Virus record (IMG/VR): IMGVR_UViG_3300027852_000083 | Span: 1 to 40,871 of that record | Source: a virus | Direction: 5' to 3' (one strand) | Length of the DNA stretch: 40,871 nt | Shown here: positions 1 to 40,871 of the stretch, one piece after another | Layout of the letters: each line of letters opens with the position of its first letter | Position numbering within the stretch: position 1 is the stretch's first letter | Position numbers and translations under genes: made by a program | The notes under the pieces: generated by a model | Told to the model about the DNA's origin: nothing | Seen by the model: only the letters and a program-made list of their open reading frames with translations | Databases searched by the model: none

Positions 1-53
1 CTGGAACTGGAACTGGAAATAATAGAAAGTTCCAGTTCCAGTTCCAGTTCCAG
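1..53. repeat. Inverted repeat of a 6-bp unit at the window edge
   Basis: Three CTGGAA units (1-18) are followed, after 11 bases, by four TTCCAG units (30-53). The arms are perfect reverse complements over 18 bp and could form a hairpin. Because TTCCAG is the serine linker repeat, the left arm looks like the same repeat read on the other strand. This is either a real hairpin or an assembly fold-back at a contig edge. Confidence 0.7.
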
Positions 54-69
54 TTTTAGTTCTAACTAA
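1..69 (+). CDS. C-terminal end of a Ser-rich protein (partial)
   Basis: Reading frame 1 is open from the first base to a TAA at 67-69. It encodes six alternating Leu/Glu residues, then IIE, then a serine run ending FSSN. The Ser run, with alternating AGT and TCC codons, matches the linkers of the three large adhesins further along, so this is probably the tail of another Ser-linked virion protein. The Leu-Glu part is the reverse complement of the Ser-coding repeat and may not be genuine coding sequence (see the inverted repeat at 1-53). The start lies outside the window. Confidence 0.5.
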   Translation: MELELEIIESSSSSSSSSFSSN

Positions 70-96
70 AGATTGTAATTTAATAGGAGATAAATT

Positions 97-1920
97 ATGT
101 TTATTATATCGCCTGGAGTTTACCCAAGAGAAATACCTTTGAGTACTATTATCTCTTCTGTAGCAACAAGTATAGGGGCAATAGTTGGTCCATCTGATAG
201 AGGTCCCTTAGAACCAAAAACTATGAAAAACACTAAAAAATTTACTGATACATATGGAAAAACGATCACTAGTAACTATTTCCATTATACTGGATTATCC
301 TTTTTAGACAAAGGAACAAGATTAATTTGTTTGAGGGTAACTAATGGTGCTTTATTTGGTGGTGTTGAAGTAACTAATATCGGATCTTTGACACCTGTTG
401 CTCCCATAGATCAACCTGGTGGATGCCCTAATCCTCCTTCAACTAATTATACTTGGGATTCACCAGATGCTGTATTTGCTTTGTTTGGCGCAAATCCTGG
501 TGTATGGAATAATAATTTAGGTATAGAGATTTCTTATAATCCTACTAAACTTGCACGTAAAGCTAATTTTACTTTTGGCTCTGACCAGGTTACAGGAGAT
601 ACAGGATCTAGATTTTTGTCTGAAATTGCTGTTGGTGATCTTGTTTTTCCTTCAGGCCAAGAAATATTTTCAGCGACTGTTAAAAGTATAGAGAGTGATT
701 CATCTTTAACTTTAACTTCTACTTGGGCTGGTGCTGGTGCTATTTTACAGTTTTCCTATATTAATACTCTTGAGTTCTACATTTCTTTGTATGAAAAGAG
801 TGGAACTTCTATTTCTTTTATTGACAAATATTTATGTAGCAGAGTTCCAACTGCTAGGGATGGTTTTGGTAATTCAATTTATATTGAAGATGTATTTGAC
901 AATCATCCTTATATTTTAGCTCTCGATAGAACGAGTATTAATCCTACAAATCCAGCAAATATGCCTAAAGAGGTATCTACAACTGTATACTTTGGAAATG
1001 GTAGCAATGGTAATCCTGTAACAGCAGGTGATATTATTGGAGGTATAGAAAAAATATCCAATCCAGATAAATATACTTTGAATATACTAATGTCTGGTGG
1101 TTGGATGTCGGATGGGACTTCTATGTTTAGTGATAGTGATATAGAATCAATTCATGTTTATGCGGATAACATGACTCAAAACAGAAAAGATTGTTTTGCT
1201 ATCTTAGATTCGCCTTTTGATAAAGATGTAGACGAAGTTATTGATTGGAGAACGAATGAACTTACTATAAATTCTTCTTATTCTGGATTATTTACCCCTT
1301 GGGTAGAGTCTTATGACCAGTATAATGATAAGAGGGTTTTTATACCACCTTCCGGTTTAATGGGGGCTGTTTTTGCTTATACTGATTATATTTCAGATCC
1401 TTGGATTGCTCCTGCAGGATTGAATCGAGGTATATTACCTGTTTTAGATGTTAAAGATTATTATGATAGAGGTGACCTTGATGCCTTATATGAAGCTCAG
1501 ATTAATCCAATAAGAAAGTATCATGTAGGTGGCGTAGTTGTTTGGGGACAAAAAACTTTACAAACTAAACCAAGTGCAACTGATAGAATAAATGTAAGAA
1601 GGTTATTAATTGTAATAGAAAAGGCTATAGCTACTACTTTAGATTATTTTGTGTTTGAGCCCAATACACATTTCAAGAGGCTTCAAATAACTTCTTTGAT
1701 AGAAGGGTACATGAACGAAATAGTAGCTCGTTTTGGTGTATACGATTTTAGAGTTGTATGTGATGAAACAAATAATACAGGCGATATTATAGATAGGAAT
1801 GAAATGAATGTTGACTTGTATGTAAAACCAGTAAGAGCAGCTGAATTCATTAAGCTGAATGTAGTAATAGTTCGTACATCAGTTAGTTTTGATGAAGTTT
1901 TGTTACCTTATGCTTCTTAA
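97..1920 (+). CDS. Tail sheath protein (T4 gp18-like)
   Basis: The 607-residue product is a contractile tail sheath subunit, which polymerises around the tail tube and shortens at infection. The N-terminus (SPGVYPREIPLSTIISSV, then GAIVGPSDRGP) is the usual sheath opening. The C-terminus carries the conserved block FEPNTHFKRLQITSLIEGYM, then VKPVRAAEFIKLNVVIVRT, which in this family forms the inner domain and the inter-subunit handshake. The middle is more variable, as expected for outer sheath domains. An AGGAGA ribosome site lies 8 bases before the ATG. The tube gene follows directly, the standard order. The assignment is secure at family level. Confidence 0.95.
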   Translation: MFIISPGVYPREIPLSTIISSVATSIGAIVGPSDRGPLEPKTMKNTKKFTDTYGKTITSNYFHYTGLSFLDKGTRLICLRVTNGALFGGVEVTNIGSLTPVAPIDQPGGCPNPPSTNYTWDSPDAVFALFGANPGVWNNNLGIEISYNPTKLARKANFTFGSDQVTGDTGSRFLSEIAVGDLVFPSGQEIFSATVKSIESDSSLTLTSTWAGAGAILQFSYINTLEFYISLYEKSGTSISFIDKYLCSRVPTARDGFGNSIYIEDVFDNHPYILALDRTSINPTNPANMPKEVSTTVYFGNGSNGNPVTAGDIIGGIEKISNPDKYTLNILMSGGWMSDGTSMFSDSDIESIHVYADNMTQNRKDCFAILDSPFDKDVDEVIDWRTNELTINSSYSGLFTPWVESYDQYNDKRVFIPPSGLMGAVFAYTDYISDPWIAPAGLNRGILPVLDVKDYYDRGDLDALYEAQINPIRKYHVGGVVVWGQKTLQTKPSATDRINVRRLLIVIEKAIATTLDYFVFEPNTHFKRLQITSLIEGYMNEIVARFGVYDFRVVCDETNNTGDIIDRNEMNVDLYVKPVRAAEFIKLNVVIVRTSVSFDEVLLPYAS

Positions 1921-2004
1921 TAATAAGAATGGCTTTTGTATTTTATACACTAGTGAAATGGTTTAAAGGATTGCTATATCCAGGGCTATAATTTGGCAAA
2001 AATG

Positions 2005-2012
2005 TATAAAAG
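2005..2012 (+). promoter_or_regulatory. Possible late-promoter-like octamer TATAAAAG
   Basis: TATAAAAG lies in the leader of the tail tube gene, 46 bases before its ATG. The same octamer occurs in two other short intergenic leaders, at 26470 and 38241. It resembles the T4 late promoter TATAAATA, but in DNA this AT-rich it can occur by chance. Confidence 0.25.
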
Positions 2013-2058
2013 CCTACTATAGAAGTCCCTAAAATTAAATTTAAAGAAAGGAGAAGCT

Positions 2059-2574
2059 ATGCCTAACTTGGATATAGAAGATGTCCGTGGACTTACGGAA
2101 CCAATGGCGCAATATCTTTGGGAAATATCCATTCTTAATCCTCCTGGTGGTGGTGATGGAGAAGCCCTAAAGTTTAGAGCTAAAACAACTAGCATTCCAG
2201 ATATGGTTACTGAAACAACAACTATAAATTGGAAGGCTCATCAAGTCAAGCATCAGGGTCGTGATGCTTCTGCACATACTATTGAACTAACTTTATGGGA
2301 TAGTGTTAATTTACCTGTATATAGAACTCTTTATACTTGGCAGCAAATAGTATTGGGGAGAAAAACTGGATTATCTACAGATAAGTCTTTGTATTCTTGT
2401 GATATTGTCTTAGAATTATTAACCAGAGAATCTGGTGGAGTTTTGGGTATATGGACTTTAAAAGGTGCTCAGCTAGAGAATGTTGCTGCTATTCCTTTAT
2501 CTTACGAGAGTTCTGAGCCTATTGAAATTTCAGCTACTTTTCAGTATGATTACTTTCTCTTTCAAAAGAAATAA
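2059..2574 (+). CDS. Tail tube protein (T4 gp19-like)
   Basis: The 171-residue protein matches the T4 gp19 tube family in length and in its C-terminal strand pair (LSYESSEPIEISATFQYDYF), where the SSEPVEI..TF.YDYF pattern is typical. The N-terminal half has the family's FRAKTTSIPDM segment, equivalent to the loop that contacts the next ring. It would form hexameric rings stacked inside the sheath. A GGAGAAG ribosome site precedes the ATG. The 138-base leader after the sheath gene contains TATAAAAG at 2005-2012 and no other gene. Confidence 0.93.
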   Translation: MPNLDIEDVRGLTEPMAQYLWEISILNPPGGGDGEALKFRAKTTSIPDMVTETTTINWKAHQVKHQGRDASAHTIELTLWDSVNLPVYRTLYTWQQIVLGRKTGLSTDKSLYSCDIVLELLTRESGGVLGIWTLKGAQLENVAAIPLSYESSEPIEISATFQYDYFLFQKK

Positions 2575-2595
2575 TAGTTTTTAGGAGGGAAGACT

Positions 2596-3117
2596 ATGTC
2601 GCTGGCTATAGATAAGTTTATTAATGAAGTTTTGCCTCGGCCTCAATTCCTTTTTAGATATGATATATTATTCCCTTCAGATATTAAAGGTTTAGATGAG
2701 GCAGAACTTGTTGGAAATAGAGTTATTGAAGTTACACCACCAATGACAGAGTTTACTACAGAGCCTACTCCAGTTGGTAATTCTAATTGGTATTATTCTC
2801 TCAATAATGATATCGGCAATATTAATATGAGAATACTTGAGGGCGAAGATGGTAAAACTTTTTCATTCTTCGCAAAGTGGCATGATTTAATGGTAACAAG
2901 GGAAGGTTATCATAGAGTACCAATAATGTATAAGAAACCAATCGAGATAATAGTATATGGTACCTTAGGTAAGGAAACAATGAGACTTAAATATATTGAT
3001 TTTTTCCCTATAACGCTAGATTATCCTGCTCTTACTAGTGAAAATAGCGATCCCTTAATCTACACTTTTGAATTTAGTGGCGACAGTTTGATATGCAAAA
3101 CTGCTTCCAGTGGATAA
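2596..3117 (+). CDS. Second tail-tube-like protein
   Basis: The 173-residue protein has the size and strand pattern of tube proteins: an N-terminal helix (IDKFINEVLPRPQFLFRYDI), a central GNINMRILEGEDGKTFSFF stretch, and a C-terminal DPLIYTFEFSGDSL strand in the place of the gp19 YDYF end. It follows the tube gene by 21 bases with a strong TTAGGAGGG site. T4-like phages carry tube-fold paralogues that start or end the tube, and a second tube or tube-terminator role is my inference. Sequence identity to the neighbouring tube protein is low, so this rests on length, position and local pattern. Confidence 0.72.
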   Translation: MSLAIDKFINEVLPRPQFLFRYDILFPSDIKGLDEAELVGNRVIEVTPPMTEFTTEPTPVGNSNWYYSLNNDIGNINMRILEGEDGKTFSFFAKWHDLMVTREGYHRVPIMYKKPIEIIVYGTLGKETMRLKYIDFFPITLDYPALTSENSDPLIYTFEFSGDSLICKTASSG

Positions 3118-3243
3118 TAAAATTAAAATAGTAAGTAAGTAGTTATTAAATATTGTAAGAATAAAAATAAAAATAAAAGTGGAGATAATCTTTATGAAGT
3201 TGTAGTTGTAAACCATAAATATTAAAGTATTAGGAGAAATGAA

Positions 3244-4056
3244 ATGAAGATGACAAACCAAAATTCGAATAAGGAAGTAGTAAAAGAACAAGGTACAGAA
3301 ATAAAAGACTATGCACGTATTTCTGAAGAACGCAAGAAAAAATGCCCACATTCATCGTCAATAAACCTTCCATCTAATGGGTTGATCCCAGACCCTTCCT
3401 ACCCAACAAGTTTGAATTACTCTGATTTAACAGTTAGAGATATGAAACGTTTGGTATCTGAGCCAGATACTACCTATTACAAGATTTTAATAGATGTTAT
3501 TAGTGAACTTATAGGTATGGATGCAATGGCTTTAACTGTTGATGATTTCGACTACACTGTCGTTTCTGTGAGAGTTAATTCGGTCTCACCTATTTGTTCC
3601 CTGATAGTTACCTGTGACAATTGTAATCAAGTATTTCCTTTTAAATTAGATCTAACAAAATTTAATATTGTTCATATGAAAGAGGATTTTAATGAACCAG
3701 TACGCATTAAAACGTCTAATGGTGAACTAGCATTGAAATTAATTAGAGTAGCAGATAATATTGAGGTTGACGAAAAAGGTGGGGACAATATTATTTTAGC
3801 TAAGTGTGCCGCAGCTATAGCCAACGGAAAATCTTTCGAAGAGCGATTATCTTTAGTTGAAGACACTTTAAGTGTAAAAGATGTAAATTTAATAAGAAGT
3901 TTTCTTTCTATTTATAGTAGTGGTGTAGATAGACTGAATAAAGCGTTTTGCCCTACCTGCAAGGAGGGGGTAGATTTTTGGTTGCCCTTTCGTTCAGACA
4001 TCTTATTTGGGATGGGGGACGACAACGAAGAATATTTTAGAAAAGCAATTTTATAG
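3244..4056 (+). CDS. gp26-like baseplate hub/tail assembly chaperone with a four-Cys zinc site
   Basis: The 270-residue protein sits immediately upstream of the tape measure gene, where myoviruses encode tail assembly chaperones or T4 gp26-type hub assembly proteins. The N-terminal half includes INLPSNGLIPDPSYP and LTVRDMKRLVS, typical of that family. It has two CxxC pairs, C124/C127 (TCDNCNQ) and C236/C239 (CPTCKEG), which probably bind one zinc ion across the inserted domain. The ORF ends at a TAG while a second ORF overlaps it in the +1 frame, so a frameshifted longer product is likely. The start is the ATG 7 bases after AGGAGA. Product class is moderately sure, exact T4 equivalent less so. 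Confidence 0.72.
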   Translation: MKMTNQNSNKEVVKEQGTEIKDYARISEERKKKCPHSSSINLPSNGLIPDPSYPTSLNYSDLTVRDMKRLVSEPDTTYYKILIDVISELIGMDAMALTVDDFDYTVVSVRVNSVSPICSLIVTCDNCNQVFPFKLDLTKFNIVHMKEDFNEPVRIKTSNGELALKLIRVADNIEVDEKGGDNIILAKCAAAIANGKSFEERLSLVEDTLSVKDVNLIRSFLSIYSSGVDRLNKAFCPTCKEGVDFWLPFRSDILFGMGDDNEEYFRKAIL

Positions 4057-4189
4057 TTGGTATGTGTTACAAGGAACGCCAGAAGTAACCGATAATATGG
4101 ATTTCAGAGAATTTATCTGGTTTTATGATAGGATGATAAAAGAAAAAAATGATGAACTTAAGAATAAAAATAAAAGATTAAGAAGGTGA
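4007..4189 (+). CDS. Out-of-frame C-terminal extension of the tail chaperone (probable frameshift product)
   Basis: This 60-codon frame overlaps the end of the gp26-like gene by 50 bases, in the +1 frame, and ends 19 bases before the tape measure gene. Its content, FYSWYVLQGTPE then DFREFIWFYDRMIKEK, looks like the C-terminal half of a tail assembly chaperone. The frame is open only from 3974. The first usable start is a TTG at 4007 with no ribosome site, and ATG 4097 gives only 30 residues. Expression by +1 (or -2) frameshifting from the upstream gene is therefore the best reading, as with the G/GT pair of lambda. A GGGGG run at 4014-4018 allows Gly-tRNA to re-pair one base forward. Confidence 0.6.
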   Translation: MGWGTTTKNILEKQFYSWYVLQGTPEVTDNMDFREFIWFYDRMIKEKNDELKNKNKRLRR

Positions 4190-4208
4190 AATTACGGGGA
4201 CAAATTAC

Positions 4209-6431
4209 ATGCCTAACGATGAAAATGAAATATCTAAATTAAGGAATGAATTAAAAAAAGCCGCAAAAATAAGAAATGAATTAAAAGAAGTTGCTAAATT
4301 GAGATCCGAGATTAAAAAGTATGCAAATATGGAAATTAGATCAGTTAAGACAGAATTGGGATTGAGGAAAAAAGCTATTAAAAATTCTGCTAAACGTTCC
4401 GCTGAACTGACATCAGTTGTAGTAGAAAGTGAACAACTTCAAAAGTCGTTAAAGGCTGAAAGGAAGAAGTTACACCTTTTAAAGAAGATTAGTTCTGGTG
4501 GGGATGTTTCGAATACTGAAGAACGCGCATTAATGAATATTGCTCGTAGGAATTTGCGTGCTTCTAGAAAGAATCTTCTTTCTGAGGAAAGAATGAGGGA
4601 AGGTGATATTAAAGCAGCAAAGGCTGTTTCTGCAGCAGCAGCTAAACAAGTTGTTACTCCCGTATCTGATGCTGGTACAGAAATAATGTCTGTGAAATCA
4701 GAAATGCGCGATATTTTTTCCGATATTAGTAGTAAATTATCAAGAACTTTAGATATTGTCCGAGAACAGTATGGTTCTACTGAGAATGCTTATAAAGAAA
4801 TGGCGCAAGTGAATGCTAGTTTGGTTAAAAGAATTGAAGAACTTCAGACATCTGCTAATGATTTATCTGTTGGCGCAAAAGCTATTTCTGAAAGTAGTGC
4901 TGAAGCATTTATTGAAGATTTGGGACAAACTAAAGCACAAACTAAAACATTTGATGAATCTGCTAATAAGAATAAAAAATTAGCAAAACAAGTTGATAAC
5001 TTGTCAGAATCAGCAAGTAATCATTTAGAAGATTTGGAAGAAAAGACTGGTAAATTGCATAAATTAGGAGATAAAGTTTCTGAGTCTAATCTGGCAGAAG
5101 AGATGATGACTGGTTTAGGTAGATCAGTTTTTGGAGATTTGTTTGATATACCTGCTCAAACTATAAAAGCACTCACAGGATCAGGTACTCTTTTAAAAGG
5201 CTTTTCCAAAGGAGCAAAATCTTTTTTAAAATTACCTAAGTTTTTATTTTTGTTTGGTGCTAAAACATATTCTAAAGTTAAAGCTATACCGGATAAATTA
5301 TCTGGTTTAACAGAGGAAACTAAAAAGGGTTTGGGTAAAACTTATAAAGGGATAAAGGCTCTTCCATCCAGTAAAAGTTTCCAATTACTCACAAAAAAGT
5401 CACAAGAAGTTTCTGATGATAAGTTGGGTGATGTTGTATCTGAATCAAGTTCAATGGTTCATGGAATAGAAGGTGTAAGAAAGGGAATTGCTTTTCTTGG
5501 TAGAAAACTATCTAGTAGTATGCGTGAAGTAGAGCGAGTAACAGAGAGAGGTTTTGGTAATGTAGTAGAAGGTGTTGAAGATGTTACTGATGATCTTAAA
5601 AAAATAAAAAAGCAACAGAAGAAGCAATTACAAGGTATTAGAGGTATAGAAGGTGGGGGTGGGATAGGAGGTCTATTTGAAACATGGTTTGTTGGCAGTA
5701 AAGCTAAAGGTCTTCTAGGCAAAGCTAAAGGATTATTAGGAAAAGGTAAAGGACTTCTTGGTAAAGGACTTCTTGGTGCAGGTGCACGTGGTGCAGGAGC
5801 AGCAGTAAGTGGTGTTGGTGCTGCTGGCGCAAGTTTAGCGTCAATAGCATCTGCAATTGCTCCAGCGCTTGGTGTAGCATTATCTGGCGCAGTTGGTGTT
5901 GCAATTGGTACTGCTATAGATAAAATATCTAAAAAGTTTTTAGGTAAAGAAGGTATTGGTGGTTGGCTCTATGAAAAGATACACGGTAAGGAAGAGGCAA
6001 AACCAAAAGGTAATATATCAGCAATGACTAATACTTGGAAAAAGAAGTTGTCAGCTGAAGCTTGGGAGGAATATGGATCAGCTATAAAGAAACAAACTAT
6101 TAATCCTGTAGATCTTTTGGGAAATGGTGCTATAGTTAAAGGTGAAGGTAATAAACTTTGGCTCCCAGATGAGCTACAAAATGAGACAAAAATTAAACCA
6201 GTTGTTGCTGAAGAAAAAATAATAGAAAGGATTAATCTTCCGATATCCGAAAGTGTTCCTTCCGTTGCAGCCCCACCTGTTCCTCCTACAACTCAGCCAA
6301 CACAACCACCTGTAGAGAGAGTAGTTCAACAACAAGTGAGTGGTAGAGAAAGTGTTGAAAGAAGTATAAGAAGTTTTCCTGTACTAGTAGACGATTTAGG
6401 TATGGTTATAGCAAACTCTGGTTTATTATAA
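4209..6431 (+). CDS. Tape measure protein
   Basis: The 740-residue protein begins with a Lys/Glu-rich coiled coil (about residues 1-150), continues with long helical heptad-like stretches to about 480, then a LLGKAKGLLGKGKGLLGKG repeat (about 500-520), and a Gly/Ala-rich hydrophobic zone (about 520-572) that could insert in the membrane. A Pro-rich segment (about 683-701) lies near the C-terminus. This layout, the length, and position after the chaperone pair and tube genes identify the ruler protein that sets tail length and is ejected with the DNA. No peptidase or lysozyme domain is evident. The ATG follows a GGGG-type ribosome site. Confidence 0.85.
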   Translation: MPNDENEISKLRNELKKAAKIRNELKEVAKLRSEIKKYANMEIRSVKTELGLRKKAIKNSAKRSAELTSVVVESEQLQKSLKAERKKLHLLKKISSGGDVSNTEERALMNIARRNLRASRKNLLSEERMREGDIKAAKAVSAAAAKQVVTPVSDAGTEIMSVKSEMRDIFSDISSKLSRTLDIVREQYGSTENAYKEMAQVNASLVKRIEELQTSANDLSVGAKAISESSAEAFIEDLGQTKAQTKTFDESANKNKKLAKQVDNLSESASNHLEDLEEKTGKLHKLGDKVSESNLAEEMMTGLGRSVFGDLFDIPAQTIKALTGSGTLLKGFSKGAKSFLKLPKFLFLFGAKTYSKVKAIPDKLSGLTEETKKGLGKTYKGIKALPSSKSFQLLTKKSQEVSDDKLGDVVSESSSMVHGIEGVRKGIAFLGRKLSSSMREVERVTERGFGNVVEGVEDVTDDLKKIKKQQKKQLQGIRGIEGGGGIGGLFETWFVGSKAKGLLGKAKGLLGKGKGLLGKGLLGAGARGAGAAVSGVGAAGASLASIASAIAPALGVALSGAVGVAIGTAIDKISKKFLGKEGIGGWLYEKIHGKEEAKPKGNISAMTNTWKKKLSAEAWEEYGSAIKKQTINPVDLLGNGAIVKGEGNKLWLPDELQNETKIKPVVAEEKIIERINLPISESVPSVAAPPVPPTTQPTQPPVERVVQQQVSGRESVERSIRSFPVLVDDLGMVIANSGLL

Positions 6432-6444
6432 AGAAAGGGATAAG

Positions 6445-7062
6445 ATGGTACGAATATCCCCAGTTGGGAATAAAGCTAGTAATCCTACAAGGGAAAAAGC
6501 TCATGGGTATCTAGTTGGTATAAAACAACTTGAGGCACCTTCTTTGGAAGTAGTTGGTAAAATGAGTGATATACAAATGGAGTTAACAGCAGATTGGGCA
6601 CCTTTAGTAGACCCAGAAGTTGGGCAGTTTGCTGGTGCCGTAGAATGGGGTCTCAGAAGATTTTTTGATGTTGGTGTTACTACAAGGCACCAATCTACTT
6701 CTATTGCACGGTATACAGCATCTCAATATTTAACACTCCCTATACAGTTTCAATTTGTTGCTTATATGGATCCATATACTGATGTTATGCTTCCTTGTAA
6801 AAAATTACATCAGATGGTTACAGCTACAAGTGGAATATCATCTGGATCTATGGTTAGACCAATATCTGTTTCAGTAATGATAGGAGGTTTTATTTTTATT
6901 AAGCAAGCAGTTATTGGGAGTGTTTCTGTTTCATATTCTAAGGAATTAGTAGTAGGAGAAAGTAATAGACCTTTACCTTCAAAGGCTGACGTAGATATTA
7001 CAATACAGGCTTCTTATTTGTACCTACAAAAAGATATAGATGCTTTATATCGTATACAGTGA
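6445..7062 (+). CDS. Tube-initiator/baseplate tube-cap protein (gp54/gp48-like, tentative)
   Basis: The 205-residue product has a tube-fold-like beta pattern: a long strand block ending ASYLYLQKDIDALY, a central IQFQFVAYMDPYTDVMLP, and paired strands GSMVRPISVSVMIGGFIFI. It lies between the tape measure gene and the baseplate genes, where T4-like phages encode the proteins that cap the hub and start tube polymerisation (gp48 and gp54). No catalytic motif is visible. A GAAAGGG site precedes the ATG, and the next gene starts 9 bases after its stop. The family link is inferred from position and pattern. Confidence 0.6.
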   Translation: MVRISPVGNKASNPTREKAHGYLVGIKQLEAPSLEVVGKMSDIQMELTADWAPLVDPEVGQFAGAVEWGLRRFFDVGVTTRHQSTSIARYTASQYLTLPIQFQFVAYMDPYTDVMLPCKKLHQMVTATSGISSGSMVRPISVSVMIGGFIFIKQAVIGSVSVSYSKELVVGESNRPLPSKADVDITIQASYLYLQKDIDALYRIQ

Positions 7063-7071
7063 GTGTAAACT

Positions 7072-10000
7072 ATGGGAATACTTGATTATTCGAGAATAGG
7101 TAATTACAATATAATTGATGTAGACAAGACAAATGAGTTCGATTTTATAGACCCTGCACTTACTGAATTAGTTAAGAATATTACAAAAATTATTTCGTAT
7201 TTTACAGTTACTGCTAAGTATGATATGAAATATTGGTTAATTTCCTGGGAAGTCTATGGTACACCGTACCTATGGTGGATTATTACATTATATAATGATG
7301 TTCTTGATCCTTTTGAATCAAAAATAGGAGAAACTCTTCTATGTCCTGATATATCTAACATTGATGTTAAGCACTTATATTCTAAATGTACTCCTCCTAT
7401 TAAACCTGAATATACTATACCTGAAGTTAGTTCTAGTTCCAGTTCTTCTCGTTCGTCTTCTTCTGTTTCTGTGTCTAGTAGTTCTTTGAGTTCTAGTTCT
7501 TCTAGTAAATCTAGCTCAAGTGTTTCCTCTTCTAGTTCAGCCAATTCCATTTCTAGTAGTTCAAGTAGTTTAGGACCAGAAGAATTTGTAAAAGCTGAGA
7601 TAGTTCCGGGCTCTTCTTGGCATTATAAAACATTTTTATACCCTGAAGGAATTAGATCATCGCCTGCTTTTGGTGTTTTAAACCCATTAGATAATAATGA
7701 AGTAAGGTCAGTCACATATGATGACTTTACTTTATTTATGGGGAAAAGACACACAACTTGGGGATTTTATACTATTTCTTTAACATACAAAGCAAAAGTT
7801 ATAGAATGGTTTTATAATGGATCAATGTTTCCTGATTTTGAAGTTAATGCCACTTCAGGAATAAATGGGTTTGATATATGGAAAGATGATGTAGATCCAG
7901 ATTTATACTATATTGGTATTCTTAATGAGAGCATTAGAAAGCATTATTTGTTTTCTGCTAAGGTAATACATTATGTTGATGGTGATTATGTAGCTAGAGC
8001 TAATTTTGTAGAGGAAGAAGATTCAAGGTGTTTAATGGAAGCTGGAAGTTGGGCTGAGTATGAATATCCTGTATTAGTAGGTAATAATTATGTAAAAACT
8101 ACAGAAGATTTAGAATCTTCTAGAATACGGTGTCTTGGTTACGGAAAAGGTAAAGCTTGGTGGGGTGGGGCACAATATACAGATAAGTTAAATATAACTT
8201 ATACTAATGATAATAAATTTTGCAGAAATATATGGTTCGATGATTTTATAGCCAAAAAATACAAAAAGTTTGATATAGGCGGATCTGAGAATTATGTTTC
8301 TGGGGTAATTAAAACTCATTTTGATAGGGTAAATAATAAGTTACATATAATTGTAAAAAGTAATTTTGTAAGTAAAGTATCAACTCCATCATCATCTACT
8401 GAAAGTTGGATTCCCAGATCACCACTTGGATATAATGTAGTACCAAGTTTTAGTTATTTTCAAACAAAGGGATGGGAAACTATACCTAGTCGTGGTTCAC
8501 GTTGGGTTTTTGGTATTGGTTATTGCGAAATTGGTTCAATACTTCCTCCTTACGAGTGTTTAGCATATTATAATACTACTGTTTCATATGGCACAGATAA
8601 AAAATATATTCCTGGTTATGGTAGGTACCCAAGACCTGTTAACTTGCCACTCCGTTATGGTAAAGTTGAATCTATATGGAAACATAATGTTACATGGAAT
8701 TTAGTATATAGATATTGGCAACAACAAGCAACTAGCGAATATGATATTATATGTGCATATGAGTATGAATACTATCCTGATTATATTTATTACTCTGCAG
8801 ATATTGATGGGGATATAGTACAAGAAGGTACTTATAATGGAGGTGTAAGAAAAACTGAATGTGGTTATAAAATAAAACTGATGGGAGTAACTGCTGCTAA
8901 TGGTATTAGACCATTACGCTATTATGAATCCTTTGAATGTTCTACACCTGGTTATCAGGGAGCAGAGTATCATGGATCTGGTAGTAGTCCTGAGTTTCAT
9001 TATTGTTCAGCTTATGATCATTACGGTGCTGTAAACAATGTTAAGAGTAATACCCTGAAAGAATTTAAAGATTGGCATTTTAATTGTTTAAAAGAGTGCG
9101 GTATAGATAACACAGAAATTGGTTACACAAAAGATAGTACCCCTTCAGGTGGTTCTTCTATACATATTGGGCCAACTGTAGATAATTTTTACTATGCAGC
9201 AGTTAGGCGTGCAATTTTAGCGGATTTACACCCACCACCTTGTGCTTATTCCTGTGATTGTACTTTTCTTGAAAATGGTAGATGTGTTTGTACTGAAAAT
9301 TTTGGTGATACAGAATCTACACATTTTTATCAAAAAGCACTTGCTTCTAGTTCTAGTAGATCGAGTACTAGTGTAAGTAGCAGTTCTGAGAGTATTAGTT
9401 TAAGTAGTAGTTCTATAAGTAGTTCTAGTTCAAGTAGTCATAGTTCTAGTTCTTTATCTTTCAGCTCTTCCAGCAAATCTTTTAGTTCTTCAAGTAAATC
9501 TTTTTCTAGCAGTTCATATAGTTTTAGTTCCAGTTCTTCTAGTTATAGTTCCAGTTCTGCTTCTATCCCAAGTTGGTGGTCTTTAAGTAGTTCATCTAAG
9601 AGTTCAAGTTCGAGTTCAAGTTCAATCAGTAGTAGTTCTGTGAGTAAAAGTTCGAGTTCTAAAAGTTCGAGTTCTAAAAGTTCGAGTTCTAAAAGTTCAA
9701 GTTCTCAAAGTTCAAGTTCTCAAAGTTTTAGTTCAAGTTCAAGTTCAATCAGTAGCAGTTCTAAAAGTTCAAGTTCTAGAAGTATAAGTTCAAGTTCTAA
9801 AAGTTCAAGTTCTAAAAGTTCAAGTTCTAGAAGTATAAGTTCAAGTTCTAGTAGTTCAAGTTCTAATTCAAGTTCTAGTAGTTCAAGTTCTAAAAGTTCA
9901 AGTAGTTCGTCTGTTTCTAGTAGTAGTGTCAGTAGTTCATCATTTAGTTCTACCTCTTTTCCTTTGTATTGCGGTGATTTTTACACAAGAATGCGTCAAT

Positions 10001-13000
10001 GTAGAACATCATCTAATGAGGCTGATGCGTGGGATGCGTTTGATGGAATAGGTATATTTCAAGGTAGTTTTTGGTCATGTACTATTGATAATATACCAAA
10101 CCCAGATGGATCTTGTTGGATGCAATGGGATTTTGGTGTAAATAAGCATATAACTCATATTAGTATGCAACGAAGGGATGAGGTAGATTGCGACTATGGA
10201 ACCACAAACTTTCCTAAGTATTGTAGAGTTTTAGGTGCACATACAAGTAGTATGGACAACCCCATTGATTTAGGATCATACGAAACAGCAGATATACCTT
10301 TTGGTGAGTGGGGTACATGGCACAGGATAGTACAAGCACCATTTAGATTTATTAGAATTGAATTTTATAATTCTTGGATTTCATGTATTAATACATATAG
10401 AATTGCTGTTAAGGAAGTATGCTTTAGAGAATCAATAAGTTCTAGTTCAAAAAGTTTTAGTTCTAGTTCATTAAGTTCTAGTTCATTTAGTTCTAGTTCT
10501 AGTTCTAGTTCATTAAGTTCTAGTTCAAAAAGTTCTAGTTCAAAAAGTTCTAGTTCAAAAAGTTTTAGTTCTAGTTCATTAAGTTCTAGTTCGTCTAGTT
10601 CTAGTTCCTATAGTAAAAGTTCGAGTTCAAGAAGTTTAAGTTCAAGCTCAATAAGTTTTAGTTCAAGTAGTGAAAGTTATAGCAGTTCAAGTTCTAGTTC
10701 AAGTTCTTATAGTTCAAGTTCTTCTAGTTCTAGCTCTTTAAGTTTTAGTTCAAGTTCTTACAGTTCTAGCTCATCGAGTTTAAGTTTTAGTAGTTCAAGT
10801 TCGAGTAGTTTAAGTTCGAGTAGTTTAAGTTTTTCTTTCAGTTCTTCTAGTCTCAGTTCTTATAGTTTCAGTTCAAGTTCTTCTAGTTCTAGTTCTAGTT
10901 CTTCCAGCTTTAGTTCTAGTTCTTCCAGCTTTAGTTCGAGTAGTAAAAGTTCGAGTAGTAAAAGTTCAAGTAGTGAAAGTTCAAGTTCTAGTTCGGCTTC
11001 TTGGAGTTCCAGTTCAAAAAGTTCTAGTTCAAAAAGTTCTAGTTCAAAAAGTTCCAGTTCCAGTTCTAGCAGTAAAAGTTCAAGCAGTAAAAGTTCGAGT
11101 TCTTCAAGTTTCAGTTTTAGTTCATCTAGTAATAGTTCAAGTTCAAGTAGTTTAAGCTCTTCTTCGAGTTCTTCGAGTTCTAGCTCTTATAGTTCTAGTA
11201 GTTCTAGTATAAGTTCTAGTTCTAATTCTAATAGTTCTAGTTCTAGTTCCGAAAGTTCTAGTAGTTTTTCTAATAGTTCAAGTTCCAGTTCGTCTAGTTC
11301 TTATTCTAAGAGTTCTAGCAGTTTTTCTAAAAGCTCTAGTTCTAGTTCTAATAGTTCTAGCAGTTTTTCTAAAAGCTCTAGTTCTAGTTCTTCTAGTTCC
11401 AGTTCATTGAGTTCAAGTTCTAGCAGTTCTAGTATAAGTTCTAGTTCTGAAAGTTCTAGTTCTAGTTATAGTTATTCTAGTTCAAGTTCTAGTTCGTCTG
11501 TTTCTTTTTCTAGTAGTTCTTCATCTTCGTATTCATCATCTAGTTCCAGTTCTTCTTTGAGTAGTTCATCAAGTTCAAGTTTTCAAAGTTTAAGCAGTTC
11601 TAGTAAAAGTTTTGAGTCTGTAATGGACACAGGAGATTTGAATTATTGGTCTTTTGGGTCTCCTGTTGATGTTCCTTTTAATAAATATACTAATATTGAT
11701 ACTTATGGTTTATTGTATTGGGGTTTTGGTAAACCTTTAGATTATATGTGGGGTTCTTATAGTTCTTCTAGTAAATCAAGCAGTTCTTCGAGTTGGTCTA
11801 GTAACAGTAGTAGTTCATCGAGTTGGTCTAGCAGCAGTAGTAGTTCCTCTAGTAGTTTATCTAGTAGTAGCAGTAGTTCTTATTCATCGTGTCCTTATTG
11901 GAGTCCTGATAAGACCTTAGGACAAATTGCCGCTGCTTCTTCCGAGGATGGAGTCTATGTAGCATCGAAAGCTATAGACGATGATGATTTTTCTGAATGG
12001 AGATCTACAAGCGATAATAATGAATGGTGGAGAATAGATTTTGGTGTTCCTACATCTATAGGGACTGTAGAGATTCTACCAGGTTGGCATAATTTTAATA
12101 GTTGTGTTAAGGATATAACTATCAAAGGGTCTAACGACGCAATAGGATGGACACCACTTGTTAGTGGTCAAATTCCAAATGCTTCTGGTTGGGAAGTATT
12201 CCGCTTTGGTATTGCTAGTTATAGATATTTCCAGATTGACGTGGCGAATAAATGGTGGGAATCACAGAGCTGGAATATAAGTATAAGAGAAATTAGAATG
12301 CGAAGTTGTTCAAGTTCAAGTTCAAGCTATAGTAGTTCAAGTTCTAGTTACTCAAGCTTAAGCTCTAGTAGTGTAAGTTCTAGCTCCTATTCATCCTGTC
12401 CATTCTGGAGCGGTGATAGAACTACGGATGCAGTTGCAACAGCTAGTTCTGGTAGCCATATAGACTGGTCGATAGATGACAATATTTACACACCTTGGAT
12501 AGCTGCAAGTGGTGTTAATGAGTGGCTCAGGATAGATTTTGGAATCGGAAACGCTTATCCTATAAATATTGTAAGAATATTACCTTATGTAGATGGTGGT
12601 TATGCAAGAGTTAAAGATATTCTTATTAAGGGATCTAACGATGCCGTAGGGTGGACTAACCTTATTAGTAGTCGAGTTCCAAATAGTTCAAATTGGACAA
12701 CTTTTGGCTTTACAAATTCTACTAGTTATAGGTATATTCAGATAGATATATCAAATCAGTGGAATCCAGTGTTAGATAACATATCTATTCTAGAATTGGA
12801 GATGCTTGAGTGTTATGAAAGCAGTTCTTCTAGCTCTTTAAGTAAAAGTAATAGTAGTTCAAGTAGCTCCCTAAGTAATTCGAGTTCTAGTAGTAGTTCT
12901 GTAAGTAGTTCTTCGAATAGTAGTAGTTCTACGAGTTCCAGTAGTAAATCTTCAAGTAGCAGCTCTCTTAGTTTAAGTAGTAGTTCTAGTAGCATAGGCT

Positions 13001-13308
13001 CCTCTAGTTCCAGCTCTGTTAGTTCTAGTTCTTGTAGTAGCTCTAGGAGTTCCAGTAGTAGTTCTTTCTCAGAGGAAGCATGTCCTATGGATTGCGGTTG
13101 TGATTGTGCAGAGGAATGCGGTTGTGAGTGTCCAGAAGAGTGCGGTTGTGAGTGTCCCGAAGAGTGCGGTTGTGAGTGTCCCGAAGAGTGCGGTTGTGAG
13201 TGCCCAGAAGAGTGCGGTTGTGAATGTCCAGAAGAGATTTGGTGTGAATGTCCCGAAGAATCTTGTGGATGTGAATGCCCTGAAGAGAATTGTGGCCCAG
13301 AGGAATAG
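7072..13308 (+). CDS. Giant adhesin fused to a gp53-like baseplate wedge domain, with Cys-rich C-terminus
   Basis: The 2078 residues read as follows. 1-115: gp53-like wedge domain (YLWWIITLYNDVLDPFESK, then GETLLCP). 120-168: Ser linker. 168-757: Trp/Tyr-rich beta region I do not recognise, ending in a small Cys knot (CDCTFLENGRCVC). 758-962: Ser linker. 963-1120: discoidin-like domain, type A. 1122-1513: Ser linker of about 390 residues in SSSSX pentads. 1517-1563: short Trp/Gly module (DTGDLNYWSFGSPVDV). 1607-1745 and 1776-1915: two F5/8 type C (discoidin) domains beginning CP(Y/F)W. 1917-1999: Ser linker. 2001-2078: Cys-rich octapeptide repeats. The wedge domain would anchor it to the baseplate and the discoidin domains would bind surface glycans. 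The radical SAM gene begins 34 bases later. The GAGTGTAAAC before the ATG is a weak ribosome site. Confidence 0.85.
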   Translation: MGILDYSRIGNYNIIDVDKTNEFDFIDPALTELVKNITKIISYFTVTAKYDMKYWLISWEVYGTPYLWWIITLYNDVLDPFESKIGETLLCPDISNIDVKHLYSKCTPPIKPEYTIPEVSSSSSSSRSSSSVSVSSSSLSSSSSSKSSSSVSSSSSANSISSSSSSLGPEEFVKAEIVPGSSWHYKTFLYPEGIRSSPAFGVLNPLDNNEVRSVTYDDFTLFMGKRHTTWGFYTISLTYKAKVIEWFYNGSMFPDFEVNATSGINGFDIWKDDVDPDLYYIGILNESIRKHYLFSAKVIHYVDGDYVARANFVEEEDSRCLMEAGSWAEYEYPVLVGNNYVKTTEDLESSRIRCLGYGKGKAWWGGAQYTDKLNITYTNDNKFCRNIWFDDFIAKKYKKFDIGGSENYVSGVIKTHFDRVNNKLHIIVKSNFVSKVSTPSSSTESWIPRSPLGYNVVPSFSYFQTKGWETIPSRGSRWVFGIGYCEIGSILPPYECLAYYNTTVSYGTDKKYIPGYGRYPRPVNLPLRYGKVESIWKHNVTWNLVYRYWQQQATSEYDIICAYEYEYYPDYIYYSADIDGDIVQEGTYNGGVRKTECGYKIKLMGVTAANGIRPLRYYESFECSTPGYQGAEYHGSGSSPEFHYCSAYDHYGAVNNVKSNTLKEFKDWHFNCLKECGIDNTEIGYTKDSTPSGGSSIHIGPTVDNFYYAAVRRAILADLHPPPCAYSCDCTFLENGRCVCTENFGDTESTHFYQKALASSSSRSSTSVSSSSESISLSSSSISSSSSSSHSSSSLSFSSSSKSFSSSSKSFSSSSYSFSSSSSSYSSSSASIPSWWSLSSSSKSSSSSSSSISSSSVSKSSSSKSSSSKSSSSKSSSSQSSSSQSFSSSSSSISSSSKSSSSRSISSSSKSSSSKSSSSRSISSSSSSSSSNSSSSSSSSKSSSSSSVSSSSVSSSSFSSTSFPLYCGDFYTRMRQCRTSSNEADAWDAFDGIGIFQGSFWSCTIDNIPNPDGSCWMQWDFGVNKHITHISMQRRDEVDCDYGTTNFPKYCRVLGAHTSSMDNPIDLGSYETADIPFGEWGTWHRIVQAPFRFIRIEFYNSWISCINTYRIAVKEVCFRESISSSSKSFSSSSLSSSSFSSSSSSSSLSSSSKSSSSKSSSSKSFSSSSLSSSSSSSSSYSKSSSSRSLSSSSISFSSSSESYSSSSSSSSSYSSSSSSSSSLSFSSSSYSSSSSSLSFSSSSSSSLSSSSLSFSFSSSSLSSYSFSSSSSSSSSSSSSFSSSSSSFSSSSKSSSSKSSSSESSSSSSASWSSSSKSSSSKSSSSKSSSSSSSSKSSSSKSSSSSSFSFSSSSNSSSSSSLSSSSSSSSSSSYSSSSSSISSSSNSNSSSSSSESSSSFSNSSSSSSSSSYSKSSSSFSKSSSSSSNSSSSFSKSSSSSSSSSSSLSSSSSSSSISSSSESSSSSYSYSSSSSSSSVSFSSSSSSSYSSSSSSSSLSSSSSSSFQSLSSSSKSFESVMDTGDLNYWSFGSPVDVPFNKYTNIDTYGLLYWGFGKPLDYMWGSYSSSSKSSSSSSWSSNSSSSSSWSSSSSSSSSSLSSSSSSSYSSCPYWSPDKTLGQIAAASSEDGVYVASKAIDDDDFSEWRSTSDNNEWWRIDFGVPTSIGTVEILPGWHNFNSCVKDITIKGSNDAIGWTPLVSGQIPNASGWEVFRFGIASYRYFQIDVANKWWESQSWNISIREIRMRSCSSSSSSYSSSSSSYSSLSSSSVSSSSYSSCPFWSGDRTTDAVATASSGSHIDWSIDDNIYTPWIAASGVNEWLRIDFGIGNAYPINIVRILPYVDGGYARVKDILIKGSNDAVGWTNLISSRVPNSSNWTTFGFTNSTSYRYIQIDISNQWNPVLDNISILELEMLECYESSSSSSLSKSNSSSSSSLSNSSSSSSSVSSSSNSSSSTSSSSKSSSSSSLSLSSSSSSIGSSSSSSVSSSSCSSSRSSSSSSFSEEACPMDCGCDCAEECGCECPEECGCECPEECGCECPEECGCECPEECGCECPEEIWCECPEESCGCECPEENCGPEE
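9343..9956 (+). repeat. Poly-serine linker DNA repeat (second linker of the giant adhesin)
   Basis: About 205 codons are nearly all serine, built from the hexamer AGTTCN and a clear 15-bp unit (AGTTCGAGTTCTAAA and variants around 9649-9900) that encodes SSSSK pentads. Serine codons alternate between AGY and TCN. The frame is intact throughout. Confidence 0.9.
10435..11610 (+). repeat. Poly-serine linker DNA repeat (longest, about 390 codons)
   Basis: This is the longest low-complexity stretch in the window, again AGTTCT-type hexamers encoding SSSSX pentads in which X is K, F, L, Y, N, E, I or S. No stop or frame break occurs in about 1.2 kb, so selection maintains the frame. Short ORFs seen in other frames and on the minus strand here are shadows of the repeat. 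Confidence 0.9.
13093..13305 (+). repeat. 24-bp tandem repeats encoding CGCECPEE
   Basis: Units start at 13093 (CGCDCAEE), then five perfect-protein copies of CGCECPEE (13117-13236), then IWCECPEE, SCGCECPEE and NCGPEE. Synonymous third-base differences between copies show that the protein sequence has been kept while the DNA drifted. With the preceding CPMD segment this gives 25 Cys in the last 75 or so residues of the giant adhesin. Confidence 0.95.
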
Positions 13309-13342
13309 TGAAAAATATAAAATAAAGAGGGAAATGCTTGCT

Positions 13343-14488
13343 ATGAAATTAGGTTCTGTAGATTTAGAGATTACACTAAGATGCAATTTGAAATGTCCTT
13401 ATTGTTATTTACATCTCGATGGTACTAAAATAAGAGATATGTCCGATCGTACAATGCAGGCATGTATAGAGCTACTTAAAAAATATCCGAAGAATGGCGA
13501 TTATCCGCAGAGGATTACATTTTATGGAGGAGAACCTCTTTTAAAGTTTGATCTTATGAAGCGGTTTGTGTCTATGGCGGATGAAGCAAAATTGAATCTC
13601 AGATATACTGTAATGTCTAACGGAACCATAGTGACTCCTGAGATTGTAGAATTTTCAAAGAAGAGGAAGATGTACATACAGCGTAGTATTGATGGTTGTC
13701 CAAAAGTTATGGAAAAACTTAGACCTGGTGCCCTTTCTCTTTATGAGAAAGGGACAGAGTTGATAAAGGATACAAATAAAGGGACTAGGAGGATGACAAT
13801 TACTCCCGATACTGCCAAAGATTTATTTGAAGGAATTTTATACCTGTGGGAAAGTGGTTTCAGAAGAGGTTTCTCTCCCCAACCTAATTATGAGGTTGAT
13901 TGGGAGGAATCGCAGAAGCAAGATTTGATTAATAATATGCGGAAGATGGCAGACTTCTATGTTAAACAATTTAAAGATGGAAATCCTTTTTATTGGTACC
14001 AAGTATCTAGAGAAGCTGCTTGTAGATTTTCTAACTATGTAACTCAGACTGGGTGTGGCGCGGGAAAGCAATTATATTCTCTATCAGTAGACGGATATAT
14101 TTTCCTATGTCATAGGTTTACTGGAGAAGATATCAATGGGCAATTTTGTTATGGGCATATTGAGGATGTCCTTGAAGGAAAAGAAATTAAAGGTTTTGGT
14201 AATGATGTGATATCTGCTATTAAACGCGGAAGAAAGTGGAATGAGGAATGTCATTCTTGTATAGCTCAATATGGCTGCGAAAAAGGGTGCTTACATTCAA
14301 ATTATAAAGGTACTGGGAATCTTCTTAAGCCACCCGAGCTGTATTGCAGAGTTAAAAAAGAAGCTTCAAAGATAGTTACTTATATAGATTATGAGTTAAG
14401 AAATATAGATTCAGAGTGGTGGACCAAGAGAAATTTTCGTAGGGAAGCGAAAGCATACCTGGAAAAGAAGAAGAAATTAAACCAATAG
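13343..14488 (+). CDS. Radical SAM enzyme with SPASM domain
   Basis: The 381-residue product has the radical SAM cluster motif C14-x3-C18-x2-C21 (RCNLKCPYCY), a GGEP motif (TFYGGEPLLKF) and a C-terminal SPASM signature: Cys-x-Gly...DGYIFLC, then CHSCIAQYGCEKGC, then a final YC. SPASM enzymes carry auxiliary 4Fe-4S clusters and typically modify peptides or proteins (sulfatase maturases, ranthipeptide/SCIFF maturases). The start was set at ATG 13343, 11 bases after GAGGG; ATG 13334 is too close to that site. The open frame further upstream only reads the Cys repeat out of frame. The neighbour encodes a Cys/Glu-rich repeat, an obvious candidate substrate. It lies inside a tail operon, which is odd for a metabolic enzyme. 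Confidence 0.93.
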   Translation: MKLGSVDLEITLRCNLKCPYCYLHLDGTKIRDMSDRTMQACIELLKKYPKNGDYPQRITFYGGEPLLKFDLMKRFVSMADEAKLNLRYTVMSNGTIVTPEIVEFSKKRKMYIQRSIDGCPKVMEKLRPGALSLYEKGTELIKDTNKGTRRMTITPDTAKDLFEGILYLWESGFRRGFSPQPNYEVDWEESQKQDLINNMRKMADFYVKQFKDGNPFYWYQVSREAACRFSNYVTQTGCGAGKQLYSLSVDGYIFLCHRFTGEDINGQFCYGHIEDVLEGKEIKGFGNDVISAIKRGRKWNEECHSCIAQYGCEKGCLHSNYKGTGNLLKPPELYCRVKKEASKIVTYIDYELRNIDSEWWTKRNFRREAKAYLEKKKKLNQ

Positions 14489-14531
14489 TTATAACAATAA
14501 TTGAATGAAGGAAGTTCTAGGTATTCCATAG

Positions 14532-14547
14532 GTATTATTACAAAAGT
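14532..14547 (+). repeat. 16-bp direct repeat, copy 1 (GTATTATTACAAAAGT)
   Basis: An exact copy occurs at 14971-14986. Both lie in the leaders of small non-structural genes (14687 and 15018), and the flanks also resemble each other (AGGTATTCCATAG and AGGAATACTCAATAA). It could be a shared promoter or processing site, or a trace of gene duplication. The rest of the 198-base gap at 14489-14686 holds no convincing gene. Confidence 0.5.
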
Positions 14548-14686
14548 TGTTTGGTTAGATTGTATTGTTCTATTGATCACTATGGCGAAGAACCAATCTC
14601 CTAATTAGCCATCAACTTGGTTTAAAGAAGATGGTAACAAGAAGTTTAGAAATTTTGATTGAATCCAATTAGTATAAGGAGATAAT

Positions 14687-14935
14687 ATGAAACAAACAGT
14701 ACAAGAATTAGAAGCTTTAGGTGAATTTACATTAGCTAGAGAGACAAAAAGAGTGTTGGGGCAAAATAGTTCTAAAGGACTTGACGTCTTAATTAAAACT
14801 GTAGCACAACAGTTAAGTGAGTTGGGGGCAGGGGTCCCACAAAGATCCATTGAATTGGAGTTAAAGCGTAGTCGACGTCTTAATAAGATGTTGGACAGTT
14901 TGTTTACCATATTTCTCGTTCCGCGCAAGAAATAG
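14687..14935 (+). CDS. Small protein with N-terminal GEF-tag module
   Basis: This 82-residue protein is unrecognised by family. Its first 25 residues (VQELEALGEFTLARETKRVL) are a clear copy of a module that recurs at the ends of at least five other proteins in the window. The remainder is a basic amphipathic helical stretch (KGLDVLIKTVAQQLSEL, then ELELKRSRRLNKMLDSLF) ending in PRKK. A strong AAGGAGATAAT site precedes the ATG. It lies between the radical SAM and kinase-like genes, suggesting a joint cassette. No catalytic motif is visible. Confidence 0.75.
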   Translation: MKQTVQELEALGEFTLARETKRVLGQNSSKGLDVLIKTVAQQLSELGAGVPQRSIELELKRSRRLNKMLDSLFTIFLVPRKK

Positions 14936-14970
14936 AAAACTTAGCGTTGATGGGGAGGAATACTCAATAA

Positions 14971-14986
14971 GTATTATTACAAAAGT
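14971..14986 (+). repeat. 16-bp direct repeat, copy 2 (GTATTATTACAAAAGT)
   Basis: It is identical to 14532-14547 and lies 31 bases before the kinase-like gene, inside an 82-base leader. Confidence 0.5.
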
Positions 14987-15017
14987 AGTCACATAATTTT
15001 ACTTTAATGGAGAAGAT

Positions 15018-15797
15018 ATGGCAGATTTGTTTAGGTATGTTGTCACTGATAAACTAGCAATCGAACTTGGACGTATTTTAGAGGGGAAGATCAAAGATGG
15101 GAATTATATAAATTCCATAGTTAAAAAGTTGACTAATAAGAATTTAAAGGTTGTTAAATTTCTTGATAGAGGTAGCTTTGGTGCTGCTTATTTACTTTCG
15201 GATGGTGCAGTTTTGAAAGCAACATTTGATTCCAGTGAAGCTAAAGCTTGTGCTACTGTAGTAGGCAAGAAAAATAAGTATATAGTTGATATTTATGCTG
15301 TTGGGAAAGTAAACAAGAAAGCAGACTTTATGGGTTTAAAAAGTATATGGTTTATTCATAGAGAATTTATTAGTAGAGATTTTACTTTAGTTCAGAAAAA
15401 GATTGCAAGGTTACTTACCAAGTTTCAAAATTCTTATGATTTAAATGGCGAGAGAACTTTGTTGGGTAAAAAAGGTATAGAGGAGATGACAAAATTCTGG
15501 TGTACAAAAGGAAGAACTCCTTCGGAAAAAAATGTTTGTAGAGAAACTGTTGTAGTCTTAGCGAGGATTATTAAAGAAATGAAGGATAAGGGTATAAGAG
15601 GTTATAAGGATTTTCATATAGGTAATCTTGGTGTTAAAAATGGTAATCTTTGTGTATTTGATTTAGGCTTTGAAGCAAAATCTCGCGGAGGCAAAATAAA
15701 AAAAATTCAAGCAAACGGGAAAATAATTAAGAAAATTATATCTGAGTTAAAAGATAAAGGAGAATTTACTCTAGCAAAAAATTTAGAAATTGTGTAA
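15018..15797 (+). CDS. Protein-kinase-like protein with C-terminal GEF-tag module
   Basis: The 259-residue product has the protein-kinase core in order: Gly-rich loop (LDRGSFGAAYLL, about 49-60), a lysine at 67 (VLKATF), a catalytic-loop equivalent YKDFHIGNLGV with D198, H200 and N203, and a metal-binding DLG at 215-217. The HRD motif is replaced by YKD, and the C-lobe is short, as in small atypical or phage kinases. The last 20 residues (ISELKDKGEFTLAKNLEIV) are the recurrent GEF module, here at the C-terminus. A GGAGAAG site precedes the ATG. The target is unknown; the Ser-rich tail linkers are an inferred possibility only. Confidence 0.8.
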   Translation: MADLFRYVVTDKLAIELGRILEGKIKDGNYINSIVKKLTNKNLKVVKFLDRGSFGAAYLLSDGAVLKATFDSSEAKACATVVGKKNKYIVDIYAVGKVNKKADFMGLKSIWFIHREFISRDFTLVQKKIARLLTKFQNSYDLNGERTLLGKKGIEEMTKFWCTKGRTPSEKNVCRETVVVLARIIKEMKDKGIRGYKDFHIGNLGVKNGNLCVFDLGFEAKSRGGKIKKIQANGKIIKKIISELKDKGEFTLAKNLEIV

Positions 15798-15803
15798 TTG
15801 AAG

Positions 15804-15896
15804 ATGATGGCCTCGTTGCTTCTTGACGAAATACGAGGAATCGATACAGTTGGTTTATATACGGTACGCACTATTGTTAGTAGGTTACTTAAGTAA
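15804..15896 (+). CDS. Possible 30-residue small ORF
   Basis: In the 138-base gap after the kinase-like gene, ATG ATG opens a 30-codon frame (MMASLLLDEIRGIDTVGLYT and ten more residues) ending at TAA 15894. The composition looks protein-like, but there is no good ribosome site, only GAAG. A CCTCGT...ACGAGG inverted repeat (about 15811-15838) overlaps its start. It could be a gene remnant or chance. Confidence 0.25.
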   Translation: MMASLLLDEIRGIDTVGLYTVRTIVSRLLK

Positions 15897-15935
15897 GAAT
15901 CAAAAAAGAAGCTTTTAAAAGAGGGAGAGAAGTAG

Positions 15936-18761
15936 GTGGCTACTGAATATCAAATAGATTACGAAAACGGCAACAACGGAAATGATGGAAGTAATTGGGC
16001 TAATGCTTGGCGTGATTGGAATGGAATAGTTGGAGTTGTTCCTGGGGATGTAGTTAGAATAGCAAAAACACCTGATCCTGTAAATATAGGAGATGTAGAT
16101 TGGGCTAAAGACTCTGATACGTTGACGTTACATTCAGTATTAACAAAAAATATAGATGATTGTGAACTATCGTGGCTACCAGGAGTTAATGCTTCACAGG
16201 CTGATAATACTACTAGATATACTGAAGGATCCGTATGTCAACGTTTTTATATGTCTGATGGTCTTACTGGTATATTTGGTTTTGATACATTTTCTTCAAA
16301 AAATTTGTCTTCTTTTACAAAGATCAGTTTTAGTATTAGTACTAACAGAATCTTAGACGCGAATACTATATCTGTTAAACTGTATTCTGATTCTAATAGG
16401 GCCAATCTTGTTCATACTTTTTTATTAGACTTCAAACTACCATCAGATTTTGTTTCTCAAGTAACTATTGATAATGGATCTGCTTTGAATAATAATATCG
16501 AAGCGATAGAAATAGTTGCAGAATCCCCACTTCCGGGAGCAACATATATTTATGTTGATAATTTTATAGCATGCAATGATCTTTCGTTGACAAGTGTTAT
16601 AAAGAAGACTGGTGATAATGCTTGGTGGCCTATTCGTTCTATTAATAGTAAAACTATAGTGTTAGGAAAACTAAATTCTTATTCAACCTTCAATTTAGTA
16701 GATTATACAGGTAGTACAGAAACTGCGGACACATACATTAGAAATGCTGTAATGATACCAGATTTGGTGCAAAATACTGATGACAATTTTATGACAGTAG
16801 ATTTCGACGGAACATCCGGAAATCTTATAACTATTTCTGGTGGTTGGAATACTTCTTCAGACGTTCAGGATGGTGAATCATGGGTAGATATGTTTGGGAA
16901 ATATGGTGATTCTAAGGTACAAGGAGACTATAATAAATTAGAGAAGTGTGGTTTTTTAAGAGGGTATCACTTTGTTATTAGTGGGAATAATTGCGAATTA
17001 GGCGATATTAACTCTTCAAAACAATTTTATGGTTTGAATTTAACTGGTAATAATTGTACATGTAGTGGTGATATATGTATTGTTGCCAGTCAAGTTTATG
17101 GGGTTTCTTCAAATTCTAAAGGTCACATAGGAATTGGTAGCATCTTTTTGTATAGAAGTAATACTACAGGTTTGGGTAGTGAAAGTAGTTGGGGTAATAT
17201 ATATTGTTATGGTTCTTCGATTCAATTAAAATCACATAATTATGTTAATTATATGTACATAGAAAATAGTTCTGGTAATGGTTTGTACCTTTATCAGATA
17301 AATAGTATTATTATCAATAATTTAATTTCATTTTCTAATACAAATAAAGGTTTGTACATACAATCTTGTACAAATATAACAATTAGGCAACTAAATTGTT
17401 ATGATAATGGTAGTGATGGTATTCAGGTACAACATGCACAAAGATGTTATTTTAAAAATGTTATTTCACATAATAATACAGGTTACGGACTTCATGGGTA
17501 TGAAAGTAATCTAATTTATGCTAATAGTATAGTAACATATGGAAATTCATTGGGTGGTATTCGTTCTGATGAATCTGAAATTTATCTTGAATGGAATACT
17601 CATGCAGAAGTAATTAAATATAGTATTTTTACACGAAGTGATAGTATGTATACAAATCAGGGTATTTTCTTTAGTCATAAAGACCAAATAAAGGATGTGC
17701 ACGAAGATACATTACCTATTATCGGCACTATTACTTCGGATAATGTTATTTTTTATAATGAAGCACCGTCTTGGAAAATTGAAATTGTTAATGAAGGAAG
17801 ATTAGAGATATTAAAATTCCGTATTCCTGTACAAGATTCTGTACGTAGGATTATAAGAGTACAAACTCGTTGGGATTCTGTATCTGTCCCTACATTAAAG
17901 CCAAAAATAATTTTAACTGGTTGTGGTTTAAATGAAGAGGCTATTAATACTTCAGCAACTGCAACATGGGAACAATTGGTGGTGCAAGGTGTTCCTCTGA
18001 GAGATGGGATAGCATATCTTACTGTAGCTTTTCATAGGGCTTATAATACATCTACGTCAGTTTATATAGATGATATAACATGGAGTACTCCTAGCAGTTC
18101 TTCAAGTTCACGTTCCAGTAGTTCAGTTTCGGTAAGTTCTAGTTCTTCAAGTTCGAGTTCTACCAGTATAAGTTCTAGTTCTTCATGTTCGAGTTCTTCT
18201 AGTTTTTCGAGTTCTAGCAGTTTATCTACATCTCTTAGTTCTAGCTCTTCAAGTTTTAGTTATTCTAGTTCATCTAAGTCTAGTTCTTCTTCAAGTAGTT
18301 ATGCTATTTGCCCTTCCGGTTGGTCAGCAGATAAGTGTGTTGGTGGGACCCCCACTGCTCTTTCTGAACGATCAGTTGATTATAATGCAGCTAAAGCTTT
18401 TGATGATAATAATACTACTCTTTGGCAAAGTACCTATGATAATACTCAATGGTTGCAATATCATTTTATCTCTAGTGTAGCTATCGAAAACTTGAGAATA
18501 AGATCATGGAGTTCTGTCGCTGATAAAATGCCTTCTACTTTTATTCTATATGCTTCTAATCTTGGGTTATTTACAGGAGAAGAAGTAACATTGTTAACTG
18601 TTTCTGGTATTACATGGACTACTGATGAGTGGAAAGAGTGGGCATTTACGAATGGTGTTAACTATAGCTACTACCGTATCACTATGACAGATAAAGAAGG
18701 GCCTTTTGGCGAAGATTATGAATATGTTATTTGTGAAGTAGAAATGAAAGAGTGTACTTAG
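15936..18761 (+). CDS. Beta-helix tail spike/adhesin with Ser linker and C-terminal discoidin domain
   Basis: The 941-residue protein starts QIDYENGNNGNDGSNWANAW, a common opening of parallel beta-helix proteins. Residues 300-600 contain repeated short Asn/Gly-rich turns and strands typical of a right-handed beta-helix such as pectate-lyase-like tail spikes. A Ser linker (about 719-789) leads to a C-terminal F5/8 type C domain beginning CPSGWSADKC, homologous to the CP(Y/F)W domains of the giant adhesin. It probably binds, and perhaps degrades, surface polysaccharide; I cannot pick catalytic residues. The start is GTG, 9 bases after GAGGGAGAG; no better ATG exists. Confidence 0.82.
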   Translation: MATEYQIDYENGNNGNDGSNWANAWRDWNGIVGVVPGDVVRIAKTPDPVNIGDVDWAKDSDTLTLHSVLTKNIDDCELSWLPGVNASQADNTTRYTEGSVCQRFYMSDGLTGIFGFDTFSSKNLSSFTKISFSISTNRILDANTISVKLYSDSNRANLVHTFLLDFKLPSDFVSQVTIDNGSALNNNIEAIEIVAESPLPGATYIYVDNFIACNDLSLTSVIKKTGDNAWWPIRSINSKTIVLGKLNSYSTFNLVDYTGSTETADTYIRNAVMIPDLVQNTDDNFMTVDFDGTSGNLITISGGWNTSSDVQDGESWVDMFGKYGDSKVQGDYNKLEKCGFLRGYHFVISGNNCELGDINSSKQFYGLNLTGNNCTCSGDICIVASQVYGVSSNSKGHIGIGSIFLYRSNTTGLGSESSWGNIYCYGSSIQLKSHNYVNYMYIENSSGNGLYLYQINSIIINNLISFSNTNKGLYIQSCTNITIRQLNCYDNGSDGIQVQHAQRCYFKNVISHNNTGYGLHGYESNLIYANSIVTYGNSLGGIRSDESEIYLEWNTHAEVIKYSIFTRSDSMYTNQGIFFSHKDQIKDVHEDTLPIIGTITSDNVIFYNEAPSWKIEIVNEGRLEILKFRIPVQDSVRRIIRVQTRWDSVSVPTLKPKIILTGCGLNEEAINTSATATWEQLVVQGVPLRDGIAYLTVAFHRAYNTSTSVYIDDITWSTPSSSSSSRSSSSVSVSSSSSSSSSTSISSSSSCSSSSSFSSSSSLSTSLSSSSSSFSYSSSSKSSSSSSSYAICPSGWSADKCVGGTPTALSERSVDYNAAKAFDDNNTTLWQSTYDNTQWLQYHFISSVAIENLRIRSWSSVADKMPSTFILYASNLGLFTGEEVTLLTVSGITWTTDEWKEWAFTNGVNYSYYRITMTDKEGPFGEDYEYVICEVEMKECT

Positions 18762-18774
18762 TTAGGGGAAAATT

Positions 18775-20055
18775 ATGAGTCCGACAAATGTTAGATCTGG
18801 AGCTACTTTACAGTCTATATTCCCTTCATTGAAAGCAACTTTAATTAATAAATCTGGTGTAAGCTATGATTGGCCTTTAATTGGTGGTGGGTTATTGAAT
18901 AGATTTGTAATGATAGAATCTACAAATATGTTTTTACCTTCTTTAGAATTGACCGTTCTAGATAGGGAAAATCAGCTTATTGGTGCTTTTACAATAACCA
19001 GTTCTGATAAACTGGTTATTGATATAAGTTACGCATCTGATGATACTGAAACTTATGAATTTGAGCTATATTCGATTAGGGAATCAGAATTAAGAAGTTT
19101 AATAGATATAGGTTCAACCGAAGTTACAATGACTTTTTGGCCATCTGGTTGGAGAGATCTTTTTCAAGGTTCTAAAGTAAGAGGATTTAGTAAAATGTCT
19201 GCTTCTTCTGTGGCGAGTGATATTGTAGCTGCTGAAGAGAAGGAGATAGAACTTTCGTCAGAAAAAAGAAATTATATACAAGCACAATGGACTGATGCGC
19301 AATTTTTAAGGCATCTTGCTACTTATGCTATGAGCAGAGAAAGTGCGGGATATTGGTATTTTTTTGATAGGTATAATAAATTCTTTTTTTGTACTCCTAT
19401 ATATTTGATGCGTAAACCTTTACAACAAGAAACTCATAAGTTTGAATTTGTTAATGTTCCTGAAGAACTGGAGAAAGAAGATAGGGAGTATAAACCTATT
19501 TTTGCTTGGAGGATGTTGTCTAATTATCAGACAATGCTTCTTCAGTCTGGTTATGGCACGAAAGTAAAATGGTTTGATTATGATGTAAAGTCCTACAAGG
19601 AAAAAACAATATTATATACAGATACTAATTTCCCGTCTCTTGGGAAATGGGTTTTTATAACAAAAGATGAAATAACTATAGACCGTATTAGATCATCTAT
19701 GATAGGGAATACATCAACTGATACATACTATGATGAACCATACAGAGTTGCTACTTTGAAAATGAGCAACACAATTTATTCCCTTTTTACACTTGAAGTT
19801 ATTGTTTTAACAAGTAAATATATAAGATTAGGTGATAAGGTATTGGTACATATACCAGAAGGAGGTAGTAAAGGATCAACTGCTTTGATAGAATGTATAT
19901 CAGGTGAATGGCTTGTATCAAAAATTAGTATTATGATGGATGTAAAACAAAGAACATTATTCTCTAAATTAGTCTTAATAAGATCTTCTATAAATAAGAC
20001 TGGGGACTTGGGGATTGAAAAGGAATTAGTTTCTGCTCCTGGTGGGCAAATATAA
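18775..20055 (+). CDS. Baseplate hub protein (T4 gp27/gpD-like)
   Basis: The 426-residue product fits the gp27/gpD/VgrG-N hub family: an N-terminal beta domain (LIGAFTITSSDKLVIDISY), then the typical central sequence YIQAQWTDAQFLRHLATYAM followed by GYWYFFDRYNKFFFCTP, and a C-terminal strand region that ends the barrel (IRLGDKVLVHIPEGG). The hub trimer joins the tube to the membrane-piercing spike. The gp5-like spike gene lies 3.8 kb downstream. A TAGGGGAAA site precedes the ATG. Confidence 0.82.
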   Translation: MSPTNVRSGATLQSIFPSLKATLINKSGVSYDWPLIGGGLLNRFVMIESTNMFLPSLELTVLDRENQLIGAFTITSSDKLVIDISYASDDTETYEFELYSIRESELRSLIDIGSTEVTMTFWPSGWRDLFQGSKVRGFSKMSASSVASDIVAAEEKEIELSSEKRNYIQAQWTDAQFLRHLATYAMSRESAGYWYFFDRYNKFFFCTPIYLMRKPLQQETHKFEFVNVPEELEKEDREYKPIFAWRMLSNYQTMLLQSGYGTKVKWFDYDVKSYKEKTILYTDTNFPSLGKWVFITKDEITIDRIRSSMIGNTSTDTYYDEPYRVATLKMSNTIYSLFTLEVIVLTSKYIRLGDKVLVHIPEGGSKGSTALIECISGEWLVSKISIMMDVKQRTLFSKLVLIRSSINKTGDLGIEKELVSAPGGQI

Positions 20056-20089
20056 AATATAGGATTTAATTATCGGGAGAAAAATTATT

Positions 20090-23000
20090 ATGTTACAAGA
20101 TAAAAGTAAGCAAAATAAAACTTCCAGTTCAAGTTCAAGTGTATCTCTTAGTCTTGGAACATTCGAATCACAACAGTTGGATGATTTTCTTATTAGAAAT
20201 GTAGTAGGTGATAGTCCTGAAATCCCTGAAGGTTTGCTTTATCAGGGTAGTGAAAGCAGGAAGCATGAATGTTCTGCTTCATCTGAATATAGTTGGAGGT
20301 ATGAGGCAGTAGAAGCTTTTAATGGAATAATAGGTAGTACTGGTGATTGTTGGATTTGTTCTGATTCAAATGTACCTAATCCTAATGGTTCTTGTTACAT
20401 ACAATTTAATTTTGATGAAAGCAAGAAAATACTTGCATTTCAGATGTGCAGACGGGGTGACTCTAATTGTGAAAACTTCCCCAAGGAAATGAGATTACTC
20501 GGCAGTCAAAATGGAAAATTTGAAGGTGAAGAAGTTGTACTTGGGATTTTCCAAAATAGTGATGTTACTTATGGCGATTGGTCCATCTGGCAAAATATTC
20601 AAAACAATATATGGTGCATCAGTTTAAGAATAGAAATACATTCTATGTGGGAAAGTAGTACAGATTTTGGTTGGGTAGCCGTCAGTGAAGTACAATTTAT
20701 AATTTCTGAAGAGAGTAGTTTTAGTTCTAGCTCATCAACTTCAAAAAGTTCTAGTAGTTCGTTTCGTAGTTCCAGTTCAAAGAGCTCTAGTAGCTCATTC
20801 AGCTTCAGTATCTCTTCTTCTAGCTCTTCGATCTCAAAGAGCTCTAGTAGCTCATTCAGCTTCAGTATCTCTTCTTCTAGCTCTTCGATCTCAAAGAGCT
20901 CTAGTAGCTCATTCAGCTTCAGTATTTCTTCTTCTAGCTCTTCGATCTCAAAGAGCTCTAGCAGTTCATCTAGTTTTAGTGTTTCTATTTCCTCTAGTTC
21001 TAGTTCGTGGGCTCGTGACGTAGGTGCTGATTATCATGCTTTTACAAAAGATTTTGTGAATGATTATTTTCTTACACAGTATCATATAGAAGGGGTAAGA
21101 AGTACAGTTATTTCACAAATGCAGCAGATGGTAGCTCAAGGGGCGACTCTTGCTTCAACAAGAATATGGTTAGTAAGTCCGCCTGGGGTACAGCAGGAAA
21201 ATTGGAGATATCATTTTCCGCCAAGCGCTCAAGAAATAGATAATGTAAGACAGTATGTACTTGACGCCCAATCTATAGGGTTAAGACTATATTTAGGACT
21301 ATGCTGGCTTGGTTGTGCCAACTTTAGTACTGGTTCGCCTGATACAACTATTGGTGATTGCGGCTATACTGCTGGAGAGTTTCTAGACAAATCACATTTT
21401 TCTATTGAATCAATCCTCAATGCTGTAAAAGATATTAAATTCTTAGATGGAAAACCAGTCGTTGAACGGTTTTATTTAGTGCCTGAAGTTTTGGCAGCTG
21501 CGAATGATTTTGATGGCGCTGTTCCATTTGAAAAGAAAAATATACGATGGTTTTTAAGTCAACTGTGGCAATGGTTCTATAATATTGTAAACGTGACAGG
21601 TATAATTCCCACCTTATATTTTATTCATGATTCTCAAGAGAGTCATATACTTAATGACAGTTATGTAGATGCTAACTATCCCGCTCTTAATGGTCATCCT
21701 AGTATGTTTTGGATGTACAGGTCTCTCAAATTTCTTAAAGATAATGTATTGCCTATACCAGATAGAATAGACTTCTCCTCATATCATAGATTAGAAAATC
21801 CTGGGACTAAGTATATTGATACGGTTTCAAGAGTGATCGCTGATTATAAAGCTGTGATTCCAGATTTATTAGGGGTGGCTTTGAAGCCTCTACAAATTGC
21901 CGAAACTTTCTATTTCGGAAGTCAGCTTTCTGCTTTTTACAATTACTATACTGATCCAGATTTTGAAGGGGTTACTTTCTGGACTACACCTTTTCATACT
22001 GGTGAATCAACAATTGAACCTCCATTTAACTTTACACCACTATTAGGTTCTCTTAGTTCTAGTAGCTACAGTAGTTCTAGTAAGAGTTCAACTAGTGCCG
22101 TAAGTACAAGTAGTTCAAGTAAGAGTAATGTTTCCTCCTCATCGTCTTCATCTGTTTCTGAAGGCCATACTTTATTTTTAAATACATGTCAATCTAGAAA
22201 GATAATCAAAACTCAAAGTACTGGACCTGATTCAGAAAGTTATTCATGTCAAGGATTACCAAGTGTTAAAATTGAACCTACTCATGTTTGCGATCTTACT
22301 GTAGAACATAATTACCAAGATAATGCCTTTTTTAGCACTGGTTACTATTCAAGAGTATTCCAAAACCAGCAGCACAGAATGTTAAATCGTACAAGTGGCT
22401 TCCTTCATGATTTATATGCTATAGGGCCATCCTTTGACAATGCTTCGCTAAGATGTTTTGCTGTACTTGCAAATAATAATCCTGGAACTGGTATTGACGA
22501 TCATTGTGATATGGATGTTATAACATACTCATGTAAAATTATCGGCACTAATAAAGCATCTTATTTTAATTTTGCAGAAGGTCAGATAACTGTGCAAGAA
22601 AGTGCTGGCGGCGGATCTTCTGGTTATGGTCAACATAAGATTTTAGTTCATAATTCAGCTTATACGAATTGGGTTCATCATGGAATGGTTATGACTGTTT
22701 TGAGGGATGATCCAAAATTAAATTACCATCTTTTTAGAGCAAAAAGTGGTTTATTGTTTAGGGGAAAATGGGAAAGCCTTTTATCTGTAGAAAAAGTTGA
22801 TTCATGTTTTGGTGATGGTTATGTTTATGCACCAAAAACAGATATATCTTTTTCTGCTATAGATTTATCTGGTGCTCAATGGGGAAATGAAGCTAGTGCT
22901 ATTAGGTTAGATGATTATGGCCCAGGTTCCAAAATATCTTGGGAGAATGGTGCTACATTAGAACATGATACTAATGGATTAAATATTAAGAATAGTGATT

Positions 23001-23152
23001 CACTTAGTTTTGGCATTACTCCTACAAGCATTAAAATCCCTACAAATCATAAATTTATTCTTGATGGGGATGCTAGTGAAAATACATATATGGTTTATAA
23101 TGGTTCATACGTGTTATTATATGTAAATGGGATTGAAAAAGCAGCTTGGTAA
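20090..23152 (+). CDS. Ser-linked adhesin with discoidin-like and glycoside-hydrolase-like domains
   Basis: The 1020-residue layout is: 1-45 short Ser leader; 50-205 discoidin-like type A domain, paralogous to residues 963-1120 of the giant adhesin (shared NPNGSCYIQFNF pattern); 208-306 Ser linker with 57-bp DNA repeats; 307-652 a TIM-barrel glycoside-hydrolase-like domain with candidate acid/base E466 (FYLVPEVLAAAND) and nucleophile E605 (LQIAETFYFGS, then GVTFWTT), the spacing of clan GH-A; 653-689 Ser linker; 690-1020 a C-terminal fibre domain ending in KISWENGATL, similar to the end of the fibre at 26962. It probably recognises and trims host surface glycans. A GGGAG site precedes the ATG. 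Confidence 0.82.
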   Translation: MLQDKSKQNKTSSSSSSVSLSLGTFESQQLDDFLIRNVVGDSPEIPEGLLYQGSESRKHECSASSEYSWRYEAVEAFNGIIGSTGDCWICSDSNVPNPNGSCYIQFNFDESKKILAFQMCRRGDSNCENFPKEMRLLGSQNGKFEGEEVVLGIFQNSDVTYGDWSIWQNIQNNIWCISLRIEIHSMWESSTDFGWVAVSEVQFIISEESSFSSSSSTSKSSSSSFRSSSSKSSSSSFSFSISSSSSSISKSSSSSFSFSISSSSSSISKSSSSSFSFSISSSSSSISKSSSSSSSFSVSISSSSSSWARDVGADYHAFTKDFVNDYFLTQYHIEGVRSTVISQMQQMVAQGATLASTRIWLVSPPGVQQENWRYHFPPSAQEIDNVRQYVLDAQSIGLRLYLGLCWLGCANFSTGSPDTTIGDCGYTAGEFLDKSHFSIESILNAVKDIKFLDGKPVVERFYLVPEVLAAANDFDGAVPFEKKNIRWFLSQLWQWFYNIVNVTGIIPTLYFIHDSQESHILNDSYVDANYPALNGHPSMFWMYRSLKFLKDNVLPIPDRIDFSSYHRLENPGTKYIDTVSRVIADYKAVIPDLLGVALKPLQIAETFYFGSQLSAFYNYYTDPDFEGVTFWTTPFHTGESTIEPPFNFTPLLGSLSSSSYSSSSKSSTSAVSTSSSSKSNVSSSSSSSVSEGHTLFLNTCQSRKIIKTQSTGPDSESYSCQGLPSVKIEPTHVCDLTVEHNYQDNAFFSTGYYSRVFQNQQHRMLNRTSGFLHDLYAIGPSFDNASLRCFAVLANNNPGTGIDDHCDMDVITYSCKIIGTNKASYFNFAEGQITVQESAGGGSSGYGQHKILVHNSAYTNWVHHGMVMTVLRDDPKLNYHLFRAKSGLLFRGKWESLLSVEKVDSCFGDGYVYAPKTDISFSAIDLSGAQWGNEASAIRLDDYGPGSKISWENGATLEHDTNGLNIKNSDSLSFGITPTSIKIPTNHKFILDGDASENTYMVYNGSYVLLYVNGIEKAAW
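20777..20969 (+). repeat. 57-bp tandem repeat in a Ser linker
   Basis: Three nearly identical 57-bp units (20777-20833, 20834-20890, 20891-20947; one C/T difference in the third) and part of a fourth encode SFSFSISSSSSSISKSSSS. Near identity at synonymous sites indicates recent expansion. Confidence 0.95.
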
Positions 23153-23171
23153 TTTAAAAAAGGGTTTTATT

Positions 23172-23843
23172 ATGATATCTACTAAAAAACTTGCAAAATT
23201 AATAGCAAAGAAATATAATTTACCTCTTACTGAAAGTATGCAGGTATCAAAAATATTAGTAGTTGACTGGAGAGAAGACTTGAAGACTAAAAAACATTCT
23301 GATGTATTATCTTGTATTGAAACTGAAGGTTTTATTTGGCCTACATATAAAAATAAAAGTAAGAGGAAGAGAATTACTGCAAGAAAAGAAACAATAAGAG
23401 AACTTAAAAAAATAGGTGAAGATAAAATTATCGATTTCTCTTATGAGAGAGTATCAGGGATTGTAATGAAATGTAAGAATTGTGATTTAAAACCCGGACG
23501 ACCTTGGTGTGTTTATAAACCAAAGAATCCCAGTTCATCTAAACTAATGAAAGTGCAACCAAAAGGTTTCCCTAAAACTTATACTACCAAAAAAGATGCT
23601 GATTATGGTGTCAAAATGATGAAAACTTTTGGTTCAGCTATTAGTTCTAATGATATATATAATATATCAACCCTTTTAGTTGTTTTATTAGGAAAACTTG
23701 GTGGTAAAACAAGAATACCTATTTCAGAAGTAATGTTAGCGAAAAGTGGCAACCGTAAATTAGCAATTAAAAAAGATGGTACAGATTTGATTGTAACTTT
23801 AGTAAAAGGTAAAGGTCTTCCAGATTTTCAAGATACTGTATAG
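23172..23843 (+). CDS. Hypothetical protein with a CxxC pair
   Basis: The 223-residue product is not recognised. It is Lys-rich, with an N-terminal helix (TKKLAKLIAKKYNLPLTES), a middle segment containing KCKNCDLKPGRPWC (three Cys, possibly metal-binding), and a C-terminal part with ISTLLVVLLGKLGGKTRIPI. I chose ATG 23172, 8 bases after AAAAGGG; the earlier ATG at 23127 overlaps the adhesin gene and has no site. The neighbours are adhesin and spike genes, so it may be a virion or assembly factor, but nothing in the sequence fixes a role. Confidence 0.7.
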   Translation: MISTKKLAKLIAKKYNLPLTESMQVSKILVVDWREDLKTKKHSDVLSCIETEGFIWPTYKNKSKRKRITARKETIRELKKIGEDKIIDFSYERVSGIVMKCKNCDLKPGRPWCVYKPKNPSSSKLMKVQPKGFPKTYTTKKDADYGVKMMKTFGSAISSNDIYNISTLLVVLLGKLGGKTRIPISEVMLAKSGNRKLAIKKDGTDLIVTLVKGKGLPDFQDTV

Positions 23844-23861
23844 TTTTTGGAGAGTGAGGTT

Positions 23862-24569
23862 ATGAGTTTTAATCCGTTAGAACATATGAAGGTATTGACA
23901 GAGGAAGTAAGAGGATTTTTTCGTGGAGTAGTCAGGGACGCAGATGATCCTAAAAAACTTGGTCGTGTTAGAGTAGAAGTTCTCCCTGTTATGAAGGGTA
24001 TAGATATTGAGTATCTTCCATGGGCCGAAAAGGCTATGTCTTTTATCCCACCTGTTAATAGTTTAGTATGGGTATTTTTTGAACAGCTAGAAATATATAA
24101 ACCAGTATACTTTGCTGTTGCTGCACCTGTTCTTATTGAAGAGGACTTAGCCCCTATTGCAGAAGGAAGAGGATACCCTTTAGTTGTTGGTTATGAGGCA
24201 GGTAAAACGTATCAGGATATGGTTGCTATGCAAAAGGAATCGGTTGCTGTTTCTGAATCATTAAATGCAAATAAGGTTACAGAAAACGAACCAGACGTTT
24301 CAGGTGACCATACTTATCCGCAGAGTAAAATACATAGATTTACGAGTGGGGTTATTATAGAAGTACTTGACAAATCTGGTGGTGCCGTAATTAATGTATA
24401 CCACCCAAGTGGGAGTTTCATTGAAATTAGTAATGAGAAAATACATGTTCGTAGTTCCGGTGAAACATACTTGTATTCTGATAAACCTATAAAGGTACAT
24501 TCAACAGGGCAAATTACTATTAATAGTATAGATAATGTACATATTAATCCAGTGGAGCTGGTGGAGTAG
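23862..24569 (+). CDS. Baseplate spike protein with OB-fold (T4 gp5-like)
   Basis: The 235-residue protein has the gp5/gpV OB-fold start (FFRGVVRDADDPKKLGRVRV, then PWAEKA, then PPVNSLVWVFFEQ) that sits on the gp27-type hub. The C-terminal part (HRFTSGVIIEVLDKSGGAVI, then SGETYLYSDKPIKVHSTGQI) has the alternating pattern of a short triple-stranded beta-helix needle. No lysozyme domain lies between them, unlike T4 gp5. The start is ATG 23862, after a GTGAGG site; the TTG 15 bases earlier has no site. gp25 follows directly. Confidence 0.85.
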   Translation: MSFNPLEHMKVLTEEVRGFFRGVVRDADDPKKLGRVRVEVLPVMKGIDIEYLPWAEKAMSFIPPVNSLVWVFFEQLEIYKPVYFAVAAPVLIEEDLAPIAEGRGYPLVVGYEAGKTYQDMVAMQKESVAVSESLNANKVTENEPDVSGDHTYPQSKIHRFTSGVIIEVLDKSGGAVINVYHPSGSFIEISNEKIHVRSSGETYLYSDKPIKVHSTGQITINSIDNVHINPVELVE

Positions 24570-24571
24570 TC

Positions 24572-25036
24572 ATGAAAACTTTTATCGCTCTATATGATAT
24601 ACAATCTTTTATACAAGAAAAAGCTGAAAAGGTAGTAAGTATCACAAAGGGTGCTAGATTAAGTGAAATATACTCTGATATAAGCCAAAGTTTATCTGAA
24701 GATGTAGACAAAGATTTAAAAATTTTGTTTAATGTTTCTTCTGTTGAGGCTTCTATAGAAAATATTATTGGGACTTCAAAAGGTGAACGAGTTATGCTCC
24801 CAACTTTTGCTTCTAATCTAGAGTATTATCTTTTCGAGCCTGTAGCTGATGTTACTGAATTTTCTATAAGAAATGATATTATAAGTTCTATACTTGAATG
24901 GGATCCCAGGGTTATCGTAAAATCTTTAAAGGTAACAGGTGATACAGATAATAACACATATATAATAACATTAATGTACGAAATAGCAGGGCTTGGGCTT
25001 GTCAGTGAATTAAGCAGGACATTATCTTTAGAATAA
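24572..25036 (+). CDS. Baseplate wedge protein gp25-like (GPW/gp25 family)
   Basis: The 154-residue product carries the signature of the gp25 family: EASIENIIGTSKGERVMLPT, then FASNLEYYLFEP, which includes the conserved GERVMLP..G/S..L..YLFEP core. gp25 is the conserved wedge component that contacts sheath and gp6-type proteins. The ATG starts 2 bases after the spike gene's stop, indicating translational coupling. Confidence 0.92.
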   Translation: MKTFIALYDIQSFIQEKAEKVVSITKGARLSEIYSDISQSLSEDVDKDLKILFNVSSVEASIENIIGTSKGERVMLPTFASNLEYYLFEPVADVTEFSIRNDIISSILEWDPRVIVKSLKVTGDTDNNTYIITLMYEIAGLGLVSELSRTLSLE

Positions 25037-25046
25037 GAGGTGTACT

Positions 25047-26150
25047 TTGAAAGCTATAAAAAGGCTTACAAGTATTCCCCCAATGAAGAAAAAGGGAGAA
25101 GAACTTGAACTATTAAAAGTTGATACAGGTAATTGGTCTATTCCTTATACATCTGGAGGACCATATGTGGTTATACATAGTGATAAAATTGTTGGTAATA
25201 CAGGTGGAGCAACTGCTTATGTTAGTGAAATAGTAACTGAATCTGGATCGTGGGCTACTGGTACTGCTGCTGGGTATTTTTTATGCCATTCAATTGTAGG
25301 TAGTTTTGAATCAGAGAATTTGAATGTTGGAGCAAATCTTAATGTAGCGACTACAACAGGGATTATCACTCCACCTGAAGAGCTTACAGATTTTATTAAT
25401 AGATTGATGGTATGGCTTCCTGAGAAGTATAAGGCTGAACCAAATGTTGTAGACTATGTAGAAGCTGTTTTTAATTTATTTGCAGAAATAAACAATAATA
25501 TAGGTAACTTTGCTAAGTTATATTCACCTACAGATTTAGAAGAGGGTTCAGAGTTTGAAAGGCTTGAATCTTTGTTTAATTTAATTTCAAACCCTTCTGC
25601 TTTAAGGAATGAACGAGTTTATGGGTTACTTCACGCTTCTGATTTCATAAAAATTAAAGGTTTGTTGCAATCTGTAAATTACTATATGTACAAAAGGCGT
25701 TTAAGCAACCAAGATTTTACAGTAGACATCAGATATTTGTGGACAGGCCCTGTGGGTGAAACTGGTGACTATACTACATTTATTCCAGAAGATATTGGTA
25801 AAATAAGAAGGGAAGCAGGACTTGCTTATTACCCTAGCCCACATTTTGATATGTCCGTTCACCCTATTCCAGGAGGACCACCTGTTGAGCTTTCCAATGC
25901 TGATAAACAAGAATTAAGAATTTTAATAAATAGAGTAAGGCCAATAGAAACAGTATATGGTGAAGCTTATGTAGAAAAAATAGGAATACTTCCATCAATT
26001 ATTGTACTGCCGACTACAGCACATTCAACTGTACTTGCATCTTGTATTGTTCTAAGTTGCTCCCCTGTTGGAATTAGACCTGTTATCTTATTGTTAACAA
26101 AAGGTACATCATTAATAATAACAGATAATATTACGTTACTTTGTGGGTAA
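25047..26150 (+). CDS. Baseplate wedge protein, gpI-like (tentative)
   Basis: The 367-residue product follows gp25 and precedes the fibre and gp6 genes, the position of P2 gpI-type tail proteins. Residues about 40-110 form a small beta module (KIVGNTGGATAYVSEIVTES) that recurs in phage baseplate proteins; residues 115 to 300 carry LPEKYKAEPNVVDYVEAVFN and a helical region. The C-terminal 60 residues are hydrophobic strand repeats (IIVLPTTAHSTVLASCIVLS), perhaps an intermolecular beta assembly. The start is TTG, 5 bases after AGAGGTG; no ATG is available at the same position. The family assignment is by position and partial pattern. Confidence 0.6.
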   Translation: MKAIKRLTSIPPMKKKGEELELLKVDTGNWSIPYTSGGPYVVIHSDKIVGNTGGATAYVSEIVTESGSWATGTAAGYFLCHSIVGSFESENLNVGANLNVATTTGIITPPEELTDFINRLMVWLPEKYKAEPNVVDYVEAVFNLFAEINNNIGNFAKLYSPTDLEEGSEFERLESLFNLISNPSALRNERVYGLLHASDFIKIKGLLQSVNYYMYKRRLSNQDFTVDIRYLWTGPVGETGDYTTFIPEDIGKIRREAGLAYYPSPHFDMSVHPIPGGPPVELSNADKQELRILINRVRPIETVYGEAYVEKIGILPSIIVLPTTAHSTVLASCIVLSCSPVGIRPVILLLTKGTSLIITDNITLLCG

Positions 26151-26169
26151 CTAAAAAGGTGGGTTAAAA

Positions 26170-26448
26170 ATGTATGGATTTAAAAATATAGTATTGAAGT
26201 TGATAGATTGTGGTGAATTTATTATTGCGGAAGAGTTAGTTAAAGTTTGTAGTGCTACAAAAGAATTGGAGTACTTAGAGGATTTAATTAAAAAACATTC
26301 TTTAAAATTTTTATTGAGTAGAATTGAGGAAATTTGCCGCTACAATTCTGGTCATTTACGGTCAGTATGGCATGACGAATCTTATGCAAAAAGTTGGGAT
26401 AGAGACGCAGATATATTGTCAGGGATTATTGCTAAAATTAAGAATTAG
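26170..26448 (+). CDS. Small protein with N-terminal GEF-tag module
   Basis: The 92-residue product starts with the recurrent module (FKNIVLKLIDCGEFIIAEEL), followed by a helical, charged region (EYLEDLIKKHSLKFLLSRIE) and a C-terminal segment rich in Asp, Trp and His (VWHDESYAKSWDRDADILSG). I do not recognise the family. An AAGGTGGG site precedes the ATG. It is inserted between baseplate genes, where no such protein is needed for known baseplates. Confidence 0.72.
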   Translation: MYGFKNIVLKLIDCGEFIIAEELVKVCSATKELEYLEDLIKKHSLKFLLSRIEEICRYNSGHLRSVWHDESYAKSWDRDADILSGIIAKIKN

Positions 26449-26469
26449 ATATAGTAATGTGTTTATAAG

Positions 26470-26477
26470 TATAAAAG
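26470..26477 (+). promoter_or_regulatory. Possible late-promoter-like octamer TATAAAAG
   Basis: The octamer sits in the 70-base gap before gene 26519, 41 bases from its ATG, in the same form as at 2005 and 38241. Evidence is only recurrence in leaders. Confidence 0.25.
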
Positions 26478-26518
26478 TTTTTAATTATTATTAATATTAA
26501 TTTATGGAGGGCAGTATT

Positions 26519-26944
26519 ATGAAAAGATTAAGATTGTATTCGAAGCTGATTTACCCAAGAGGTACAGGAGTAGTAGAAGGGCAGGAACAGAAACCAGTAA
26601 AAGCCACTTCAGTAGATCTATTAAAATTTTCATTAGAAGGAAATCTTTCTAATATAAAGGGGATAGAACGATTAACTATTGCAACTAAGATAATTTCAAA
26701 ATTGAATCTTATTGAGCGTAGTGTAGTTGAGGTTGAAAAAGGTTGTTATGTTGATTTAGAAGATGCAGAATTCGATCTTTTAAGAGAGTCTGTAAATTCG
26801 GCTGAGTTTCCTCCAATAGTTTTACATTTTCCAGAGTTGTTAACTTCAATTGTAGAAGCTAGTAGCGATTTAGGAATGGGGTTGTCAATGGTACCCCCTC
26901 ACGATGGCGGTTGTCTTAATCCTATTGGTGCACATAAAATATAA
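26519..26944 (+). CDS. Hypothetical protein in the baseplate operon
   Basis: The 141-residue product is not recognised. It has an N-terminal basic strand (KRLRLYSKLIYPRGTG), a helical middle (IERLTIATKIISKLNLIERS), a VDLEDAEFDLLRESV segment, and a C-terminal Gly-rich tail with one Cys and His (PPHDGGCLNPIGAHKI). The start is ATG 26519, 8 bases after GGAGGG; the ATG at 26504 overlaps that site. Position between the gpI-like and fibre genes suggests a tail component. Confidence 0.65.
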   Translation: MKRLRLYSKLIYPRGTGVVEGQEQKPVKATSVDLLKFSLEGNLSNIKGIERLTIATKIISKLNLIERSVVEVEKGCYVDLEDAEFDLLRESVNSAEFPPIVLHFPELLTSIVEASSDLGMGLSMVPPHDGGCLNPIGAHKI

Positions 26945-26961
26945 AGAGGAGGTATTTTAAG

Positions 26962-28119
26962 ATGGCAAGAGCACATTTCTTCAGGTATGTATTAGACGAA
27001 GATGGTAATGTTATTAGTGATGCAACTGTTAGTATATATTTAGCAGGTACAATTACTCCTGCTACTATATATCAATCTGAAGGTGCAGCTTCTCATGTAT
27101 ATTCAGTCCTTTCTGCTTCTGATGGATCTTTTGAATTTTGGGTAGATAGTAGTGATTATGATCCAATGACACAAGAATTTAAGATTGTTGCTGTTAAATC
27201 TGGATTGGTCTCTAAAACTTTTGATTATGTTAATGTTTTTCCATGTTTTCCGCATACACATAGTGGTGGTGGTGGTGATATAGCGACCGAAACAATGTCT
27301 ACTTTTGTTTCAGACTATGTGCCTTTTGGTGCTCCTTGGGTAGATATTATGTGTATGACAGGTAATCATGTAATAGCTACATGGTCTCAAGGGGCCGAAG
27401 CTAAGCCTGTTAATACTGTATTTTTAGGTGTATCTGACATACAACAAAATAGTGGATCAGGAGGTGAGATATATTCTGTCTTTTTTGCAGACTCCGTGAT
27501 TACTGGGTCTACGGCAGGGATAATATCTCCATGGTATTCTGCTACAGTATTTGAAAGTAGTGGTAACTTTTCTTTTGTTCCAATAGAATACGTTGCTTTA
27601 AGAGGATCTGGTAAGTATTCATATACTTCTGATTACTTAAATGTTGATGTTTTTACATGTGGTGCTGGTTCTTCCGGTAACTTTGGAAGACGTGTAATTT
27701 CAGTAGCTGATTCTGTTACTGATTATTTTCAGCACGGAATGTTTATGTACGTTGCAGCAACGATAAGAAGTTGGCCTGATACTTCTTTACCTTCTAATCC
27801 CGCAGGTAATTTTAGGGCTGAAGAAGCATATTTTATGTCAGGTAAATTTAGAAGAGGGTTTGCATTAGGTATAGATAATAACCCAATAGCCGGTTCATGG
27901 TACGCTAAAGCTGAAATATCTGTAGCTGGTATGGATCTTATGGATGCTTTATATGAGGCAGGTTCTGTTGGTATGGCTTTAACTCAAAGTGGCGACGGAA
28001 GCCGAATTTCATGGGGAACTAAAGCTGGTGGTGTTATTGCACAAAAAGTATGGTTATATTCAGATGGCACTCACCTGTATGCACAAAGGTTAGGTGGTTC
28101 ACCTCAACAATTAGACTAA
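26962..28119 (+). CDS. Tail fibre-like protein
   Basis: The 385-residue product opens with a carboxypeptidase-regulatory-like beta sandwich (YVLDEDGNVISDATVSIYLA), common at the base of phage fibres, then a HTHSGGGGD linker whose His pair is typical of fibre metal sites. The middle is Ser/Gly/aromatic-rich beta sequence. The C-terminal domain (GSRISWGTKAGG, then LYSDGTHLYAQRLGG) resembles the end of the adhesin at 20090. It is probably a short fibre or receptor-binding protein. AAAGAGGAGG precedes the ATG. Confidence 0.75.
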   Translation: MARAHFFRYVLDEDGNVISDATVSIYLAGTITPATIYQSEGAASHVYSVLSASDGSFEFWVDSSDYDPMTQEFKIVAVKSGLVSKTFDYVNVFPCFPHTHSGGGGDIATETMSTFVSDYVPFGAPWVDIMCMTGNHVIATWSQGAEAKPVNTVFLGVSDIQQNSGSGGEIYSVFFADSVITGSTAGIISPWYSATVFESSGNFSFVPIEYVALRGSGKYSYTSDYLNVDVFTCGAGSSGNFGRRVISVADSVTDYFQHGMFMYVAATIRSWPDTSLPSNPAGNFRAEEAYFMSGKFRRGFALGIDNNPIAGSWYAKAEISVAGMDLMDALYEAGSVGMALTQSGDGSRISWGTKAGGVIAQKVWLYSDGTHLYAQRLGGSPQQLD

Positions 28120-28131
28120 TAGGAGAATATC

Positions 28132-29955
28132 ATGCTTGTAAAGAAGTATGATTATGATTATACAGTAGAAAGGTTAGTTCAAATAATACGTGATCGCGGG
28201 ACATGGAAAGACATGTACGAAAGTAGTACAGGAAAAATGCTTATTGAATTAGTAGCTTATGCTGTAGATAATTTAGGTTATTATATGGAACGCAGAGTAC
28301 AGGAACTCTACCTCAGTACATGCAGATTAGAATCCTCTACTTATCATTTAGCATCTTTACTTGGATATCTCCCAATTCGTAAATATTGTGCTATAGGTAC
28401 TATAGATATTGTATTAAAAAATGCTCGTGCTGTTGATGTAGTAATAGAAAAAGGCTTTTCTTTTACTATTAAAAAACTTCCATATGTAATAATGGAATCT
28501 GGAACAATTACTTCAGGAACTACCAAAGTATCACTAAAAGCAATGCAAGGGGAATTACGAATAGAAGAATTTCTATTAAAAACAACTAAAGAGGTTGATT
28601 ATGTGGATATAGATGCTAGTTATAATTCAATTAGTGAAAACTATTTAATTGTTTCTATACCACCAGGATCTTCTTTTGATGGTTTATTATACAATTACAA
28701 TTATAGTACAATACCAAGACCTACATGGAGATCAGAAAGGTACTATTCTATACATTATTATTTTGATAAGTTACGAATAGACTTTGGTACAGATGGGTTT
28801 GGTAGAAACCCATCTGAGGATATAATTGTAGATGATAAACCAATGGAAGTTGAATATGTTATAACTGATGGGGAATTAGGTAATATTAAAAATGAGGTAT
28901 CTGGAGTACATTTTGATGATCGTATATATGATAATGGTTCACCAAAAGATGAAGTTAAAATAGAACAGTATGAAATTATAGTTCCTTTTATGTCAGGGGC
29001 AATAGACCAGGAAACAATAGATAATGTTAAACTCTATGCACCTCGATTATATTCTACTGGTAAAAGGGCTGTAACTAGAGAGGATTATAGATATTGGTTA
29101 GAAAGACATCCTATTATAACAAGAGCAAATGCGTGGGGTGAACAAGAATTTATTGAATCTGGAGGTAATAGTAAAGAATCACCAGCAGATATAAGAAATT
29201 CTGCTTGTTATACAGCAGTTAAGTTGGGGGAAGAGGAAGAGTATACAATAATTGAGGTTTCTCTTCATAGCAGACATTTTGTTATTAACGGTGTTGATTT
29301 ACCTATTTATCCAGGAGATAATTTTGTAGTTGGTGGATCTACAGGAAATGATGGTGAATACATAATATCCTGTTTGGAGGATTCGGTAGAAGAAGATATT
29401 GCTCAAAATAAAACAACTTTATTTGTTACAAAATCAATACTAGATTCAACCGCTGATGGTTTTATAAAGCATTCAGCTAAACTTCAAGCTCTTTCAGAGC
29501 CTGAAAGGGATACAATTGAAGAATACATATATGATTATATGACACTTACTGTGTTTCTCAAGTACTACAAACCAATAATTTATTATATAGATTTAGATAT
29601 ATATGTTAGTACAGATGGGTATTATACACTTTCAGCTATTGGAGAGGAAATTAAAACTTCTCTATTAACTAAATTTCCTGCAGGTTATTATACTTTTGAG
29701 CAATCTATTTTTAAATATGAATTTTTGAAAGTAGTGACAGAACATGCAGGTGTAGCGGGCAGCTACTTAAATTGGTTTATAAAATGTGAAGAGATAGAAG
29801 ACGATTATTATAGAATAATTGGTCCATTTCCTTCGCCTTCTGCTGTAGCTTGTTCACGAGCAGATTATTTTAATAGGTATATTGGTATTTTTGCCCTAAG
29901 GAATGTAAATATTTACCCAGAAGGCTACGAAAAACCAGTTTATATTATTACTTAG
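28132..29955 (+). CDS. Baseplate wedge protein gp6/gpJ-like
   Basis: The 607-residue product is a baseplate J/gp6 family protein. The N-terminus has the family motif region (TGKMLIELVAYAVDNLGYYM, then ERRVQELYLSTCRLESSTYHLA), followed by LGYLPIRK. The middle contains the conserved YAPRLYSTGKRAVTREDYRYW block, where gp6-type proteins dimerise around the baseplate. gp6 rings define the iris that opens on contraction. An AATAGGAG site precedes the ATG. The downstream neighbour starts 9 bases after its stop. Confidence 0.9.
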   Translation: MLVKKYDYDYTVERLVQIIRDRGTWKDMYESSTGKMLIELVAYAVDNLGYYMERRVQELYLSTCRLESSTYHLASLLGYLPIRKYCAIGTIDIVLKNARAVDVVIEKGFSFTIKKLPYVIMESGTITSGTTKVSLKAMQGELRIEEFLLKTTKEVDYVDIDASYNSISENYLIVSIPPGSSFDGLLYNYNYSTIPRPTWRSERYYSIHYYFDKLRIDFGTDGFGRNPSEDIIVDDKPMEVEYVITDGELGNIKNEVSGVHFDDRIYDNGSPKDEVKIEQYEIIVPFMSGAIDQETIDNVKLYAPRLYSTGKRAVTREDYRYWLERHPIITRANAWGEQEFIESGGNSKESPADIRNSACYTAVKLGEEEEYTIIEVSLHSRHFVINGVDLPIYPGDNFVVGGSTGNDGEYIISCLEDSVEEDIAQNKTTLFVTKSILDSTADGFIKHSAKLQALSEPERDTIEEYIYDYMTLTVFLKYYKPIIYYIDLDIYVSTDGYYTLSAIGEEIKTSLLTKFPAGYYTFEQSIFKYEFLKVVTEHAGVAGSYLNWFIKCEEIEDDYYRIIGPFPSPSAVACSRADYFNRYIGIFALRNVNIYPEGYEKPVYIIT

Positions 29956-29964
29956 AGGGATACA

Positions 29965-30666
29965 ATGGCAATAAATTATGATTTGATTAAGTTTTATCAG
30001 TGTGCTCATTGGATTAATGATAATAGTCATGGCGGTGGGATTTCCGGAGTTGAAATATTTACAAAAAAAGATGAGAATATTTTTGAAAAAGTTACTGACT
30101 TTTCGAGAAGAATTGGTGCTATTGACTATAAAAAAGTATTTATTAAGAATGAAAATGCAGAGATATGGCAAGATGTAGTTGGTTGGTTGATATCCGATAC
30201 TATTGCCCCTAATGATAATATTTCTATTTCAGGGGCTGGGACCGAAAGCAGATTAGGAATTCCTGCTCCATTAAGTGGGATAAGTAAAATTGAAGGTGAG
30301 TTTGTTATTGGTGATACCTCTACAAATTTTTTAAAAGAAGTAGGGATTGGTGAAAAAGTATATAATGGAACAAATGATACTAATTCATCTGCTATTGAGA
30401 TTATATCAATTCAGCACAAAGTTTTAACACTTGCTTCTGAATATATGGGATCTGTTGGTGTTGATAAAAAAATATATGTTACACCAGCAAAAGACTTTCT
30501 TTTTAAAGCACCATTAACTAATGATGATGATAAGCGATTGTGTTATGGCGATATAGCAATTAATGATTATGTTGGTATATGGCTAAAACGTACTGTTTTA
30601 GCAGCAGGTGCCTATTATGCATCTAATAGTTTTACAGTTGGTATGATATCAAAAAATTTATTGTAG
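29965..30666 (+). CDS. Putative virion structural protein (HGG-type)
   Basis: The 233-residue product starts with INDNSHGGGISGVEIFTKKD, then ENIFEKVTDFSRRIGAIDYK and KVFIKNENAE. From memory this pattern (SDN.HGG.I ... N.F..V...E...G...YRK.FV.N) recurs in phage structural proteins near the baseplate and fibre genes, but I cannot name a family. The rest is beta-rich with no catalytic motif. An AGAGGG site precedes the ATG. It directly follows gp6, so a baseplate or fibre-attachment role is likely. Confidence 0.65.
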   Translation: MAINYDLIKFYQCAHWINDNSHGGGISGVEIFTKKDENIFEKVTDFSRRIGAIDYKKVFIKNENAEIWQDVVGWLISDTIAPNDNISISGAGTESRLGIPAPLSGISKIEGEFVIGDTSTNFLKEVGIGEKVYNGTNDTNSSAIEIISIQHKVLTLASEYMGSVGVDKKIYVTPAKDFLFKAPLTNDDDKRLCYGDIAINDYVGIWLKRTVLAAGAYYASNSFTVGMISKNLL

Positions 30667-30683
30667 ATAGGGGAGGATTTAAT

Positions 30684-31100
30684 ATGTATATATCACCTAT
30701 TGGTAATTATGAAATAATAGAATCGTTAATACTATCAGGATTTGCTGAATTAGCATATGAGTACGATGAAATATTTAGTAAATCTAGAGAGTTATCTGAA
30801 ATACAAAAGGAACAGCTTGAAATACAAATGACAGAATTGCGTAGTATGAATGCTGATGCAATTATTGATGAATTTGATTTGGAAACAATAAGGAGTATTG
30901 GTGATTTTGCGTATAGATATCAACTTACTAAAAAGCTTATACATATTGTTGAAGCTAAAGGTGGTGGTTTTTGGTTAAATGGAAATGCTCCTTCTTTGTG
31001 GTATGGAATTATGAAGTCCCCTGAACCATTTATTGATATTGATGTTTACACAATGCTAGAAGATAAAGCATCAGTTCGTATGGAAGTCCATCCTGAATAA
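30684..31100 (+). CDS. Hypothetical protein with a divergent tag-like N-terminus
   Basis: The 138-residue product is not recognised. Its N-terminus (IIESLILSGFAELAYEYDEI) resembles the GEF module in spacing (L-x3-G-x4-A) but lacks the GEF core, so I count it only as a weak member. The middle is a long charged helix (KEQLEIQMTELRSMNADAII) followed by LETIRSIGDFAYRY and an aromatic C-terminal part. A GGGGAGGA site precedes the ATG. It leads into the helicase gene. Confidence 0.65.
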   Translation: MYISPIGNYEIIESLILSGFAELAYEYDEIFSKSRELSEIQKEQLEIQMTELRSMNADAIIDEFDLETIRSIGDFAYRYQLTKKLIHIVEAKGGGFWLNGNAPSLWYGIMKSPEPFIDIDVYTMLEDKASVRMEVHPE

Positions 31101-31101
31101 T

Positions 31102-31119
31102 AAGGAGTATAAGGAGTAT
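31102..31119 (+). promoter_or_regulatory. Duplicated ribosome-binding site
   Basis: Two tandem copies of AAGGAGTAT precede the helicase ATG at 31124. The second is at ribosome-binding distance and the first is 9 bases further upstream. This may raise or buffer translation of the large helicase. Confidence 0.6.
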
Positions 31120-31123
31120 ATAC

Positions 31124-34100
31124 ATGATAATTTCTGCTAAGAAAAATAAAAAAATTAAAGCAAGAAGTGATATAAATGAATTATTGCGGTCCATTGACGA
31201 TGAACGAGTATTGATGGAAAAGTCAATACGTAAGCTTACTAAAACTAAAGCAATAGCACGCAATATTATTAAAATAGTAGATGGGAAAGCGTTTCTAACC
31301 GGCGATACTGAAGGGATTAATTATATATCATCATTCATCAGCTCTTTTTATAAAAGTATGATGGACACTCTTAATTATGAATCTTATAATAAACAACAGA
31401 AAAATACTGAATTTACGTTTGATTTATGGAGTGGTAAATTTTTACGACTTAATATAAAACCTAAATCCCAAACCACCCAGGAAATTGTTTTTACTGCAAC
31501 TATTCCTTTGAGATTAATAAAATCTTTGACAGATGTAGTAGGAAAAATTGGTATATCATATATACTTCAAATAATGTTGCGCCAATTTTGGGTTAATGAC
31601 AAAATGCCTCCTGTATTTGATTTAACATATAAATTACCTACTAAAAATAAGAAAAATGGCACAGTAATTCTTCCTGATGGTGCTTTATACTATATTCCTG
31701 AAGAACGTATAGATAAGCGCAAAGAATATTTTAACTATATTTTCGAACACGAGGGTTCATCCCCAAAAAGTATGTCGATAATGTATGATCCCTTAGTGGA
31801 AGAATTTGTATTCACTAATTCTTATGGTGGTTTATCTACTTTTTCTGTTGCTAATTGTATGAAACCATTAGATAATCATAAAAAGAGTATACTTGAACAA
31901 ACATTACGTGAAGCAATAAATATAACAATTTTTAGAAATTGGAATATTTTTAATTTATTAGACGTAAAAGTTAAGGATTTATATAATAATTATTTAAATA
32001 CAGCAGTTCATTCTATTCCTGTAGCTGATACAAGAAAAATTTTAAATAACATTGAAAAAGTTATTGAGGCCAATAAAAGTAGTGTAGTTCCTAATACTTA
32101 TTATTCTGCAAAAGGGAATTTGAAACTTATTAGCGATAATTTTACAAAGTATAAAACTATTGCAAATAAAGTTGATAAACAATTCAAAGATTTTAATACA
32201 TTTAACAAGGATAATCTTGGTGAATTGCCTTCAGTACGCAAAGATTTAGTATTGTTTCCGCATCAAGCTGAATCAGTTGCTAAAATGAAACCTGCTGGGG
32301 AAACTGCCATACTTGATGTTGCAACTGGTGGGGGGAAGACTATTGTTCTCCTATTAGATATGTTACAGCTTATGAAAGAAGGAAAAGTTAAACGTCCACT
32401 AATTGTGGCACCGAACCCAATTATTGGACAGTGGGTTGGTGCGATAAATTATTTTACTGATGGTAAGGTAAATGCTCTTGCTTTAATGACCAGTACAACC
32501 AAAAATTGGGGTAGAAGAATTAAAAAACCTGAAGATAATCTTCTCCAGCAAGCTTTAAGTGCTCCGGATAATACCATTTTTTTAACTTCTTACCCTTATT
32601 TAATTCTCGATAGTGTAGAAACTATTGAAGGTGGGTGGATATTTCCGAATGTTGATTTCTTCAAAGATGAATTGGGTGTTGATTATGTTGCTTTAGATGA
32701 AAGTCACATGATTAAAAATAGTAATTCACAAACACATAGAGCTTGTATTCAGTTAAGACCTGTAAAGTACAGAAGGCTTTCTACAGGAACTTTAGTAGTT
32801 AATACTCCTATGGATTTAGTTGGTCAAGTTGCTTTCCTAGACCCAAGAGCTTTAGGGACTGATAAAGAGTTTGCCGAAAAGTATGCAGCACCTGGTGGTG
32901 TGTCATCTGGTAGAGGAAAAACCAGAGTTACTAAATGGAGAGCAAGTGCATCTAAAGAGATTATCTCTCAATTAAGAAATCATACTTTCTATTTACAGTA
33001 CAGAGAAAAAGATTGGATTGCTTGTTTACCTAAAATAAAATATAATTATTATCCGGTACAATTTACGCCAGCACAAAAAGCTGAATATAAGAAAATAGTA
33101 GAAGAAACATTAGCTGATATAATGTCAGATCCAAGAACTAAGGATGCGTGGTTAAAGTATTTAGAACAAAAGAAGCTTGATGATGACGGCGAACTAAGTG
33201 TTGTTGGCGCTCAAATATTAGCAAAGTTTGCGATGTTAGAGCAATTTTTAACTGATCCAACATATTCACCTTTTATCAGAAAAAGTAGTTTACCTGAAAG
33301 CGATAAAACTTCGCCAAAATCACCAAAATGTGACATGCTAATGGCAGAAAGCTTTAAAAAAGATTCAAAGTGTATAATAGCAACACATTTTAAACGAGGT
33401 GCGACTCATCTTTTAAGCAAATCTAAGTATAAAGCAAGTAGTCTTTACTATGATGCAGCCCATAAAGGAAATCTTACTAGATTTATGACTGAAGCAGATG
33501 TAAAGTCCATTTTTGCGGTACAACAATCCATTTCCGAGGGATTAAATCTGCAAATGGCTGATAGAATTATAATGACTGATTTAGATTGGACTCCTGGTAA
33601 AGTAAAACAATTAATAGCTAGAATATATAGACCATTAGGACCAAAAGTAGATACTTCTAAAGTAGTCAATATCGATTATTTATATATGGATGGGTCGGCT
33701 GATGTTGCAAAGTTAGCAAGATTGATATATAAGAGAACATTTAACGCTAAAACTATGGAAGGTTCTCCGATTGAACCACCACCACCACCATCTTTTGATG
33801 ATTCGGTTTTCTTTTTGAAGCAAGAAAATCTTGCTGTTGGTGGTTATATGGAAGCAGAACGTAATCTTAACAAATGGTTTAGTGATATTGCTGAGGAACA
33901 AAGAGCTAAAGGAGATTTTTCCCCAATTGTCCCCAAAATAAAAGGTGAAATTTCTGGCAAATCTATAGATACACCTTGGGTAGTTGGTATGTCCGTGCCA
34001 CTTGATGTAGAAGGAGAACCTCTATCTGTTGCTATTTCTGCTGAAGGATTTGACGTAGAAAATGCAAAAGAAGCAAAAGATTTTTTAATAGGTAAATATG

Positions 34101-35392
34101 TGCGAACTGAATTTGGTATCGGTGTAATTACTGCGGTTTCTAGATCAAAAATTAGAATAAAATATGAGGATGGTTCTAGGACTTCCACAAGTATATTTAC
34201 TACCGTTTTATTAGACCAGTCAAAATTTGATTCTCTTGATTTAGCTGAAAGAGGTAAAGTACAAAAACGTATAGTGGAATGGAAGAAAAATGATAGAATA
34301 GTTGTAAATCCTTCTAGGGATGGAAAAGAGTTTTTTATTGGTACTGTACATTTTGTAACAGAAAATGAAGTTACTGTTAAATATGATAATGGTAAAATTG
34401 AAAAATTCCAATTGGATTCTAAAGCTCTTAAAGGTCGTGGAATTGATGAAACTAATGAAGATGTTATAGAACGGTCTGAACTTAAAAAGTGGTTATTTAA
34501 AGTAAAGAAGATAAAAATTCGTGAATCAAAAAAGAAAAAGATGACTATGAAAGACTTTGATGAGGGTGATAGGTTAATAATAAAATATGAACAAGGATAT
34601 TATATAGGGACAGTAAATAAAAAGGTATCACGACCAAGTGGTTGGCAAAGAGTGTATATAAAACTTGATGAAGGGACAGAAATTAAGTGCAGGCCAAATT
34701 CAAGTAGAATAGTAGCTCCAGGTATAGATGAAGTAAATAAGAAACAAATAAAACCTGAAGAGTTAGATAAATGGTCTATTTCTACATTAGAGGTAGAAAA
34801 AGAGGTTAAGGAAATACGTACTTCTTTGTCCTTAAACTTGATTAATAAAATGTTTTTATTAACAGGAGATTCTGATGCAGCAGATATGGTATCTCTAGGT
34901 TTTTATCAGTATAATCCATTTTGGTCCCTTCAAATTCTTTCGAAGAAGGATGGGATAGAAGCTTTGTCGAAATTAGCAAAGAGATATAAAATTTCTAATA
35001 TTGATAGTCTGTATGACTCAATTAGTACTTTGCGTAAAGATATTACAGTCCGAGACTTTAAAAGAAAATTAACTGATTCGGACATAACTAAATTCATAAA
35101 ACAGTTTTTTAAAGCCAAAAAACCTAAAAATAAGAAAAAGTTATTTTTATATTTTGCTTGGATAGACGCAAAACCATATCTTGTTTCACAAAATATAGAA
35201 AAAAATCTTGGTAAATTAAATATGGGTAAAAAGAGATTTAAGAAATCAGATGCGTCTAGGTGGTATAAATTTATAAAAAATATTTCTGAATTAAGGAAAG
35301 ATTATGGTAAAATAGTTAAAACAATTGATGTTGAAAATGCAAAATATTTCAAATTCTTTGTCAACGAAAATTATAGTATAAATATTAAATAG
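31124..35392 (+). CDS. SNF2-type superfamily 2 helicase with three C-terminal small beta-barrels
   Basis: The 1422 residues contain helicase motifs in order: HQAESVAKM (about 380), Walker A ATGGGKT (about 400), a DESH motif II (VALDESHMIKN, about 525), STGT (motif III), IIATHFKRGA (IV), and V/VI with SISEGLNLQMADRIIMTDLD and QLIARIYRP (about 830). This is the SNF2/Swi2 branch, translocating on duplex DNA. Residues 1-370 are an unrecognised N-terminal region. Three SH3/KOW-like barrels follow at about 986, 1059 and 1148 (for example KYVRTEFGIGVITAV), with a Lys-rich C-terminal domain. It lies directly after virion genes, so it may be packaged or act late in infection; this is inference. The frame is intact. 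Confidence 0.88.
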   Translation: MIISAKKNKKIKARSDINELLRSIDDERVLMEKSIRKLTKTKAIARNIIKIVDGKAFLTGDTEGINYISSFISSFYKSMMDTLNYESYNKQQKNTEFTFDLWSGKFLRLNIKPKSQTTQEIVFTATIPLRLIKSLTDVVGKIGISYILQIMLRQFWVNDKMPPVFDLTYKLPTKNKKNGTVILPDGALYYIPEERIDKRKEYFNYIFEHEGSSPKSMSIMYDPLVEEFVFTNSYGGLSTFSVANCMKPLDNHKKSILEQTLREAINITIFRNWNIFNLLDVKVKDLYNNYLNTAVHSIPVADTRKILNNIEKVIEANKSSVVPNTYYSAKGNLKLISDNFTKYKTIANKVDKQFKDFNTFNKDNLGELPSVRKDLVLFPHQAESVAKMKPAGETAILDVATGGGKTIVLLLDMLQLMKEGKVKRPLIVAPNPIIGQWVGAINYFTDGKVNALALMTSTTKNWGRRIKKPEDNLLQQALSAPDNTIFLTSYPYLILDSVETIEGGWIFPNVDFFKDELGVDYVALDESHMIKNSNSQTHRACIQLRPVKYRRLSTGTLVVNTPMDLVGQVAFLDPRALGTDKEFAEKYAAPGGVSSGRGKTRVTKWRASASKEIISQLRNHTFYLQYREKDWIACLPKIKYNYYPVQFTPAQKAEYKKIVEETLADIMSDPRTKDAWLKYLEQKKLDDDGELSVVGAQILAKFAMLEQFLTDPTYSPFIRKSSLPESDKTSPKSPKCDMLMAESFKKDSKCIIATHFKRGATHLLSKSKYKASSLYYDAAHKGNLTRFMTEADVKSIFAVQQSISEGLNLQMADRIIMTDLDWTPGKVKQLIARIYRPLGPKVDTSKVVNIDYLYMDGSADVAKLARLIYKRTFNAKTMEGSPIEPPPPPSFDDSVFFLKQENLAVGGYMEAERNLNKWFSDIAEEQRAKGDFSPIVPKIKGEISGKSIDTPWVVGMSVPLDVEGEPLSVAISAEGFDVENAKEAKDFLIGKYVRTEFGIGVITAVSRSKIRIKYEDGSRTSTSIFTTVLLDQSKFDSLDLAERGKVQKRIVEWKKNDRIVVNPSRDGKEFFIGTVHFVTENEVTVKYDNGKIEKFQLDSKALKGRGIDETNEDVIERSELKKWLFKVKKIKIRESKKKKMTMKDFDEGDRLIIKYEQGYYIGTVNKKVSRPSGWQRVYIKLDEGTEIKCRPNSSRIVAPGIDEVNKKQIKPEELDKWSISTLEVEKEVKEIRTSLSLNLINKMFLLTGDSDAADMVSLGFYQYNPFWSLQILSKKDGIEALSKLAKRYKISNIDSLYDSISTLRKDITVRDFKRKLTDSDITKFIKQFFKAKKPKNKKKLFLYFAWIDAKPYLVSQNIEKNLGKLNMGKKRFKKSDASRWYKFIKNISELRKDYGKIVKTIDVENAKYFKFFVNENYSINIK

Positions 35393-35422
35393 CTATTTTA
35401 ACAAATTAGGGAGATGAGCAAA

Positions 35423-36169
35423 ATGAAAGATGCCATAATATTGTTAGAAGATAAAGGAGAATTTGTTTTAGCTAAAGAACTTGGAGATGTAGTTGGTGAT
35501 GCTTGGGGTGAAACAGTGAAAATGATGGAAGAAGCTTTGCGTGAAGTAGATTCGATTATAAAGAATCGAATTAAGAGAAGCAAACTTGGTGTAGCTTCCT
35601 ACACTGCAAAGGGTCTAACTAGGAGATTTACTGGAACTTTTGATGGAGAGAGATTTAGTGGTACAATAACGCCTCTCGACGGTGCTAAAGGAAGGATGGG
35701 ATGGGTACGAACTAGTGTAATGTTTCCTGAGGTATCATTTAAGGAAAAGAAGAAGAGAGAGAAATTTGAAGGTAGCTGGTATAAGCTACTTAGAAAATTT
35801 ATGGAGCAAGAGGGGATCCAAGAGTTTAATATTGACAAAAAAGATTTCCTGTTTCAGCTTCCGTCTTTTGCTGGAAAAGTAGGAGAACTTGAACCCGAAA
35901 CAGGTATAAAGAAGAAATCACTCCCTCCAGAGGTGAAGAAAGTATTAAACAAGTACAAGCCAGAAATTAGAAAAAAAGGCTGGGTACAGATAAGATTTGG
36001 CAAGGAATTTATCGAGAAGTCCTATATAGTATCTAAAAAACCAGAGTTTGCTGACCAGAGATTAGCAAATAGAAAGGGTTATCCAGAAGACTATGAAATG
36101 GCTAGTAGTATTCCATACTATGATCCGGAAAAGAAGCTATTCTGGAGATTTACTGGATCCTTCGATTAA
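35423..36169 (+). CDS. Protein with N-terminal GEF-tag module and unknown body
   Basis: The 248-residue product starts MKDAIILLEDKGEFVLAKEL, the clearest copy of the recurrent module. The body is basic and beta-rich (RRFTGTFDGERFSGTITPLD, then KAGKVGELEPE-like segments), with a closing FWRFTGSFD that echoes the earlier RRFTGTFDG, perhaps an internal repeat of a small beta unit. I do not recognise a family. I chose ATG 35423, 9 bases after AGGGAG; ATG 35414 abuts that site. It sits between the helicase and lysis genes. Confidence 0.75.
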   Translation: MKDAIILLEDKGEFVLAKELGDVVGDAWGETVKMMEEALREVDSIIKNRIKRSKLGVASYTAKGLTRRFTGTFDGERFSGTITPLDGAKGRMGWVRTSVMFPEVSFKEKKKREKFEGSWYKLLRKFMEQEGIQEFNIDKKDFLFQLPSFAGKVGELEPETGIKKKSLPPEVKKVLNKYKPEIRKKGWVQIRFGKEFIEKSYIVSKKPEFADQRLANRKGYPEDYEMASSIPYYDPEKKLFWRFTGSFD

Positions 36170-36231
36170 TTAATGCTAATAAATATTCTCTTAGTGAAAG
36201 GAGAAGTAGGTTTCTTGAAAGGAGGTAAGTT

Positions 36232-36696
36232 ATGGAAATAACAGCATTTGACCTAGCTAAAAAATTTGTAGGTATGAAAGAAGTTGCAGGTGAAGTAGAT
36301 AATCCTCAGATAATGGCGATGCTTAAGTTAGATGCTAGTTGGCCTGAGCATGATGAAGTACCCTGGTGCTCTGCCCTTGTAAACTATATTTGCTGGTTAT
36401 TACGTTTGCCGAGATCGAAGAGTTTGAGAGCAAGGAGTTGGTTAAGGATTGGTGTTCCTATTCCTGCCGACCAAGCTGTTCCTGGTAATGATGTTGTTAT
36501 ACTTGAGAGAGGGAAAGGGGTTCAACCTGGTCCGGAAGTTATAAAAGCTCCTGGTCATGTAGGTTTTTTTGCAGGTTATCAAATACTAGATAATGAGGAG
36601 ACCCTTGTCCGGATATTAGGAGGAAACCAAGGTAATGAGGTAGATATAGATGTGTATCCGGTTTGTCGGATTTTAGGTATTAGGAGGTTAACTTGA
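36232..36696 (+). CDS. CHAP/NlpC-P60-like peptidoglycan hydrolase (TIGR02594-type)
   Basis: The 154-residue product has a papain-like hydrolase triad in order: C46 in EVPWCSALVNYICW, H109 in APGHVGFFAGY, and N132 in ILGGNQGNEVDI. The PWCS start, GHVG and GGNQ blocks are the signature of small cell-wall amidases/endopeptidases of the TIGR02594 type found in phages. It is probably an endolysin. There is no signal peptide and no binding domain. A very strong AAAGGAGG site precedes the ATG. Small and membrane-protein genes follow. Confidence 0.85.
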   Translation: MEITAFDLAKKFVGMKEVAGEVDNPQIMAMLKLDASWPEHDEVPWCSALVNYICWLLRLPRSKSLRARSWLRIGVPIPADQAVPGNDVVILERGKGVQPGPEVIKAPGHVGFFAGYQILDNEETLVRILGGNQGNEVDIDVYPVCRILGIRRLT

Positions 36697-36744
36697 TAAG
36701 AAATGCGGGAACATCTAAATAGTGAATAAACTAGGGGGTAGAAT

Positions 36745-36822
36745 ATGGAAGAATTAGATAAGGCAGTAGTTGTTACTGCACTAAGGAATATGTTCCAAGG
36801 TTTAGCTCTTCCCATGCTCTAG
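36745..36822 (+). CDS. 25-residue small ORF
   Basis: ATG 36745 follows AGGGGG by 7 bases and opens a 25-codon frame (MEELDKAVVVTALRNMFQGL and five more residues), closed by TAG. The next gene's ribosome site starts right after the stop. Spacing, a good site and protein-like composition (acidic start, amphipathic helix) support a real small gene, placed between the hydrolase and a membrane protein. Function is unknown. Confidence 0.5.
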   Translation: MEELDKAVVVTALRNMFQGLALPML

Positions 36823-36838
36823 TAAGGAGGATAATAAG

Positions 36839-37198
36839 GTGAAAGTAAGGCGAAAATCATGGCATTATAGACTTAGTCATCTGTTGGGAAATCTTGAAAG
36901 AAGGAGTGACAATCTCTGTGCATATTTCTGGCGAATGGTTGTAGTCCTGCTGGTCTTGTCGTTTATTTTGTTTTGTGTTTTTCAGATGGTTTATACATTA
37001 TTTATGAATCCTGCAACATTAGAAATTATGATCTTTGTCTCAGTGATTGTGCTCATTTTTGCTGCACCTCCCATTTCAATTTATTATCTCCGAAAATGGT
37101 TAGGACACTCACCAGAGCTACCAGCAGAAAATATCTTTATAGAGTTTGCTAAGGCTAAAAAGAGAAAGGTGTGTCCTTTAATAGAGTATGTTGATTAA
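36839..37198 (+). CDS. Two-helix membrane protein, holin candidate
   Basis: The 119-residue product has a basic N-terminus, a first transmembrane helix (MVVVLLVLSFILFCVFQMVY, about 33-53), a short loop, and a second (IMIFVSVIVLIFAAPPISIY, about 62-82), then a basic tail (KAKKRKVCP). Two helices between cell-wall hydrolases fit a holin, but the long C-terminal tail is not typical, and a general membrane protein remains possible. The start is GTG, 6 bases after AAGGAGGA. Confidence 0.7.
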   Translation: MKVRRKSWHYRLSHLLGNLERRSDNLCAYFWRMVVVLLVLSFILFCVFQMVYTLFMNPATLEIMIFVSVIVLIFAAPPISIYYLRKWLGHSPELPAENIFIEFAKAKKRKVCPLIEYVD

Positions 37199-37221
37199 CT
37201 TCTAAATAAAGGAGGATGGTC

Positions 37222-37545
37222 ATGAAAGTGCAAGTAGTGGGTTATGGAGCAACTAAGCATGATTGGTGGGTTGGTATTTCTATGCTTAACTTTTCTCCAG
37301 ATGTAAACCAGGTGAGTATAAAGATTTTTGATCCGAGTGGTATTAAGAGAAAAGATCATAGTTTGGAATTTCAACCATTCCAGCAGATAGTTCTTGGGGA
37401 CAAGGAAGACTTTATAGTGAATTCTAGACAGTGGGTAATGATTGAAGGTCCTGATTCATTAATAGTGGTACCTTACCAAGGTCGTGGTACTGGTGGTTTT
37501 GGAATTCTTCCTGTTAAGGAGGCCGAATATTTGGGGGGGCTGTAG
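37222..37545 (+). CDS. Small beta-domain protein; zero-frame product of a probable -1 frameshift gene
   Basis: The 107-residue product is a beta-rich domain (VVGYGATKHDWWVGISMLNF, then VNQVSIKIFDPSGIKRKD, then QWVMIEGPDSLIVVPYQGRG) without recognised family. It ends in EAEYLGGL and TAG. The codons GGG GGG before the stop form a perfect slippery heptamer, so a fraction of ribosomes could continue into the peptidase frame, making this the N-terminal domain of a 319-residue fusion. The start is ATG 37222, 6 bases after GGAGG; ATG 37216 overlaps the site. A cell-wall-targeting role for the domain is inference. Confidence 0.75.
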   Translation: MKVQVVGYGATKHDWWVGISMLNFSPDVNQVSIKIFDPSGIKRKDHSLEFQPFQQIVLGDKEDFIVNSRQWVMIEGPDSLIVVPYQGRGTGGFGILPVKEAEYLGGL

Positions 37546-37577
37546 GCCCCATAGTAGGTATTTGGGGACTATGGGGC
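37516..37577 (+). promoter_or_regulatory. Programmed -1 ribosomal frameshift signal
   Basis: In order: an SD-like AAGGAGG (37516-37522), 10 bases, the heptamer G_GGG_GGG (37533-37539) in phase with codons TTG GGG GGG, a 6-base spacer CTGTAG holding the zero-frame stop, then a perfect 9-bp stem GCCCCATAG (37546-37554) with CTATGGGGC (37569-37577) and a 14-base loop. The layout matches the dnaX-type cassette. A homopolymer indel is the main alternative. Confidence 0.75.
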
Positions 37578-38180
37578 AACGGGATAGGTCCGTGGCAGAC
37601 ACCATATTGGCATTATGTGGGGAAATGCCCTGGGTTACTGAAGCCACTTTATATATGTATTGATTTGCTTGCAAGATCAATTTATTATGATTTTCCTGAC
37701 AGGCAATGTAGGAAGTTAGGAATAATGGATTGCACACCAACGAATTCCTATGAGGATTGTGATGGTCACCCATTAGGTTCACATAGAGGTGGTTGTAGTG
37801 TGGACACTGGTTATTATACATATGGTATTACTAATATAACCCAGTCTAGCAGAGTACCAGAGTTGGTCACACACTTGTGGAAAAATGGTGGGTTTGATGA
37901 ACAGCTATTTGACTGGGAAAGGAATTATGTCTTTTTCACTAGGCTGAAAGGGATATTGCCAAAAGCTGTTATCAGGATGGATAAAAGAATTAGTTATGAC
38001 TATATGGAAGGCAAAATTAGAGAAAAGTATGGGCTTGGTGCGTGGAATTCCTGGTGGAAGATAATTACACATGACTCTCCCGGACAATGTAGACACCATA
38101 CACATGTCCATGTAACTTTGGAGAGACCTGAATACATAGATTGGAAATATAATATTCGACAATGGAGAAAAGCTGCATGA
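37539..38180 (+). CDS. M15/M74-like peptidase, -1 frame extension
   Basis: Read in the -1 frame after the slip, the extension is 213 residues. It begins with a Gly/Trp-rich linker (AVGPIVGIWGLWGNGIGPWQ), then the catalytic region: GHPLGSHRGGCSVDTGYYT, matching the HxxxGxxxD zinc and substrate motif of M15/M74 murein endopeptidases, and HTHVHV, which supplies the second zinc His. The frame has no ATG/GTG start with a ribosome site: it opens after TAA 37515, and only GTG 37617 is usable, unsupported and losing the Trp-rich linker. Frameshift fusion to the beta-domain protein is therefore preferred. It ends ATGA, overlapping a dead gene start. Confidence 0.75.
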   Translation, partial: AVGPIVGIWGLWGNGIGPWQTPYWHYVGKCPGLLKPLYICIDLLARSIYYDFPDRQCRKLGIMDCTPTNSYEDCDGHPLGSHRGGCSVDTGYYTYGITNITQSSRVPELVTHLWKNGGFDEQLFDWERNYVFFTRLKGILPKAVIRMDKRISYDYMEGKIREKYGLGAWNSWWKIITHDSPGQCRHHTHVHVTLERPEYIDWKYNIRQWRKAA

Positions 38181-38228
38181 TACTTCACTACAAAGCATAG
38201 AGAGCAAATAATTATTTAGATAATAAAT
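38175..38228 (+). repeat. 54-bp imperfect direct repeat, copy 1
   Basis: It matches 38984-39037 at 49 of 54 bases. The second copy is the start of the transglutaminase-like gene; this copy is its degraded twin. Confidence 0.9.
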
Positions 38229-38230
38229 TG
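38177..38230 (+). pseudogene. Remnant of the start of the transglutaminase-like gene
   Basis: ATG at 38177 overlaps the peptidase stop (ATGA) and reads MILHYKA then TAG, against MILHYKSWRAKNYWDNK in the intact gene at 38986. Past the stop, the frame still reads RANNYLDNKL, aligned with RAKNYWDNKY. It marks where the intact gene once sat directly after the peptidase. Confidence 0.8.
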
Positions 38231-38240
38231 TAGATGCTTA

Positions 38241-38248
38241 TATAAAAG
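38241..38248 (+). promoter_or_regulatory. Possible late-promoter-like octamer TATAAAAG
   Basis: The octamer lies 28 bases before the start of gene 38277 in a 96-base gap; compare 2005 and 26470. Confidence 0.25.
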
Positions 38249-38276
38249 CATTTCATTAGTGAGAAAGGAATATAAA

Positions 38277-38588
38277 ATGCGTTCTAATTCTCTTAAAGAT
38301 GTAGTAAATGATCTCGAAGATAAAGGAAATTTTATTTTAGCGAGAAACATCGAAAAAACTTTAATCAAAAGTAAAGACGAGTCTCCAATAGCTAAGAAAG
38401 CAAGGATAAAAGTTTCCAAAAGTCTGCAAAAAGGTTTCCTTAACTTATTAAAGGGTTTACCAGACCTCTCCGATGATGAAGCAAGAGATCTTATAGAAAA
38501 TAAGAAAATATATGAAGAGTTAAGAGGTCATATAGTAGTGCTCTGTGAAGCATTAGGTCTAGAAGAGAGTGATGTGCTATCTCGTTAG
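38277..38588 (+). CDS. Small protein with N-terminal GEF-tag module
   Basis: The 103-residue product contains LKDVVNDLEDKGNFILARNI in residues 6-25, the recurrent module with N in place of E. The rest is helical and basic, then acidic (KKARIKVSKSLQKGFLNLLK, then LPDLSDDEARDLIENKKIYE). The family is not recognised. The start is ATG 38277, 7 bases after AAAGGAA; the upstream GTG is 18 bases earlier. It lies in the segment between the two copies of the 54-bp repeat, with another tagged gene, suggesting joint insertion. Confidence 0.75.
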   Translation: MRSNSLKDVVNDLEDKGNFILARNIEKTLIKSKDESPIAKKARIKVSKSLQKGFLNLLKGLPDLSDDEARDLIENKKIYEELRGHIVVLCEALGLEESDVLSR

Positions 38589-38638
38589 TATTGGTAGTAC
38601 ATACCATGAGAAATAATACAATTGGGGGGATAATAAAA

Positions 38639-38932
38639 ATGAAAGTAATAGTTGCAAAATTAGAAAATTTAGGCGAATTTAAATTTGCTAGAGACATTCA
38701 TGATGTATTAAAGATAGGACCAAAAGATAAAAAGAAGTTATCCGAAATAGATGCATCTGAATCCGACTATAGAAAGCTAGATAAAAAGATGAAGGAACTG
38801 AAAGAGGGGTTTAGTCTTTGGGAATCCGGGACAGACTATTCCGATGCAGAAGGGGTTCCGATGCCATCGCAGAAGGTAAAGAAGGCTATTGAACTCATCG
38901 ATTCTCTTTTAGAAGTAATATGGGGTGAGTAA
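38639..38932 (+). CDS. Small protein with N-terminal GEF-tag module
   Basis: The 97-residue product opens MKVIVAKLENLGEFKFARDI, a copy of the recurrent module. A Lys/Asp-rich helical stretch follows (KKLSEIDASESDYRKLDKKM), then KELKEGFSLWESG and a closing helix (VKKAIELIDSLLEVIWGE). The family is unknown. The start is ATG 38639, 8 bases after GGGGGGA; the TTG 48 bases upstream is not needed. The next ATG overlaps the end: a small coupling ORF starts after its stop. Confidence 0.75.
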   Translation: MKVIVAKLENLGEFKFARDIHDVLKIGPKDKKKLSEIDASESDYRKLDKKMKELKEGFSLWESGTDYSDAEGVPMPSQKVKKAIELIDSLLEVIWGE

Positions 38933-38989
38933 ATGAAAATCATTATAGATGAAATACTAAGTTCTATAGTTGCGAGATTGATGGCATGA
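38933..38989 (+). CDS. 18-residue leader ORF coupled to the next gene
   Basis: ATG 38933, after GGGGTGAG, opens MKIIIDEILSSIVARLMA and ends at TGA 38987, which overlaps the ATG of the transglutaminase-like gene as ATGA. The peptidase has the same ATGA overlap at the other repeat copy. It may be a coupling leader or a remnant; the peptide alone is unlikely to be functional. Confidence 0.35.
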   Translation: MKIIIDEILSSIVARLMA

Positions 38990-39037
38990 TACTTCACTAC
39001 AAATCATGGAGAGCAAAGAATTATTGGGATAATAAAT
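38984..39037 (+). repeat. 54-bp imperfect direct repeat, copy 2
   Basis: It forms the start of the intact transglutaminase-like gene and matches 38175-38228 at 49 of 54 bases. Confidence 0.9.
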
Positions 39038-39687
39038 ACCCTAAGAAAATAATTCATTACCTTGGACGCACGCTCGCCAATAAACCTACTGCTCGTATTC
39101 CTGTTCCGGTGCAGGTTTTTGTAACACCGTATGACTCTGTTATCCGGAGGGATATAGAAGATAATAACTTGCAGGTTCCTGATCCATACAAGATTAATGA
39201 GCATGTCATTAAGATCTTTAGACATACCCGTAATAAACCTCTTAATCCTTATCACTACGAGCATGACAACCACCAGTTCAACATAGATGAGCTCTGGTTG
39301 TTTCCCTACGAGTTAAGGCATGCAGGTAAAGGAGATTGTGATGACTGGGGAGCTGAACTTGCGAGTTATTATATTGCTGCTGGAATTCCACGATGGCGAG
39401 TAAGAGTGGTAGTAGGAACTTGTAGATTAGGTGGTCATTTTACTGTCTATGTCTTGGCAGACGACTTTAAGACCTGGTATCATACAAATAGTACTGATAG
39501 TCAGGTACGTGTTGATAATCTAACCCAACTGCCCAAGACTGATGCTCATAATGATGATTTTGGTATTACCAAAGTTTGGTTTTCATTTAATGATCACTGG
39601 GCCTGGCACGGTTTTAATCCTGAAATAACTGAAGAAATGAAGAAATGGGATGTAGAAGTTCAAGAAGAAGAATTAAAGAAAGCATAG
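38986..39687 (+). CDS. Transglutaminase-like cysteine protein
   Basis: The 233-residue product carries a transglutaminase-like catalytic set: C118 in GKGDCDDWGAELASYYIAAG, H151 in RLGGHFTVYVLADD, and D171 (or N168) in WYHTNSTDSQV. The GDCDDW...A.YY..AGI pattern is typical of bacterial transglutaminase-like cysteine peptidases. It could act on peptidoglycan, on host proteins, or as an amide-crosslinking enzyme; the sequence does not decide. The N-terminus has aromatic and basic residues (WRAKNYWDNKYPKKIIHY). It starts in an ATGA overlap with the leader ORF and has a decayed duplicate of its start upstream. Confidence 0.8.
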   Translation: MILHYKSWRAKNYWDNKYPKKIIHYLGRTLANKPTARIPVPVQVFVTPYDSVIRRDIEDNNLQVPDPYKINEHVIKIFRHTRNKPLNPYHYEHDNHQFNIDELWLFPYELRHAGKGDCDDWGAELASYYIAAGIPRWRVRVVVGTCRLGGHFTVYVLADDFKTWYHTNSTDSQVRVDNLTQLPKTDAHNDDFGITKVWFSFNDHWAWHGFNPEITEEMKKWDVEVQEEELKKA

Positions 39688-39711
39688 TAAATATATACCT
39701 ATTTAAAATAA

Positions 39712-39741
39712 TCAATTTTAACTTTTGGTGTTAAAAATTGA
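39712..39741 (+). promoter_or_regulatory. AT-rich hairpin over a start codon
   Basis: TCAATTTTAAC (39712-39722) pairs with GTTAAAAATTGA (39730-39741) with one bulged base and a 7-base loop. The right arm contains the TTG start (39738) of the next ORF, so folding would hide it. Confidence 0.45.
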
Positions 39742-40001
39742 ATACAAAAATTGATAAAACAATACTTGATTGTGTAGATCATGTAGTTAAAAACTCAACT
39801 TTAACAATTAGTCAAATTATAAAAAAAATAATAGAACTTGTATTAATAAATGAAATCCCAGAAGAAATTCAGAAAAAAATAATTTCATGTGTTTTGGATG
39901 TTAGTTTTCAGATAGGGAAGATAGAAACAGTTATTGAAATATTTGATGAAATATACTATTGTTTAAATAGAGAAACAGGTTCGTGTCCAGATAAAAAATA
40001 A
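39738..40001 (+). CDS. Hypothetical small helical protein
   Basis: The 87-residue product is all-helical in appearance (LDCVDHVVKNSTLTISQIIK, then IPEEIQKKIISCVLDVSFQI) and ends in a Cys-containing tail (GSCPDKK). The family is not recognised. The start is an unusual TTG with only a weak GGTG upstream and lies inside a hairpin, so the start is uncertain. Coding is supported by codon use like its neighbours. Confidence 0.5.
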   Translation: MNTKIDKTILDCVDHVVKNSTLTISQIIKKIIELVLINEIPEEIQKKIISCVLDVSFQIGKIETVIEIFDEIYYCLNRETGSCPDKK

Positions 40002-40042
40002 CTTTTGTCCAAAGTTTTAGCCACCCCGAAAGGGAACATAAA

Positions 40043-40456
40043 ATGGATCTTACAAATTGTATTACTATAGTCAAATTCTTTAAAAACCCAGTCGCTGATA
40101 AACTCGAAGCTAATGAGGTAATAACAAGAACTACTAAGAAAATCGGGGTAGTTAGTAAAAAAGCTGATAATAGAACTGGTGTCCAAAAACCAAAGGATAG
40201 CGAGTTTTGGAAAGTAGCAATTGTTAATGAAATACACCAAGGAAAACCAGAAGGTTGTCTTATTTTAGAACCAATATGTTTTGTTGACGCTACTGATATT
40301 GTGAGGTTATTGCCTGGAATGTATGAAGAAAAGAGGGATAATGGTGTATTGGTTATTTTTCCTAAAAAAGATGAACATAACTGGATTCTTCCTTTAAAGC
40401 ATAAACAAAGTATTGAGGTACATACTATTGTTATTAGCCTGAGTAGTTGTTATTAA
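40043..40456 (+). CDS. Hypothetical protein
   Basis: The 137-residue product is not recognised. It has a Lys-rich N-terminal part (FFKNPVADKLEANEVITRTT), then a beta-rich section (EFWKVAIVNEIHQGKPEGCL, then LLPGMYEEKRDNGVLVIFPK) with three Cys residues. An AAAGGGAA site precedes the ATG. No operon clue narrows its role; the next ORF relates to DNA repair. The 86-base gap after it contains only short AT-rich palindromes such as CTTAAAATTAAG. Confidence 0.65.
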   Translation: MDLTNCITIVKFFKNPVADKLEANEVITRTTKKIGVVSKKADNRTGVQKPKDSEFWKVAIVNEIHQGKPEGCLILEPICFVDATDIVRLLPGMYEEKRDNGVLVIFPKKDEHNWILPLKHKQSIEVHTIVISLSSCY

Positions 40457-40542
40457 TGCTTAAAATTAAGGTAATCAGCAATATAACGTAACCTACTGTA
40501 ATTACTTAAGAAACGATAATAGTGTAAATACCTTATAGGTGA

Positions 40543-40866
40543 GTGGATAATTCCAACAGAACTGTAAAAACACAAAAATACAACAGAATTGTACGAAAAT
40601 ACAAAAAATGGAGAATAGACGTGGTTACGCAAAATACAAAGTTTATACCAGTGTCTTGTACTTCAAAAAAGTGTCCTTTTTATGGTAATTGTCCGCAAAT
40701 ACCAACTGAGTTGAATAGAATGTCTAAAAGGGATGAAGTACGAGTATTGTTAGTAGGCGAAACAGGAGGAAAAGATAAAAAACCTTTTGTAGGGAAATCG
40801 GGCATCTTACTAAGGAATATTATTGCTTATATACTTAAAACTACCATAAAACCTTCTATATCTTAG
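40543..40866 (+). CDS. N-terminal part of a family-4-like uracil-DNA glycosylase (truncated)
   Basis: The 107-residue frame carries the start of the family: Cys residues C39, C44 and C50 (CTSKKCPFYGNC) as iron-sulfur ligand candidates, then VRVLLVGETGGKDKKPFVGK followed by SGILLRNII, equivalent to the GEAPG...G.PFVG.SG.LL motif that binds uracil. Full enzymes are about 200 residues, but TAG 40864 stops this one just after the first helix, 5 bases before the window ends. It is a truncated gene, or a frame error near the edge. The GTG start overlaps its AGGTGAG site; GTG 40621 is an alternative. Confidence 0.6.
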   Translation: MDNSNRTVKTQKYNRIVRKYKKWRIDVVTQNTKFIPVSCTSKKCPFYGNCPQIPTELNRMSKRDEVRVLLVGETGGKDKKPFVGKSGILLRNIIAYILKTTIKPSIS

Positions 40867-40871
40867 TAAGA

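Follow-up and report, generated by a model that had tools for sequence, protein, structure and literature searches.

PapB forms non-alpha-carbon thioethers with Asp or Glu as the acceptor in CX3D/E motifs; it tolerates spacings of n = 0–6 as well as nested and in-line links, and prefers the Cys before the acid (PMC9413430). QhpD introduces non-alpha-carbon methylene thioethers between Cys and Asp/Glu within the protein subunit QhpC (PMC8172795), and the SCIFF maturase also makes non-alpha-carbon thioethers (PMC9413430, PMC8172795).

In this study, we analyzed 40,871 nucleotides of viral DNA (IMG/VR record IMGVR_UViG_3300027852_000083, positions 1 to 40,871), hereafter the window, in which the gene of a long tail protein is followed by that of a radical SAM/SPASM enzyme. 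The sequence points to a virion-protein maturation pair, with the enzyme crosslinking the Cys/acid repeat at the C-terminus of the tail protein, a reading to which we assign a probability of roughly 0.62. In the open-access literature searched, no paper was found that describes radical SAM maturation of a structural phage protein.

The proposed substrate is a baseplate/tail protein of 2078 aa, encoded on the plus strand at positions 7072–13,308 and assigned by domain searches and composition. It combines a gp53-like N-terminus with discoidin domains, linkers rich in Ser (36%) and the C-terminal Cys/Glu repeat. The baseplate-wedge (gp53-like) region spans residues 1–97 (7072–7362, plus strand): phrog_15542 matches the N-terminal region (3.8e-9) and phrog_7145 (baseplate wedge) matches residues 42–96 (2.7e-7). 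PF00754 revealed two discoidin stretches, the best-scoring F5/8 type C (discoidin) domain lying at residues 1620–1735 (11,929–12,276, plus strand; 3.9e-20). An adhesin role of the protein is plausible. Its N-terminus and operon context resemble those of T4 gp53-type baseplate wedge proteins; neither these proteins nor S74-chaperoned tail fibres bear a radical-SAM-modified Cys repeat in the open-access literature searched.

The segment proposed to be crosslinked, a C-terminal Cys/acidic domain delimited by composition, is encoded at 13,078–13,305 (plus strand). These last 76 residues, from residue 2003 onwards, contain 25 Cys, 27 Asp/Glu and zero Lys/Arg (33% Cys, 36% Asp/Glu), compared with 1.6% Cys elsewhere in the protein; the binomial chance of such enrichment is ~4e-26. 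An array of CGC[E/D]C[P/A]EE octapeptides with a 24-bp period occupies positions 13,093–13,287 (plus strand), as defined by TRF (24 bp, 7 copies, score 234), the list of units and pS/pN. Seven octapeptides are in register, and six read exactly CGCECPEE, in five distinct DNA spellings. Differences between units are almost all synonymous (pS 0.67, pN 0.029, values that are indicative since the units are non-independent), which argues for conservation at the peptide level alongside drift in the DNA. Both the Cys-rich C-terminus and this synonymous drift had been part of the original prediction and were recovered here. CX3[DE] occurs at 9 of the 25 Cys and CX2[DE] at 17, with the Cys ahead of the acid, the order required by PapB. 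A GTG ORF from 13,100 is merely another-frame reading of the repeat. A near-identical contig of 17.6 kb (L003/L056) independently carries the enzyme gene and the repeat start and ends within the repeat, so the full repeat assembly comes from one contig.

The putative maturase, a PapB/SCIFF-like radical SAM/SPASM enzyme of 381 aa recognized by profiles and fold, is encoded at 13,343–14,488 (plus strand). Its ATG at 13,343 lies 34 bases past the tail-protein stop codon, with an alternative ATG at 13,334. Sequence motifs on the plus strand comprise the CX3CX2C radical SAM cluster (C14, C18, C21; 13,382–13,405) and a SPASM region in which all seven Cys of the set are present, from C238 to C335 (14,054–14,347), in the pattern C238-x12-G-x4-C256, C303-x2-C306-x5-C312-x3-C316, C335. 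All ten cluster cysteines are thus present, and they are identical in the relative P0003; the complete SPASM set and the 34-base distance had been part of the original prediction. PapB (NF047865) was the best of 72 NCBIfam families (1.5e-50, 172 bits, profile positions 2–330 of 330), at a score below the equivalog cut-off of 340 bits; the other best matches were nif11-peptide maturase, QhpD and SCIFF maturase. The AlphaFold model of the enzyme (pLDDT 72, pTM 0.75) had the CteB/SCIFF maturase 5why as its top fold match (E 3e-18, TM 0.75), and the closest solved structure by sequence was the SCIFF maturase 5wgg (4e-25). The enzyme core begins at approximately residue 5 with no fused N-terminal RRE, and no leader peptide was identified. 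A scan of genome contigs yielded a weak partial relative in a Bacteroidales MAG (29% over 117 aa), and none of its neighbors is Cys-rich.

The locus resembles the PapB/PapA (freyrasin) system in having a SPASM enzyme, of the best-matching family, and an adjoining substrate in which Cys recurs ahead of Asp/Glu, CX3E among the spacings. It differs in that PapA is a short leader-core substrate, whereas the window offers the C-terminus of a 2078-aa phage protein, and in that the window enzyme is without an RRE extension and scores under the family cut-off. QhpD/QhpC provides a precedent for radical SAM Cys-Asp/Glu thioethers in a functional protein subunit; unlike the window, however, it concerns a non-viral, bacterial enzyme subunit with three fixed links and no repeat. 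CteB/ScfB (SCIFF maturase), nearest to the window enzyme among solved structures in both sequence and fold, has an N-terminal extension of ~95 residues that the window enzyme lacks, and its substrate is a short six-Cys peptide. The CXXX-repeat target family (TIGR04115), the best model for gut phage L185 and SPN3US-like phages, likewise combines a radical SAM/SPASM enzyme with a many-Cys repeat protein. However, the window enzyme reaches 68.7 bits against a cut-off of 350 bits, and the Cys-Ser/Gly CXXX targets of that family contrast with the period-8, acid-containing CxCxC target in the window (CGCECPEE). Nor does the C-terminus of a 2078-aa protein conform to the ranthipeptide product class, in which a short precursor with a leader is processed and released.

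The only close relative found, the 188-kb phage G006, shares this baseplate operon, retains both genes and has an enzyme 73% identical. Gene order is conserved although the tail proteins diverge, and the Cys tail has an altered unit order (CGCDCAED, CPEECDCE) with a similar composition (32% Cys, 41% Asp/Glu). A targeted scan for the acidic repeat found nothing besides G006, and the near-identical contig and G006 were all that the tail-protein profile search recovered. In the unrelated phage G007, a TTT-rich (Thr-rich) protein has the C-terminus CGCECEADCACECEAECECEADCGCECEAP (CGCECEAD...), with the start of a PapB-like gene overlapping its stop codon by the final base. PapB is the top enzyme model for the window, G006 and G007 alike, and each of the three partner domains is built almost entirely from Cys, Asp/Glu, Gly, Ala and Pro. 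A strict repeat pattern gave one match, L002, judged to be chance; tblastn of the repeat against named phages gave no match, possibly through low-complexity masking.

Recurrence of the pairing was assessed with a loose Cys-pattern scan, whose counts apply among the matches listed and are no census; controls for the forward test were out-of-frame matches or simple CD/CE repeats of the pattern. A radical SAM gene (PF04055) was present on the contig for 15 of the 27 ORF-borne Cys patterns versus 2 of 91 controls (p = 5e-10), and after dereplication for 11/22 versus 2/91 (p = 8e-8), both among the matches listed. In 10 of 11 lineages among these matches the nearest enzyme lay <1 kb from the Cys ORF, against an expectation of 1.95 (0 of 20,000 simulations). 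The reverse search from the enzyme profile revealed new Cys-rich neighbors in L158, L159, L161, L166 and L168; with a single query sequence no enzyme relatives were recovered from viral contigs, and a two-row profile alone succeeded. The L166 partner is a Peptidase_S74 tail fibre that, like S74-chaperoned fibres, ends in S74, with the Cys block immediately ahead of the SDERLK chaperone start. An association of the kind proposed as a check of the original prediction was found in both search directions across many phage lineages. As for the accompanying caveat, that homologous enzymes in related phages might turn up with no Cys-rich neighbor, the only close relative keeps its Cys tail. Among distant homologues, a minority (L162/163, L167 and Campylobacter phage CP21) have no ORF with a Cys repeat close to the enzyme. 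The CP21 enzymes are 6.7 kb away from Cys-rich CP21_165, which was left out of the count. No radical SAM gene was found on the contigs, themselves fragments, of the Cys-rich phage ORFs L023, L039, L082 and L085.

Action of the enzyme on the repeat, as originally predicted, is a well-supported inference because enzyme family, residue composition, second-phage synteny and the two-way association all favor it. The 381-aa enzyme, from the baseplate operon just downstream, would act on the C-terminal CGCECPEE repeats. By analogy with PapB in freyrasin and QhpD inside QhpC, it likely links the sulfur of Cys to beta/gamma carbons in the side chains of Glu/Asp, and the product would be a ladder of small thioether rings. 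More speculatively, the crosslinked tip may form a stiff, reduction- and protease-resistant end of a long Ser-rich, discoidin-bearing adhesin. The formylglycine option of the original prediction is not supported by the sequence: no CxPxR/SxAxR motif occurs anywhere in the 2078 aa (P0001), and the sulfatase-maturase model TIGR03942 gave 48.7 bits versus 172 for PapB, its own cut-off being 349.

The enzyme might instead modify the repeat through another bond, such as a sactionine (S to alpha-carbon), Cys-Gly/Pro/Cys links, epimerisation or other SPASM chemistry, which we consider unlikely. The chemistry of SPASM maturases is varied, the PapB match falls short of its cut-off, and partner repeats in other phages are Ser/Thr/Asn/Gly-rich instead of acid-rich, so acceptors probably vary between systems. 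However, the restricted composition shared by the window, G006 and G007, with PapB on top in all three, argues against this, and the scores for sactipeptide maturases are much lower (61 bits for RumMC).

Cys/acid clusters are able to bind metals, and the repeat could be an unmodified metal-binding or disulfide-bonded domain, incidentally adjacent to an enzyme with another substrate. Many unrelated radical SAM genes are found in phages, and Cys-rich phage ORFs occur on contigs without one; yet the strong two-way association, the sub-kilobase spacing in all but one of the lineages among the matches listed, the gene order kept in G006 and the fit of a PapB-type enzyme to the chemistry of the repeat render this explanation improbable. 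That the crosslinked C-terminus is a RiPP cut off and released as an antibacterial or superinfection-exclusion peptide, and no virion part, seems very unlikely. Products of related enzymes are mostly released peptides and the SPN3US-type ORFs resemble RiPP precursors, but in both the window and G006 the repeat forms part of a baseplate/tail protein of 2000 aa, no gene next to it was recognized as a protease or transporter, and the L166 repeat sits within a tail fibre.

If true, crosslinking of the tail-protein repeat would extend radical SAM chemistry, so far associated chiefly with small RiPPs of bacteria and with a few enzymes, to phage structural proteins. It would represent a new covalent-stabilisation strategy for tails, suggest what many orphan radical SAM genes of phages are likely to do, and supply natural repeat substrates for peptide-crosslinking enzymes; tryptic proteomics would miss such segments, since the domain is without Lys/Arg and the ORFs are unannotated. 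Occurrence of the pairing in many unrelated phages, cultured ones included, suggests an undescribed covalent hardening of virus particle parts. The chances are about even that this is a general, undescribed viral maturation, in which SPASM enzymes encoded by tailed phages from many unrelated lineages crosslink dedicated Cys-repeat domains and so harden or cap virion parts such as tail adhesins and fibres. Each enzyme subtype would suit its own kind of repeat, rich in acid, Asn or Ser/Gly, and in cultured phages such as SPN3US the system would be present without annotation or under a wrong one. A looser version of the pairing, with CXXX repeats, is present in cultured SPN3US-like phages, where the partners are small ORFs made up of a leader plus the repeat. 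A related gene pair occurs in SPN3US-like and Erwinia phages that are in culture, which makes the proposal directly testable.

The window is an entire IMG/VR viral record and is read as a contractile-tail module, since its genes include one for a tail sheath (phrog_23, 8.7e-91) and several for baseplate and other proteins. The tail protein (ORF 7072-13308, + strand, 2078 aa) has a gp53-like baseplate N-terminus, F5/8C domains and long Ser-rich linkers (36% Ser overall), and its last 76 residues form a domain in which 25 positions are Cys and 27 are Asp/Glu. The repeat array has a period of 24 bp, and differences among units are nearly all synonymous (pS 0.67 versus pN 0.03), in agreement with the synonymous drift reported earlier. 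The ATG of the 381-aa radical SAM/SPASM gene (13343-14488, + strand) follows 34 bases past the tail-protein stop. The sequence facts behind the original prediction, namely the ORF length, the Cys/acid C-terminus and this adjoining gene, were all correct.

The encoded enzyme matches PF04055 (1.3e-13) and carries CX3CX2C and seven SPASM cysteines. Among 72 NCBIfam models compared, PapB ranked first (1.5e-50), followed by nif11-peptide maturase, QhpD and SCIFF maturase; since its score of 172 bits lies below the curated PapB cut-off of 340, we do not claim PapB membership. The nearest PDB sequence was 5wgg. An AlphaFold model (pLDDT 72, pTM 0.75), for which eight phage enzymes were aligned, gave 5why as best fold match (E 3e-18, TM 0.75), with anSME ranking behind. 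We read the enzyme as probably working like PapB. Radical SAM enzymes generally function only where oxygen is low.

In CX3D/E motifs, PapB bonds Cys to C-beta of Asp or C-gamma of Glu, the acid lying downstream (PMC9413430). An earlier study, as quoted in PMC8172795, described strict CX3D; a later one found that PapB tolerates n = 0-6, forms links both in line and nested, and fails to react with the residues in reverse order (PMC9413430). QhpD makes Cys-Asp/Glu links within a protein subunit (PMC8172795). The window repeat is nearly all Cys, Glu, Gly and Pro, with Cys ahead of the acid and CX3E in each full unit. The most likely mechanism (probability about 0.6) is that the window enzyme would close thioether rings between Cys and Glu/Asp at the tail tip. 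That it forms other linkages on this Cys-repeat substrate is unlikely, a repeat carrying no modification is rather less probable again, and release of the modified segment as a peptide is very improbable. Within the thioether reading, a stiffening or protease-resistance role of the crosslinked tip is the least supported step. The enzyme class and its chemistry are already known; the new element would be a virion structural protein as radical SAM substrate. No such case was found in the open-access literature searched, in line with the original statement that no described phage tail protein is known to be matured this way.

One close relative was found, phage G006 (IMGVR_UViG_3300021592_000001, 188 kb; loci L089/L157), whose baseplate operon is syntenic with the window: gp53-like Ser-rich protein, a small gene judged GNAT-like on inspection, radical SAM, beta-helix protein and more baseplate genes. 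Identity is 73% for the enzyme and 44% for the N-terminal part of the tail protein. The G006 Cys domain is rearranged (CGCDCAED, CPEECDCE, CDCECPEE) with the same composition, which indicates that the Cys/acid repeat was kept through extensive turnover.

Viral contigs were scanned for CxC[DE]CxxxCxC[DE]C, and all counts refer to the matches listed. An automatic split gave 27 contigs with the pattern in an ORF that has a start codon, reaches 60 aa and is not overlapped, and 91 others; PF04055 was searched on all of them save L034, with L014, of the same contig, searched. Radical SAM genes occurred on 15/27 versus 2/91 contigs (Fisher's test, p = 5e-10), or 11/22 versus 2/91 after dereplication (p = 8e-8). 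Because contigs of the two groups differ in size, spacing was tested separately: in 10 of the 11 positive lineages an enzyme gene lay no more than 1 kb from the Cys ORF (1.95 expected from random placement; 0 of 20,000 simulations reached this value). In the unrelated phage G007, a Thr-rich protein ends in CGCECEADCACECEAECECEADCGCECEAP; the enzyme gene overlaps its stop codon, PapB is the enzyme's top match, and a neighbouring gene is virion structural by PHROG. CTCDCNY repeats with several enzymes were found in G009/G010/G011/G016 and G012, and enzymes of G018, G020 and G021 have an N-terminal extension of ~70 residues. G013/G014 (L069, L093) carry 8-12 radical SAM matches per contig; such clusters, of up to ~8-12 matches, adjoin Cys-rich ORFs there and in G011/G016, L166 and L168. 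Separately, phage ORFs at L039, L082 and L085 have 92-148 Cys in CC-rich repeats, with no radical SAM gene on their contigs, possibly a different Cys-rich virion system.

The reverse search used profile A1, built from the window and G006 enzymes, and matched 21 viral loci. Homologous radical SAM genes in related phages without a Cys-rich neighbour had been named as refuting the maturation idea. Of the relatives that match over most of the enzyme's length, those in G006, L158, L159/160, L161, L166 and L168 had Cys-rich neighbours, unselected by the search; L162/163 and L167 had none. S74 chaperones self-cleave near the chaperone start. The L166 partner, a tail fibre with Peptidase_S74 (2.5e-6), has its Cys block directly before the SDERLK chaperone start, so this block would form the end of the mature fibre, as it does in the window tail protein. 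Overall, the evidence favours, without proving, a general phage maturation strategy by radical SAM enzymes on Cys repeats. The Campylobacter phage protein CP21_165 (L181 14834-15022), with CxxC repeats (CYDCTDCYDCNECENC) and a radical SAM gene 6.7 kb off, was excluded from the partner count.

Among cultured phages, SPN3US and SPLA5c of Salmonella and the jumbo phages Phobos, Asesino and Kwan of Erwinia carry one or two Cys ORFs of ~130-150 aa, with ~20 Cys each in CXXX repeats and similar N-terminal parts, flanked by a virion structural gene on one side and two radical SAM genes on the other. These ORFs (NC_027402 (SPN3US) 143.4-144.3 kb = L188 7417-8221; L182 4072-4879; L189-L191) are un- or mis-annotated; in SPN3US, one of them is crossed by gp100, which is called in a different frame. 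TIGR04115, a CXXX-repeat target family, is the nearest model for one enzyme of this set and for the gut-phage enzyme L185 (301 bits versus cut-off 350). The pair shares with the window a radical SAM gene and a Cys-repeat ORF in a phage, but the enzyme subtype differs and the Cys ORF is free-standing and without acids; it is a looser analogue. The pairing thereby extends beyond metagenomic contigs, and these phages offer a bench system for it.

Elsewhere in the window, a 1422-aa SNF2-type helicase ORF (31124-35392) lies inside the tail/baseplate module. A 259-aa ORF (15018-15797) that follows the radical SAM gene downstream, and whose neighbours encode proteins with giant Ser-rich linkers, shows kinase/APH-like motifs by eye (DRGSFGAAYLL, DFHIGNLG, DLG), with no Pfam match, no credible PDB sequence match and no counterpart found in G006. 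A short motif resembling L-x-x-x-GEF-x-LA[KR]-x-L, which may be a common tag for targeting or processing, recurs N- or C-terminally in several otherwise unrelated small ORFs (14687, 15018 (C-terminus), 26170, 35414, 38259 and 38591).

Follow-up and report, generated by a model that had tools for sequence, protein, structure and literature searches.

The locus between 37222 and 38180 of the window, the whole 40,871-base IMG/VR virus record that was analysed (G+C 34 %), would be one gene encoding one protein. This protein would comprise an Ig-like beta domain, a Gly/Trp-rich linker and a LAS-type (M15/M74-like) peptidase, and may serve as a secondary enzyme of the phage lytic module. Its reading frame is interrupted at a run of seven Gs. 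With slightly better than even confidence, we attribute this interruption to the gain or loss of one base in the G run, caused by mutation or, less likely, by an assembly error, and perhaps leakily rescued. Such an accident was favoured over a translation switch because the frame that encodes this protein is unbroken in a distant relative, L036.

Organisation of the split locus

The phage is myovirus-like, with genes for tail sheath, tube, baseplate wedge and a helicase in the window. A radical SAM protein (13304-14488) is encoded amid the structural genes of the tail module. The split gene and its surroundings contain the following features:

36232 to 36696, + strand: TIGR02594-family / tail-lysozyme-like peptidoglycan hydrolase, neighbour of the split gene; its homologue adjoins the fused gene in L036
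36839 to 37198, + strand: small membrane protein with two hydrophobic segments (phrog_944), immediately upstream of the split gene
37222 to 37545, + strand: upstream frame with the 107-aa putative Ig/FnIII-like beta domain and the frame end, from ATG 37222 to TAG 37543-37545
37516 to 37522, + strand: AAGGAGG, SD-like, 10 nt 5' of the G heptamer and 4 nt before the ATA (37527) of the -1 frame
37530 to 37539, + strand: TTTGGGGGGG, whose T run is in phase from 37530; contains two in-phase heptamers that overlap, T_TTG_GGG (37530-37536) and G_GGG_GGG (37533-37539)
37540 to 37545, + strand: spacer CTGTAG, which holds the stop codon of the upstream frame
37546 to 37577, + strand: stem-loop with a perfect 10-bp stem, GCCCCATAGT (37546-37555) / ACTATGGGGC (37568-37577), and a 12-nt loop
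37539 to 38180, + strand: -1 frame with the Gly/Trp-rich linker and the LAS-type metallopeptidase-like domain, 213 aa; motifs GHPLGSHRGGCSVDTGYYT ... HHTHVHV
37617 to 37619, + strand: GTG without an SD; apart from it, the -1 frame has no ATG, GTG or TTG ahead of the catalytic part

The upstream frame was taken to start at ATG 37222, which is preceded by the SD AAAGGAGG at 37208-37214, because the alternative ATG 37216 is too near this SD. With this start, the product sizes of 107 and 319 aa given in the first-pass annotation are correct. The junction reads GTT AAG GAG GCC GAA TAT TTG GGG GGG CTG TAG, followed by the stem, and the G run at 37533-37539 is decoded as TTG GGG GGG in the upstream frame. 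This run is the longest G run of the window and the sole homopolymer of at least six bases within the fused gene.

The first-pass annotation had described a frameshift cassette at this junction, and its elements are in place: G_GGG_GGG lies in the phase of the upstream frame, TAG is inside the 6-base spacer and AAGGAGG precedes the heptamer by 10 bases. The perfect stem was also found where it had been placed, but its length is 10 bp instead of the 9 bp given. T_TTG_GGG (37530-37536) is a second in-phase heptamer that had not been mentioned. Both heptamers follow the X_XXZ_ZZN pattern of -1 programmed frameshifting of the dnaX/IS3 type. Stimulators of such sites are a hairpin 4-10 nt downstream and/or an SD-like motif 6-17 nt upstream; here, the stem follows at 6 nt and AAGGAGG precedes at 10 nt. 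By itself, the 10-bp stem has an energy of about -17.3 kcal/mol. A role of the stem as a terminator was ruled out, since no T run follows it.

From 37539, the -1 frame is open for 213 codons and ends with TGA 38180. At the junction, the frame favoured by codon usage changes from that of the beta domain to the -1 frame. For the linker (37539-37616), the score is +4.7 bits in this frame and -39 and -2.8 in the two others. The frame break coincides exactly with the end of the beta domain. The statement that the peptidase frame lacks a supported start was upheld, with GTG 37617 as the only conventional candidate; the residues shared with L036 (W, P, Y) already begin 5' of this codon.

Right behind the peptidase stop, the window contains a 54-bp repeat, of which the copies at 38175-38228 and 38984-39037 are identical at 49 of 54 positions. 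The first is a decayed copy, with an in-frame stop, of the start of a transglutaminase-like gene (38986-39687), and the two are separated by 0.8 kb with two small ORFs. The arrangement looks like an insertion with partial duplication. For the transglutaminase-like protein, no match was found among phage records; a distant relative at 27 % is encoded at 4013-4657 of L019, a 125-kb IMG/VR contig that also carries DNA polymerase and primase-like genes.

Predicted domains

The single-sequence AlphaFold model of the beta domain is all-beta with a mean pLDDT of 72.6. Foldseek returned no significant match for this model, and VIA-align placed it among many tied Ig/FnIII-like sandwiches with Z scores of 7.4-8.1, which indicate a common fold only. 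The model points, with moderate confidence, to an Ig/FnIII-like sandwich, for which a binding role may be assumed.

The peptidase contains the ligand pattern of LAS (M15/M74) enzymes, H-x6-D followed by a C-terminal H-x-H (GSHRGGCSVD, HHTHVHV), which is kept in L036. No credible sequence match to the peptidase was found in Pfam, PHROGs, NCBIfam or the PDB, and the M74 profile gave no signal. An hhalign comparison with M15_3 lysins covered 23 columns at 26 % probability and is partly circular, since these loci were gathered by the motif itself. The AlphaFold model of the peptidase, built without an alignment, reached a pLDDT of 31. A scan with the degenerate pattern H..G..VD.GYY yielded M15_3-type lysins without the beta domain and chance matches only. 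The gene probably codes for a cell-wall-cutting enzyme, and the putative peptidase is presumably active. A lytic role is supported by the nearby TIGR02594-type lysozyme in both phages and by a spanin-like gene in L036.

A relative with an unbroken frame

Searches with the peptidase, the beta domain, the catalytic core or the helicase as queries revealed no close relatives among the related loci. Likewise, tblastn against phage records found no relative of the parts of the split gene, and the exact DNA pattern with variable G-run length had no match among the records searched, from which close neighbours of the window may be missing. Using the neighbouring lysozyme as a query led to 20 IMG/VR loci, one of which carries both parts. 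This is L036 (IMGVR_UViG_3300010413_000065, gene at 3015-3998 of the locus), with matches to the beta domain (E 3e-4) and the peptidase (E 1e-13). Whole records of the remaining loci found with the lysozyme contained no further copy of the fused gene. We regard a plasmid match to P0003 (phospholipase D / intergenic region, E 1e-3) as spurious.

The L036 protein consists of a signal peptide, the beta domain, a 20-residue linker and the peptidase in one unbroken 327-aa frame. The same domain order in a single frame agrees with the earlier proposal that the beta domain belongs to one protein with the linker and the peptidase. The beta domains share 26 % identity, with M aligned to M, and the peptidases 30-35 %, with every candidate metal ligand kept. 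The alignment retains GHPxGSHxG..SVDxxYYT and HHxHxH, and a TIGR02594-type lysozyme is encoded nearby in both cases. The junction falls between EAExL and a PY motif, and the linker has 20-23 residues in both proteins. Unlike the split gene, L036 has a continuous frame with a signal peptide, and at the corresponding point it has no in-phase heptamer, no G run and no strong stem. Conservation of stem and heptamer in related phages, which had been suggested as a check, was thus not seen in the sole relative found.

Since L036 encodes both parts in one frame, the fusion is a genuine protein, and the frameshift is not conserved in this sole relative, which is at about 30 % identity. On present evidence from these two sequences, the fused protein would be the shared form and the split would be special to the window. 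The L036 fused protein has no credible match in Pfam or PHROGs either, and a family of beta-domain/peptidase lysins without profile matches is apparently undescribed. In L036, the region 3015-5405 forms a compact lysis cassette of the signal-peptide beta-peptidase, the TIGR02594 lysozyme and an Rz-like spanin.

Significance of the junction signals

Shuffled versions of the window are expected to contain about 1.3 runs of seven Gs each. The fold of 37540-37600 has a z-score of -2.7, with 1 of 200 shuffles equally good, and a 10-bp Watson-Crick stem at suitable spacing stands behind 0.06-0.07 % of the window positions. Synonymous versions were also generated, in which the amino acids of the G/W-rich peptide were fixed and the codons were redrawn from the usage of the window or of the gene. 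A stem of 10 Watson-Crick pairs occurred in 1.7 % (window codon usage) or 0.4 % (the gene's own usage) of these versions, a higher chance than across the window because the encoded G/W-rich peptide itself favours such a stem. The energy of the segment was equal or better in 15 of 1000 synonymous versions.

In 49 % of the synonymous versions, an SD-like motif lay within range, and 7.5 % contained AAGGAGG itself. Internal GGAGG/AGGAG motifs are frequent across the window, and 22 of its 96 in-phase heptamers have an SD-like motif upstream. By its downstream hairpin, the site ranks first among these 96 heptamers, with -22.7 kcal/mol, a figure that takes in a second small hairpin, versus -13.8 kcal/mol for the next. 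The joint chance of the stem and the SD-like motif, as the product of the separate figures and assuming independence, is about 0.2-1 % given the peptide. The junction signals exceed chance, and this excess is real but moderate once the encoded protein is counted. Within the ORFs of the window, the frame is intact at about 16 further homopolymers of 6-8 bases, so a systematic homopolymer problem of the assembly is unlikely.

Weighing the explanations

If the split is an accident, the frame would have been broken where the G run encodes the Gly-Gly start of the linker, most likely by a real slippage mutation in the phage and less likely by an assembly error. For most ribosomes, translation would end at TAG 37543 with the 107-aa beta domain as the product, and some full-length enzyme could still be made via unprogrammed slippage on the G run. 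We infer a recent base change and some residual slippage; the intact candidate catalytic residues and the 213 open codons fit a recent break. In favour of an accident, homopolymers of six or more bases occur in the gene at the break only, and the decayed 54-bp copy behind the peptidase stop, which suggests recent rearrangement and decay at this spot, was counted on the same side. So was a survey of frame transitions in prokaryotes that reported 4010 pseudogene clusters versus 146 recoding clusters (PMC3711429). In another viral gene, indels are known to arise at a run of 7 Gs, and frameshifting compensates for them at a very low level (review PMC5009743). Against an accident stand the stem and the SD-like motif at the expected places with their low joint chance, the top rank of the hairpin and the intact frames at the other runs. 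The position of the break, precisely where the beta domain ends, and the dependence on a single relative at about 30 % identity also count against it. The weights given to accident and programming are judgements and not computed posteriors.

Programmed -1 ribosomal frameshifting, by which a slip on T_TTG_GGG / G_GGG_GGG would produce the 319-aa fusion, is possible but doubtful. Ribosomes at TAT TTG GGG GGG would be held by contact of AAGGAGG with the anti-SD and by the 10-bp stem, and would slip back one base. Non-shifting ribosomes would stop two codons on, leaving free beta domain in excess and few enzyme molecules, a result that phages of Gram-positive hosts achieve through internal starts. 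The dnaX-like layout of SD-like motif, heptamer, stop-bearing 6-nt spacer and strong stem argues for such a switch, as do the hairpin energy, which is unmatched in the window, and a shift point exactly between the domains with a -1-frame linker of about the same length as that of L036. The lack of a usable start for the peptidase and the intact homopolymers of other ORFs point in the same direction. However, the cassette is absent from L036, the heptamer consists of G only, and, given the peptide, chance accounts for the stem in 0.4-1.7 % and for the SD in up to 49 % of cases. Lists of efficient E. coli heptamers do not include G_GGG_GGG, GGN codons shift poorly in this organism, which may not be the host, and such motifs were not reported as common in IS elements (PMC4066793). 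For a G-only heptamer outside these efficient motifs, with stimulators that are moderately improbable given the peptide, the label of a textbook cassette in the first-pass annotation is too strong. The fixed ratio of two products proposed there is conjectural. A shade more doubtful is the fuller proposal of a lytic enzyme with an N-terminal accessory domain, for which a programmed -1 frameshift on TTTGGGGGGG would yield the free beta domain in most cases and the fusion in a minority.

Improbable, in our view, is unprogrammed slippage, either transcriptional on the G run or as reversible phase variation of the run length, by which a minority of the messages or genomes would be in frame. Compared with the runs usually reported for transcriptional slippage or phase variation, seven Gs are short, which counts against this explanation, and the stem and the SD would be superfluous under it. 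It is favoured by the G run being the longest of the window and the sole long run of the gene, and by the precedent of tssM, an interrupted gene in which transcriptional slippage at 11 A leads to two needed products (PMC4256274). Marginally less probable still is the synthesis of two separate proteins, with translation of the peptidase beginning either from GTG 37617 or from AUA (37527), a non-standard start codon that follows AAGGAGG. AAGGAGG is located 4 nt 5' of the ATA in the -1 frame, and for E. coli reporters with G motifs, a low level of initiation at AUA after a G-rich SD has been put forward (PMC4066793). However, AUA starts are weak and rare, GTG 37617 has no SD and would drop residues common to L036, and L036 makes one fused polypeptide.

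Comparison with known systems

The locus shares the upstream SD-like motif, the heptamer, the short spacer and the stem-loop with dnaX-type -1 cassettes. These use A_AAA_AAG, whereas the putative cassette described here has T_TTG_GGG/G_GGG_GGG. If recoding is true, the locus would also resemble the two-polypeptide endolysins Lys170, LysIME-EF1, CTP1L and CD27L (PMC9430671, PMC4777826, PMC7098653), in which one gene gives a full-length enzyme and a free accessory domain. In those endolysins, the binding domain is C-terminal and translation from an internal start is used, whereas the extra domain here is N-terminal and a frameshift would be needed. The short product would come from the stop of the upstream frame and not from an internal in-frame start. 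Enzyme and free accessory domain from one gene are known from endolysins with internal starts (PMC9430671), not by frameshift. The lysin of Lactobacillus phage Sabazios is likewise split into two overlapping frames and has relatives in one frame. Its authors considered slippage or mutation and found no slippery sequence (PMC7260188), unlike in the window, where one is present.

The earlier remark that no standard example of frameshifting in lytic enzyme genes was known is in line with our literature search, which turned up no lysin gene with a demonstrated frameshift. If programmed, the junction would be the first supported recoding signal found in this search for a phage lytic-enzyme gene, and a second route to an enzyme and a free accessory domain from a single gene, with a frameshift replacing internal starts. 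If not programmed, the locus still reveals the apparently undescribed beta-domain/peptidase lysin family. It would also illustrate that a homopolymer slip in a Gly-rich linker can mimic a recoding cassette, which calls for caution in mining metagenomic phages for frameshifts.

Other observations in the window

Three different small proteins encoded at 35444, 38313 and 38660 (+ strand) share a short N-terminal motif, L(E/D)(D/N)xGxFxxA(K/R), for example LEDKGEFVLAKEL. At the end of the contig (40805-40871), an inverted repeat, TCTTACTAAG ... CTTAGTAAGA, occurs together with a truncated uracil-DNA-glycosylase-like frame, which is possibly an assembly end effect.
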